A stretch of 64,000 bases of DNA. It comes from Romanomermis culicivorax. Lineage: Eukaryota; Nematoda; Enoplea; Mermithida; Mermithidae. Shown here piece by piece: positions 1-64,000 of this stretch. The position numbers and the translations under genes were made by a program. Location: assembly GCA_963922205.1 (NCBI GenBank), contig CAWUHX010000259.1:259501-323500 (forward strand), written 5' to 3'. A model generated the notes under the pieces. It was not told the origin of the DNA. It saw only the letters and a list, made by a program, of their open reading frames with translations, and searched no databases. Within the stretch, counting starts at the first letter, position 1. Every line of letters begins with the position of its first letter.

Positions 1-321
1 TTGGAATTTTTGTCTCAGAAGTCGGGTAAATGAATAACGACAGGCATATTTCGATCTAAAAATCCATAAAAATGTGTATTTATGGCCCGGAGCGTCGAAA
101 AAATTGGCAGTTTTGATGATTTTTTTCATTATTTCTACAGAAAAATGGACTTTTTCAAGGATTTCTTCCAATACTAAGTATGGTTCTGATTATCGGTTCT
201 GAGTTCAGTTCCCGTTAACGAAAAATTAGAAATTTTGGTTCCATATATGGTTCCGGTTCAAAGACCGAATCCGATTTCAGATACCACATAAGAGGATCGT
301 GTAGTTCCATGTCGTTAAAAA

Positions 322-666
322 CATACATGTAAATGAGGAGAAGTTCTATTGGAACTCCCTCCAGAAATCGTCGGCAATATGGTAGCCACACGGATACCAT
401 ACTTTAGTTGGAAAACTACTGAAAAATTTCAATTTTTTAACAAAAAATGGTCAAAATGTCAATTTTCTCGGCACTTCGCGCCTAAATACATTTTTTAGTT
501 TTTTTAGACAAAATTAAATTTTTTTTAAACCGTTTTTTTCGGAATTTTTTGATAAGAAATCAATTTTTTCTTTTTCAGGGACCCCCTGAAGTTTCGGCCA
601 ATCGGTCAAACCCGGCCCGAAAAAAATCGCTTGACCCCCGGACCTCGGGGCTCCGTTACATGTATG
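322..666. repeat. MITE family A, copy 1
   Basis: Ends CATACATGTAAA / TTACATGTATG. Flanking octamers GTTAAAAA and ATTACAAA match at 6 of 8 positions, a decayed 8-bp duplication. It carries the internal CCAGAAATCGTCG and GGCACTTCGCGCC modules seen in other copies. Confidence 0.7.
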
Positions 667-1709
667 ATTACAAATTATTTTTTATATATCCTCCTCCAGT
701 GTAGTCTATCCAGCGTATGTCTGTGTGTGTGCTAACAAATGAATTTGCATGGATTGTTCTATTCTCGTGAAATGGGCAATACATAAACTAATTTGAAAGA
801 ATTTTCAAAAAAAATCTCGTCCAAACCTAGTTTACATTATTCAAGTCCAAATGCAACACCTGTGATACAGAATTGTCAAGGAAAGCGGCAGTACCAGCAA
901 TATGAAAAATCGAAATTACACAAATGATAACATTTAACGATTTTCATTTTATGTTGAAGATCTGGGAGTGGTTTCATCAAAGAGACTTAAGCTCCAGCTG
1001 AGCTGCAGCTTATGTTATAACATTCCCGTTAAGGTGCAGCTCAGCTGCTTTCTTGGTATGTTTTGTCTGTATGAGTTAAACTTCCGATTCACTAACTATT
1101 CTAGTGTACAACTCAATTACTGTCGACAGGCTCCTAGACAAATATTGGAATTGGTTTCTAACAGCACATGAAAAGCAAATGCCACTATTAATGATCGATT
1201 TTAACTTGCTCATTTCAAGCTTGTCAGAAGCAGTAAATGTGAAAAATTGGGCAAGTAGTTTATAGCTCTAAGTGGCATAAAATACGCCTGAACTTTCAGA
1301 TTTGAAAACGGGAAAATTTTGCAAATAAAATTTCTATGAGCAAACTTCTGAGAAAATATTCTAAGCCTCATTCTTGTCAGAAATTAGAGTAATTTCGTCA
1401 TAAGTTAAATAAGAATTTTATGTTGCTTATTAAACAGAGCGTTCAATCGTTGAGAAGTTGTTTCCTGAAAAAATACTTCATTTTAACGATAATTGGTATG
1501 ATAATAAAATTTTTATCGGACAAACTGAGAAGAATCTTGATAATTTCGACTCTTCTGCGATTAATTTTCGTCTTTTTCCAAGAACATGTCCTCTCACAAA
1601 ATAAGCAGCGGAGATTTGATTTAAGCCATATAATCTATTTAGTGCCTTAGTTCGGAAACGTCTACAACTTTAACTCTTAGATGCATGAAAAAGGATGATT
1701 TTCACGTAC
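667..1709. other. Mondo intron 14 (left part), no gene seen
   Basis: AT-rich sequence with short chance ORFs only. No coding or repeat signature was recognised apart from the MITE to its left. Confidence 0.5.
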
Positions 1710-1891
1710 CAATTGGTTGGAAGGGCTTAAACACGAAAAGGCACTTTGCTTATCGATCGAACGACTCAAATTCATCGGGATTGGACGCAAAACAGCACCA
1801 GAATGGTGACCACTATGACTGACACCGCGCAACGAAGTTGAAGTTGGCGAATAAGGTTTGTAAGATGGCGGCGCCACTACTTTAGATTCAA
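1710..1891 (-). CDS. Mondo exon 14 (last exon in window)
   Basis: Acceptor TTTCTTATAG, donor GTACGT. About 60 codons with SYKPYSPTSTSLRGVSHSGH and NLSRSIDKQSAFSCLSPSNQ. The family's bHLH signature was looked for in 1-1709 on the minus strand and not found, so the next exon is beyond position 1. Confidence 0.65.
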
Positions 1892-4800
1892 CTATAAGAA
1901 ACTTGATGAAAATTTTTTCTTTTAGAGGTGCTTTAGAAAAAAAACATTTCAATGCAATCCAAGTCAAAATGTATCGCAGCAAAAACCGAAGTATCTTTAA
2001 AGCGAGATGCGACATACAAGTTAACAACTTACGAGTATCCAGCGTATTCATTATGGAAACGCTTTAACAGCTATATAAAAATTATCCATCTTATAGATGA
2101 TCATTCGAAAACGTCAAATTTTGATAGAGCTAGAATATTAAGCTGCTTTCATAAATAAGGTCCGAAAGCGATGGCCAAACAAACACTTGATTTTTACCAA
2201 ATTCATCACAAAATTTTTGATTCGGCTTACCTGGAGCGCTACCCGGCCCAAAATTACAAGCTGCAGATGTCGCAACTTGATCCATACCCAAATGGTTGTA
2301 TATCGCGGCGTAATTGCTAGTGACGGTTGGCACGCTGTAGGGTGAAGCGCGAATTTGATTCGGCTGTACAGTTTTAACCGCCACTTGCTTAGGGCATGCC
2401 GCTGCCGATTTTATTCGCTGACAATCAGGTGGATGTTGTTGATGACGCCCATCGATTAGGCCAGATTCGTTCGGTGGGGATAGCATAGCTGAATGATTAG
2501 AGTTCGCGGTTGCCGAAGCCTGACGAGTGTCAACAACGTAATTGGTATCTGAAGTCGTCGACAGTTTTTCCATGCACCGATTTTTTCGAAGTAAGGATCT
2601 CTTTGCTGAACGATTTGCACCTAAAACGGACTCTGCAGTGAAAAAATAAAGATTTTGATACGAAAATCTTTGGACGAAATTTTCAAAAGACATTCAATTT
2701 TTAAATATGGTCAAAGAGATTATGATAGGCATAAGCTTTATAGAGTTACAGCGACGAATGAATGTGACGTGCGAAAATAACTTTGATGTTCAAAAGAAAA
2801 GTGTAGGCAACGTAAGACATTGGCTCCCATCTGGAAGTTTTTTTGCAGTACAAGACAATAAAACTCAAATTAGAAATACTATACATCTTCATTGAAAGGT
2901 TTTTTACTTCCCATCAAAATGAAATTTTGTTTTTAACAAATGGGACCTCCAAAGATTCACGAGTATAGTTGAAAATCAAAACGATTACCATTATCATTCA
3001 ACTTCTCAGCATCCAGGCACGTCTGTATAACCGTATTATTTGTAGCACCGGCATATGAAGTTGGCGCTTGATTGAACGAATGCTGAGGGGGTGCTTTCTC
3101 AACGCCCAACTTTTCAACTGTGGCCTCTTTCGCAGCACTAATAAACGTTTTTCTCAGCGTCAAGTTTTTAAGTTCTTGTTTCTGTACAAAGCAGCAATCA
3201 AATGTGAACGTTCGTACTGTATAATTTGAAGCAAGATTCAACTATGTACGTACCACGTCATTTGCACTTCTATGCGGCGCAGAGAGAAGGGCAGACGAAG
3301 CAGTCGTCGTTGCCGCTCTTGAGTTGCTTCGATTTGTCAATAATTCAGCTGTGAAAGGTGCACTTTTTGTTTGATTAGACGATTCCGATCTGGCTTTGTT
3401 TAATGAAGCTTCTTTAGGAACAGACGTTTTATTCATATCTACGTCGAATGACGGCGAAGTTTGCTTAATGAGTTGCAGTCGATTGCTTGCAATGAATCAA
3501 AGATATACAGAGTCAGGGCCGTGCACAGGGGGGGGGGGCGCCGTCCCCCCATTGAGGCAGCATGCCCAGAGTGTATCGCGTAAAATCAACATTTTCTGGG
3601 GCTATTCAGTAAAAAAATGTAGTCCGCCCCCCCATGAAAAAATCCTGCGCACGGCCCTGTACAGAGTGGTCAATCAAGAACCGAATCGCTCATTATACTT
3701 CACTTCACAATTTAGCTCAAAGTCGTAGGATCTCTCTGTGAATATTTTGTTTTCAGCTGAAAACTTCTGTAAAGTTTGAACGTGAAATTTATGAACTTTG
3801 CCTCTCCAGTAATCTTTTAACTGCAACTTCTACCAGACCACTTGCGGATAGCGCAAAATCAAATAAAGGAACCTGGCTTGTCCGAATTTTGTGCGTATAC
3901 TTTTCATTTACAGTTGGGTAGTGGCAATCAGATGATGCTACTTTTAGAAGCAGCATAAAGGTAGGTATGGGCCGGGTCCACTTTTTTGACGTTAGCGGAC
4001 CGGATCAGAAAATTCAGGCGAATACCCGCATATCCAGAAACCCGGCCCATTCCTACATAAGGATACAAATTTGCGTACGTGTGCTCAGAAAGGTTGTTGA
4101 TTCCCAAATCTTTTTCCGCGATTGCCACGCCAAATCATGGCGGGAAACCGGACAGACCTGTAACAAGGGGGTTAAGGGGAACCCCCACCCAATCCAGTGG
4201 GATCCTCGAAATTATCGTCAAAATTGGGCTCTTTCACTTTATGGAGTAATTCTTGATCCCTCTAGAGATTTTAGAAAAGTTTGGTACTTCACTACGAATT
4301 TTGAATTTATCCCCCGCAAGCCGACCTGAGGTCTTACAGGTATGAAATCGGATGTTAGTTTATTTATCTCATAGAAAATATACACAATGCAATCGAAGCT
4401 GATTTTCAAGCTTAATTAGAGCCTACACACTTTTAGCACGCAGTAAAAAAACAGTATAAATTTGGAGATAAAATTTATTTTTGTGTACTTTTTTAGTCAG
4501 TTATTCAATCAAATCAATCCTGACATGAACTTTGATTTTATGCTGGGAGCCGTAGTTACCTCATCTGAGACCGATGTGCATTCAGTTGAACCTATTGTCA
4601 ACGCATATATAAATACGATTTAGCACTATTTTCTATAAGACTAAAAGTATATTTCGATTAGGGATTCGCTGTTGATTCGGACAAAGCAAATCAACCTATA
4701 AGAGCTGTATGCATTGTAAATTAAACTGATTTACAGAACATAATAAAATTTCACATTCTATCCTCAAATCTGAGAACTTTCAAAAGAAAGCCAACAACTT

Positions 4801-7800
4801 CACTTAGATCACTGCTAACTATACATATAATGGAGCTCCAAGGTCTGGGGGGGGGGGTTGGAGCACTTTTTTCGGGCCGGGGGTCAGTAATTCCCAAAAT
4901 TTTGGGGGGAGGCGATCCTGAAGGAAAAAAATTCGATTTTTTAATGGAAAATGTCCGAAAAGACGGTTCAAAAAGTAGTAATTTTTGTCTAAAAAATGAT
5001 AAAATCTGTACTTATGGCGCGAAGCGCCGACAAAATTAACGTTATTAACCATTTTTTGTTCAAAAATTGACATTTTTCATGAAAAATGACATTTTTCAGT
5101 ATTTTTCTGACTAAAACTATGGGGGTCCCTAGGGCTACCATCTGGCTAGCCATTGGATTGGAAAATCCTGGGGGGGGGGGGGTCGCCCAATGGCAAGCCA
5201 TATGGTCGACGATTTCTGGGGGGGGGGGGCGTTCCCATAGCACTTCCCCCCAATTACATGTATGCTGCTAACAGGAAAATATATGGAAAAATAAAACTGT
5301 AAAACCGTGTTTGGGGTCGGCTCGTGTTCAAAGAATTAATAATTTTCTCACAACAGTCAAAGCGGCCATTCTGGTATCGAAACTAGCTCGTTTTCTACGC
5401 GCTCCGGTATTTTTAGGCGGCGCCGTAGTGTCCACTATTGCCGCGGAATTTGGTTCGAAAACCACGCGTTTTTTACGAGTCGGTAAATTGAGCAAAAGCG
5501 GTGTCGATGGTGGTGATTGTTGCATCTGGAAACTAGTCGATTGACCGCGGCCGGATATTACATCAATGTCTTTATTAATTATAGTACTTTCGTTTGCTGA
5601 TTGGGACCACATATTCGGTTGACTGTTGAAACGATGATTGAGAGATGTTTGGGTAACTTGTAAAGAGCGCTTTCTGGAATAAAATAGACTACAAATACTA
5701 CAAGTAATTTGAAAGTTGGAAAAAATGATTATCATAGCACAGATATTAATTAATAATGGCATTTACATATAATTTTAGGTTTGCTAAGAAGCTCAGTTAA
5801 CGGAATTTTCAGAAATATCAGCTGTTAGAATAAGCATTGCTGATTTTGATATAAAATATCCTTGCCCCAATTCACATGAATAAAATTGTTTGCCACGGAA
5901 AATTTTCGACATCAATGTTCGAAACTAACCCAGTGGCACAAATTAGGCCCTTATGAGCATACTTCGTACACTTCTTTGAAGGACTTTCGTGATAACCATA
6001 GGCACCGAAAATTTGTCTGCTAGAAACGGCGGCCAGATCATCATTAGGCGGTATAATTAATGGTGTCATCTCTGTTAAAGACTCCTCCGTTGGGTCCAAT
6101 TGATTGGCGTTGAATCGGTCGTTTTGCGGCATACTGTATTGCATTTGAGCAACAGGTGCAATCGGTGGCTCGTAGTGGAAGCGGTAGGAGCTGGAAGAAT
6201 GCCCTCCACCTGGGCTTCCGACAAATGTATAGTTGTTCATTTGGGAACCGTAAATACCTGCAAAATGAAAGAAACCACAGTAAAAGAAACCTAAATGCAA
6301 ATGCAAGTTTCAGCCATATTTAGCATCAAAAATTTCCCGTCCTAAGCTGACGTGATTATCTTTTTGCTTTTACTTGTGTCTGATGTACATTTTCTTCTTC
6401 AGTGTCACATTTTAACGTAAACGAATTTCTATTTCTCAATAGAATATGTTACATTATAGCTGAAATTTTTTGTTATCCTTCGACTCTAAGAAAAAGAAAC
6501 TTCTAAACTTTTAACCAAGTAATAAATCGTAATAATATCTTACGCAGGTACTTTACTATCGAGCGAAAAAATAGAGGCCAACATTACAAAGATTCGAGGA
6601 AAGAAGGAGACAGAATTTTTAGCGTCACTTCATAGTGAACTTAAACAAGTCGAATCAAAAACTAATTCTCGCAAAAATTACTTCAGAGATGAACGTAGAG
6701 AGACCAAACCTTCATTAATTAAAAGTATACCCTTGGCAAGAAAGTAATGTCGAAAATTTGACATTTTCAAAATTTTATTACATTTGCATGGGGCAAGATT
6801 AATCATCAAAATATGCCTCATTACTACCAATCACACTTTGCCATTTCGCAGGTAGCTTTGCAATGCCTGCATAATATGCCTGCAAAAAATTTCTGTATGA
6901 ATGTTTCGACCTGGTCATTGTTTTCAAATTCCATATCGACAAAGCTATTCTGCAATGACTGGAACAAATAATAATCTGATGGTGCAATGTCTGGTGAATA
7001 TAGTGGATGGGGTAACAACTCCCAATTTAAGTCTTAGATTTTTGCCTAGACAATGGCGGTGGTATGTGGACAGGCATTGTTATGGAGCAGAAGTATTCCT
7101 TTGTAGTTGACTAATGCAGGCTGCTTTTGAATCAAGGCATTTTGTACACAATCAAGCTAGTCTTCATCGACTTAAGCAGTGATGGTCAATGGAAGCCAAT
7201 CAAAGTGGACGGTTCCCTAGGTTGACCACCACACACATAACACTACCTTGTGTGGGTGTAGACCGGGCCCTGGCACTTGTGCTGGTTTAGAGCCTTTGCT
7301 GACCCATTGTCACTTGCGGATGATGTTGACATAAACAACCCACTTTTCATCTCCCGTGAAGATTAAATCAAGGAAAGGCTCGATTTTGTACCATGAAAGT
7401 AACGACATGGAAATGATAATGCGCTGTTGCATAGCATGATCACTCAACTTGTGAGGCACCCATGTTTAGAGCCTGCAAACCTTGTTCATCTGCTTTATTT
7501 GATTTTCAATAGTAGTGTGGGTAACGTGAGAACTGCTATTTCCCTAGTGGTTGCTTTTGGATCGAGGTCCAGCTGTTCTTGAATGTCTGCCTCTGATACT
7601 TCATCTGGTCATCCACTACGAGGTTCATCGTTGATACTGCGGATGCTAGTCCTAAACTTTTCAAACCACCATTCGACTGCAGATTCAGACACAGCAGGTT
7701 CACCATATGCTTGCCATATACTTCTCGTTGCCTCAGCTGCAGTTCTGCCCAAATTACACTAATACAAAATTCAAGGATGAATATGGTTGGGGAGGTAACC

Positions 7801-10800
7801 ATACATGCACGCGGGGGGGGGGGGGTGGGTTGCGGGGTTTTGACGCCCAGCAGATTTTTATTGACCCCCAGCAGATTTGACTCCTACATCAATGATTGAG
7901 AAGTTGACGAAGGAAGATGAGCAAGATAGAAGAGAAAGTCATCATAAAAATGGAAATGATGCTAACAGAGCATACTTGATTCCAAAGGAGTAACATTAAA
8001 ACTTCAAAAAGTGTTGTCTAAGCAAATCATTTCACATAATATCTGACTAGTATAGTTGTAAGAATATGCTGTTTGGATGTTAGAAGACGTTTCTTTTTAT
8101 TATCAAGAACGAAAAAAAAATTTGTATTCCACCCCCTGTCCTGACTGATCCCCAGCGTAATGTGTCTGCTGTGCATGTATGGAGGACCCCATTGGAGGTA
8201 ACACTTTGTTTTAGGTATCAATAAAACGGACAGTATGAGCCAACTGAAAATCAACCCCATTTTTCAAAACAATAATGTTTGCTCTTCCAAATAAACAACC
8301 CAATTTATTTGGTTCGATTTTAAGAAATAAATTGATTGATAGCACATGACCAAAAATCGACATTACTTTCTTGCCAAAAATTGTTCTTTACAGCATATAA
8401 TTGAACTACGCTCGGCGCTCATGTTTTGTCATATCAACACAGGTTAGCAAACTCACATGGTTGGACGCTTTGAAAATCTCTGTTCGATACTAATGATCCC
8501 GTCATATGTACCAAAGACCGACTATTCGAGCTGGATGGAGCTTCAGCTGAATCAGCGTTAGCTAAAGCGACACAACTATCAGGCGATACGTTTGGGAGCG
8601 AATCTCCTAATGGCTCCACTTGAGTATATGCACCATTGCTTTCTGACTGAACTTAAATTTTTTCCGAAGTATTAGTATACTAAATGTGTAGAAACGAAAT
8701 TATTTCACACCTAAAGAAGCCATAATCTCCTCGAGGCTCGGCTGCAACTGAATCAAACCCGGCTGAACTAAATCAGCGTTATCGGATTGAGCTGAAATTA
8801 AAAAATAATATACTGAATTCAAAATCGGAAAAACGAGAGTAAGCCTTAAAAAACATTCACGGTTACATGTAGAAAGAAAATTAGGGATAGTCGAAACTTC
8901 ACAGCGAATGAAGACTTCTTGGCCCCGCGTGAGTGGATTCACGAAGATCTAGCACATATGTGTAATTGAGGGGGTAAATGTCATAAGGACCTCCTCTATA
9001 GGTCCTCAAGGTCAAATTTTCCAGGTAGGGGTAAAGTTGAAAATTTGCAGGGGTAGTGTAGCTAAATGTTCACTAAGCACATAATTTTGTCTCAAAATTA
9101 GGCAACCAAACCAGTAATCAATTTTTTGGTCTTTAGGTAGGAGTAATACCCCCTAATACCCCTCTCAACGGGGCAGCCTGACCCCCTCAAGATTTGTCCA
9201 TCATACGGCAAAGCTCATTTTGTACAAAGGTTGTTCCAATATTTTCCATGAGTACTTTTTCACTCAAAAATGCCCAATGATTTTTTATATGCACGCTTTC
9301 GAGCTCGTTTTTCATTCTAATGCTCCATCAACCAGTAGTTTGTGTAAATCAAGGGCGAAAATGAGGGTTTTGAATTTTAGGTCAGATAATGCTCAATACA
9401 GCAAAATCAAAGCTATATAAAAACAATCTGGAGCGCAATAATCCGGATTTCTTACAAGCTCGATAACGAACATTTCTACCGATGGCATATCTCTCTTTAC
9501 GGCGCGCAGCACGGGAAAAATTTTCAGACTCAAATGCTGGATAATGAATCTTCGCTCATAGTAATTCAAGTGCAAGCAAAAATCTTGTTGCAATTTACCG
9601 TAAGCCTTTAGTTTTCATTAAATATGCGCACAAAATATCGAAGATTACTGACAAGGTCAGATGAAGCGTTTTACATAATGAAAACAATCGAAAGTTGAGC
9701 AAAAAGGAAAGTAAAATATGCTCAAGTCCGTGCCTGAGCTAGAGTATAGCGAATGATAGTCAGAGCTAGTCTTTTTTATACAATTCTCTTTGTACATATA
9801 AAAAAATCATACAAAAAATTATTTTATGAACGAAATTTTGTTTAAAAAAAAATGCGAGTTTACGGTATATTTTTACACAAAACTTCTTCAAGGAGAAAAT
9901 TTTTTCACACTTAAATTTGTGGTCTTCATAGCAAATAATTATGAGATACGATATTGGAAAATTCAAATTTTTTCATAATGAGCTTCTGATGCAATATGCT
10001 AGAGAACGTAGAATTCAAGTTGTTTGTACGGGTGAAGACAAATTTTCCTTAAAATCAAGATCATACTACCTGTTTATAAATATTGGTAAAAAATCTTTAA
10101 CCAATACAGAGGCCTGTAGCCAGGAATTTTTTTCGGGGGAGGGCACACATTTTTTTCACTTATTTTATTGTGAAATTGGCATTTCTGACTTGAGTTTTTC
10201 TTGGATAAAAAAACAAAAGGTCCTTTGACTGTTTTTAACATTTGCGACATTTCGGGGGACCATGGCCCCCCTCAACCCTCCTGCTTATACTATTACGTCA
10301 TATAGCCAATAAAGCATTATCTGTACTCCTGCAGACGTATTTCCAAAGTTTGCTTGGATAAACAAATCCGAGTAACTATGAAAAAAAAATTCGGCGCAAA
10401 GCGCCGTGAAATTTTGTGGTGTTTTACTGGCTTTAGAGCTTGGAAAAGAGTTCTCATATCAGTATATGTCAAAACTCTGTGCTTTGTACAACAATCTCCA
10501 AAAAATTTTGTATAGACCCAAAAGTATTTGTCAAATACAAAAAAAAATGAATTTTGAACCCTCAGAATTTCAAAAGTGCCATTTTGAAGAAAGAAAACAG
10601 TACTCGAAGATTGTTTACTCGGTTTCATTCTATTTTCTTATTCTGATCGTATTTTTCTTTCCTTTTTAATTGAATGCATTTTTACTGCGCTCCTGACACC
10701 CCGATTCTCCAGAACAAGAACGCCACATTGATCACTGATTGGTTGATGTTCATCTGATATTTATTAGTTGAGTGATTCCCAGATTGGTTGACGCCAAGAT

Positions 10801-13800
10801 TGGATGGATTTTTTTCTTTCCAAGTTTCGTTCGTGTGCTGTCACCCAGATGGGTTCCCTGGTTTGGATTGTTGCTTGGTTGACTCCCAAATTAGTTGGTC
10901 GTTTCTCAAATTCGTTTTAGTTGGCGGTTGCTGACTTCATAATTAGTTTGTTGTCTTTTCTCAGATCGGTTAGTTCTTCCTAGATGAGTAGCTTGGCTGA
11001 CTCCCTGTTTGGTTTTATTTATTTTATTATTTATTTATTATACAGGGTACGCCAAAAAAAGGCGAGCGGTGCTGACTTTCATAACTTTGGAACGGATGAA
11101 TCTTTTATAATGCGGATGGCTGCATTAGAATGTCCTGTTTGTCTTTGTTCTAAGGGCCAAATTTTATGCTCCTAGCATTTATGGTAACTGTACAAATAGG
11201 AATTTAGTAAAAGTGGTCATTTTTCAAAAAATAAAAGTTGTGAAATCAAAGTAAAGGTTGTCCTATTGTGAAAAAAAGTTTTCTAGGTAAAGCTGTTTAC
11301 ACACAATAATACTTTAAGAATCAGCCAGATTTGTAAGTTACGTAATTTAAAGTCACCAACTTCTTGTTTTAATATGGGCAAAATTTCGACAAGATCACGA
11401 GCTTTTGTTTTGAAATTGGAAAAAAACAAAAATAAAGCAAAATATTTTGTCATTGACCGAATCGAAAAACGATTAAAATTAATGGTGAAACAGAAAGTAG
11501 GACACACTAAACGGCTCTCTTGTAGTTTCCATCTGTTATATGGATCTTATGATTGGATCTATTGTACTTTTCTGCTGTAAAACATGTTGATTTTGTCAAT
11601 TTATTAAATATTTATTAGAAAAAAATCAACGCTTAGTATTTTTGATTCTAGTCAGTCAATATTCGAGCAATCTGGCTAAAACTTTGCAGTTTTTTTTGCC
11701 AGATGTTTTGTCTATCGACGCCTAGAAACCGCATCAAAAAACCTTCACCCGTTTGAAAGCTATTAAAGTCAGTACCAGTCGCCTTTTTTGGCTCACCCTG
11801 TATTATATATATATATATATATATATTATTTATATTCATTTATATTATATGTTGGTTTTATTTACGTTTTATATGTTCGACTTCCAAAGTGGTTGGTTCT
11901 ACCCAAATTAGTTTTTTAGTTGACTCCCAGATTGGCTGGTTGACTATTTCCTAAACTTGTTGGTTGCTTCTCCAACTACTTGGATAGTTAGTTGACCCCC
12001 AGCTTCATTGGTTGGTTGCTCCCCAGATCAGTTGGTTCGTTGTTTCCTAAATTAGTTGGTTGCTTCCGAGATCAGTCGATTGGTTGCATCCCGAATCACT
12101 TGGTTGGTCGGTTGGTCGAGTAGCGCACTCGTTGGTTGGTTGTTTCCCAGGTCAGTTTATTGGTTGCTTCTCACATCAGTTGGGTGGCTGCTTTCCAGTT
12201 CACTTGGTTTGTTGTTTGCCAAATTGGTTGGTTACGTCCAGATCAGATGGTTGGTTGACTTCCAGATGGATTGGTTGATTGCTTTCCAGATCATTTGGTT
12301 GGTTGTTTTCCAAATTGGTTGGTTGCTTCCTAGATCAGTTGGTTGGTTGTTTCCTAAATTGGTTGGTTGCTTAACATATCACTTAGTTTGTTGACACTCA
12401 GATTGACTGGTTGGTTGATCGTTTTTCAAGTTGGTTGATGATTGGCTGACTGTATTTCTCTTTCTTTCCTTCTCTCTTTTCTTTCTTACCCCTTTCTCTC
12501 TTCTTCTCTTTCTTTCCCTCTCTCCCCTCCACGAATTTTAGATTTTCTGGAGCCACCGACAGCCATTCATCAACGTAGCTACCAGACCCAAAAACGTAGC
12601 TACCCGGTGGCTCGAGTGGCCCGGCATTGCACAGGTATGTTGCCCATCATATGGCTAGCCATAGTCATAAAGACCCTCATACTTTTGGTCAGTAATAACT
12701 GAAAATATGTCAATTTTCTTATTAAAATTGGTCGTTTTCGAACAAAAAACGGGCAAAAATGCGTCAATTTTCTCGGCGCCTCGAGCAAAACGGCTTTCAG
12801 ATGAAACTGTTAGTTTTGAACCGTTTTCAGACTTTCTGGCAAAAAATCAAATTTTTTCTCCAAATACCCCTGTGAAATTTTCGACAATCGTTGACCCATC
12901 GTCCCCAAAAAGTCGCTTGACCCCAAAGACCTCGGAGATCCGTTGCATGAATGATCTAGGATATAACACAAGGAATATAAAATTACTAGAATATGTCTCA
13001 CATATTTAATGTGAAAATATAAAGAACGCTTTATGTGGAGTCTTTAAAAGATGTTGTATTAAATAAATACGTATTCTTTCAAACTTCCAACAAGGTATAG
13101 TTGTTCCAGATACAGATACATCAACAGACGTTTGAAAACTAGCACATCAAGAAATGAGTGTGAAATTAAATTCGTAATTTTTAATATCACGGAATGAAGA
13201 TAGTGAGTTAGCAGTCAGTCACAAAATTCAGTTGTTTCTTTATAAGTTGGTTGAGTATATCAGTCTGAGACATACATGAAAATATTTGCGAGGACTTAAT
13301 CAACACGAAAAGGTCAATTGAAAGTAATACTGTCGCTTTTTTATGCCGCTTTTGCTACCTTCATTTCGTCCATTTATAACGATTTCTCATCGGAAAGCAA
13401 CTGGGCTTTTTCTATACTCGTATTCAACAGTTATTCAAGTCAACATAATGACGGGATTTTTTTTATCAAAAACGCCATTTGTTATTGCTGTTATTGCTCG
13501 GTTTCAAAGTTGTTTTTATACCATATTATAACATATGACTTTTCTAGCCATTATATACGATACTGTTTATATCAGTGAATATAGAACTTGTAACGAAAAA
13601 AATAATGAAAGATCGATATAGTCCTGTGATTGCTCAGATTTGTCTATTACTAGATCAAAATCGTCTGATGTGAACTAATCACATTTTTCATAAAAAGAGA
13701 TGGAATATGGGTGTAACCAGAGCGCGCAGGGGACACGTGCCTCTCCAAGCCCTATTCGTATGTACTTGGAATTCCAAGTCCCAAGTTCCTAAGGACTTGG

Positions 13801-16800
13801 AATTTCCAAGTCATCATTTTTTTTATGCTCAGCAAAAATTTCCGGGATCACAAAATTTTTTAACATCGATAAAACTCGACCTAGTAGGTCGCGTAGCTAC
13901 CAAATGTCGGGCTTAAATGTCCGGGATAGCGCGCCCAAGCACTTCCTATAGGGATCAGGGGCTAAGCTCCAGAAAAATGCTACATTGAGCTCGAAAAATC
14001 TCCAAAAATGGATAGTTAAGAAGACAGATAACTTGGAAGATTACTCATCAGAATTTTGCACAGGCTATGTTTCAATGTACAACTTGTGCCAAAGATTTGA
14101 TTGTGCAAAGAAATTTTTGGTTGCTCACTCTAAAATTGATAAATTTGCTTAGTTATATCAGAAAAACGTTTAAACGTTAATTTTCGTGAACTTCATTGAA
14201 ATAACGTCAGTTCTAAACGTTTGAAATTGGATTCCATCAGTTTTGGAGGAAAAAGAATGAGAAAAAAAATTACCGTATTCAGCGCGTAGCGACGAATAAA
14301 TTTGCATTTCATGGTTTCCAAAATGTTAGAAAATGCATTTTCAGCTTATTCTTCTGCAAACATCGGTTATCGATCGTAACCACTGTCTTTTAGCAAAGGT
14401 AATTATAATAATGCATCAAATGCATACATGTAACTGGGGGGAAGTGCTGTGGGAACCCCCCCAGAAATCGTCGACCATATGGCTAGCCATTGGGCGACCG
14501 CCCCCTAGGATTTTCCAATCCTATGGCTAGCCATAGGGTAGCCCTAGAGACCCCCATACTTTTGGTCAGAAAAATGTCAATTTTTTGATGAAAAATGTCA
14601 ATTTTTGAACAAAAAATAGTCAAAAACGTCAATTTTCTCAGCGCTTCGCGCCATAAATACATCTTTTATCTTTTTTAGACAAAAATTACTATTTTTTGAA
14701 CTGTTTTTCGGACTTTTTTCGTGAAAAAATCGAATTTTTTTCCTTCAGGGACCCCTTCCCCCAAAATTTTGGGAATTACTGACCCCAGGCCCAAAAAAAG
14801 TGGCCCACCCCCCCCCCCCCCCACCTAGACCTCGGGGCTCCGTTACATGTATGATCAAATGAGATGATTTAAAACACGAGAATGCTGGCTGCAGAAAATT
14901 CTTCGGCAGACATTTCACCTTTTGGTCGAAGATCGTTGATTCTGATGCGTAGCAGTAGAAAATTTTCTTAACTTTAATTTTCTAGAATGTAGGAAAACGA
15001 ATCTTTTCGACATATATTTATTGGACAAAAGTATTACAGCGAATTCAGTGATTTTTCGGTTGCACAAAATACGAAAATTAGGCACGCCTACGACAGTTAA
15101 ATTCCTCAAGCGTAAAGAACGCCGGTCATTTTTCTGCGCTGATGGTGTTTGAATCATATTCCAAATGGAAAAAAGTTTATGTGCACAAAACACGAAAATA
15201 TTGAAACTCTGTAAAAATATTTATTGAAAATGACCCAGTGTAACCTTGATTTTTTCAATTATGTAAAAAAACAATGTAAGATCAAACACTCATTCATGAT
15301 GCATTGATGTTTAAAAGCTATAAGCATAAAATAAAACGACGCTTTTCAATCGTGAACTAGGAATAACATGAAGAATTACAAATCATATAAAAGAAAAATT
15401 TTCAGGATTGTTCGTTTTAAAACGCATGGAAATGAGTTTCCAGACAGGAAACCATATGATTTAATGAAAAGGGTCGTCAGGCTTTAGGTTGCACTGAGCA
15501 AATTGGCAGAAAATTTGGTTGCACAACACGAAATCTGGTTGCTGTGTGTTTAAAAAAACACTATTACTCATGATCAAAATTTATTTTTCGATTGGTGCTA
15601 AACTATTAATAAAATCATCTATTCAAATTTGAGGAAGCAGTATACGTCTATCACCTATCATTACGTTTTTATTTTGAAGCTGCCTTACCAGACAGGCTAA
15701 AAAATTTTTGCGATTACATTTAGGGGGGGGGGGGTGGAAATTCCATCGATTCCCCCAGTTATGGCCTGGTTGGAACAAAGGTGGTTATGATAAAAATCTA
15801 AAAACTACATATACTCAAAGTCACATTTCTATTTTATGGTCTCTTTATTTATAATCTGAAAATTTGTGATCCTCCAAACCTAATTTCTGGCTACACAACC
15901 TGACACGCCAGGAAATTCGTATTTCAGCGAAAATAACCACTCGCTTATGTCAATTTAAGTTTGTTGCACAATGCCTTCAAATGTTTTCCATGGTTTAATT
16001 GAAAAAGCGAAACTAAATCAATTAGCTACTGAATTAAGCTCAGTCAGACTGAGAAGTTCTCAAGTCTCAACAAAAAACTGAAGTTTGTGAAAAATATGAC
16101 ATAAACGAAAATACAATGAATTCTAACGTTCAATAAAGGCAAATAAATCCCTTACCAAACTGTTTCGGATTAGGGAACATGTAGGGCTGATTCAAACTTG
16201 AAAACAATGTATCGGTAAACCAATTTGTGAAATCATCGTCTAAAAAATCATTTACATAATTTTAGAAGTAGCATGAGAAAATTAATGTACCGTTGTCAAA
16301 AGTCGACAAAGGTGGCGTGAAATTTCCCGACGAAGAAAACAATAATTCGTCGTCGAAAAATGTGTTTATCCGGGATCGATTTTCCTTCACACTATCGCTA
16401 TACTAAAACATAAGTTAAGGAAAAGTTGAGAGAGATATTTTGACACGAATCATATATAAGGTAGCTTGATTCGTTAGGAACGAAAATGATATTCATCTTA
16501 TCTGAAAGTAATAATTCGTACAGCTACAGTAAGACAAAAATTGAAAATTTCGGACTTTTTCGATTTTTGACAAATATTTCTTTTAACTTCTACAGCTTTA
16601 TGTAAGTGAAACATTATATTCTGAAATTTACCTAATACTAGGCGAATGCATAGGCTTTAGTAAACTGTTGAAATAACTAGTGCAACGTCGTCTGTTCTGA
16701 CAATACAGCAGTGCTTGAAATATCAAATTTTAAGTGAAATATCAATTGCTGAAGCTCAGAAGCAACAAAAAAATTACCTACAATAGTTATTTTACGATGT

Positions 16801-19800
16801 CTTCTCTGGCAGAAATTACACAAATTCATGCACTGCCAAGGGTCACAGAACGTGGAGTTTAAACACGATCTTATATTATTATATTTTCTGAGAACAATCT
16901 CTTTTGTGAAAGAAATAAAAATTAATAAATACTTAAGATATATGATTCTGACAATGAAGTAACTTTATCGTTGTGCATTCACAAGATATGTAATACAACG
17001 TTCTATAATTTGACAGAAAAATATTTTCCATATTTTCCATTTTACACTTTCAATAATTTTAAAACGTCAAAAATGAGACAGTTAAAAAAGGGGAATAGGC
17101 CGTTTTTTTCAGAAAAATGACTGTTTATATCGGTTAAATTATTGTTTCGTCATGAAATGCCGAAACAATAATTTTGTCTTACATCATGTTCAGAAAATTA
17201 TACTATAATTTTTCATCTATGCTGAATTTGCGGAAACGATTCCTGAGGGCGTGGGATGCTGCTGAAAATTGACCGATTTCAACACAGGAAGTATACGTTA
17301 CTTTGTAATAAAATTAACATAAATGAACAAGAACAAACCTACGCCTAAGAATTATGTAATGTAAACTGATGTTAGTGAAAAGAGATAAAGAAGATCTGTC
17401 CAAAATCAACGCGGACTACAGCGTATTGCCTGTCATTTACCTACTTAAAGTATTTTTATATCACATTTATTGGGTATTGTATTCCGCATCTAATGAATGC
17501 ACAACGATAGTCATTTAATTCTAAGGTTGGTATGTGTCAAGTCCCGTATATAGATTTAAAAACTCCAAAAATTGAAAAAATCTAACTTTAGAGTACTGTA
17601 GCTATGCGAATTTTGTTTTTTGTGCAGGGTGATCGTTAGCCGATATTCATAACATGGAGGATGGTGTTCAGGGTTCTTTTTTAACACGAGTTCCATGAGC
17701 ACTCTGCTAACTTTCCTTAATTTGTACTAGTTTATCCTAGCACGACTGAAATTTTCATTAGCACTGGCCCAACTCTATTAGCACTGTGCTAAAAACGAAA
17801 ATCTGGATGGTGTTCGAAATCCAAGTTCTACGACACCCTAGCAGTACATGAATTTCCGTTGTTTTCTGTTAGAAGCTAGAAGACATCGTAAACTATGTAC
17901 TGTATAGAGAAATTTTTGGTGCTTCTAAGGATTAATGGTAGATACTGCGACTTTTGTATGAAAATTTGCAAAATAAAATTCGATGCTTCATCAAGCACTG
18001 CTGTATTCTCAATACGCACATCGCATCCGTTATTTCTGCAGTATACCGAAGCCCATTCATTCGCCTAATATTAGGTAAATTAGCGGAAAATAATGTTCGA
18101 CGTACTTAAACCTGCAGAGGTTGAAAAAATGAACGTCAAAAAACGTATAAGTTGAAAATTTTCAACTTCTACCTTACTGTGGCTATGCGAATTTTGATTT
18201 TCAGATGGGATTGAGATATTTTTACTTAACACAGTTCTCTGTATAAGAAACTAAATTTCCTCAGACATTGTAACTTAATGAAAAAAAATAATCACCAGTT
18301 CTTGAACTTTAAAAAATTAATTTAAAATCAAATGATCTGAAAGATTATGCCACCGTTTTCCTACCAAGCATAGAAAGTGAATGTATCAGAATCTTACTTC
18401 TCGAACTACAGACCGTCGACGTTTATCACCATGTTTGAAGTAAAAATGGCGCCACCTTGTATATTGAGCGCAAACAGTCTCAAGCTTTCTTTTCCAATAC
18501 ATGCCTTCGACAATACTAGCCTGAAACATCATGATTTAATCTAGCAATAAATAATGGAATATCGGAGGCAGTTTCAAAATACAATAACTAGGCTTGTCCC
18601 ACGCTCCGACCGCGGGCTAGGCTTGCCTCGGTCTGGGGTAAGACCACTCAAAACTGGTGTTTTTGATACGATAGCAAGCTCGATTTACAACTTAATTCCC
18701 TCATAGTATGTGTAATACATGATACATATTTCTTTCAATCAAAAGAGTCGACTTCTGTCACAGAAATTTTTGGATAAGAAGCTAGCGTTTTTCATGATTA
18801 TGGTGGCCCAGGATTTTTAAAATTCAGGATATCAAGTTTTACGACGTCGTACTTTTCAAAGTAAGAGTAGCTACAGCAAAAAATAATTTGTTCTTGGAGT
18901 ATTTTTCTTTCAGAGTGTGAAAGAAGAAATGTGCATTCAGCAGTTACTTCTGGAAATCCGTGAGTTTCTCATAGTTAGTAATGACAGTTTTCTTGAAAAT
19001 TTAGTTTTATATCAACTATAATACTCGCACTCTTTCTGATTTATCAATCAATTCAGTATAGTAACTGACATGATATTAAAAGAAAAAGAATCATCTTCGA
19101 AAATTTTCTATGAATGATACCTAAAGTATGACACCAATAGTGAATTATATGTTAGTATCCTATATGTCGGCCTAGGAACCGGGGAAGCTGCCATGGCTAA
19201 AATGTCGGCCCCGGGACAAGCTCAAGAATAAGTAAAGATTTAAGGATCTAATGTAGATTTTACAACGGAATAAACTTACTTCACTTCTACTGTGCCAGTA
19301 ATCAGCATCCGGTATTGAAAAGAAGCAGTATTTGGGTTTGTTATTCAAAACGACTGGAAAAAGAGCGCGATACTTAACGGCGATTGTGCGAAATGATTAC
19401 TTACATTGCATGTGCCAAGCTCTCCAAATTACGTTGTTCAGCCGTATTCGATCTTTCCAGTCTAATTTCAGACCTTTAAAGTTCTTCCATTTGGGCGTTG
19501 TAAGCTTTCTAAAGTGAGGCTATGATACTGAAGAACTAACCATACTTGAAATTATCTTTCAGCCGCGCCACAGCTATTATTGGAATCTAACGCATTAAGC
19601 CAACGCTGATGAATGTTGGATTTAGCACAGAAATCAGATCAGTAACACGGATTCATATTTCATTAGTATTTAATTGGATCAGGATAAAAATGATGCCTCT
19701 TCAAGTTATTCCTCGTTTTTGAGAAAATATATTATTTACAGCTAAAATTTGCAATATCGAAAAAATTGGAAAACGCATTTACAGAACGGAACATACCCTT

Positions 19801-20065
19801 TATCATAAGCAATTTGGATACATTTATTCAATTTCGACAATGAGATATCGATGGCGATCGATCTGGTCGTTATTGGTCCGAATTTATAAAACGTGACGGG
19901 CTTGTCGTCCTTCGTATCAGGTCGAACTTCCGGATCAGGTGGTTCCATACCGCTTTCTGAAACGACGTCTATTTCTTCGTCATCTTCTGTTTTTAGCTCG
20001 TGAACGTTGCTAGCCATGAAATGGCCGCTATGAATAGTTTCAGATACCCGATTCAGCGGATTCAT
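1710..20065 (-). CDS. Mondo-family bHLHZip transcription factor (MLXIP/ChREBP/MML-1 type), 14 exons, C-terminus outside window
   Basis: Exons run 20065-19797, 19508-19405, 19353-19280, 18520-18398, 16402-16291, 16239-16156, 8791-8711, 8651-8457, 6257-5930, 5673-5352, 3463-3254, 3181-2989, 2632-2231 and 1891-1710. All introns start GT and end AG, phases match at every junction, and the total is 2679 nt (893 codons) without a stop. Seen: HSGHFMASN, YKFGPITTRSIAIDISLSKL, PKWKNFKGLKL, RIRLNNVIWRAWHMQ, EGMYWKRKLE and NADLVQPGLIQLQPSLEEIM, which are the hallmark blocks of the Mondo conserved region. Known of the family: these proteins shuttle from cytoplasm or mitochondrial surface to nucleus in response to glucose-6-phosphate and bind E-boxes as heterodimers with Mlx. 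The middle (exons 8-14) is Ser/Pro/Asn-rich and poorly conserved, as usual. The bHLHZip and C-terminal WMC domains are not in the window; the gene must continue to the left. Family assignment is strong; whether it is functional is inferred from the intact frame. Confidence 0.87.
2231..2632 (-). CDS. Mondo exon 13
   Basis: Largest exon, 134 codons, acceptor TTCACTGCAG and donor GTAAGC. Asn/Ser/Gln/His-rich, ending FGPGSAPG. Looks like disordered transactivation sequence. Confidence 0.65.
2989..3181 (-). CDS. Mondo exon 12
   Basis: After a 72-bp intron ending TTTGTACAG. 64 codons, starts KQELKNLTLRKTF and ends at donor GTAATC. In phase with exon 13. Confidence 0.63.
3254..3463 (-). CDS. Mondo exon 11
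   Basis: 70 codons ending at donor GTACGT. The 5' edge is less certain: the in-phase acceptor ATTAAG at 3464-3465 has a weak pyrimidine tract. Ser/Ala/Asn-rich, no domain. Confidence 0.58.
3514..3659. mobile_element. hAT-type MITE family B, copy 1
   Basis: 146 bp, terminal inverted repeat CAGGGCCGTGCACA / TGCGCACGGCCCTG, flanked by a perfect 8-bp duplication TACAGAGT (3506-3513 and 3660-3667). No coding capacity. Sits in Mondo intron 10. Confidence 0.9.
3962..4055. mobile_element. Small hAT-type MITE (family M)
   Basis: 94 bp with inverted ends TAGGTATGGGCCGGGT / ACCCGGCCCATTCCTA and near-duplicate flanks CATAAAGG / CATAAGGA. In Mondo intron 10. Confidence 0.65.
4152..4343. mobile_element. 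hAT-type MITE family C, copy 1
   Basis: Ends ACAGACCTGTAAC / CTTACAGGTAT, with flanks GAAACCGG and GAAATCGG (7 of 8). The right end carries the family's CTTACAGGTATG signature. In Mondo intron 10. Confidence 0.65.
4820..5264. mobile_element. hAT-type MITE family A, copy 2
   Basis: 445 bp, ends TATACATATAAT / AATTACATGTATG, perfect 8-bp duplication CTGCTAAC at 4812-4819 and 5265-5272. Contains G-runs and the GGCGCGAAGCGCC module near 5016. Inverted relative to copy 1. Confidence 0.88.
5352..5673 (-). CDS. Mondo exon 10
   Basis: Acceptor TTATTCCAG, donor GTGAGA. 107 codons, Ser/Thr/Arg-rich with two short basic patches (TRKKR and ARRKR) that could be phosphosite or nuclear-localisation context. 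In phase with both neighbours. Confidence 0.65.
5930..6257 (-). CDS. Mondo exon 9
   Basis: Acceptor ATTTTGCAG, donor GTTAGT. About 109 codons, Gly/Ser/Pro/Gln-rich with MNNYTFVGSPGGGHSSSSYR. Precise phase match to both neighbours. No recognisable domain. Confidence 0.68.
6795..7800 (-). pseudogene. mariner transposase pseudogene
   Basis: Reading down from about 7800 one finds the helix-turn-helix region, then WVPHKL (near 7440), TGDEKWV (near 7350), LHNNACPHT (near 7090), HPLYSPDIAPSDYYLF (7010-6960) and a C-terminal KLPAKWQSVIGSNEAYF. This is the order of mariner transposases, whose DDD triad cuts and joins DNA. The middle catalytic Asp is Asn here (NN for DN before A-x-PH) and there are several frame changes, one near 6870 and stops near 7040, so it is dead. 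Confidence 0.85.
7801..8193. mobile_element. MITE nested in the mariner (family A-like)
   Basis: Begins CATACATGCACGC followed by a G-run and shows the complementary GTGCATGTATG near 8171-8181. The 9-mer GGAGGTAAC precedes it (7792-7800) and recurs at 8194-8202. The right edge is uncertain by about 12 bp because sequence between GTATG and the second GGAGGTAAC is unexplained. Confidence 0.6.
8457..8651 (-). CDS. Mondo exon 8
   Basis: 65 codons after a 59-bp intron. Acceptor AATTTAAG is the only nearby AG that keeps phase. Ser/Ala/Asn-rich low-complexity sequence, as in the family's disordered middle. Supported by phase continuity with exons 7 and 9 rather than by similarity. Confidence 0.65.
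8711..8791 (-). CDS. Mondo exon 7
   Basis: Follows the 7.4 kb intron 6. Encodes QSDNADLVQPGLIQLQPSLE, an almost exact match to the NADMIQPxLxxLQPSLDDFM block that in relatives lies at the end of the glucose-response activation element. Confidence 0.87.
8960..9185. repeat. MITE family G, diverged copy
   Basis: Shares AGGTCC.CAAGGTC, CAGGTAGGGGTAAA, TTTTGTCTCAAAATTAGGCA and GGTAATACCCCC with the better copy at 25786-25964. Ends are too diverged to define a duplication. In Mondo intron 6. Confidence 0.6.
9186..10724. other. Mondo intron 6, part: dispersed repeat fragments
   Basis: No gene seen. 9600-9700 resembles 26400-26500; 10100-10300 is a GC-rich repeat beginning near GGCCTGTAGCCAGG; a CGGCGCAAAGCGCCG mini-hairpin lies at 10392-10406. 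Confidence 0.5.
10725..12445. repeat. TTGGTTG-type minisatellite, split by an insertion
   Basis: Degenerate tandem units of about 24 bp (core GGTTGGTTGCTTCCCAGATC) on both sides of a Tc1-like MITE at 11043-11800. Frames read through it give artificial W/L/G-rich peptides. A pyrimidine-rich tract follows at 12446-12530. Inside Mondo intron 6. Confidence 0.85.
11043..11800. mobile_element. Tc1/mariner-type non-autonomous element
   Basis: About 40-bp inverted ends starting CAGGGTACGCCAAAAAAAGG and ending CCTTTTTTGGCTCACCCTG, flanked by TA on both sides (11041-11042, 11801-11802). No transposase recognised in the 758 bp. An (AT)n run abuts the right end. Confidence 0.82.
12564..12953. repeat. 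MITE family A, copy 4
   Basis: Right end CGTTGCATGAATG and internal sequence (TTTTCTCGGCGCCTCG, CTCGGAGATCCG) match family A. The left end CATTCATCAACG is degenerate and no duplication remains. In Mondo intron 6. Confidence 0.6.
12954..14422. other. Mondo intron 6, part: no gene seen
   Basis: AT-rich. 14050-14150 carries a TTGCACA-rich segment related to 15480-15560 and to the arms of the foldback at 55010-56425. No supported coding sequence. Confidence 0.45.
14423..14853. mobile_element. hAT-type MITE family A, copy 5 (best preserved)
   Basis: 431 bp, ends CATACATGTAAC / GTTACATGTATG, perfect 8-bp duplication ATCAAATG at 14415-14422 and 14854-14861. It contains GGCTAGCCAT repeats, CAGCGCTTCGCGCC at about 14638 and a long C-run. 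Defines the family. Confidence 0.9.
14854..16155. other. Mondo intron 6, part: repeat relic
   Basis: 15270-15460 matches 56455-56640 (AAAGCTATAAGCAT and TTCCAGACAGGAAACCAT in common). A 13-nt G-run lies near 15722. No gene seen. Confidence 0.5.
16156..16239 (-). CDS. Mondo exon 6
   Basis: Separated from exon 5 by a 51-bp intron. Encodes DDFTNWFTDTLFSSL, which aligns with the FLSDxSDTLF block of ChREBP. Ends one base into a Gly/Ala codon at donor GTAAGG. Confidence 0.78.
16291..16402 (-). CDS. Mondo exon 5
   Basis: 37 codons plus one base, acceptor TTTTAG, donor GTACAT. Encodes an acidic/aromatic stretch with FFDDELLFSSS, in the position where relatives have their weakly conserved pre-activation region. 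Confidence 0.75.
16518..18192. repeat. Foldback palindrome 1, fills Mondo intron 4
   Basis: Left arm 16518-17000 and right arm about 17470-18192 are inverted copies: for example CGTTGTGCATTCA (near 16972) against TGAATGCACAACG (near 17493), ACGATGTCTTCT against AGAAGACATCGT, and CAGCAGTGCTTG against CAAGCACTGCTG. The right arm carries about 240 bp of extra sequence. Intron 4 is 1995 bp, so the palindrome is most of it. Confidence 0.85.
18398..18520 (-). CDS. Mondo exon 4
   Basis: 41 codons between TTTCAG and GTAAG. Contains VEGMYWKRKLETVCAQYTRW and a basic KHGDKRRRS tract, matching the LEGxYWKRRxExVxxEYxxWRxxYKKR block and nearby basic (nuclear localisation-like) residues of the family. Confidence 0.85.
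19280..19353 (-). CDS. Mondo exon 3
   Basis: Follows a 51-bp intron (GTAAGT...TTTTTCCAG). Encodes 24 codons including YCFFSIPDADYWHSRSE, equivalent to the VCxFxTPLxxDxHxxPE stretch of ChREBP/MondoA. Phase fits both neighbours exactly. Confidence 0.82.
19405..19508 (-). CDS. Mondo exon 2
   Basis: Acceptor CACTTTAG, donor GTAAGT. Encodes KLTTPKWKNFKGLKL and the RIRLNNVIWRAWHMQ segment, the most conserved part of the Mondo N-terminus, needed in relatives for 14-3-3/CRM1 interactions and low-glucose retention. Confidence 0.88.
19797..20065 (-). CDS. Mondo exon 1 (start codon, first conserved blocks)
   Basis: The first in-frame ATG is at 20065-20063 (MNPLNRVSETIHSGHFMASN). Upstream the frame soon meets TAA and TGA, so this start is favoured. 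It encodes the HSGHFM block, an acidic linker, and the FYKFGPITTRSIAIDISLSK block. The exon ends after GG of a split Gly codon at donor GTATGT. Confidence 0.85.
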
Positions 20066-20131
20066 CGTTTTCAATCCAAAGATGTCATGGATGTTAGATA
20101 AATTCGCGAAAAAATCTGCCCTTTATCATCT
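20066..20131 (-). promoter_or_regulatory. Mondo 5' leader with 3' splice site
   Basis: A good acceptor (CACATTTCTTTCAG, AG at 20131-20130) lies 64 nt upstream of the start codon. It implies either a further upstream untranslated exon or, if the host uses it, a spliced-leader addition site. No upstream exon was recognised. Confidence 0.45.
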
Positions 20132-20989
20132 GAAAGAAATGTGATATAATACACTTTCGAAAATATGGCAATCCTGCTTGAAAAATTATAAAACTTTATA
20201 AAAAGTTGCGTTCGCACATTCTATTTTTTTATTTTTCCAATTAACGAACAATTCTCGTGGAAACCCCCAAATGGGGAAAGACGTCAGAATTGTTTAATTC
20301 TGTAACTGTCTGTTTTCGTGCTTAAAACTGCTCTCTGACGCTTTATCTAAGCATTTTTTAGCTTATTCGAAATTCTAAAATTTTCGAAGCCACTAAAACC
20401 CCTTCTATACTTCGCAGGTTAGTGCCAGCCGGCGTGAGTCGGCGTCGGTTAATTAATGTTTGCTGCTATACTTCATATTGTTCAATTTTTTGATTGTTAT
20501 TATTATTATTATATTTGTTATTATTATCGCGATTTTTTTGTGCTTTGATGCAAAAAATTGAGAATTCTTTAAATTTATTTTAAAATCGTCCAAAAAACTA
20601 AAAAATTCAATGCTTTCGATACAAAAAATTTGTATTTTCGGTCAAAATCCCCTCAATTCTATTCAAAGTCAAGTCTAGTAATCAATAATTTTTTATAAAT
20701 TTTTGAGCTGTTCTGGATACAGTTTATCAAAAATGGGGAAAAACAAAATATTTTGACTTTTAAGTAAGATTATGAAAAGAATATATCAAAATAAATAGTA
20801 ACGAAAAGCCGAAGGGAGAAAAAAATAGAGTGCATAGAAGTTTCACTGCTGACATAATCTGTGCTTAGACAAAATGAAGAATCATTGGATGAAGTTGAAT
20901 CAAAACTTTCGGATACCGACACTCTAGAACGTTAGAAAATAATTTCTTAACACGTATTTAATGATTTAAAATTTGATTTTCCCGCTCTA
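20132..20989. other. Region upstream of the Mondo gene
   Basis: Expected promoter or upstream-exon side. It has a slightly GC-richer patch (20415-20450, GCCAGCCGGCGTGAGTCGGC) and a TTA microsatellite (20495-20525). No TATA box, exon or other gene could be supported. Confidence 0.35.
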
Positions 20990-21180
20990 ATGATCGTACC
21001 TGTAAACGGTCCGACCAGTTGGAGGGCAAAGGTAGAACCAAAATTCTTGGTTGGGGTCCCAAATTTCAAAAATTTTGGGGGGGGGGCGGCGTCCCCAAAA
21101 ATCCTAAGGAAGGCGGAAATTTGAAAGATTCTAGAGAATATTCTCAATTTTTTTCGAGTTGAAGGGCCTCTAATATACAT
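20990..21180. repeat. MITE family C, partial copy
   Basis: GTACCTGTAAACGGTCCGAC at 20996 onward, then ACCAGTTGG and a G-run, matches the complement of the family C end at 49220-49258. The other end is not clear. Confidence 0.55.
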
Positions 21181-21395
21181 GCGTATAGGGGATCACGGGG
21201 AAGTAATCTCTCCTATCTGAGACCGAAAAAACCGTTTAAAATCTCTCCCTGAACTTTTTCGAAGACAGATTTTTGATAATTTTTGTATGAAAAACATGCT
21301 TGCGGAACCTTTTTGTCTTTTTGCTCACCCACCATACTCCCCTCGATGAAAAGCCCAAGAGCCCCTAAAAAATTCTTGCCGTGCATGTCTGGTCC
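21170..21395. repeat. MITE family L, copy 1
   Basis: Runs from ATACATGCGTATAGGGG to TTGCCGTGCATGTCTG and shares CTGAACTTTTTCGAAGACAG and TGTATGAAAAACATGCTTGC with the other copies. No duplication detected here. Confidence 0.6.
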
Positions 21396-21400
21396 CGGTT

Positions 21401-23160
21401 TTTAAAAACGTTTATAATGTGGCTACGGACGCTTTTCAATGTATTTTAGGAACCTACGCATTTTGTTGTAATTTGGAATCAGAAACCAGCAAAAATGAGG
21501 AAAAATTGAGAAAATTCTGGTTATGTTAGTCAAAATGAGCTCATGAAGAATATATTCGTGTTATACAAGAGCGGGTAAAGCATGTTAACGAAAGAGTTCT
21601 TATGAATTTATCCGGTATAAACATTTTTGTAGTTCCGATTAGAATCATATAATTTTATTTATAGTTCTTAGTCCGGCGTGGAGCGCCGAAAATTTGTTTT
21701 GGATTTTCACCTCCTAAAACGCTGAAGAAACCTCCACAACATTCAGAAATAAATTGAAATCTAACTGAAGTGTAATTTGTTCCCCATTCCGGCGCCAAGC
21801 GCCGAAAATTTTTTTGTGTTTTTATATTTTAAAACGCTGGAAAATAAATCTCTCCACAGATATTCGTGAACAGAAATTCTAAAATCGCAGTCTAGAATGA
21901 TGTCTTCAATTTCAATCTTCATTAAACGCCAAATTTTAGGTTGCAAACGTTGAAAAAATTCCCAGCATTGAGAGAAAAAATTGGGAGAATTGATGAAAAA
22001 TCTATATTTTCGGCGACATAATTGACTGTTAACGATTAGAAAATGAAACGAGCTAACGTGATTGATAGAAACTGTTGAGCATTAATTAGTATAAGTCGAA
22101 GTCAATATGCTAACGGCTGTGTCTGATAAAAAAAATGTTATACCTAAAATTTTGAGATTTTGACCCGTTTAATTTTTAAGTCCACCAAAACGCTTCTTTT
22201 CGGTTTTGAATTATATTTAAAACTTTTTCCACAATGAGAACCATACTCAAAATTTTTTTCCTCATTTGGAAATTTTTTTCCTCAAAAGACCCATACCTGT
22301 AAGCACCGTTTTTTCCCTCAAATGGGGTCTTCTTGGTGGACTTAAAAGGGTCAAAATCTCGAAATTTTCCGGCGCTGCGCGCCGGTCACGGGTACAATCT
22401 TGACTATTTTCTGTCAGGCGCGGCCATTAGCATATCTACTTCGACTTACCAATTAATGCTCAACAGTTTCTATGAATCAAGTTAGCTCGTTTCATTTTCC
22501 AATCGTTAACAGTCAATTATGTCGCCAAAAATAATTGATATTTTTCATCGATTTTCTCAATTTTTTCTCTCGATGTTTGGAATTTTTTAAACGTCTGCAA
22601 CCTGAACTTTTGCGTTTATTGAAGATGGAAACTGAAGACATCATTCTAGATTGCGATTTTAGGACTTCTGTCTATGACTGTTGAATGGAGAGATTTATTT
22701 TCCAGCGTTTCAGAATATAAAAACTGAAAAATTTTTCAGCGCTTCGCGCCGGAATGGGAAACAAATTATACTTCATCAGTCGGATTTTAATTTATTTCCC
22801 AACGTTGTGAAGGTTCAATTTCCAGCGTTTTAGAAAGTGAAAATCCAAAATTTTTTCCGGCGCTCCGCGCCGGACGGAGAACTAAATAAAATTAGATGAT
22901 TCTAATGAGAGCCATAGAAATGTTAATAGCGGATAAATTCCTGAGAACTCTATCGTTATTCGTTAACATGCTCCACCCGCTCCTGTAGAACACCAATATA
23001 TTCTTTAAGAGCTCATTTTGGCTAATATAACTAAAATTTTCTCATTTTTTTCTCATTTTCGCAGGTTTCTGACTCTAAATACAACAAAATGCTTGAGTAT
23101 GCTCCTAAAATGCATAAAAAAGCTTCCGTAGCCACGTTATAAGCGTTTTTAAAAATGTGG
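21401..23160. repeat. Foldback palindrome 2 (about 1.75 kb)
   Basis: Left arm from 21401 (TTTTTAAAAACGTTTATAAT) pairs with the right arm ending near 23155. Paired landmarks include GTGGCTACGGA / TCCGTAGCCAC, CATGTTAACGAA / TTCGTTAACATG and GTTGAGCATTAATTA / TAATTAATGCTCAAC. The centre lies near 22270 and even the spacer (GTCCACCAAAACG / GGTGGACTTAAAAGG) is partly inverted. Five GGCGC...GCGCC mini-hairpins lie in the arms. No ORF. Confidence 0.88.
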
Positions 23161-23235
23161 GAAATTTTTGGAAAATGAGGAAAAAAATTTAGGGTCCGGT
23201 TCTCATGTGGAAAAAATCTTCAGGAAAAAAACGGC

Positions 23236-23504
23236 GCCTGTAAGAGGTCCAACCAGTTGAGGGGGTAAATCCAAAATTTTGGGAGAGGGGGCAGCGTTTT
23301 TTTTGTGCACGGACATTTGTGCCAATTGGCACAAACGGCCAAAAAATTTGTGCCAATGACACAAAAAAATTTTTTCTACTAGTTACATAACTGAAAAACT
23401 GCGGAAAAGTTTTATGCCAAAATTTTGATGAAAAGTTAACGTTTAAAACGCATTAATTTTTTGTAATAATCGTGCTCAACCTATTTTTCAGCTAAACTAT
23501 TTCA
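23236..23504. repeat. Family C end plus left part of repeat family F, copy 1
   Basis: GCCTGTAAGAGGTCCAACCA is a family C end. It is followed by the TGTGCC-rich repeat (GTGCACGGACATTTGTGCCA), which is interrupted at 23505 and resumes at 25076. Confidence 0.65.
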
Positions 23505-25075
23505 CAGGGTTGGCAAAAACCAAACTTTTGAAATTTCGACTTTTTGGTTTTTTAGTGGTTTTTTAATGGTTTTTTTGGGTTTTCTATGGTTTTTTAGTGG
23601 CTTTTTTCTGGTTTAATTCTTTAGAATGTTTGGTACATCATAATAACTATGTAAAAAACTGCTGGAAGCTCCCTGTATCATCTAAGACTAGTTAGGGAGC
23701 CGTAAAATGGCAGCTAGAAGTATTAATCTTATCAGAAGTGTCATTATTTTATGCTATAGGAAATCCCTATTTAGCAATAGAAATACAGTAATAGTGGGCA
23801 CACAAAAAAGGAACCATGAGTGAAGAACACAAGAAAAATATAAATGGAACAGAGCATGCGATATGTAAGGGGCGAATTCAAGGAAAAGAAGAAAAATTAC
23901 AAATAAAGAGAAATATACAATACACAATGTACGTAATCAAAACTCAAAAGAAATCGACTGCAGAATTGTGTCAATGAATCACACATATACATATGCACAG
24001 AGAAGTTGAAATGACACAATTTTTAAGTATACCGTTTTCGATAAGAGGGTTTTAACTTGATAGATTATTACATATTTTATTAATATTACAAACTGCAGTT
24101 GAAAGTCACACATAGACATTTCAGATGTTTCCAAATTTTTGCTTTTCAAACCTGTCTGCCAGCTATAACTACAGCAAATGGGTCTTATTATATATACTAT
24201 TCTCGCTTGCATGATAGATATTTTTGCACAATTTTTTCTACTTAGTAGCGACGTCAAGTCACATAAAAATGAGCCACTCAAAAGCTCTTCTCTTTGTTAA
24301 CCTACAGTATGCTTAACTAATCTGTATAAAATTTTATTTTTGTTGTCTCATTTATATTTTGAAATTTCGAGCTAAGAAAATTGAAAAGCTTACCGTTACA
24401 ATAAATTCAGGATATTAAACTCAATTTTATAACATTTCGATGATGATATGGATCAATGGATGTCACCCCGTATGGTCGAAGTACACTCCACGAAAGACTA
24501 CTTTTTTGTGAGCAAATTATAGCAAAGTTGTCTCATGTACTAAATGTGTGCTTGCAAGATGGATACAAAGGATATCGATTGATTTATATTACATCTTTTG
24601 AGTACGAAATGTATCATAAAAATACGACTTTTTTTATACTTTGTAGTGAAGTCAATTCAACTAATTCAATTGTTTTGTTGATTTGGATAGACACCTATAC
24701 ATGCCTAGAAGCAGTGTTTTTCTACTCTACGACTTTCATCTACTCTGTAGTGAAGTCAATTCAACTAAATTAATTGTTTTGTTGATTCAGATAGACACCA
24801 ATACATGCCTAGAAGATCAACTAATGTGAAAAAACAGTTTCCTAATGATTTTGGAAAAAACCCAAAAAAACCAGAAAACCAGAGATTTTCCAATTTTTTG
24901 GTTTTTTTAAAAAACCAAAAAAACCAAAGCCTTGCCAACCCTGTGCATGCCTAGAAAATCGACTAATGTGAAAAAACAGTTTCCCAATGATTTTGGAAAA
25001 AAACCAAAAAACCAGAGATTTCCCAATTTTTTGGTTTTTTCAAAAAACCAAAAAACCAAAGCCTTGCCAACCCTG
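23505..25075. mobile_element. hAT-like element H with a duplicated right terminus
   Basis: Ends CAGGGTTGGCAA / TTGCCAACCCTG with a perfect 8-bp duplication CTATTTCA (23497-23504 and 25076-25083). The last 125 bp occur twice in tandem, each ending GCCTTGCCAACCCTG (24932-24945 and 25062-25075). The termini are (A/T)-rich GGTTTTTT / AAAAAACC arrays. No transposase recognised, so non-autonomous. Confidence 0.85.
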
Positions 25076-25785
25076 CTATTTCAGTCAGATAAGAAAAACC
25101 TATGCAAGAAAATATTTCACGATGACTCTAAAAGAAATGGAATGCTGACGAAATTTAAATAATTCTAGAATTCTTCAGGTTCAAATCATGCCTGTAATTG
25201 GGGGGTTGGGGGTGCTGTGAGGTTGTCTATACACCAAACATGACCTGCTGATCTCAAATAGTTATCAAATGCCATACTCTGATCAAAGTCGTCCCTGATC
25301 AAAGTCACCCCACTTTACCTTATATATATATATATATTATATATGTTAAGCAACACTGTAAAGATTAGGGAAAATAAAGTTAAAAGTTGTGTATAAATTT
25401 TCGGTCTGTACCATTACCAACGATATCCATTTTTCTATTTGAATCAATCAAACACAAAAAGTAAGAATTTCAGTTTATCATCCGAATCTGACTGAATTAA
25501 CAGAGAATATTCAGAATTTCTTCTCAGCCTATAAAATGTGCAACGATACCAATTCATCACACTGTTTTTTTCCCGGGTCTTTTCCCCAAATGGGGGAAGG
25601 GATCAAAATTTTTTTCCCCATTTTCCCGAAGTCGTTTTTTTCGCTTAAAAATGCTTACAGACGCTTTATTTACGTGTTTTTGAGCTTTTTCAAGCCTTCT
25701 GGTGTTTTCAGACCCGTTAATTCATTAAAATTGAGGAAAAAATTGAAATTTTTGAGTTCAAAGTTTAATCTACAAGCATTGGAAC
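25076..25785. other. Right part of family F copy, then unclassified sequence
   Basis: 25076-25190 resembles 27540-27650 (AAAAGAAATGGAATGCTGA). An (AT)n microsatellite sits at 25321-25340. 25540-25760 has a CCCCAAATGGGG-type repeat also found at 20260 and 26660. No gene. Confidence 0.5.
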
Positions 25786-25964
25786 CAGAGGTCCCCAAGG
25801 TCAGATTCTTCAGGTAGGGGTAAAATTGAAAATTTGCGGGGTAGTGTTGCTAAATGTCCACTAAACACGTCATTTTGTCTCAAAATTAGGCAGCCAGTGA
25901 TCAATTTTAAGGACTTTAGGTAGGGGTAATACCCCCCTCATACCCCTCTCCATGGGGCGCTCTG
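25786..25964. mobile_element. hAT-type MITE family G, copy 1
   Basis: 179 bp, ends CAGAGGTCCCCAAGG / CATGGGGCGCTCTG, perfect 8-bp duplication ATTGGAAC at 25778-25785 and 25965-25972. No ORF. Confidence 0.9.
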
Positions 25965-25972
25965 ATTGGAAC

Positions 25973-27337
25973 AAACTTTCAAGCATACTATCCAAGAGCA
26001 TAATGACTTTGAATTACATGAGAAATCGATGGTTAAGTCTTCTATGATGACAAGTGAGAACCCAAAAGGGATGTTAATCTTTCCGGCGCGGAGCGCCGGA
26101 AAAATTTTTTGGGTATTGATATTCTGCGACGCTGGAAAATCAATTTTCCGAACGTTTATTTCAAGAATTAGATTTGAATTTTGTGTTTAAAAGTCATAAT
26201 TTCTAGAATTTTACTTGAAAAATTTTAAAACCAGTATAATTTATTTGTAAACTCTCATACTTGGTCGAAAATATATGAGTAAGCAGAGTATAAATTTCCG
26301 AAAGATATTTCCATGAAGCATTTGAATTGATTTTACGTTAGAAAAGAAATAATTGCATCAAAAAGCTTAGAGACTTGACGTATTGATCTTTCTCAAAAGG
26401 AAAAAATGCGAATCTTCATTAAATATCATGATAAAATATTGAAGATTACCAATGAAAACATGAGATAATACGTTCAAGATGATGAAAACTATTATAGATT
26501 ATATGATAAATGAAGGTAGACATGCTAAAAGCCGCGCCGGGGTTAGTAATGCATAATAATGATTATTAAAGTTATAATCGGCGAGAAGCGCCGGAAAAAT
26601 TTGAGATTATGACATTCTAAAATGCACCAAAATGCATCTTTCCTGTATCCGATCCCCAAAATTTTCTTCCCCAAATGGGGAAAGAGCCCAAAAATTTTTT
26701 CCCTTTTCCGAATTTTTTTCCCCAAAAAGCACGATTTGGGGGAAAAAAACAGTGATTCATCAGTCATTGACAGCCTATAAAATCTGCAACGATACCAATA
26801 CTTAAATAACCGCAGATTTGTTCGGAGAGAAATCGTTCGCGTTCGGGCGGGTCAAATATAGGAATGGGAAATATTATGTTCATTTACTCGGCGCGAAGCG
26901 CCGAAAATTTTTTGTATTTTCAGCCCCTAAAACGTAAATCAAGGAAATTTGATTTTGTTTGACCAGCCTAATATTTTGTGCCAACTGCCAATTGGCACAA
27001 ACGCTCAAAATTTTTTGAGCCATTCCAAATTTTTTTGTGCCAATAACCATGTTTTGTCCCCCCCCCCCCCCACCAAGTACAGGTATGAAAAGACCCCATC
27101 TGAGGAAAAAAACGGTGATCGAAAAACAAAATTTTTGAGCTGGCAAGGTACAGTAGTCTAGCTTAGTTCCTTGTATAACACTGTTTCCAACAAATACGTG
27201 CGTTTATCCTGTGATTGAACAGAAAAAGTAGGATGGCAAGCAAAGATAGAGACATAAGACGGAAGGAGGGTAGAGAGGAAGGAAGGAAGGAAGGAAGGAA
27301 GGAAAGGAAGCAAGGAAGAAAGGAATGAAGGAAGCAG
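25973..27337. other. Repeat-rich stretch with three GGCGC mini-hairpins
   Basis: Mini-hairpins at 26083-26099, about 26578 and 26889-26903, each followed by the ACGCTGGAAAA or CCCCTAAAACG type module. TGTGCCAATTGGCACA palindromes lie near 26980. A C-run at 27057-27071 and a GGAA purine tract at 27262-27335 are simple sequence. No gene supported. Confidence 0.5.
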
Positions 27338-27650
27338 CATTTTTTTTGTGCACGGACATTTGTGCCAATTGGCACATGAGGCCAAAAAAATTTGTGCCAA
27401 TAGCACAAAAATTTTTTTTCCTGCTAGAAACATGAAAACTGTGGAAATGTTTCAGGCCAAAATTTTGATAAAAAGTTGACGTTTTACGCATTAATATTTT
27501 GTGAAAATCGTGCCCAACATATTTTTCAACTATAACCATGTCAGTGAGATGAGAAAAAACTGTGCAAGTAATTCACGACGACTCGAAAAGAAATGGAATG
27601 CTGAGAAAATTTAAATAACCGCAGAATTGGTCAGGAAGTTCAAATTGATT
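27338..27650. repeat. Repeat family F, copy 2
   Basis: Shares GTGCACGGACATTTGTGCCA, GCATTAATATTTTGTGA and AAAAGAAATGGAATGCTGA with copy 1. Non-coding. Confidence 0.7.
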
Positions 27651-27825
27651 CAATTTTCGACTACGGATCTTATCCTATTTAAGAACAATGTAAAGACTAG
27701 TATATAATTAAAGTCGAAAATTGGGCCCAACCTGGATAGCCTACTACTGTATTTTGTATACAGATTCAAAAATATTAGCTTGGCTATTAGGCTAAATGTG
27801 CTTATAAATCAAGCCAATGTCACTG

Positions 27826-28240
27826 AGTTGGCTAATGTGGCCAATGGGCTAATGTGGCCAATGGGCTAGTGTGGCCAATGGGCTAATGTGGCCAATGGGC
27901 TAACATGGCTAATGGGCTAATGTGGCCAATCGGCTAATGTGGCCAATGGGCTAATGTGGCCAATAGGCTAATGTGGGCAATGGGCTAATGAGGCCAATGG
28001 GCTAATGTGGCCAAAGGGCTAATGTGGCTAATCTAGCCAATGGGCTAATGTGGCCAATGGGCTAATGTGGCTAATGGGCTAATGTGGCCAATGGGCTAAT
28101 GTGGTCAATGGGCTAATGTGGCCAATGGGCTAATGTGGCCAATGGGCTAATGTGGCCAATGTGGCCAATGGGCTAATGTGGCTAATGCATTGTGTTATAA
28201 ATAATGGGTCTGGCCCATGGCCTAATGTGGCTAATGTGCT
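27826..28240. repeat. 17-bp minisatellite GGGCTAATGTGGCCAAT
   Basis: About 24 near-perfect units. It lies at the left terminus of MULE-like element 1 and reads as an expanded subterminal repeat. Variant units (CTAATGAGG, CAATCGG) are scattered. Confidence 0.92.
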
Positions 28241-28612
28241 AAAATAGGCGGAATCATTAATATTGCCACCGGCCAATAGAAAGTAAAGAGTTAGAATCCT
28301 GCATAATTACATGATTTCGATAATCCAGATATTCCAATTATCTACACAGGAATCAAATCAAATCACTATTTTCGAAGACAAAGAAAAAATAAAACAATTC
28401 ACAAAAAATTTAGGAAAAATAAGAAAAAATTCTGGCGCAATGTAAAACAAGCATTTTAGTGTACATAAAATCATAAGTCTGTTGAGTTCGCAAAAAACTT
28501 CCAAATAGAATCATTATTATCTTTATAATTTTGATAAAATGAAAATTCGTCCAAGTGAGCAGCTAAGCGTTCCATTGTTAATCCATGCATTCTTGATATC
28601 CTCTGTTTGACA

Positions 28613-30262
28613 ATTGAGTAGCAGATTTGCTACCTACTGCACATCCACTACCTAGTGCACGACAGCCACCTGGTGCACATCCGCTGCCAGAGTCAAATCC
28701 GCTACTAGACAGCAAAAAATGTAAAAAAGGTTTTGCCATTGTTTTCATAAGGGTTTTCCGGAGACAAAAGAATGAATGAAAATAAAAGAAAATGGAATAT
28801 GGTAGGCATTCTGCATGGTAAAAAATATTTTGTTTGCCACTTTTATGGAACCACAAGAATGGTTTAAAAACATAATACTACAGAGAGTCTATCTAAAGAT
28901 AAGTCATTAATGAATAAAAATATGTAATAAAATGATAAAAATGTCCAGGCAACCACTTTCTAATGCGTGAAAAATTCTTATTTACATAACAAAGTGACCA
29001 CACAAGCACCTCGAGTGATAGAACAATCAGCCTAGATGGACGTTTTTCATTCTTTACCTGTACCAATCTGGGTGATGAAAATATCGTTTTCGTTTTGTTT
29101 TTTAATTTTTTTCAAATACTTTTTTTAATTATTTTCAAATATTTTATCATTTTGAGTTCAAAATTTAAAAAAACTACTGTTGAATATACCTCCCGAGTAG
29201 ACCAAGGACTGATTATTTTCAGTAAACGTGGATCCATGGCAATTATCCCATTTCTATCGAAAATTATAGGGATAACCCTGGGTTTAGAGTAACTGTAACG
29301 ACCAGATTTTGTGAAGCACTTTACTTTAACCAATTGGACATTACAGCGAACAAAATGGGGCGCGGGGCGGAACGGCTACGATAATACAATGCATGGTCGA
29401 CGGTCGCTTGAATGCGACTACACAAAATTGAATGGCGCATTTGCTTGCAAATAAAAATATGACTCGGTTTAACTGCTTTCGAAAATGGTTGCTTGCAAAT
29501 AGAAATGAACAGCTGCAGATCAAAAAACGAAGAATTACAACAATAATAAAATCACGCTTTGCTTCTCTTTAAATACGACATTTTTGGCCACTCTCTGGGC
29601 ATCACCCGAGGTCGTGCTTCTGTCCATCTTCTTCCGCCAATCGTCGCTTCCTGCTTTGCTTTTCATGCTTACTTAGTCACGCCCTTTAATGCTTTTCTGG
29701 TACAGTATGCTTTTCGTGTCTTGCTTGTTTCCTACGGTGGGTTTAGCCACACCTCTGTGCTTCTGTGCATGCTTCCTGTATCTGTAAATGTCTATCACAT
29801 ACAGTATGCCATATATTTACAGTACTGGGTTAGCAGGTACATTACATAACAAACCCCTGCATCTCACCGGGGTTCGTGGCACACATCTGGCTGAACACTC
29901 TTGCATTTACTTCTGAAAATATGGTGCAAATTGAAAATTTTGAGTCACATTGCTTGTAACTGCATATTCCGCAATTTTTAATGAATGAAATTTTTAATTT
30001 TCACAAAACATGCGCTATCTAATTGATAAAAAAAATTAAATGAGCCTAATTTGTAAATGTATACTGTACATTCTTCCATAATGAAATAATGCCAGGGTTA
30101 TTCAACGCAAAAAGTAAATGTAACGTGTTACTTATATACCTCAGCAGAAAGTAGCGGATGTGCACTAGGTGGCAGATCTGACTATGGTAGGGGATGTGCA
30201 CTAGGTAGAGGTTGTGCACTGGGTAGTGCATGTGCACTAGATAGCGGATCTGGCACCAACCT
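28613..30262. mobile_element. MULE-like element J1, nested in element 1
   Basis: Starts ATTGAGTAGCAGATTTGC and ends GCGGATCTGGCACCAACCT. Flanks TGTTTGACA / TGTTTGACG match at 8 of 9. Inverted arrays of CTACCTAGTGCACATCCG units lie at both ends (28630-28690 and 30150-30250). 28840-29090 matches 58325-58590 in element J2. ORFs inside (for example 29559-29849, plus strand) show no recognisable domain. Confidence 0.75.
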
Positions 30263-30301
30263 TGTTTGACGAGTCCCCACAAGCTCTATGGTATTTGTAT
30301 G

Positions 30302-30663
30302 AACGTTTTCTGGCATTTCTCAATGTGCTGCGTCTTTTAGCATAAAAATTTTGGTTGTAGGACGAAAAAAATTTTGATCCTAAAAAAATATTTGGTGCCA
30401 AGCAGAAAAATTTTGAAATTAGAGTTTGAAAACCGAAATTTTTTTCGGATATCTCACTCAAAAATCACTTTGGTGCTCTGAAACTATTTTTTTCGAATAC
30501 CTCACTCAAAAATCATTTTGGTGCTCTGAAACACCGTTTTCTGGCATGTCTCAATGTGCTGCGTCCTTTGGCATAAAAATTTTGGTTCTAGGACGAAAGA
30601 AATTTTGATCTTGGAAAAAAATTTGGTACTAGGCAAAAAAATTTTGAAATTACAGTTTGAAAA
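30302..30663. repeat. Direct duplication of about 130 bp
   Basis: 30302-30431 and 30534-30663 are near-identical (both contain CAATGTGCTGCGTC and CATAAAAATTTTGGTT), separated by about 100 bp that itself repeats CTCACTCAAAAATCA. Non-coding. Confidence 0.7.
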
Positions 30664-31824
30664 CGGTGAATTCTGAGATAACTTCAACTGAAATAATTAT
30701 TTGTTTTGTTTTTTAGCATTTTTAGCCGTTTCTTTCCACAAAACGACTCAAAAAATTTTTTGACTCAGACCTCTGGGAGTATCCAGATCCCCCAAACCCC
30801 CCAATGCCGATGTATGGTCCCCCAGAGACCCCACAGAGTACCTGCACGCATATGTGTGGTCATGACTATGCATAATTACCATTATTTTTAATCTTGTAGC
30901 AGGAGCCATCAAAATGGAAGCCGCCAGAAGAAGAGTTCCAAAAATAAATTCGGGTTTGGTATTTTTTGAAAGTGACTCGTGAAGGAAAAGCTTTCTGATC
31001 TAAAAAGTTTATAAATAACAAAGGCACCCTGTTGTTTCTAGAAAATGTACATCTGGTGCATCAAATCTATGGTTAAAGTCAATATTTTCTTTGTATGCCC
31101 GAACATATACAATATTTCAAAGCCGATCCATAAGTTTTGACTTTGACGCCATTAGGTTAAAATTAAGAACACAAACAGAAAGCTAGAAAATGCACAGATT
31201 TCCAAATGGGAGAGACCACAAGAAATCCTAGCTGAGCTCTGGAAGAAACAAAATTCTAACTTGGCTTTTCTGCTGAAGGGTCATTTGCTTACAAAGTGTC
31301 ACCAAAGAAAGCTTGGGGTTCCTAAGCTTACTATCAATGTTGACCCAAGGAGTTGGATTTGCATATCTCAAATTTCATCCTGTCCATGGTCTTTAGAGAT
31401 TTTCAGAGGCAACATGCAATATACGAATTATGTGTGCTCCATTATGTATTTCAACAGACACCAGCTTAGCAGTTGTTTCATTTGGCATGTATAAAGCAAA
31501 AAAAGCCAACTGGTAATACTCAGAAGTTTCAACATCTGTGTTATTGATCACTCATGCTTTATGGTTTACTTGTGGGGCACTCAAAGTAACCTCGAATGTA
31601 TAGCAAACTTACCAGTGTGATTCATCCCCACAACTCGACTTTCGAAACATCATGAAGAGGAAGAAACAGAAGAAACAAGTTGTCATGGGAACTCTTGCAA
31701 ATAAAAATCATGTGTTGCTTTTCCTCTAGCCTTGTGCTAAATGTACAATGTATTTCATTAGCATATTTAAAAATATACAAATACGACAAAAATACTGACA
31801 TTTAGAATGTATATTTTGTTCATT
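30664..31824. other. Interior of MULE-like element 1, no gene seen
   Basis: An 77-codon plus-strand frame at 31261-31494 has no recognisable motif or splice context. Otherwise AT-rich non-coding sequence. Confidence 0.4.
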
Positions 31825-31926
31825 AGCCCATTAGCCCATTAGCCGAGTAAATGACTGAATCAATAAACGATCGTCATTAGCTGTGGCGCATGTTGTAGTA
31901 GGCTATTTCGGTTGACCCGAAAATTG

Positions 31927-32625
31927 TGTAAATTTTCGGTCGGAACAGTGTACCATTACTAAGGATATCGAATTTTCTATTTGAATGAATCAAGCACAAA
32001 AAGTAAGAATTTCAGTTTTAAATCCGAATGTGACTGAATGAACAAAGAATATTCAGAATTTATTTCCATTTATCATTCATTGACAGCCTATAAACTTTGC
32101 TGCAACGATGCTGATACACTGTTCGAAGAAAACTCGTTCGCGCTCGCTCGGGTCAAATACGAGTAGATGATGTTATATTCATTGACTTGGTGCCAAGCGC
32201 CGAAAATTTTTTGCATTTTCCGCCCTTAAATCGTCTGAAAATCAAGGAAATTTAATGTTTGAATAGCCAAAAATTTTGTGCCAATTAGCACAAACGCTCA
32301 AATTTTTTTGTGCAAAAAACCATGTTTTGGCACAAAAAAACACTGGAAGGAAGGAAGGAAGAAGAAAGGAAGGAATGAAGGAAGAAAAAAGGAAGGGAGG
32401 AAGTACGGCAAACCAGACGGGCAAAATCAATAAAAAAAATTCCGCAAAAATGTTAATCAGTGTTTTTTTTGTGCCAAAACATGGTTTTTGGCACAAAAAA
32501 ATTTGAAATGGCACAAAAATTTCGAGCAGTTGTGTCATTTGGCACAAAATTTTTAGCTGTTCAAACATTAAATTCCCTTGATTTTTAGACGATTTAGGGG
32601 CCGAAAATGAAACCAAAAATAGCAA
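31927..32625. repeat. Inverted repeat 32185-32615 around a purine tract
   Basis: 32185-32335 and 32465-32610 are inverted copies (GATTTAGGGGCC / CGCCCTTAAATCG, CCATGTTTTGGCAC / GTGCCAAAACATGG). The loop is a GGAAGGAAGGAAG tract. 31930-32110 resembles 25390-25560. The right arm is cut by the left LTR. Confidence 0.7.
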
Positions 32626-32874
32626 TGTGCTCGTGGAGCACGACTGGCGGAAGTTTTTAGCTAAAGGGCCTACTGTAGCCCGCGTTCATAAAGAAATAAA
32701 AATATAACAAAACGAAACATAGAAATGCATGAAAAAAATAAAAACGAACACAAAATGCATGTGTAGAAATCAAATAAACAAAAACATGAACGAGTAATAA
32801 ACAAATCATGAAGAAAACAAAATATCGGCATGATCGGAATCACGTGACTTTGGGGAATTGAGCGGCACGTGACA
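32626..32874 (-). repeat. 3' LTR
   Basis: On the minus strand it begins TGTCACGTGCC and ends CGAGCACA, giving the expected TG...CA ends. AT-rich core. It differs from the other LTR at three sites (98.8 % identity). Confidence 0.9.
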
Positions 32875-33471
32875 CGGTGGTCCTTCGAAAAAGGGTGTCC
32901 TCGTCCTTGTGGTGGTTAGTAGTGAGGGTTGTGCCGCGTGTCCGTGGTCGTAGGTCGTTCCAAGGTGCGACGGCGGGTGGTCGAATAGGTCCGTTGGGTT
33001 GTTGGCGGATGAAGCCTTCTTTGATCGTAATTCGTTCGACAGTATGGTGACCGGAAATTGTTGATGCGTGAAGTTGCAGACATTGAATATCCTGTGCGAA
33101 AGTCTAGAACACAGAAAAGAAAAATTTTCAGGGCAAGATGTAGGCTATCGCAGAGGATGCGCCCAGCGAGGTAGAGATTATCGGGTTATCGCAGAGGATG
33201 CACCCAGTGAGGTACAGATTGTCGGGTTATCGCAGAGGATGCACCCAGTGAAATGTAGGGTATCGGGTTATCGCAAGGGATGCACCCAGTGAAGTGTAGG
33301 CTATCGCGTGAGGATGCGCCTAAGATGTGACGCTTTGGTTGCTGAACATTCTCTTCTATCCACTAAAATCCAGCATGAATAAGAATGGATACTTCGTTAG
33401 GGGCACGGCGGTCCTTCGAAAAAGGACGTCCTCGTCCGTAAGCGGGGACAATGAAGAGAATGCATCTTGAA
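32875..33471 (-). repeat. Pre-3' LTR region with 41-bp tandem repeats
   Basis: GGTTATCGCAGAGGATGCACCCAGTGA-type units of about 41 bp recur from 33139 to 33315 (four and a half copies). A separate motif GGTCCTTCGAAAAAGG occurs at about 32878 and again at 33408. No obvious polypurine tract abuts the LTR. Confidence 0.75.
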
Positions 33472-34640
33472 TTAAGGGTCGGGGACCTCTGCATCAAGAT
33501 GTGGGTCAATCAAATTCGGTGTAAAGTCCCGGCTTATTGAAGGATACAATAAGGGTGCTGAATCCGTTGCCTGTGAAGTGGGAGGTGTATCCTCTGCTTC
33601 ACTTGGTGGTTCAGGGGACACGTAAAGTCGAAGCTGGTTGACATGTACAGTGTCTTCCTGATCCATCTCGAGACAAAGTGTGACATTGGGATATGCCACA
33701 CGTGTTACAAGATAGGGCCCATCGAAGATGGGCAGCAATTTAGGAGTGAGTCCACGTTTGCTGGAGGTGCGCAGTTTGAGCACCTGATCCCCTACTTTGT
33801 ACGAGACATCATGTGCCTTCCGGTGGTAAGACCGTGCATAGGCCTCCTGTGCTTTCTCAATCCGACTCTGGATTAAGGTTAACGCATTCGTGAAATGACG
33901 TTTGACCTCCATATCATATGAGGAAACATTAATGATATGGGCCGGTGGGTTGAATGAGAGCGCGGCATCAACAGGGAGCATGGGTGTGCGACCCTACATG
34001 AGTTCAAAGGGCGAGTACCCTGTTGACTCATTCATGCTGATATTGAAGGCAAACACAGCGTATGGTAGGTGTTCATCCCAATCAGTATGTCCGTGATGAA
34101 CATACATACGTAGCCGTGTAGCTAGCGTCTGATTAGCTCTTTCCACCTCGCCGTTGGTCATTGGATGATAGGCGGTAGAGTGGATTTTCTTCGTAGCGCA
34201 GATCGCAGTGATCTCAGTCATCAGTTTTGATGTGAAATCAGTGCCACGATCTGACTGAAGAATCTGCGGTGCCCCGTGCCGGCAGACAATTTGCGTTACA
34301 AACAGCCGGGCTATGGTGTGCGCAGTGATGTCCGGAGTAGCAAAAGCCTCGACCCATTTCGTAAAGTAGTCGATGATGACTACAATGAAATGGTTGCCAG
34401 CTTCGCTAGTGGTCATTGGTCCCATACAGTCGACACCTACCCCATGAAACGGTCCCGTGATGGTGATAGGTTTCAGGGTCGCAGTGGTTTTCTGTCGAGC
34501 GGGCTTATTCCGTTGGCAAAGATCACACCGCTGACAGAAGGATTTGACATCCCGACTGAGGAAAGGCCAGTGGTATCTGCGAGCAATGAGCCGCGCAGTA
34601 CGTTTAGCACCAAAGTGTCCAGCTAAGCCCGGATAATGGT
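33472..34640 (-). pseudogene. Integrase region of pol
   Basis: Contains the HHCC zinc region (HYPGLAGHFG, then SFCQRCDLCQ), the catalytic core with Asp in IIDYFTKW, Asp in QSDRGTDF and Glu in NGEVERANQTL, and a C-terminal GPY module (LPIFDGPYLVTRV). Integrases insert the cDNA copy. All three catalytic residues are present. The frame is broken near 34630 where it meets the RNase H-side frame, and an in-frame TAG lies at 33994-33996 between core and C-terminal domain. Ends at TAA 33472-33474. Confidence 0.88.
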
Positions 34641-35906
34641 AGTAACCATGGATCTGGGTATGACAATCTTATTGGACTCGCCTGTCCATTTCTGAAGAAC
34701 GTTATCCAACAGATGGTAGCCTCGCACATCATTCTGATCGCCCAGAGGCTTAAGAGAGCGAATGATGTCGGCTAAATCCGGATCCTCCAGCTGAGCAGCG
34801 AAAAGGTCGGGGTGCTGCGCACCAACCGATATCTCGGCATAAGACTCTGATCGTACCGGGCGCTCCGCGCCAACAGTGATCAGTGCTGAATTACTTGAAC
34901 GCGCCAGGTGCTGCACACCATCGGTCAAGGTTCTTGATCTCGCCAGGTGCTGCGCACCATCGGTGATCATCATAACATGCCCCTCAGGTCTGTAAAGGGG
35001 AGTATCATCAATACTCTGACCGGTGAGGGAGTTAGGATCTGGCAGGCGTGATAATGCATCAGCATTACCATTAGACTGACCTTTTCGCGGCCGAATTGTC
35101 AGTTTGAATTCGGCAAGCGTGAGTCCCCACCGAGCGATCCGAGCAGAGGGGTTAGGCTTCTCCAACACTGCTTTGACCGCGATATGGTCAGTCTGAACGA
35201 CCACCTCGTGCTGGAAGAGGTATGGTCGGAAGTGCTTGACGAAATGGACAACAGCGAGAGTTTCCAGTTCTGTAATGGAATAGTTTTTCTCGGCCGCTGT
35301 TAACCCTCGGCTGGCGTACGGGACAGGATGGTTGTATCCAAATTCGTCTAACTGGCTTAGAACCGCTCCTATCCCTGAAATACTTGCATCAGTTTGAAGG
35401 ATAAAGGATTTCGAAAAGTCCGGATGGCGCAGGATAGGAGGGTTGGTCAGCAGGCGGCGGAGTTCATCGAACGCCTCCTGCTGAGGTTTTGACCACTGGA
35501 AAGTAGTTTCCTTCCGTAAGAGCTTGGTGAGTGGCTCGCTGAGCCGGGCACAACCAGGGATGAAACGCCTGTAGTAAGACATGAGGCCTAGGAAGGACTT
35601 GATATCTTTGGCGTTTTGTGGAATGGGTAGGTTTTGGACGGCGGCCAGCTTGGCTTGGTCAGGTTCTAGGCCGCTCTGTGAGATGCGATAGCCTAGGTAC
35701 TCTACCTCTGAGTGCGAGAATTTGCACTTGCTCAGTCTGAGCTTCATTCCACCCCAGCGAAGACGGGCGAACACATCTGCCAGGTGCTCAAGCATTTGGG
35801 TGTGAGAGTTCCCGAACACCAAAATGTCGTCGTCAGAACCGTGCGCCATAGGATTCCAGTAAGGAGGAGGTCCATAAGGCGTTGAAATGTCCCTGGTGCG
35901 TTGCAC
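34623..35906 (-). pseudogene. RT connection and RNase H region of pol
   Basis: After the damaged RT active-site box (DDDILVF) come the RT thumb/connection LGYRISQSGLEPDQAKLAAV and FLGLMSYYRRFIPG, then RNase H with QTDASISGIGAVL, SITELETLAVV and VQTDH. RNase H degrades template RNA. A linker at about 35000-34800 holds four imperfect DGAQHLARS-like repeats. The frame differs from that of the upstream RT part; the break falls at the active-site box. Confidence 0.88.
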
Positions 35907-37648
35907 AGACCGAAAGGCAAATAATTGAATTCGTAAAGTCCAATGGGGGTATTAAATGCCGTCTTTTCTTTATCCGCCTCGGCAATCGGGATTGACCAAT
36001 AAGCGTTAGCCTGATCAAGGGTAGAGAAATACTTCATACCCTTGAGTGTGTCGAGGATGTCATCTATCTGTGGGAGAGGGTAGACATCCTTTTTCGTGAC
36101 CTCGTTAAGACCACGAAAGTCAACACACATACGGTGAGAACCGTTTTTCTTGCGCACCAGGACAGTATTAGTAGCCCACGGTGACGTGCTCGGCCGAATA
36201 ATACCTTTCTCCTGGAGCGCCTTGACCTCCTGCATGATGAGATCCTTTTCCTTAGGTGAGGACCGGTAAGGGAAACGGGGGACTGGGCGGGCATCGCCCA
36301 TGCAGATTTCGTGCTGGACGAGATCAGTGGAACCTGTGTCCTTTTCATCAAGAGCATAAAGATCAGTGTATGCAACCAGCAGGTCGAGTAAGGCTGCCCG
36401 GTCCCGAGGGGAGATGTCCGGTGAGATTACAGCATTGGTCTCTACCCACTGACGGTCGAGGACGGTGTCTGAGTCGACCGGTGATTCCCGTGAGGGCTCA
36501 CTATGCATTTGCACATGACCGATGGTCATGTGCGGGTAGAGAACCACGGAATGAGTATTCGGGTTAACTATTTGAAGTGGTATGTGGCCGTTGGTCACGC
36601 TACTCACGCTTCCAGCAAAATATACGTTTCTTTGAGATCCCGTGAGGTGCTTTGGGAAAAAGGCCACCTCAGGTACGTTCGTATAAATTGGTGGTATGGG
36701 TACAGTGAATCCTGTCAGGGAGCAAGGCTCCAAAGTTACCAAGTCCTTCAGGGGCAAGGCGCCGCGGGCAGAAGGTGGGCTGTGGATGAGACCGTCACAG
36801 GGGATTCTACTTTCCTTGAACTGGAGGAAGGATTTCTCCCAGTTCAAGCTGACACAATTGAACCGGCCAAGGAAGTTTGTTCCGAGGACCAGTTCAGCTG
36901 AACAGTTCTCCTGTATTTGGACCTGAATCCGTTCAGAGACATCAGCCACTGTAACCGTGATGTAGGCTGCTCCTAGCAGTGGGATCGGGGATCCGTTGGC
37001 TGCGATAGGGCGAGCCCTGGTTGGTGAAAGTGTCAAGTTGGGCAGCTGGGCTGCTAACTTGTGGTCCAGGAGTGAGAAAACAGCTCCTGTGTCGACCAGT
37101 GCCTTTGCTTCTACCCAGTTGTTGAGGAGAACTTTGATATGGGGTGTCCGAATATCATAAGGGTAAAAAGCAGAGACCACATGACCGGAATCAGGTGTGG
37201 CGGCACCACTATTGTGTTTAGTCTTACTGGACCGCTTTGGAATCGGCAGTTCCATACGACGTAGCAGACCTACTAGAGCGTATCCGACAGAGGGTTCTGG
37301 GTCATTTAGAAGGGTGGACTCATCCTGTACCGTGAGTACGTGGTTTGAGTGGTCCCTTGGGCTCTGAGTAGCTCCTAGTGATTCAATCTCGGTGTCCGAT
37401 AGCGGAGGCGCGTTTGGCACGGGTGATGCCGGAGCATCTGAATCACTTGGCTCACGGTATCGGCCCTTCTCTAGCGTGACTGGAGAGTTTCCAGGCGGAG
37501 GTCGAGGGCAACCTGACCCGTGCAAGGTCGACAAAGGACGACTTGCCCGTCTGGAAGAAGCCCGGGATCCCCTGGTTGACCCACGTGATGAGGCAACCGA
37601 GGAGGCCCGTGAGTGTGGCCGAGAGATGGACGAAGCCCTGGACCGCGA
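35744..37648 (-). pseudogene. Retropepsin 2 and reverse transcriptase N-terminal part
   Basis: Begins just after the TGA at 37649 with an Arg/Ser-rich stretch. The protease then shows ALVDTGAVFSLL (Asp-Thr-Gly at 37093-37085) and LVLGTNFLGRF. RT motifs follow: SPWATNTVLVRKKNGSHRMC, VDFRGLN, FSTLDQANAYWSIPI and LPFGLCNAPGTFQRLMD. These are standard Ty3/gypsy blocks, in the same frame as the env-like ORF upstream. The frame is lost just before the second catalytic Asp pair, near 35860. Confidence 0.9.
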
Positions 37649-40018
37649 TCATGATCCCGACCTGTGTGAGCTTCTTCTGAGAGCACGGGTGTTCTCCCAC
37701 CAGGGGTCGATCTGGTCAATCTCCGGCGTGGTCAGCAGGAGGGGTAATTCTACCGCGTCCAGCCGACAAACATTACGTTGGTAGTCGAACATAATGTTCT
37801 TGAACTGTACTAAGAAGTCCAGTCCGAGTATAAGGTCAACAGGTGCCCAGAAGGGAGACGTAGTCTTGCACACATGGAGATGTATATCGATCCGTGTGTT
37901 CGGCTGGCGGTTTCCGGGCAACATGATTTCATATGGTCCCGAAAGGATGATATGGATGGCTTTACCATTGATGCTCATCAATGGGTTAAAGTCGTGATGT
38001 TGCTGAAACGCCATGACGGCCTTCGGAGTTTCTTTAGCCAAGGCCTTATGAAGACATTGGCTAATGATAGTGCGGGGGCAACCCATGTCAAGGAAAGCAG
38101 GAGTTTCCTTGGTGTCCAGCAGCACGACGAAACACGGTGTGATTCGGTCAAGCTGGGAGGGCACATCATTTTGCACGTAGTGAAAACCGATCCAGCGTTG
38201 GACTTTGCGGTAAAGGCCCAATGATGAGAAATGGCTAACAAACCTGACCTGTTTGCTCCGCAGACGGTAGTTGAGATAATAAGATACACCAAGATAGGCA
38301 AGGTATCTGACACCGATCAGCACCGTCAGGGTAATTAGGATGTTAAAGATCAACTGGACCGGCCCGCTCAGGACAGCATGCAAGCCCTGGGCGAGGGTGT
38401 GTTGTTGACCCGTAATAACATGGTTTGCTGCCAAACCGACACCTTCCAGAGAGGCCTTGATGTCGGTTCCTACCCCTGCAATGGCCTGGTAAATGGCGTC
38501 TGGCTGCAGGGATAGACCAGCGGTAAAGTTTACCAGCCGGTTGACTACCGCTTCAATTTGCTCAGTCTTGTAAACGTACTGTTTAAAGAAGGCAAAGTTT
38601 GAAGGGGTCATCGCCAACTGGTCATGGAAGAGCGCCGGTGCCTCAAAGTGAGTGATGTTGAAGCGCTGCTTCCAGAAAAGTTCCAGTGGGATGTGGCTCA
38701 CATGGACCGCGCCAGACTCAGTAAACCAGCCCGAGCGATTTCGGAAAATCCCTGTAAAGTGGTGATGACACGGCACAATTGGGCTAGATTTAATGAGATC
38801 TGGACCACCGGGGGTGGCGAAATAGATGGTGCCGCCGACCTGTACAGGTAAGTACTTGTAGCAAACGTTTCGCACCCGGTACGAGTGGTAGACGTAGGTG
38901 GCGTTGAGCTTCTGACACGGCCATATTGTCAGTGCATCGCCTGTGAATTCCGCCATCAGGTCATTCCTCTGGAGGAATGCCCGGGCACCCAAGGTAGGGT
39001 CGAAGCGAAGCAACTGCCAAGTCAGATCAAGATAGCGTTGAGCGTGAGAGCAGAGCTCAAGCCACGTGAACCGGAAACCGTTAATTTCCGACTCCTTGAT
39101 CTGCTGAGCCAGGTAGTTCAATTTGGGATTGACAGGATCGGGACGAGTGTCCGTTGCCATCTTGAACAAGTTTTGGGTCAAATTGTATCTCCCGTGGATG
39201 CGTAGCAGAAGACCCTGATCCGTCCTGACTGTGGTGGAACGTAGTTCTGGGCACAGTTGGAAGACGCGGGAGTTTCCCGGGATCTTGAGGGCAACCTGTA
39301 GATCATCGATGATGATGTGGTTCCCTGACATGGACGCAGTGTAATTTCCCTTGGGGTGATAATGACACTGCAACATGAAGTTTTGTGCAGGCCAGACAAT
39401 GACCCCGTCTAGGGTAGTGCGCTGACCTGCAGTGGGACTGCATCCACTTACATCACCTAAGGTGCTCAGGGCCGTAGTGCCATCTCACGAAGCGACTTGT
39501 CCCTCCTCGATGAAGAGGTTAGTCACTGTCTTGCAGACGTCGCTGCAGCACCATTCGTACATCACTTCCAATGTTTGGTTTGTGCTATAAAAGCCAGGGC
39601 GAATGCCGACAAGTTTTTGTGAACCAAACATCTTAGTGTGATGTGCTAGCGTGCAGGCCGCAGGCGCTAAGTGCTGAGTGGTAATGACGTCTGCAGTGAT
39701 GCCCCTAGAGCCGAAGAAACCAGTGTTGGTGCAGACTTTGCGGGTGCGCAATGTGCATTTCCACGCTGTGGTTGTAATCCGGTCTGAACTAGGGACATAC
39801 ACCGTAAGATTCATGCGCCGCGGGCTCCATGAAGATTGCGGTGGTTTACACTCTACACGCTGGGGTAACTCAAGTGGATGTCCGCTTCTTGAGAGACCAC
39901 AAAATTGATACTGAGCCGCCGGTGCTGACAAACTCACCCCTAGAAACAGTGATGTTACCAAGGTCAATTTTATTATCAAAAACAACTGTACAAACGTGAT
40001 TTGTAAGTGTTCACACAT
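37649..40018 (-). pseudogene. Env-like glycoprotein fused to retropepsin-like domain 1
   Basis: Starts ATG 40018-40016, about 30 nt after the stop of the preceding frame. Seen: an N-terminal hydrophobic signal segment (LFLIIKLTLVTSLFLG), a Cys-rich ectodomain with several N-x-S/T sites and a CC-x-D-x-C cluster, a membrane anchor (about 38356-38288, IFNILITLTVLIGVRYLAYL) and a short basic tail. After the anchor comes a retropepsin-like unit with PAFLDMGCPRTII (38101-38063) and LILGLDFLVQF (near 37825); the Asp-Thr-Gly position reads Asp-Met-Gly. An in-frame TGA at 39485-39487 splits the ectodomain and another TGA (37649-37651) ends it. The ectodomain resembles chuvirus-type glycoproteins found in invertebrate retroelements; that is recalled, not searched. 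Envelope proteins mediate membrane fusion. Confidence 0.75.
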
Positions 40019-40046
40019 TTTCACAAATCTGGCCTGAGGAGCAGTG

Positions 40047-40886
40047 TCAGATTTCTTCTTCGTCGCTGTCAGACGAGATGGGTTCCTGGCCCGGGAAATC
40101 GAGGACCAATCCACCACACGGGTGGATTTCCCGGAGGATACCGATTTTTGGCGACCATGGGGCGACTGCTGTCGGGAACGGAGATTCCTCAACAATGCTG
40201 ACATCTTCGTTAACCGGACGTAAGGTCTCGTTGACGGCCATATGTTCGACGACGGGCGACTTGGTCGCAGCGGTCGGAGATGTCTCTTGGGCTGGCGCCG
40301 GGGATTTAATTTGGGCTGTTGCCGACAATGTATTTTGGGCTGCTGCCGACAGTGGACTTTGGGCTGGTGCCGACGTTGTGGTTTGGGCTGTTGCCGGCGG
40401 TGTAGGATCATTTGCGGGTTCCTTGGCCGGGGGCGAGGAAGCAGTAATGTCCATTTTTGTTGGCGATGTCGCGGCAACATGTGGTGCTGCTGTCGGTGAT
40501 GTAGCGGCGACAGCAGGCAGGAGGATCCGACTGGCCTGTTTGACTGCTTGGCGGACGGCATCGACCGAAGGTGAGGATGGTTCCCCATCCAATAAGAACT
40601 TCTCGACGGGCGAGATTGTGATAGTCCCATTGGCAATGAACTCGAGTGCCCGTCGGGCGACGTCGGGTCGTAAGAGTCGCATTGAAACAGGTGCCGCATG
40701 CACCACGTCGGCAGCCATGAGCGCTTCGATGTGCGATGGCTCGTTGAGCAGAGTCCACGGCAAATGCGGGTATTTCTTGGCCAGGTCAACCGACCAGATG
40801 GCCAACATCCCGTCTTGGACGGGCGATGGCACTGTGAACAAGAAATCGATAGAGTTGTGGACTGAGATAGATTTCTGTTTCCTACT
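40047..40886 (-). CDS. Retroelement ORF segment in the -1 frame
   Basis: A 280-codon open stretch that begins after TAG 40889-40887 and has no early ATG, so it would need frameshifting from the gag frame (or reflects an indel). The first 110 residues look like a folded domain ([32 protein letters not shown]). Then come Ala/Pro/Thr/Gln repeats ([23 protein letters not shown]) and an acidic end DSDEEEI. The gag frame is also open here. Function unknown; its position suggests a Gag C-terminal domain. Confidence 0.5.
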
Positions 40887-41770
40887 CTAGGATCACCTGA
40901 AGAAGAAGGTAGTATACCTGACAAATTCATGGGCTCGACCTGGTCGAGGACTTCCATAGCCGAATCCGTGGGGATCGAAGGGGGTGGTCCTGGAGGGACG
41001 ATGCGGGCCGGTGGCGCTGAAGACATCGTATTTGCGGCTGGAGCTGGCTGGGCAGTCGTGGTTTTGGGAATGCAATACGATGCGAGGATGTTAGCGTGGC
41101 CAACAAACTGCGGTGTCGTCGAGGGGTCCAGGGTGACCGGCATTGCATACTTTGGTGGTGGTGGTGGCAGCGGTATGTCCGACACATTTATCGGTACGGG
41201 TACCTGGGCTGCTTGGACCACTGAAAATCCAATACTGATTACGCAGACAGGATAACACTGTTGTGAAGGATCTGTCAGGTGTTCAGCAAGTGCCTCATCA
41301 TCCAGGTCACGAGGATCTGGATGAGGAGGGCCATCGGTAGCCCCAATGGCGTTGTTGCGATGTATGGGCTGCCGATATTGGTTCCCCGTCCCGTTAGGAG
41401 GGTGATAACTATTTCTTTGATGATACACATTTGTCCCCTGGGAAGAATAACCAGTATTTTGGTAGTCATTCTCACCCGAGTTTGCCGGATTGCGCTGCGG
41501 ACAGGCAGTTGATCGGTGCACTCGCACTTGACGACAATGAGGGCATGGCCTGTCACATCGGTCCGTAGGGTGGGCACGTGTACGGCAAAAATAACAGCGA
41601 CCTCCGTTAGCGGTGTTGTTACTGGGAGCAGCACTGGTGGGACGCTGGGCCCGGCAGTCGGCGTCGCTATGTGTACACAGTCCCTGGAAGGAGCACGTTT
41701 GAAGGTGTGCTGCCGACGTGCGTCGCCCGGTGGACTGATTTGGTGTCGACGGCTGTGGAGGCGGCGTCTG
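40887..41770 (-). pseudogene. Gag nucleocapsid and proline-rich segment
   Basis: Same frame as the capsid part but separated from it by TAA 41773-41771. Shows two zinc knuckles: CYFCRTRAHPTDRC (C-x2-C-x4-H-x4-C) and CPHCRQVRVHRSTAC (C-x2-C-x5-H-x4-C), then a Pro-rich stretch (IPLPPPPPKYAMP). Zinc knuckles package genomic RNA. Overlaps no other recognisable gene. Confidence 0.8.
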
Positions 41771-42637
41771 TTAGATTGGCGCTGGTGCACGTTGCTGGGC
41801 CGTAAGCTTCGCTACGTGGGCCGTTAGCCTGGCCATTTCCTGTTTCAAGCGGCGAACCTCATCAGCGGAGGATGAGGACGTTTGAGCGTTGCTCTGACGA
41901 CCGTTTGCGCTTCTGTTAGGCATATCGGGATTATATCCGGCATGTTTAGGTTCTGAAGAGAAAACAGCGTTAGATGGAGCAGTGTACCAGATCTCGTCCC
42001 GAAAGATTTGGGATTCTGCGTAACAGGCTGCCTTGAGTGTCTCTTCAAGAGTCGTGAACTCCCTAAACTTGATACTATCTCGGAGGACCGGTTTCAATCC
42101 TCGCAGAAAGATAGGTTTGATGATAGAATCTCGGACGTCTGTCGCGAGATCTGGATACGCTACCCTGGATAGTCTCTTGAGGTGCTCAAGGTAGACTATC
42201 CCGGACTCTGTCGGCTTCTGTAGTCGATCTTGGATCAGCTGCTGATGCAGATCAGAGTCGCGCCCTACCGGAAAATCTCTCCGTAGAAAAGCCGTAAACT
42301 CTTCGTAGCGGGTAGGTATTGGAGTGCTGCTGCTAAAGTCCCGGTAGGAGGCAAGAGCAGGACCCGTGAGGCATGACTCCAGAAAGGCGATTTTATACGC
42401 ATGATCCGTTTCGCTTACACCCTGGAGTGTAAAGAAACGAGTAAGATGCCACATAAAATTGGTGATAGACTCACCAAAAGCACCGGAGAAGGTGGGAGGG
42501 GCCATAAAGCTGGACATGGGAGGGTGCCTCCGACCATTCATGGCCTCTAACTTTTGGTTGAGGGGTCCAAGAGCATTCTCAAATGCTGCCTGGACCTTGT
42601 TCTCGATCTGTGAAGGGAGATCAGCTTCCGACTTCAT
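41771..42637 (-). CDS. Gag capsid region
   Basis: 288 codons from ATG 42637. Matches the Retrotrans_gag type: SFMAPPTFSGAFGESITNFM, then HLTRFFTLQGV, LTGPALASYRDF, RRDFPVGRDSDLHQQLIQDR and YLEHLKRLSR. It ends with a short coiled coil (DEVRRLKQEMARLTAHVAKL). Forms the particle shell. The terminal TAA (41773-41771) precedes the in-frame zinc knuckles, so it probably is a nonsense change or a readthrough site. Confidence 0.85.
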   Translation of the reverse strand: MKSEADLPSQIENKVQAAFENALGPLNQKLEAMNGRRHPPMSSFMAPPTFSGAFGESITNFMWHLTRFFTLQGVSETDHAYKIAFLESCLTGPALASYRDFSSSTPIPTRYEEFTAFLRRDFPVGRDSDLHQQLIQDRLQKPTESGIVYLEHLKRLSRVAYPDLATDVRDSIIKPIFLRGLKPVLRDSIKFREFTTLEETLKAACYAESQIFRDEIWYTAPSNAVFSSEPKHAGYNPDMPNRSANGRQSNAQTSSSSADEVRRLKQEMARLTAHVAKLTAQQRAPAPI

Positions 42638-44059
42638 GTCCGAGGGTTCGCTTTCCCGTAAGGTGGTTTAAGTCAAATTGAATAGAGAGCATCTCACTGG
42701 TCTGTACAGGCTGGGTACTGAGATGGCAGGAACGACGGGGTGTCTCTATTGTGTAAAGTGAAAGTGAGTACTACTTTTGAATTCGCGGCGAAAGAGCGCG
42801 TGAATTCGAAAAATGCATGTGCGACGGCGTTTGTTACGTAAACTTGATTTAGCTTAAGACTAGCGACCACGAAAAGGGAGCTAGAATGGAATAGGATTGT
42901 AAGATGCAAGATCAGAGTACACCAGGGTGACGCAGAAGGGAATTTATCTGGTCGCCCGTGATGGACAGAGGCATGGCTTGAGAGATGGGGGAATCGATCC
43001 CGACCAAAAATGTAGAGTTGGGGCCTGGACCCGGCAATTAGAATAGCTGAGAAGGACAGAAGATCAGATATAAGAGGAGAGAAAAGGCGGTTTTTCCTGC
43101 CGAGAAATAAGATGACGGATGAACCCGCTCAGGAGGGATTTTTCCTGGAGGTTCGACCGTTTGTACTAGTTTACAAACCTTGGGGCGAGGCGGACTCGTA
43201 GCCGGCAAGATCCTACTCACCAGGAGTAGCGCATAAAGTGGCATAAAGTGAAAAGGATGTGGACAACTGAAAGTGAACTTAAAAGGGTGCAATAAATAGG
43301 GACAAAACTAATTTACAAACCCAGTTACGCAAAGGGGTAGCGCAGTTACGCAACAGGCCTCACTCGCCAGGAGCGATTGCGATCTCTGTACAGTGTGATG
43401 GACTATACAGAGGTTCCGTGTTGGACGACATTCGCAAGTAACGTACAGCCATGTCCGAAACGGGAGCCCGCATTCCGAACAGAACGGACACTCTCCAGGA
43501 GTATTATACACAGCTGGTGGCCGGGTTGCCGATCACTGAGATGAAATGAGGCTCGCAGGTCACACAGTAGAAGAGAGAGAGAGCACGGGTACCAAGGGTG
43601 CTATTCTGACACACTCAGTCAGTTAAGATGAATTACTCTCGATGTTTTGAGGGTGCACCCGAAAACATCTAAGGGATCACGGGTACAAGGTGTCCCTGGG
43701 TGAATATGAGTGTAAAATAACTGAGGCGGACCCAGTTATGTATTGAGGCGTACTCAATACCTTCGCTGAGGCGGACTCAACGGTGCCTATTACATTACAT
43801 GACTAACAGGGGTGGACCGCGAAGGCGGACTCTGGGTCAGTGGCGACTCTAGCGCGGGCATTGTTAAGCTAGTTAACGAAGGCGTTCAAGTGAATAAAAT
43901 ATGACAGGGGGTCCTATACACTGTAGGCCCAACCGGAGGCTGTGCCGCGGTCCCTCAGGAACCACTACAGCGGGGACACTAAAGAAGATCTATGTATGAC
44001 AGCTGGATGAGATGAAAGAGAAGGAGTGAATTTAGATAAGAAATTTACAAGAAGATTGC

Positions 44060-45110
44060 TGAACCCTTGCAGACGTCAGACACAGGCAGTACCGACTGCA
44101 AATGCCTACCGTCTACATGAATCAAACAACCAACCCAGCTGAGGCCGAGTGTAACTCGTTCAAACCTGCAGTTAAAGCCTGAAAGCAGCCACGTGCTGAT
44201 CAACAGTGCCGCTACCCGGGCGGACAACCTGATCAGTACGCAGGCTAGAGAGCATCTCAGGTGGTGTATGTATGTGGACTGATGTTTCCCAGGCATCAGC
44301 CCCAGACACACACCAACCCTTTGACAAGAGCAGTAGGTGATAGGATCATGCGCCAGCGACCACCTATGTCTCAAGTGGAATACTCATAGGACCGACAGTA
44401 ACCTGGTGCTGACGTCAAAAGGTAGGGGGTATGAACCAACACATGACCTTGGTGCTGACTGCAGGTGCCTGGGATAAGAGTATTCAAATATCATGTCGCA
44501 GTTGCAGACGCCAGGGGTGAGTGCCTAAGGCCAGCAAAACCCCTGCAGTAGCACGTAATGTTACCGTTGCAGACGTCAGAAATAGGATCATGTAACCTCA
44601 ATTCCTGCTGCGAGAACATGATACATTGTCATTGCTGACGTCAGCAATAGGGCCCTGAAGCCAACTATCGGTATACAGCAACACGTGATGGTGCTGTTGC
44701 TGACGTCAAAAGGTGGAACCGAGGGTCTGATACCTTAAGTCAATGACATGAGATGCAGTTGTTGCAGACGTCAGATGTGGCACCTGTAAGACCTGCACAT
44801 CTTTGAATAGTGACACGGTGCATCACCATTGCTGACGTCACAGATGGGGTGCAGAGAACCAGCCGAATCTGTTACAACAACATTAGCTTCAGCTGTTGCA
44901 GACGTCAGAAGTCAGTACTGCAGGAGTATTAACTTAAACAATAACACGTAATGTCACCGTTGCTGACGTCAGGAGTAGAACCCGGAGGGCTACCCACCCC
45001 TAAAGCAACAGCAAGTGAAGCGGCTGTTGCAGACGTCAGTGGTTGCATCCGTGAGGCTGAACCACACAACAACAACAACCCGTAACATTGTTGTTGCTGA
45101 CGTCAAAGAG
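44060..45110. repeat. 65-bp tandem array carrying TGACGTCA / AGACGTCA cores
   Basis: The GACGTC core recurs at 44572, 44637, 44702, 44767, 44834, 44901, 44965, 45032 and 45099 (spacing 64-67 bp), with outlying copies at 44072 and 44411. Each is preceded by TTGC. TTGCTGACGTCA and TTGCAGACGTCA alternate strictly from 44767 on. TGACGTCA is the CRE, the known site of CREB/ATF bZIP factors. Between the cores the sequence is divergent. Confidence 0.9.
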
Positions 45111-45247
45111 CATGACCCATAAAGTCTATGGTCTAGATGCAACAACCCGAGAATAGAAGCGAACAGACCTTACAGTAAGTAGAAATGAGAAAGAGAGAGA
45201 AACTTACGTAAGGGTGTCATACTGTAGCGGTGGCATCAGAAAAACAG

Positions 45248-45251
<4 letters not shown>

Positions 45252-45313
<62 letters not shown>
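45252..45313. repeat. Poly(T) tract of 62 nt
   Basis: Uninterrupted T run (poly-A on the element's coding strand) in the leader. It creates an artificial poly-Lys frame. Length may be affected by sequencing. Confidence 0.9.
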
Positions 45314-45829
45314 CGCTGCTCAGATGACCGAGAAGAGAAATGGAGGGCAAAATAACCAAAAACGGGGAATACGAGATTTGGACATACGCGTGTTAATTGT
45401 GTAAACAGTAGGTGTAAAAATTTTGGGGCCGGAAAAGTGAGCAATTCTGACAGTTTCCGCCGACATACAAAAATACTGTACACACTTAACAGATCGCAGC
45501 CACGTATGACGTCCAGAATCATACGTGGAGGGTGTACCGTATCATGGGGTCATGGACCACCGACAGTCAGGAGAGGCCGTCAACCCCTACAGCTGTGATA
45601 CCAGTACCCGCGTATGGGTATACTGTAGTTACAGTACGGGAATGGGCACAGGCGTACTGTAACGGCACCCACCCTGAGGGTTACAGTATACCACCCAAAA
45701 TGGCAGAGGGGGGGGGGGGGAAATAAAGGGGAAAGAGACAGATAAGGGAATTTACAACACAGATTAAGTATGTAGAATATACAGGACTAATCAGAGGAGA
45801 AATACAGAATACTCGATATATAACTCAAC

Positions 45830-46290
45830 TCTGGGACAAATAACTCGACTCTGAGGACAATTAACTCGACTCAGGGGGAATTTATTACTCATAGGGGCAA
45901 TATACACGCATGAGATAATTATTTACACATATAGATCACATTTAGATCACTCGTAAGGGCAAATCCCGTCTTACAGTAATTAAACTCGATGTTAAGGGAT
46001 AAATTCCCGACCTACAGTAATAACTCTCGGTGGTACGGGAAAAATATCCGACTTACAGTAATAACACGCGACTTGAGGGGAGGTTTCCGACCTACAGTAG
46101 CGGTAATCCGAAATAAGGGACATTCCCGACCCATTAGGCAGTAAACCCGAATTTGGGGGGTCTCCGACTTATTGGATGGCTAGTACCCGATTTTAAGGGG
46201 GCTTGTCCGACTTAAAATGGGAATTGACCCGACCTGGGGGTAGTTCCGACCCAAGGGTGAAGTTTTTTGCACTTAAGGGCGAGTGCCAGA
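45830..46290. repeat. Degenerate array with CGACYTACAGTAAT motif
   Basis: Units of roughly 35-50 bp with CCGAC, CTTACAGTAAT and AGGGG elements (e.g. CGACCTACAGTAATAACTC, CGACTTACAGTAATAACAC). The upstream block 45600-45690 also has TACTGTA palindromes. In the retroelement leader. Confidence 0.65.
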
Positions 46291-47089
46291 CTTAAGGTCG
46301 ATTTTCCAGCCTTGCCATGTCACATATTTGGCCATCCATGTCACATTTTATGGCCATGTCACGTGTATGACATGTGGATTTGGGAGAGCTGGGGAGGTTT
46401 GGGTATCTCATCAGGTAATACCGTGTTTTAGTCATCACATTGATGGTGAACCATATCAGATTGATCCTATTACAGTGAGTAATAGGCTGTGACTCCTGAT
46501 GGATACTGGCATTTTTCCCCAGGCTTCCCTGAATGGCGTTGGGGCCTAACCTGGCGAATGGTGGCTATAGAGAGGTCTATAGTTGGTTCTCTGGTGTTGT
46601 CCTTGGGGTCTTGCTGTAGGGTAATGGACAACGCTGCCAGGCTAGGTGTGACAATCCCCGAGTCCTACTCAGTGAGAGTGGGGACAGGGTCACCCATAAA
46701 ATGACCTAATGTGTGGGACCCGATTATGAACCAGACAGCCCCTTTTAGCCCGAACCTGAAAGGTAGAGGCCCTACTTATCTGTGGAAACTTGGGAAACCG
46801 ACTTAGGAAGGATTTCCCAACAAATACCCCACAAATAACAATAATCCCCTGAGAAGACTCACCTAGTCCTGTTTCTCAAGCGATTCGACGAAACGGGCAG
46901 CGAGTCCCTGGATACTTTCGGTCTTCTGGCACTGGGGCGGGGATGCGATCCACACAAGTCCTAGCGGCGAGCGGCAGTGAGCGGGAGGCGAGTCTCCAAC
47001 GTTTTCTTCACGAACCAGGGGTGGTCGGACACCTGGCACTGATGGGCAGCGGGTACTGTAGACGGTAAGCGGCGGACACGGTAACCGGG

Positions 47090-47230
47090 TATAAATTTAT
47101 GCAAATTAATTTGCTATAAGGCGGCCGACGCAGTAAGAGATGCAAGTGTATGCAAATTTATTGAAGGTGGCGGACGCACAGGTGTATAATAAAATATGCA
47201 AATTTAAAACGAAGGCGGCGGACGCGAAGT
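47090..47230. repeat. Three-unit array with ATGCAAAT octamers
   Basis: TATGCAAATT recurs near 47098, 47149 and 47194, each followed by a GGCGG(A/C)CGC block. ATGCAAAT is the POU/octamer core. About 330 bp inside the 5' LTR. Confidence 0.7.
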
Positions 47231-47541
47231 TACAACCGGACGGAAGCTTGGTGAACCCAAGAATGAGCGAAAAACTAAAGAAACATGTCCTTTTAAGGAC
47301 ATGTTTGGCTACAGCTGCAGCTTGGGCAGAGTTTCTCGGCGCTCAAGCTAACTTCTGCAGCTAGACGCGATGCAGAAGATGCCTATGAGCACATAGACAT
47401 TTTTTCGTTCACATGCATTTAGCACTGAGGCCGACTGCAGTGCCTATGCTAAGCATATGAACGTCTTTAGCTAAAACTTCTTAGCTAGTCGTTTTTGCGT
47501 AACAAAAACGACGCTAATTTTTGATGATAAGAGGTGCATGA

Positions 47542-47559
47542 ATGCACCAAAAATAGCCA
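47542..47559 (-). other. Candidate primer-binding site
   Basis: The minus-strand sequence directly after the 5' LTR is TGGCTATTTTTGGTGCAT, starting with the TGG expected from a tRNA 3' CCA end. The matching tRNA was not identified. Confidence 0.45.
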
Positions 47560-47808
47560 TGTGCTCGTGGAGCACGACTGGCGGAAGTTTTTAGCTAAAG
47601 GGCCTACTGTAGCCCGCGTTCATAAAGAAATAAAAATATAACAAAACGAAACATAGAAATGCATGAAAAATATAAAAACGAAGACAAAATGCATGTGTAG
47701 AAATCAAATAAACAAAAACATGAACGAGTAATAAACAAATCATGAAGAAAACAAAATATCGGCATGATCGGAATCACGTGACGTTGGGGAATTGAGCGGC
47801 ACGTGACA
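47560..47808 (-). repeat. 5' LTR
   Basis: 249 bp, TG...CA ends on the minus strand, 3 substitutions from the 3' LTR. Contains CACGTG twice near its 5' end (E-box-like, in GTCACGTG and ATCACGTGAC). Confidence 0.9.
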
Positions 47809-47990
47809 GAACGATTTTTACAAAAAATTAATGCGTTAAACGTTAACTTTTTATCAAAATTTTAGCCTAAAACTTTTCCGCAGTTTTCATGTTTCTAGTA
47901 GGAAAAAAAATTTTTTGTGCCATTGGTACAAATTTTTCTGGCCTCTTGTGCCAATTGACACAAATGTCCGTGCACAAAAAAACGCTGATG
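47809..47990 (-). repeat. Repeat family F, copy 3 (inverted)
   Basis: Complement matches 23290-23470: TTAATGCGTT, GTGCCATTGG, and TTTGTGTCAATTGGCACA-type spacing, ending TGTCCGTGCACAAAAAAAC. It is the right flank of the LTR element. Confidence 0.65.
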
Positions 47991-48714
47991 TTAACTCCGA
48001 GAATTAGTGATAACGACGACAATCAAAGAACAGGTTTAACCAGAAACAATGTTTGATAGCGTAAATAGTATTCTACTGTAACCTCAGATAAGACCAGACC
48101 ACCGTTTTTTCCTAATGCGGTCTTTTGAGGAAAAAAATTTCGTAATGAGGAAAAAATTTTTGGGTATGGTTCTCATTGAGGAAAAAATTTTGGGGAATTC
48201 AAAACCGAAAAGATGCGTTTTAGTGGACTTGAAAGGGTCAAAATCTCAAAATTTTCCGGCGCTTAGCGCCGCACGCAAATCCATCAGCGAAAAAATTAAA
48301 ATTCGTTACAACGTTGCTACAGTAATAATGAAACGAAAAATATTTCGGATAATTACATATATCTCAACGAAGAAGCAACCAATTTCAGCGCACGATAGTG
48401 AATTTTGCATAATTATCTATTGTCTTCAAAATAGCGTTGCGATATTTGAATATCGCTTGCGTTTTTTCATTTCGGTAATCGGTATCATGATTTACTGTAG
48501 CCAAAAATTTCAAATTAGTCTGTGATAGTTGACCTTTCAGGGCGGATTTTCTCATTTAGCGTGAATTATTTTACGTCCTTCTGAACTCTACTACACGAAA
48601 CTTAGATTTTCTGGTCGATAAAAGAACGCTGATTCTAAATCTAACTTTGTTTTTTTGCTATATGTAGTATTTTTAGAGCTATCTGTTCCGAAATACGAAC
48701 TATCCAACTATCAC
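47991..48714. repeat. E-type repeat with mini-hairpin; otherwise no gene
   Basis: 48100-48275 shares GAGGAAAAAA, GGTTCTCATTGAGG and AAAGGGTCAAAATCTC with the spacer of foldback 2 and ends in CCGGCGCTTAGCGCCG (48256-48271). A frame at 48115-48525 runs through it and is not supported as a gene. Confidence 0.6.
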
Positions 48715-49054
48715 CTGGATCGACGTGGCCGGTCATGGGTATAATCTTAACTTATGGAAAGCATCATACACTGTTCCAATCTTTAAAAAAGGGGACCGTG
48801 GCAAAGTTGAAAACTACAGGCCCATATCACTTTCTTGTGTACCATGCAAAATCATGGAAGGAATAATTAATAAGGATATTGTAGGTCATTTTGACAGATA
48901 TGCCTTATTCAGTAGTAGGCAGTTTGGATTCAGAAAGAATAAATCATGTGTCTTACAACTTCTTGAATGTACAACTATGTAAGTGGGTTAAGAAGTTGCA
49001 TGATCAAGTTCCTGTTGATGTTGTATACATCGATTTTAAGAAAGCATTTGATAC

Positions 49055-49258
49055 CATACCTGTACTTGGGGCAGGGGTTGGGGGGGAACCCCCCAACTTG
49101 GCCAACTATATACCCAACCCCCCCAGTTTGGAAAAAATTGGAAAAGAAGTGTATGTTTTTGGTCTTTTTTGAGAAAAATTTCGACTATTTTCGACCCCCT
49201 CCCCCAAAATTTCGGATTTACCCCCACCCCCCAACTGGTCGGACCTCTTACAGGTATG
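49055..49258. mobile_element. hAT-type MITE family C, copy 2, inside the LINE
   Basis: 204 bp, ends CATACCTGTACTTGG / CTTACAGGTATG, perfect 8-bp duplication TTTGATAC at 49047-49054 and 49259-49266. It interrupts the RT exactly within the AFDT motif; the reading frame resumes in register if one duplication copy is ignored. Confidence 0.92.
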
Positions 49259-50217
49259 TTTGATACTGTCTCACATTCAAAACTCTTACAAAAACTAAAA
49301 GGATATAAAATTGATAAATTCACAATGGATTGGATTTGTGACTTCCTTACAAATAGAACTCAATGTGTAAAACTAAGTAATACCATTTCTGCTAAAAACT
49401 CCAATAATTAGTAGTGTTCCTCAAGGAAGTGTGTTCGGTCCGATATTGTTCCTGATATTTATAAATGATCTGAGTGATATAATTAAAAGTGATCTCTATC
49501 TATCTGCAGATGATGCTAAAATTTTTAATGATGCATGTAATACAGTATTAATCCAGGAAGATTTAAACAGTTATATAAATGGTCTGAGGAATGGAAACTT
49601 AGTATGTCATTGCCTATAAATGTGCAGTCTTACATTTTGGGAAAAATAATCCATCAAATCAGTACAAAATTGGTGAATGTGATCTTGATGCTGTCACTGA
49701 AATGAAAGATCTTGGTGTTTATGTTGATGAAAAACTCATTTTTGTTCCGCACTGTGATTACATGATCAAGAAGGCTTCTAGGGTATCAAATTTAATTTTT
49801 AAATGTTTCAACTTAAATATAAATGAATTAAAAATCAGGGCATTCAAAACTTATGTTCCCTCAATCCTTGAGTATGGTATTTGGAATCCTTCTTTAATGG
49901 GTGAAATACAAAGGGTAGAGAAAGTTCAGAGGTGGTTCACAAAACGATTATATGGCTTTAACTCTAGGAATTATCAAGGAAGATTGGAGTCCGCCAGTCT
50001 GCATTGTCTTGAATTTAGGAGAACTATAACTGATTTATGCTATGTTTATTCTATAATCTGTAACGGCATTTTGGACTCAAATAATTTTTTTTGTGCACAG
50101 TAATTTTAATTATCGCAGAGCACCCCATGGGGGGTATGGGGGTATTACCCCCGTCTTAAATTTGGAAATTCATTTACTACCCCCATAAAAACAGCTCACT
50201 AGAGGTGCAACGGTTAA

Positions 50218-50345
50218 CTGGAACCGGAACCGTAACTGATAAGAACCGATGAAAATGTAGGAACCGGAACCATAACCGGAACCGAAGTAAGGCCAAATTA
50301 AAGAACCGAAACCGGAACCGAGAAAATAAAAGAGAACAATTGGTT
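50218..50345. repeat. hAT subterminal GGAACCG array (left)
   Basis: About nine GGAACC/GAACCG motifs in tight clusters next to the left terminus, and a partner block at 53346-53475. Such subterminal hexamers are transposase binding sites in other hAT elements. Most motifs are in the same orientation at both ends, unlike the inverted termini. Confidence 0.8.
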
Positions 50346-50411
50346 CCTTTTCGGTTCCTATTGATAAACATGAAACAAACAGGAATTTTTCAACAAATTT
50401 ATTTCAACCGA

Positions 50412-53219
50412 CTAGTATATGAATTTAACAACAGGCAAGTTATATTTCATCACAAGCAGTTTTTCTGCAGTTTCGCCCTCCAACTTCTTTCTTCTTGGCT
50501 GATAAATCAAACCAGCAGAGCTGAAAAGCTGTTCAGACGCGACGCTTGTTGGCGGCGCACTGAAATATTTTCTCGCAATTTCGGCTAATTTTGGAAAATT
50601 CGATTGGTTGTGTCGCCACCAAGTGAATGGTTTGGATTCAGGCTGCCTTTTCATTCCGCAAAATTTGTCTAATTCCTATATTATGTAAAAAATTATGAAG
50701 TTTTTTCACGGGATTTCAAACCCAAGTGAGAAAACTAAACCAAAGTACATGAACTCCCCATCACATGAAACTTACACTCAACATCAATGACGACGACATA
50801 GTATCGATACTATCGTTGGTAACAAGATCTTCATTGTCACTTCTTGCAAAAAAATCGTCAATGCTCATATTTTTGTGATCGACTCCCATTTTAGGCTTTT
50901 TAGCAACACTTCGTTCAACAAAATCATCGTCGCTGTCGTTTTTAATCAAATCTTCTAAAATAGAAAGAAAAATTGCATTTGTCCATTTTTGAAAATTATC
51001 TAATTTTTCTATATTTTTAAGATTAGCGTAGGCTAAACATAACCTATTATTTGCTTCACACATTTCAAAGTGTCGATTTTTTCGAAATATTTGTTTTTTT
51101 AGCGCGGATCAAGAAATGTCGCCACCATATACAACCTGATTTGTTATAAATTATTAAATTAGGTACCTAGTTTATTTTGATTGATTTATTACGATTTATT
51201 CTCCGAGTTATCAAATCGCCGACCAAGCTCCCCTCTCAAATCATCCATGAAAGTTCCAATTCCTGACTCATTCCTTGACTCTTTTTTTCGATACATTGTC
51301 CCAACCAACGAACAGTCGGTATAACATCAGCAATTGTTGCTTGATTTGACGAAAACTAAAATATAAATTTTTATCAATTATCAAATTTCAAAAAATTAAT
51401 TGTACACGGTAGGTTAAGCCATATATATGCATTTTGAATTCAGATACAATGCAATGACATGTATATATAAGTTTCGAAAATTACTTTTTCAGTCACGATT
51501 TTGAAGGGTTCGAGTGCATTGAGCAACTTTGGCAATAAACTCCAATCAACACTCCAATCACTGACAGTTTCTGTGGTTGCATACAAGACAATAGCTTCCT
51601 TGATTTCTATCAATCGAGATATCATAACACACGTTGAATTCCATCATGTGACAGATTCCTGAATAGTATAAATCTGACATTAAAATAAAAGTGGATAAAA
51701 TGTTTTTCCTACACACTTGCAAAACTTCCTTTGGTTCAGCATTAGGATTCAGTCTTTTTTGCATTGTGTAAAGTTTTTGACGAGCCGAATCACTTCTGAA
51801 AGAAAATTCACACTAGGCTGAGGAAATAAAGTGTGGGTTTGTTAGGCTCATGTTTCGACTTACTTATTGAAATATCCAACTATTTTTCTGCATGTAGCCA
51901 AGTTGGCTTTCACCACATGTTGACTGTCTAGTGCTAAAAAATTTCGGACAATTTATTCACCAATAAAAACTTAAAAATTCAAATCACTATGGATCACAAC
52001 CAAGTGCAGTGTATGCGCGACACAGCCTGCACTTTCAATATTTATGTCGCGAATCGCTTTGGTTATATTGGCACCATTATCTCGAATAACTGCATGGACC
52101 TTATTTTGAAAATTGCAATCAATTCGATGTTATATGTTGTGCTATTATGATTGATTACTGATTTTTTATCGATGGACCAATTTTCAAGCATGGTTTCGAA
52201 AATGCGCCCTAAATAATCACCAGTATGGCGCTCATCTTTAAGTGGCTGAGCATGTAACACATACATTTGGCGCTCGAAATTTTTGTCCATAAAATGAATT
52301 GTCAAGCTGAAATTTCAATACTTTAGCTCAAGCTTTTATATATTCAATAATTTCTTCTAAAGTCTGAAACTTTTGAGTTTTGATAATAAGAAATCAACCT
52401 GAATAGTGAAACTTTGTCATTTGACCAAATATCGGAAGTGAAAGAAACTCCATCAGGGACATGATCAGCTAGCACTCCTTTAATTTTTTCTGCCAGCTTT
52501 TTATATTGATCATCAAATTTTTGCCGGTAAAATGTCCGTGATTTGATCTTGCACTTAGGATTAGCCTTAAATACGGGTACAATTAAGATAAAACAGCTCC
52601 CATAAAGCCAATTTTTTGATATTAATCAAACTAAATCAAATTGTATCATTTATTTACTTTTTGCAATAATCGACGTATTCCCAATTTGTCCAAACGTTTG
52701 AACGGCTCATCGTCCAGAGCTATCATTTCAACAACGAATTTATCCAGTTCAATGGATCTCTGATCATTGTTTGACCAAACATTATCCTGAAATCGCGAAA
52801 AAAATTGATAGATATGTATTATTTTTAGTTGTAGAATATATGTAAATATTTTTTATAAAACTTAAAGACTGAAACATGTCGCTAATTTTGATTTGAGAGT
52901 TCTTTGCATCATTTTCTGCAATTTTTCGTGGTGTTTTAACAGTCGACAGCTTGGCTTAAAATAAATGAATAATTTTACTGCTACAAATTTAAGTTAATAG
53001 ATTTAAAAGTGATACTTTGTTTTATTTTTGATGCTTCATCCTCTGATTTCTTTGTAAATTCATCGAAAGCAAGTTTGTGATTTAGTTCTAGATGTTTTTT
53101 AAATTGGAAGTGCTTGCACCACCAGATCTTGACATATTGAAACCACAAGTGTTGCATTTCGCCTTATTATCATCCATCAAGGTAAAATAATCCCAAATTA
53201 AACTCCTTGTTTTTGACAT
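50412..53219 (-). pseudogene. hAT transposase with BED zinc finger, about nine small exons, decayed
   Basis: Start ATG 53219-53217. A BED-type finger (KCNTCGFNMS ... then L-x-H) comes first, followed by the RNase H-fold core (VSFTSDIWSND, VHAVIRDNGANITKAI, CVAHTLHLVV) and the C-terminal dimerisation domain (FPKLAEIARKYFSAPPTSVA, SEQLFSSAG) ending near 50412. Introns of about 50-100 bp with GT/AG ends can be placed, e.g. GTAATC...AATAAG between SIDKKS and VHAVIR. Damage: one-base deletions in A runs at 53095-53100 and 51282-51288, and TGA at 51646-51644 within the T-x-WNST motif where Arg is usual. One junction near 52865 did not resolve in frame. Confidence 0.85.
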
Positions 53220-54792
53220 GATTCAAAGTGTGATCGATAGTAGGTAAGTAAGTGAAATTATTTTTTGCGCTAAAAAATAAACGTGAATTAGATGAATAAT
53301 TCCGAAAAATTCTCAACATTTTTGCAGCCCATTATATATTAGCAATGGAACCGGAACCGAAACCGATCGGTTCCTAAAACTTTGGAACTGAAACCGGAAC
53401 TGGAACCGAAATAGTTAAAATTTGAGAACCGAAACCGGAACCGGAACCGGAACCAATAATTGCTTAAAAGTGGAACCGTTGCACCTCTACAGCTCACTAT
53501 AGCAAAAAATTTTGGTAGACTTCATCCTCTCCCCAGTAGGTTATACTAATTCGAGAAAAATTGCAGAATGTGTGATTCTGAGGAATTACTGACTGCTCTT
53601 TTTGACACATTTACTGAGCAAATGATAATGAGAAAGTATGCAACTTTTGTGCCATATAGCGATTTTTAGGAAAAGATATCAGCACATTAATATATACTAC
53701 TTGTAGGAAATCATAAATATAATTGGGAGATGAAATAATGACTTATGTATATGTGATTAATCAAAAAATCGCCCCTTGGGAAGAAAGACATTATGTTCTT
53801 AGAATTCTGCCTCTTCATGCTCTCCTTTCCTTTTCCCTGCTTCTGCATTGGGTCTTCTGTGCGCATATGGTTACCCAAGCTGTGGCATACTTTCCTGCTA
53901 TGAGTTGAGACATGTGAGGTCTGTTGACGTGGATCAGGAGTGGTACCTGGTTTCAACTTCGTGGTTCATAATCTATAATAGGATTAATAATACCTACTAG
54001 AACCACATTCGGCATGAGCACTTCCAATTGAAAGCAGCCCGATTCTTGAAATGTGCAGGAATCAGTTGACACGACAGTCTTCAACGTCTGACTATTCTCT
54101 GCATATAATTAGTACATTCAAGTTTCATGATTGGGAGCTGGAAAATAGGGTTGAAATAGTAAATAGTTTTTGACTGTAAAATGCGTAAAGTAGGGGCATT
54201 AATCATTTTTGTAAGTTCGAGAAATTACAACTCCCCCTCCTTAGCAAAAAGTTGAGAGCAAAAAAAAGGTCACAGCATATTTCAAGTACTACCCTTAAAA
54301 TTTACGATTTTACCCCTACCTAAATTTTCGACCTTGGGGACCTCTGATTATCGTATTATTAACCCATATAAATTATATAAGACAAAATTTCGTACACGAT
54401 GACTCGAAAAAGATTTTTGTAATAGATATATTGATACGTGGAATAAGTTACCTAGTCATGTTACATCCACTGTTAATGTTCATGTATATAAAAAACGATG
54501 TATTGCGTTCTTGAGCTTATATCTGCGCGATACTTATCGCCTCTAAGCTCGTGATAATATTTTTTCTTTATTCTTTTCTGAATTTATTTTTTTCGAATGA
54601 CGAATAAAACCAAAACTGGAAAAAAATAAGGTGATTGGGTTTTCTGTCCGGAGATCCATTTTTATGCGTTCTAAAATGGAAAAAAGTGAAAATTTTCTGG
54701 CGCTTGGCGCCGAGTTTCAATTCATTTGAGATTTTTATATTCTAATGCGCGCTTATAAAAGGTCATTCAAGTTAGTGCTTATAGGTTCTAAT

Positions 54793-54941
54793 CAGGGCCG
54801 TGCACAAGGGGGGGGCGGCGCCCCCCCCCCCCCATTGAGGCAGCATGCACACAGTATATCCGCATAAAATAAACATTTTCTGGGGCTATTCAGTAAAAAA
54901 ACCTAGTCCACCCCCATAAAAAAATCCTGCGCACGGCCCTG
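54793..54941. mobile_element. hAT-type MITE family B, copy 2
   Basis: 149 bp, same ends as copy 1 (CAGGGCCGTGCACA / TGCGCACGGCCCTG), perfect 8-bp duplication GTTCTAAT at 54785-54792 and 54942-54949. High similarity to copy 1 suggests recent activity of a shared transposase. Confidence 0.93.
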
Positions 54942-55009
54942 GTTCTAATTATCAACATATTATGGGTAAATGTTTGATCCTGTATTGCTTATTGACGAAT
55001 TTGATGAAA

Positions 55010-56425
55010 ACTAACATTTTCTCGGTCGTTTTCCCAAAATTTTTTTGCCATCTCCATGAAAACTTCGACTTTCATGTGATTAAAACATTCTGAGTGTAGA
55101 AATTTTTGTCGATTGAAGGATCCAAATTCTTAGTCGCTTGCCTAGTTTTTGAATTTTAGTTTGTCCGACTGAAAATTCATTAAATTCACTGAGAAATGAA
55201 ACCTTCTGTCTGAGAAATAAAAGGTGAAAAGATAAATTTTCCAGCGTTCTAGAATATTGAAATCCAGAAAAAATTTTCGGCGCTACGCGCCCAACACATT
55301 ACTCTAGTCTAGTCATATTAATCTTTTCCTTTTCTCCTTAAAACTCAGAAAATAAGGTTTTAAATGTCTAAAACTGACGCGGATTGAATGAAATACAAGA
55401 AAACTAGTTTGCGATAGTTTTTTCGATTAATTTAAGCAAATTTATCAATTATAGAGTAGCAACCAAAAATTTATCTGTGCAACCAAAATTTTCCCCAAGT
55501 TGCACATTTCAACGTGGCCTGTGCAAAAAAACACTGGGCTTAGGCTTAGTGGGCAGCAGCTGAGCCCTAAGGGCGCAGCGCTGTTGAGGCTCTTCCAAAC
55601 AAAGTTGTTGATTGATGAAAAAACAAAAATTATAAAATTGCGATATCTCGAGTAGTTTAACGATTTGGGTGAAAAGAATAGCATATTCGTGATCAGCAGC
55701 ATCGAATTACCCTTATGACACGAAAAAATAAAATTTTTTCTCGTTACCACCTAAACCGCGGAAGTACCCTAATTTTGACATACACAAGTAAATCAAACAG
55801 TAAACTTTGATAAAAAGAACAATAAAAATCGAATTTTTAAACTGATTCTGAATAGCTGACAATCTGACATAAAGGTACTGGACCACAGCGCTTTTTTCTG
55901 CAAAAGCCAGGTTCCAATGTGCAACTTGAGGAAAAATTTTGATTACACAGATAAATTTTTGGTGGTTCACTCTAAAATCAATAAATTAGCTTAATTTTAT
56001 CGGAAAAAATACGAAAAGCTGGTTTCTTCTATTTCATTGGATTCGCGTCGGTTTCAGGCTTTTGAAACCAAATTTTTTGAGTTTTGAAGAGAAAATGGAA
56101 AGATTGGTATGAGTAACTTGTTCGGCGCCTAGTGCCAAAAATTTTTCTGAGATATTGATATTCTAGAACGCTGGAAAATGAACCTTTATAGCTTTTATTT
56201 CTTAGACAGCAGGTTTAATTTTTCAGTCAATTCATATTCAATGAATTTCAGTCGGGCAGACTACAATTCAAAAAGTACGGAAGCAACCAAGAATTTTGAT
56301 TCTTCAACCAGCAAGAATTCCCACTTGGACTGGAAAAGTTTTGACCACACAAATGTCAAAATGTTTTTAAAGACCGCAAAAAGAATTTGGGAAAATAAAC
56401 CGAGAAAAATCTTGCTTATCGCCAA
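55010..56425. repeat. Foldback palindrome 3
   Basis: Arms pair about a centre near 55715: TTCTCGGTCGTTTTCCCAAA against TTTGGGAAAATAAACCGAGAA, CTAGAATATTGA against TCAGATAT/TATTCTAGAACG, and TATCTGTGCAACC against GATTACACAGATA. Mini-hairpins GGCGCTACGCGCC (about 55279) and GGCGCCTAGTGCC (about 56126) sit at mirror positions. No gene. Confidence 0.8.
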
Positions 56426-57734
56426 ATTCTCAAAAAAAAACACAGGATCAAACATTTATTCATAATATATTGATAATTAAAAGCTATAAGCATTAGCTAG
56501 AATGAAATTTTCTAACCGCGCATTTGAATAATGAAGAAAAAGTATTAAATAATTAAAATTTGGCGCGAAGCGCCGGAAAATTTCGACAATTTTCAGTTTT
56601 ATAACGCGTAAAATGCGTCTCCAGACAGGAAACCATCAAAAATTAAGAAAATTACATTATACTTCTGTTTTTGTACGTTTATTTTGTTTGTATTTTCTCA
56701 ATAAAAAAAAATAAAAAAATTTCCTCAAAGTGGTGCCTAAGCACAAAAAGATTTTTCTCAATTTCAAAAAAAGTTCCTCAAAAATGGTCGATTGAGGAAA
56801 AACTGTGAGCGAGGTCTGTCATCAATTTGATTAGTCGGAAAATTTCATACCTTCAATTTGATTGCTCAAAAAATTGTAGTCTACTCCTGCCTAACTGTAA
56901 GTCCTAGTCTAAGAATAAGCCTAAAGCTAATCCTAAGCGTAAACCTAGGCCTGAGTCTAGGCCTAAAGCCCGAAAATTTGCCAGAAACAACTATAAAAAT
57001 CAATAAATTTTTTCGACCAATCAAAATGATGACAGATCTCGCTCCGCAGTGCTTTCTATTAAGTAGAGGGTTTAGAATGCAGGGTTTAGAAACAATGCAG
57101 GGTTTTTCTACACTCAGATTTTTTGCACATTATAGTACAAGGGGGAACAGTGAGCAAAAGTCAACGCAAGGGGAAACGGTAGTTGATTATCAGCAATTTT
57201 AATTGGCGTGTGTGGTCAGCAATCTCTGAAAAAACAATTTTTCACTCGAAAAATTGGGGAAACACGCTCATAATTAATAAAGTGTTAGAGAGGGCTTATT
57301 TCGACCCGCAGCGCCGAAAAAATTATACAACGTGAATTTAAGAAATGTACGGATTATTTGTGAACTTTCAGTCTACTGTGTCAAGTAGTTTGTTAGAGAG
57401 TTTGTGATTTCCTGATTCTAACAACGTTAGGCCATTCGTTTCTTTTCACAAAACTAAATTCAAATTAACATTTTTTAGAGAAACCATGTTTTGTTCTTAG
57501 TTGTTACATTTTTCTGAAGCGCTTTATACAGTTTACTGAAAATCAAATGAAAATAAGATAACATAATACCATTCTTCCAGAAAAACATTTCTCTGTAAGT
57601 AATCTTTAGGTTATTCAAGTACTTTTAGCTTTTTGCACCATATTTAGTTTTAATGTTCAATAGAATACATATATGAAAATATCGTTGTTATTGCGGGAAT
57701 TATTTCGAATATTCGTTATATTTCTTTTACTTCG
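56426..57734. other. Repeat relics, no gene seen
   Basis: 56455-56640 matches 15270-15460 and carries GGCGCGAAGCGCC (56562-56574). 56900-56970 holds AAGCCTAA / TAGGCCT-type hexamer repeats. 57300-57320 has a decayed mini-hairpin. Confidence 0.5.
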
Positions 57735-57790
57735 ATGCAACAAATTTATATGCATAAATATGTACGCAAAAAAAATTTTTTGAATTTTTT

Positions 57791-57986
57791 TCTAGTCGAT
57801 GCAAAAACGTTCGTACAAAAAAAAACTGCCGTTGAAGTAACAGAAAATTTTGAATTTTTGTACCGGTATGCGCGCTCAGTGTTTAAATCAACCGAAACAA
57901 AGGTATCGAACGATTTGTTGTTGCTGTACAGTTTAACCTTATTGGCGGCAACATTTAAGGGATATTTTGCTGTGGACAGTTGCTGA
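57791..57986 (+). CDS. Weak candidate exon
   Basis: An acceptor-like TTTGAATTTTTTTCTAG is followed by about 64 open codons (DAKTFVQKKTAVEVTENFEF ... VSNDLLLLYSLTLLAATFKG) ending in TGA. The last part faintly recalls the acyl-CoA-binding fold's SNDxxLxLYxLxxxAT-G stretch. No companion exon was found; it may be chance. Confidence 0.18.
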
Positions 57987-58075
57987 AATTTTGGATTGGG
58001 GATTGTTCCCGCGAAGGGCTCATTACCGCGAAAGGCCCGTTACCGCAAAATGCTCGTTCCCGCGAAAATTGCATA
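57987..58075. repeat. TTCCCGCGAAAGGCC-type array
   Basis: Four to five units (GTTCCCGCGAAGGGCTCATT, ACCGCGAAAGGCCCGTTACC). Two more units occur at 60098-60135 on the far side of element J2, so J2 probably inserted into this array-bearing repeat. Confidence 0.7.
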
Positions 58076-58659
58076 TGTTACACTGTTGTCGTATGTTTAT
58101 ACGATTGGGTAGCGGATCCGCTGCCTATTGCACATCCACCACCTAGTGCACATCCACTACCTAGTGCACATCCGCTACCATAGTCAAATCCGCTTTAAGA
58201 CAGAAAAAAATGTGAACAAGGTTTTGCTATTATTTTCATGGGGGTTTTTCAAAAACAAAAGAAAGAAGGAAGATGAAAACATGAATACGGTAGGGGTTCC
58301 GCGTGGGGAAAAATATTTTGTTTGACACCTTTCTGGAACCGCAAGATTTTGAAATACATAATACTAAAGTGAGTCTACCGAAAGATAACTCACTAGTTAG
58401 TAAAGAATAGATAAGCAATAAAATCATGAAAGGACCACACAACCACGTTCTAATGAGTGAAAATTATTTATTTATATAACAAAGTGACCACACAAGCACC
58501 TCGAGTGGCAGAACAATCAGTCTAGAAGGAAATTTGTCATTCTTTACTTGTACCAATTCTGGTCATGCAAATATCGTTTTCGTTCTCTCTTTTAAATTTT
58601 TTTCAATTTTCAGTCAGAAGTGTAGAAATTTCTCACTGCAGAAAAATCCTACCTACTTC

Positions 58660-58725
58660 AAGAATCGAACCTGGTCCACTAGCCTATGGACATAATGCGT
58701 CTACCACTACACAATTTCACCAGAT
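58660..58725 (-). tRNA. tRNA-derived relic (SINE head or pseudo-tRNA)
   Basis: The complement reads GTGTAGTGGTAGACGC (A-box-like) and, about 35 nt on, AGGTTCGATTCTTG (B-box-like). Acceptor and T stems do not pair, so this is not an intact tRNA gene. Confidence 0.35.
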
Positions 58726-58924
58726 AGTATAAACACTAGATTTCTTTAATACCCTTGATACTATTTTAACTAACAACTTCATTTGGAACTTCATTTAACT
58801 AACAACTTCATTTCATTCTTTTTACAGCTGCTGTAAAAATAAATGTCTACTCACTAGTCACACTGAAATCCATGCTCAAAATTAACAAACTCATATACAA
58901 TAATTAGGCTGAAGGCCGGGAACC

Positions 58925-59180
58925 GACTTATAAAATTTAGCCAAAGCCGCGCCTGAGCTTGGTAATAAATAATGATTATTAAAGTTATATCCGACGCGAA
59001 GCGCCGGAAAATTTTGAGATTTGGAGCTCCTAAAATGCACCAAAATGCATCTTATCGATATGAAAACCTCGAATTTTTTTTCAACATTTGTGGAAAGACT
59101 TCAAAATTTTTTTCCACATTCCAGATTTTTTTTCCACATTATAGTGCAAATGTGGAAAAAAACAGTTCTTCGGATCAGGT
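58925..59180. repeat. E-type repeat with mini-hairpin inside J2
   Basis: CCGACGCGAAGCGCCGG at 58991-59007, then CCTAAAATGCACCAAAATGC, shared with 26577-26640. Followed by alternating TTTTTTCCACATT motifs. Non-coding. Confidence 0.6.
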
Positions 59181-59279
59181 AAGGCGCACAAAGTGGATTG
59201 TGACCGAAATCCGGATTTGACACGAACTGTAGCATGACTCAAGGGATTCCGATGACTGTTGCAAGAAACGCATTCGAAG

Positions 59280-59545
59280 CATACATGCACATAGACGGGT
59301 GGGGGGGGGGGGGGTAAATCACCATACCTGAGACCCTGGCCACCCCCCCCCCTGGCCCAAAAATATCGTCAAACACCCCCTGAACTTTTTGCATGACAAC
59401 TTTTTTAATGATTTTTGTGCATATTTTGTATGAAAAACAGGCTTGCAGAATTTTTTTTTTGTTTTTTTGCTCAGCCACCTCCCTACCTCCTGGGAAAAAG
59501 GTCCATGGACCCTCCCCGCTGAAAAATTCTTGCCGTGCATGTCTG
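59280..59545. mobile_element. hAT-type MITE family L, copy 2
   Basis: 266 bp from CATACATGCACATAG to CCGTGCATGTCTG, perfect 8-bp duplication ATTCGAAG at 59272-59279 and 59546-59553. Carries G- and C-runs. Inside element J2. Confidence 0.9.
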
Positions 59546-59700
59546 ATTCGAAGTACATGACTTCACCACCGATGGCCACTCGTTTAACTTTTTTTCTTTT
59601 GAACAAATAAAAAAGATCCGGATTAACTCTACTTTCACAAACCAACATTGACATTTGACAATACAAAGACAGAATAGAGCGGGCTCCCTCGAAATCAGCC
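59546..59700 (-). pseudogene. FLYWCH-like fragment
   Basis: A minus-strand frame with SMLVCESRVNPDLFYLFKRK and KKVKRVAIGGEVMYFES, which parallels the MLVCEADINGESFHLFQKKS part of the ORF at 60757-61353. It is cut by the family L MITE. Likely remnant of the same gene type in element J2. Confidence 0.5.
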
Positions 59701-59829
59701 GTTTTAGTTTCATGAAAAGTGTTTTTATTGAATGGAGTTTAGCAGGGTAACTGATTATTTTTATGGTAATATAAAACTGATCGTAAAATTTGCATACATG
59801 AAGACACATCGCTTGTTTATTAGGACATA

Positions 59830-60010
59830 CAATGCGCCAAAGTAGGACGGGCGCCAAAGTGAGACGAGCGCCAATGTGAGATGGGCGCCAAGGTGAAACA
59901 CAGCTTTGGCGAAAAAGTGAGACGAGGCGCCAAAGTGAGACGGGCGCCAAAGTGAGATGGGCGCCAAAGCGAGACGGGCGCCAAAGTAAGACGGGCGCCA
60001 AAGTGAGACT
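59830..60010. repeat. 17-bp array GGGCGCCAAAGTGAGAC
   Basis: About nine units at the right terminus of J2, interrupted once near 59905-59920. Frames across it yield LAPVSLWRP-type artefact peptides. Confidence 0.9.
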
Positions 60011-60057
60011 GTACCCAATAGATAGGTGATGTGATCTGGCACCGACCCGTTTATACG

Positions 60058-60596
60058 TAGGGGTTCATTCGGCGGTATCGGGCCACAGCCCACGATTGGG
60101 GGTCGTTCCCGTGAAAGGACAATTGCCGCGACATCTTGTTTCACAATCCCATGATTATTATGATTATTATTATTGTTATTATTCTGTTCCAGCCTTTCGG
60201 ATTTTATTTACTCAATTTATTTATCGGACGCCTTTGGAATGTATAGCGTTGTTCTTCGAAATTCATAGGTAAGAAATTCTTGAACATGTCTTTCACTCGT
60301 CAATCGGATGATTGTTTATTGTCGAGTTATTTACTCCATACTATGTATATATACGTCGACAACTATCGAAGGATATGTAGAATACCTGCCCCTTATACGA
60401 CAGGTCTACGTCCATACTTTGACGCTTTTTGTCATTTACTCATCAAACGAACAGGCTGTCTGTCACAAATCTCTACTTTCGGTCAAAAAGTTAGGAAATT
60501 GTTCACTCAATCATAAGTTATAATAGCCTCGCTTATTTGTAGCCAATTTTTAGATTTGGCGTAGCATAATGTTAGTGATATTCACGCATTTCTATT
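60058..60596. other. Unclassified spacer between J2 and the next MULE
   Basis: Begins with two TTCCCGYGAAAGG-type units and a TTATTA microsatellite (60155-60183). Frames at 60280-60523 have no recognisable motif. Confidence 0.4.
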
Positions 60597-60605
60597 CCCG
60601 TCGCA

Positions 60606-61612
60606 GATTGTGCCACGCTAGACCCACTGTCCCACTAGGCCCACCAGTTCAGTTAACCCAATGTCTCACTAGGCCCACCGAAAGTGTGTCATTAATCCCA
60701 CCGGAATTCTCAGTAGACCCACTGCGTCGATCAGAGGTGTATCACTAGACCCACTATTAAATTTGTTGCGTTATTCCCACTGTCTCACATGGCCCACTAG
60801 TAAAATTCGAGTAATGCACAAAATTTTTCAATCTTGGCGAAAAAATGACATAACGACAGGGTGTGGCGAAGTGATCTGCTCGCTCCAAAAACCGAATTCC
60901 ACTGGGAATCTCATTGACAACTTGACGATATGACACGAGTGGCCTTGTTCCATCGGTTCTGCATTTATTACGAGCTTCGCGATTGAGTTTTAAAGCCTCC
61001 AATTCGTTTTTTGGAATCGACGTGCAGTGGGGATTGTGACCAAGCTTGGGATCGGTCAAAATTTGGCCATCTCGTATTGTGACCCGAGATTTGCGGTTAT
61101 TGTCAAGCGCATTGATACAATTACGACACTCATAGTATTCACTTAATATACCATCACTTAATCGCTTTTGCGATTTCTTTTGAAAAAGATGAAAAGATTC
61201 TCCATTAATATCAGCTTCACAGACTAACATTTTGGAGTTCATAAATCGTGTTAAAACAAAATTCGATTCCTGACAAAGACCTGATTTGCATATTTGCTCG
61301 CTTGTTTCATAATGCTTAACTCGTTGATTGTTATATAATGCTGAAACGGTCATGTTCCTTTGTATTTATATAATATTTCACCTGATTGAAAAATATTGCG
61401 CATTACTCGAATTTTATACTAGTGGGCCATGTGAGACAGTGGGAATAATGCAACAAATTTAATAGTGGGTCTAGTGAGACACCTCTGATCGGCGCAGTGG
61501 GTCTACTGAGAATTCCGGTGGGATTAATGACACCCTTTCGGTGGGCCTAATGAGACATTGGGTTTACTGAGCCGGTGGGCCTGGTGAGACAGTGGGTCTA
61601 GGGAGACGTTGC
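60606..61612 (-). mobile_element. MULE-like element K1 with long inverted repeats and one gene
   Basis: Perfect 9-bp duplication CCCGTCGCA at 60597-60605 and 61613-61621. Inverted repeats of about 227 bp (60606-60832 and 61385-61612), each built of seven or eight short units with cores such as TCACTAGGCCCACC and CAGTAGACCCAC. Long inverted repeats plus a 9-bp duplication are the Mutator-like signature. The only ORF encodes a zinc-finger-like protein, not a full transposase, so the element is probably mobilised in trans. Confidence 0.88.
60757..61353 (-). CDS. FLYWCH/WRKY-GCM1-like zinc finger protein carried by MULE K1
   Basis: 198 codons from ATG 61353. Residues about 30-105 show KMLVCEADINGESFHLFQKK, then YYECRNC and a later LGHNPHC, i.e. 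hydrophobic/aromatic strands followed by C-x2-C and H-x2-[HC], the FLYWCH layout. FLYWCH and related WRKY-GCM1 fingers bind DNA and often accompany MULE transposases, which suggests it may recognise the element's repeated termini. The C-terminal residues are encoded within the inverted repeat. A TATATAAATA motif lies about 15 bp before the ATG. No DDE catalytic domain is seen. It could instead be a captured host gene. Confidence 0.65.
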   Translation of the reverse strand: MTVSALYNNQRVKHYETSEQICKSGLCQESNFVLTRFMNSKMLVCEADINGESFHLFQKKSQKRLSDGILSEYYECRNCINALDNNRKSRVTIRDGQILTDPKLGHNPHCTSIPKNELEALKLNREARNKCRTDGTRPLVSYRQVVNEIPSGIRFLERADHFATPCRYVIFSPRLKNFVHYSNFTSGPCETVGITQQI

Positions 61613-61621
61613 CCCGTCGCA

Positions 61622-62456
61622 TGCCCGTAGTCATGAATAACAACCCTAATGCATAATATAGATAGAATCTCACCCTTTTCGGTTCTTTTGATCTTCGAAA
61701 ATTTTAGAATCTGTGGCTGTACACCTAAAAATTTTAACAATCGAATTAAAATGCACTAAAATTTTTGTTTTTGAAGCACCGGTCTCATTGTGTGTAACTC
61801 CTAAGAGAAAAACGATGAAAATTTTCGTTTCTTAATTGCATTGCGAGAAAGTATCTTTTTACGTCTATTTTTATGTCCACAGTCGAAAGAGGTTCTATTA
61901 AAATTTTGTTTCTGTTTTGAGTATCGAACTTCATCAAAGCTGAGTTTTTGTGTTTGTCCGTTGGGCATACATTTTCTTATCCGGTTTTTACCCGAGTGTC
62001 AAAGTTCCATTGATGTAAATATCTTTGGGCGTTGTCTTCTTACTTCTATTTCAGCTTGATCAGTTCGACTGTATTATTTTTTCAAAATTTTTTGCCGCTC
62101 CACTTAAGACAAAAATTAACAACTTTTGTCGAAAAATATTTTTTAGAAATGGGAGGAAAATTTTCGCTGGCTCATCGTGCCATCGTTCGTCTAAAATAGG
62201 CAATCGAAACCATGAAACCCAATACCCATAAAATTTAACGATTTTTCATACCAGAAAAAAGTGAATACATAACCGACGTCGACTGTATGTACCATCGAAA
62301 TATGCCTGTTCATATGACTTCTTTATGGGACGGGTTTCAGCATTGTCATGAGTCATTGTAAGGATCGCATGAGCGCAGTTATATTGTTGAAGTTTTCTGT
62401 GCGAAAAGTATTGTCACCAACGGCTTTATGACATTGCTTCTGTCTTGTGACTCAAT
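61622..62456. other. Unclassified, no gene supported
   Basis: AT-rich. Frames at 61841-62059 and 62025-62231 lack motifs, splice context and neighbours of the same frame. Confidence 0.4.
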
Positions 62457-62679
62457 CATACATGTACATAGGGTTCAGTGGGGTAAAGCCTCCCTGTTAT
62501 GCCCTGGACATTCCGAGGTCTGAAAAAATCGTCTAACACCCCCTAAACTTTTTTGAAGACAGTTTTTTGATTATTTTAATGCATATTATGTATGATGAAC
62601 ATGCTTGTAGAGCCCTCACTCATCCTCGATGAAAAGTCTGATGACCCTACCCCCGAAAAATTATAGCCCTGCATGTCCG
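62457..62679. mobile_element. hAT-type MITE family L, copy 3
   Basis: 223 bp from CATACATGTACATAGG to CCTGCATGTCCG, perfect 8-bp duplication GACTCAAT at 62449-62456 and 62680-62687. Its G- and C-runs are shorter than in copy 2. Confidence 0.9.
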
Positions 62680-62687
62680 GACTCAAT

Positions 62688-63120
62688 TGAAGTGATTTTT
62701 TTTCAAATATCCTCGCGGAAGGGCGTTTGTTTGACAAATAGAATTCAGTAGAAAAGATAAATTTATTTTAGTTATATGGAATCCCCACTGACTTATCCTA
62801 ATTTTGTTTTCATGAATGCACATTTGACACCGCTGTTGTAGCATTTTTTATCGATTCTATTTTCAATTTTATTGATTATGCCGGTAGTGAATCAAAAATT
62901 GTCAAGATTAAAAGGTAAATCTTTCCAGAAATAACATTTAGACTCGGTCAATAGAGATTTTCCTCGTCATGCTATTTAGGCGCAGAAAACCTTTCATGGC
63001 TGATATTTCGAAATGCTTTCATGTCAGCAATATACGGTTATATCTACTCTTGTGTCGCGAAATCTCTAAAAGCTTGGTCTACTGTATATGACGACTTGCG
63101 ATTTCTGACTTCGAAAACTT
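62688..63120. other. No gene seen
   Basis: AT-rich sequence upstream of the MITE and of the right-edge gene. It could include promoter sequence for that gene, but no motif supports this. Confidence 0.35.
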
Positions 63121-63477
63121 CACACATGTAATTGGTGGAGAAGTGACATAGGAGCACCCCACTAGAAATCGTTGGCGACTCCCAAGGTTTGCCAATTATA
63201 TGGCTAACTGGGGGCTAGCCATTGGGATCCCATCTTTTTGAATGAAATAAATTGAAAAACATTTACTTTTTAGTAGAAAATGGCTTTTTAGCATAATGAT
63301 TAAAATGGCATATTTTTCGGCGCTTCGCTCCGTAAACGTAAAGTTTCATGATATTGTTCGAGGTTTTTAGGTTTAAAATTCAAAAATGATAACTTCCTCT
63401 AGAATTTTGGGCAGTCGATGACCCCACCTACAAAGACCTGGCTGACACCCAGATCATCGAGCCCCGTCATATGCATG
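63121..63477. repeat. MITE family A, copy 6
   Basis: Starts CACACATGTAATTGG, carries CCACTAGAAATCGTTGGCGA and GGCGCTTCGCTCC modules, ends CCGTCATATGCATG. Diverged, no clear duplication. It lies about 150 bp upstream of a start codon. Confidence 0.65.
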
Positions 63478-63625
63478 CGAACTGTATGTAGTTTTCCTGT
63501 TTTTTCTTATGAATCGAAAATTGACTGGAAATTTTGTCGAATTTGAATTTCTGTTCGTGATAAAAAAATGATTCAGAAACAATCGTGTAACCAGAGAAAA
63601 CTCCATTTTAGACACTAAACGCGAT

Positions 63626-63829
63626 ATGGCGCCGCCCACGAATCAAGATTGTGCCTTAGAAAACGCAGGCGATTACACTAATGACGTCGACAAAAAGTTG
63701 AAAAGCATCAAGTTGAAAAAAGAAGAAAATCCGAAGTTCAAATGTCGGGCGCAGTCCAGGATTTCTTTTAAAGAAGAACTAAGGAACAATTTAACCGGTA
63801 GACAGGCATGTATCACGTCTAATCATTTT
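63626..63829 (+). CDS. First exon of an unidentified plus-strand gene
   Basis: ATG 63626 opens 68 codons that end exactly at a strong donor TTTTC|GTAAGT (63829/63830), phase 0. The peptide is charged (VDKKLKSIKLKKEENPKFKC, then RAQSRISFKEEL), with higher GC than its surroundings. I do not recognise the family. A possible next exon is the open stretch KARLTSAGYALR at the extreme right edge (about 63964-64000), but the acceptor is weak. Confidence 0.55.
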
Positions 63830-64000
63830 CGTAAGTCGTCCGTTAATTTTCATTCTATTATTCATTTTGCATATTTCCCATTTTTGAGCTTCTATCAATT
63901 TTGATTTTTCAATTCTTGGTTTTTGACCTATTGCTTCTGAAAAATGATCACTAATCGAACGAAGAAAGCGCGCCTTACATCGGCAGGATATGCGTTGAGA
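63830..64000 (+). other. Intron 1 of the right-edge gene, start
   Basis: T-rich, continuing from GTAAGT. May contain the beginning of exon 2 near 63964. The window ends before this can be decided. Confidence 0.4.

What the first reader, a model, noticed from the sequence alone, without database searches (positions are those of the whole stretch)
32626..47808. LTR retroelement with an env-like gene placed between gag and pol in one continuous frame
Seen: gag capsid, zinc knuckles, env-like ORF (signal peptide, Cys-rich ectodomain, membrane anchor), protease, Arg/Ser linker, protease, and RT N-terminus are all in the same reading frame, interrupted only by single stop codons (41771, 39485, 37649). 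Known: in retroviruses and env-bearing gypsy, Cer and BEL elements env follows pol and is expressed from a spliced or separate RNA. Inference: here the glycoprotein may have been made as part of a gag-env-pol polyprotein or from an internal start, and pol would lie downstream of a membrane anchor. This layout could define a new lineage.
Basis: partly seen in the sequence, partly recalled or inferred. Interest (0 to 1): 0.9.

Follow-up and report, generated by a model that had tools for sequence, protein, structure and literature searches.

The report
Retroelement with envelope inside polyprotein
A many-copy family of virus-like jumping genes in this genome carries an envelope gene, related in sequence to membrane-fusion proteins of some RNA viruses, between its capsid and enzyme genes in one unbroken reading frame, so its envelope is likely made as part of one giant protein rather than separately, as retroviruses do.

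Summary
The window has a decayed copy of a Ty3/gypsy-like LTR element (32612-47808, minus strand). Its env-like block matches Pfam Monjiviricetes_fusion (E 7.7e-13), a fusion-glycoprotein family of negative-strand RNA viruses. The genome gave 72 scored copies of that block; 48 of 72 lie in one open frame of 3084 codons or more. Ten copies, fetched because their frames were open, read gag-env-PR-PR-RT-RH-IN in 3038-3062 codons from an ATG. Env is constrained much like pol (pN/pS 0.07; pol parts 0.02-0.18). A metagenome protein has the same env-to-pol fusion, and 27 of 27 scored matches to it here, 47-53% identical, run colinearly from env through pol; three families checked read gag into env without a stop. 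RT-RNaseH rows form one clade (SH-aLRT 100). Between gag and env the window family also carries a constrained ORF (X) in the -1 frame. In 8 of 10 copies env lacks an ATG at its signal peptide, favouring a gag-env-pol polyprotein. Expression is untested; host species unidentified; structure prediction failed.

The parts
46318..47808 (-). 5' LTR, 1491 bp, starts TGTCAC and ends GTGACA
   Evidence: DNA search finds further copies, 40 of 2315 candidates scored
46300..46317 (-). primer binding site (first 18 nt after the LTR; tRNA not identified)
   Evidence: LTR/primer-site junction found with 1 mismatch; same junction in 9 of 9 copies
42638..46299 (-). long 5' leader, about 3.7 kb, no ORF of 90 aa or more shared by the three copies examined
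41771..42637 (-). gag, capsid part (Ty3_capsid match about 42023-42409)
   Evidence: E 2.4e-7; pN/pS 0.16 among ten copies
41501..41596 (-). two zinc knuckles of gag
   Evidence: Motifs; sequence
40047..40808 (-). overlapping ORF X in the -1 frame, 253 aa here, ATG to stop; the shared frame stays open across it
   Evidence: pN/pS 0.24 in the -1 frame against 1.50 in the shared frame; ATG and stop kept in 14 of 14 copies
39920..40018 (-). signal-peptide-like hydrophobic start of env
   Evidence: not ATG at this place in 8 of 10 other copies
38279..39919 (-). env-like glycoprotein: ectodomain and membrane anchor (anchor 38279-38386), one stop in this copy at 39485-39487
   Evidence: PF24664 match 38696-39133; 41.6% identical to P0003 over 382 aa; anchor by hydropathy
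37715..38164 (-). first protease-like domain (DMG here, DTG in 10 of 10 other copies), on the predicted cytoplasmic side
   Evidence: weak matches to the second protease; pN/pS 0.04 for tail plus this domain
37133..37714 (-). Arg/Ser-rich linker, one stop in this copy at 37649-37651
   Evidence: pN/pS 0.18
36863..37132 (-). second (main) aspartic protease
   Evidence: PF13975 E 3.2e-7; pN/pS 0.03
35682..36157 (-). reverse transcriptase, frame broken in this copy
   Evidence: PF00078 on both sides of the break
35106..35495 (-). RNase H
   Evidence: PF17919 E 3.7e-35, PF17917
33472..34656 (-). integrase and C-terminal part, broken in this copy
   Evidence: PF17921, PF00665
33146..33292 (-). 41-bp tandem repeat between pol and the 3' LTR
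32612..32874 (-). 3' LTR, truncated to its first 263 bp
   Evidence: full-length LTRs in other copies

Best explanation
This is one decayed copy of a lineage of Ty3/gypsy-like LTR elements that carry a Monjiviricetes-type fusion glycoprotein gene between gag and pol in a single frame and likely make it as part of a gag-env-pol polyprotein. Shown by sequence: gag, env, protease, RT, RNase H and integrase share one open frame in intact copies and in divergent families, and env is under purifying selection. Inferred: full-length RNA is translated through; the hydrophobic start of env acts as an internal signal, so that gag stays in the cytosol, the ectodomain enters the lumen, and the membrane anchor brings the protease and pol back to the cytosol; signal peptidase would free env on its N side and the element's protease pol on its C side, much as flaviviruses and alphaviruses process a capsid-glycoprotein polyprotein (comparison recalled). 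Also inferred: X, in the -1 frame, is made from a spliced RNA whose first AUG is the X start, as an accessory protein in the manner of CERV of Cer1.
For: One ATG-started frame of 3038-3062 codons in 10 of 10 fetched copies, chosen for open frames; without that choice 48 of 72 scored copies have 3084 or more open codons and the 24 shorter values all differ, as private decay would give. pN/pS among copies: gag 0.16, env N part 0.36, env C part 0.07, protease-1 part 0.04-0.05, RT 0.02, integrase 0.05. No ATG at the env signal in 8 of 10 copies. Frame 0 stays open over X in 14 of 14 copies although its amino acids are not constrained (pN/pS 1.50); recoding X with synonymous codons leaves frame 0 open in at most 0.0015 of runs (element codon usage) or 0.0005-0.045 (shuffle within X). 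P0003 fuses env, PR, RT, RH and IN in one 1750-aa protein; 27 of 27 scored matches in this genome cover env to integrase, 10 of 27 with no stop; C52, C175 and C18 families read gag, 2-4 zinc knuckles and env in one frame and env into a single protease. RT-RH clade of 13 rows, SH-aLRT 100. Recent activity: LTRs of one copy are identical over 1465 bp; 4-bp target duplications in 5 of 9 copies.
Against: No RNA or protein data. An in-frame ATG lies 62 codons before the env signal in the copies checked, and two of ten copies do have ATG at the signal, so internal initiation is not excluded. Two of three other families have a second hydrophobic stretch before env, which does not fit the simple topology. 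The ten copies were chosen for open frames, so the test (0 new frame-0 stops, 4.8 expected, P 0.008) is biased. The shuffle test is only moderate, and the copies share one ancestry. A search for further env-pol proteins found only P0003 itself, and the env piece alone found none. P0001 lacks the ectodomain. Both structure predictions failed (pLDDT 33 and 34), so the glycoprotein fold rests on sequence alone.
Confidence: 0.65

Rival explanations
1. Env (or env-pol) is made from a spliced or internally started message, as retroviral env is, and the continuous frame is only a consequence of gag having no stop of its own.
For: A donor-like site CTG|GTGAGT about 610 nt before the gag ATG is the top-scoring donor in 8 of 8 copies scanned. 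An in-frame ATG lies 62 codons before the env signal. Retroviral env is made from a spliced RNA (PMC10309623, passages).
Against: No acceptor scoring above 6.5 lies at the start of env in the window; the better acceptors lie in gag or before X. 8 of 10 copies lack an ATG at the env signal. Unspliced RNA would still give gag-env-pol, since no stop separates them in the open copies or in three other families. The site scores use a recalled matrix.
Confidence: 0.25
2. X is made by -1 ribosomal frameshifting from gag, so that frameshifting ends a gag-X product at 40047 while unshifted ribosomes go on into env and pol.
For: X lies in the -1 frame of gag and ends 29 nt before env. It would give gag without pol, which the element otherwise lacks a way to make.
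Against: No in-frame canonical slippery heptamer near X in the five copies scanned; the single in-frame one is far upstream and present in 2 of 5. The -1 signature of variable sites begins at about the X ATG; copy C69 has an extra -1 stop upstream of that ATG. Acceptor-like sites at 40896 and 40831 precede an X ATG.
Confidence: 0.12
3. A one-off rearrangement: an RNA-virus glycoprotein gene or EVE inserted by chance into one gypsy copy.
For: The window copy alone would look so; EVEs of this glycoprotein type are common in arthropod genomes (PMC10084718, parts 1-2 read).
Against: At least 72 copies, divergent families with the same order, a metagenome relative and purifying selection on env.
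Confidence: 0.02

Closest known systems
Anakin, a BEL/Pao element with a chuvirus glycoprotein in mosquitoes (PMC7642597, passages read)
   Same: An LTR element that captured a glycoprotein of the chuvirus kind and multiplied with it.
   Different: Superfamily BEL/Pao, not Ty3/gypsy. The passages seen give env downstream of the polyprotein for Roo, Tas and Cer-7; they do not state the Anakin order. No gag-env-pol frame is described in them.
Jingchuvirales glycoprotein EVEs next to Gypsy fragments in insects (PMC10084718, parts 1-2 of 5 read)
   Same: A related glycoprotein type near Gypsy elements.
   Different: Mostly fragments, with few complete elements; no element with env between gag and pol is described in the parts read.
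Cer1 of C. elegans with its accessory protein CERV (PMC10309623, passages read)
   Same: LTR element whose gRNA has no stop between gag and pol, and an accessory protein with one exon in another frame, made from a spliced RNA.
   Different: The paper introduces LTR retrotransposons as lacking Env; CERV is an RNA-export factor. X here is only predicted to be spliced, and no homology between X and CERV was tested.
Errantivirus and retroviruses (order gag-pol-env: PMC10309623 passage; Errantivirus recalled)
   Same: LTRs, gag, PR-RT-RH-IN and an envelope gene.
   Different: Env follows pol and is made from a separate RNA; here env precedes the protease in the gag frame.
MDG1-group elements with sORF2 (PMC11952523, passages read)
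   Same: A membrane-fusion-like protein encoded upstream of pol.
   Different: sORF2 is a short separate ORF upstream of gag, FAST-like, not a large glycoprotein in the gag-pol frame.

Membership tests
Ty3/gypsy (Metaviridae) | Pol order PR-RT-RNaseH-IN | tested here: met
Ty3/gypsy (Metaviridae) | Ty3-type capsid in gag | tested here: met
   PF19259 E 2.4e-7, just above the curated cut-off
Ty3/gypsy (Metaviridae) | LTRs TG..CA and short (4-6 bp) target duplication | tested here: met
   TG..CA in 9 of 9 copies with both LTRs fetched; 4-bp duplication in 5 of 9
Ty3/gypsy (Metaviridae) | RT nests among named gypsy clades | tested here: inconclusive
   RT-RH tree held 118 other rows, mostly unnamed; named reference clades were not at hand
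Monjiviricetes fusion glycoprotein | Match above the curated profile cut-off | tested here: met
   47.7 bits against cut-off 27 (window), 60.2 (P0003); about 145-210 of 653 profile positions
Monjiviricetes fusion glycoprotein | Class III fusion fold | tested here: inconclusive
   Two predictions failed, pLDDT 33 and 34
Errantivirus or Retroviridae | env downstream of pol | tested here: not met
   env precedes protease and RT
Anakin (BEL/Pao) | BEL/Pao polymerase | not tested
   No BEL/Pao reference was compared; Pfam and capsid matches are of Ty3 type
Troyka | CG..CG termini and 3-bp target duplication (PMC12440569) | tested here: not met
   TG..CA and 4-bp duplications
Accessory gene like CERV of Cer1 | Made from a spliced RNA | not testable with these tools
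   Only site predictions

The most novel reading that the evidence does not exclude
A whole lineage of enveloped retroelements uses a flavivirus-like strategy: one giant gag-env-pol polyprotein threaded through the membrane, with capsid and polymerase on the cytosolic side and a fusion glycoprotein of negative-strand RNA virus ancestry as the luminal loop, kept open even where an overlapping regulatory gene has taken over the other frame.
Probability: 0.5. Interest if true: 0.92.

Novelty: new variant of a known kind. Interest (0 to 1): 0.82.

Why it matters
Envelope genes have been captured by LTR elements several times, and in the examples described in the passages read they follow pol. Here a captured fusion glycoprotein sits inside the gag-pol frame in a lineage with several divergent families in one genome and relatives in metagenomes. 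If it is made as a polyprotein, it breaks the rule that retroviral env needs its own message, ties the amounts of gag, env and pol together, and puts the polymerase behind a membrane anchor. The many copies, some with identical LTRs, make the question testable in the host by long-read RNA and proteomics. The window family also offers a clear case of an overlapping gene where one frame is selected for its protein and the other seemingly only to stay open.

Tried and rejected
Tried without result: the env piece against 5.8 billion proteins (7997 candidates, none); viral contigs with env and with the protease-RT piece (none); a second search for env-pol fusions with P0003 residues 1-430, which found only P0003; env against PDB sequences (nothing below E 0.015); PHROGs (none); Pfam for X (none); Rfam on the window (none); tRNAs (none); two structure predictions (pLDDT 33 and 34). 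The host was not identified: the search meant for it did not complete. The genome-wide Pfam search for the env family was asked repeatedly and never answered.

Rejected: a 263-bp LTR; a 3-bp target duplication suggested by the truncated window LTR; Troyka; canonical -1 frameshifting for X. One search read L008 in the wrong orientation; one search corrected it. One search is biased by the choice of open copies and is not used as support. One search missed the hydrophobic stretches of P0001 at its threshold, with a lower one, shows two.

Papers: PMC12440569 outline and part 1 of 5; PMC10084718 parts 1 and 2 of 5; PMC7642597, PMC10309623 and PMC11952523 passages only; the rest listings. No published gag-env-pol element turned up in the searches; Repbase and subscription papers were not available.
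Full report
What is there. The window's minus strand carries an LTR element from 47808 down to 32612. Four consecutive stop-to-stop frames share one register from gag to the start of RT. Pfam finds Ty3_capsid, an aspartic protease, RVT_1, RNase H and integrase, and for the 611-codon env-like piece PF24664 Monjiviricetes_fusion at E 7.7e-13 with Borna G protein as a weak second match. The copy is dead: three in-frame stops, a break in RT, a break before integrase, and a 3' LTR cut off after 263 bp. The primer-site junction puts the 5' LTR at 46318-47808.

Other copies. The whole genome (359 Mb, 595 contigs, host not named) returned 72 matches to the env piece, which is all that were scored of 3876 first-look candidates, so a lower bound. 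In 48 of 72 the piece lies in an open frame of 3084-3116 codons; the other 24, the window included, have 24 different shorter lengths. Ten copies with open frames were fetched in two pieces each: all ten have an ATG-started frame of 3038-3062 codons. In nine the two LTRs align over 1430-1480 positions at 96.4-100% identity, one pair being identical over 1465 (the 5' LTR of the tenth was not in the piece). LTRs run TG..CA with a primer site TGGCGAGGCTGG directly after, and 4-bp target duplications are seen in 5 of 9. Seven LTR pairs among the 40 scored LTR matches lie 14.0-14.9 kb apart.

Selection. Among the ten copies pN/pS is 0.16 in gag capsid, 0.34 around the zinc knuckles, 0.36 in the env N part and 0.07 in the env C part, 0.04 in the tail and first protease, 0.03 in the second protease, 0.02 in RT, 0.05 in integrase and 0.18 in the Arg/Ser linker. 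Against the window copy env is 0.22-0.49. Env is therefore constrained much as pol is.

An overlapping gene. Between the zinc knuckles and env, pN/pS in the shared frame is 1.50 and in the -1 frame 0.24. The -1 ORF, called X, has its ATG (window 40808) and stop (40047) in 14 of 14 copies, 229-253 aa. The shared frame is nevertheless open across X in all 14. If X is recoded with synonymous codons, the shared frame stays open in 0-0.0015 of runs with the element's codon usage and in 0.0005-0.045 with X's own codons shuffled. The copies share ancestry, so this is one observation of moderate strength. A test on new variants is biased by the choice of open copies. No canonical slippery site lies in frame near X in five copies, the -1 signature starts at about its ATG, and acceptor-like sites precede that ATG in 8 of 8 copies scanned, with a strong donor-like site about 610 nt before gag (recalled matrix). 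A spliced X message is therefore the likely route, comparable with CERV of Cer1, whose exon 4 is in another frame (PMC10309623, passages).

How env is made. Env starts with a hydrophobic stretch and ends with an anchor, and 7 N-glycosylation motifs lie in the C piece of each of the ten copies (6 in the window). At the start of the hydrophobic stretch 8 of 10 copies have no ATG; the nearest upstream in-frame ATG is 62 codons away. No stop separates gag, env and pol in these copies, so any translation of unspliced RNA from the gag ATG would yield gag-env-pol. A polyprotein with an internal signal is the simplest reading; it is inferred.

Not a one-off. A search with the pol part of one copy gave 2386 proteins at E 1e-10 or better among 7984 candidates. 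The best three, P0001-P0003, are unnamed metagenome proteins at 49-53% identity. P0003 (1750 aa) carries PF24664, membrane anchor, protease, RT, RNase H and integrase; its env part is 41.6% identical to the window's over 382 aa. P0002 begins at an anchor-like stretch before the protease, and P0001 joins gag to pol with two hydrophobic stretches but no ectodomain, perhaps a loss. P0003 against the own genome gave 27 scored matches of 13150 candidates; all 27 cover P0003 from residue 1-11 to 1525-1632 at 47-53% identity, 10 without stops (top-scoring candidates, so biased to full matches). In three of those families, C52, C175 and C18, gag (48, 32 and 40% identical), 2-4 zinc knuckles and env (45-48%) share one open frame, and env runs on into a single protease (in C175 the motif is DCG). 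None of the three has another-frame ORF of 90 aa or more at the gag-env junction and none has the first protease, so X and the doubled protease look specific to the window family. Two of the three have a second hydrophobic stretch before env, which complicates the topology.

Lineage. In an RT-RNaseH tree of 125 rows the window family, six further families of this genome and P0001, P0002, P0003, P0005, P0011 and P0012 form one clade, SH-aLRT 100; the list was drawn up after a first tree. RT-RNaseH identity among the seven families of this genome is 63-75%.

What is known. The passages read put env after pol in retroviruses (PMC10309623) and in Roo, Tas and Cer-7 (PMC7642597). Chuvirus glycoproteins were captured by the BEL/Pao element Anakin (PMC7642597), and related EVEs lie near Gypsy fragments (PMC10084718). 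MDG1 elements have a small fusogen-like ORF upstream of gag (PMC11952523). Searches of the open-access library showed no gag-env-pol element; Repbase was not available.

Verdict. Observation confirmed; the order and the frame are shown; the polyprotein is inferred (0.65).

Noticed in passing
33146-33292: 41-bp tandem repeat, 3.6 copies, between the end of pol and the 3' LTR.
   Followed up: no
40287-40396: 24-bp tandem repeat inside X; copies differ from the window here by 48 or 72 nt, keeping both frames.
   Followed up: partly
37715-37132: A second protease and an Arg/Ser-rich linker seem special to this family; three other families have one protease.
   Followed up: partly
L039: Family C175 has DCG where the others have the DTG of the protease, although the frame is open.
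   Followed up: no
P0001 residues 500-590: A relative joins gag to pol with two hydrophobic stretches and no ectodomain, perhaps an env loss that kept gag and pol on one side of the membrane.
   Followed up: partly
28009-28204: Array of an alternating 8- and 9-bp unit, GGCTAATGT/GGCCAATG.
   Followed up: no
60760-61365: Minus-strand ORF of 202 aa with a sub-threshold match to the RYYR-CCHC domain.
   Followed up: no
48677-48979: Fragment of another reverse transcriptase on the plus strand, just beyond the element (sub-threshold RVT_1).
   Followed up: no
42638-46299: Leader of about 3.7 kb with no shared ORF of 90 aa or more in three copies; its function is unknown.
   Followed up: no
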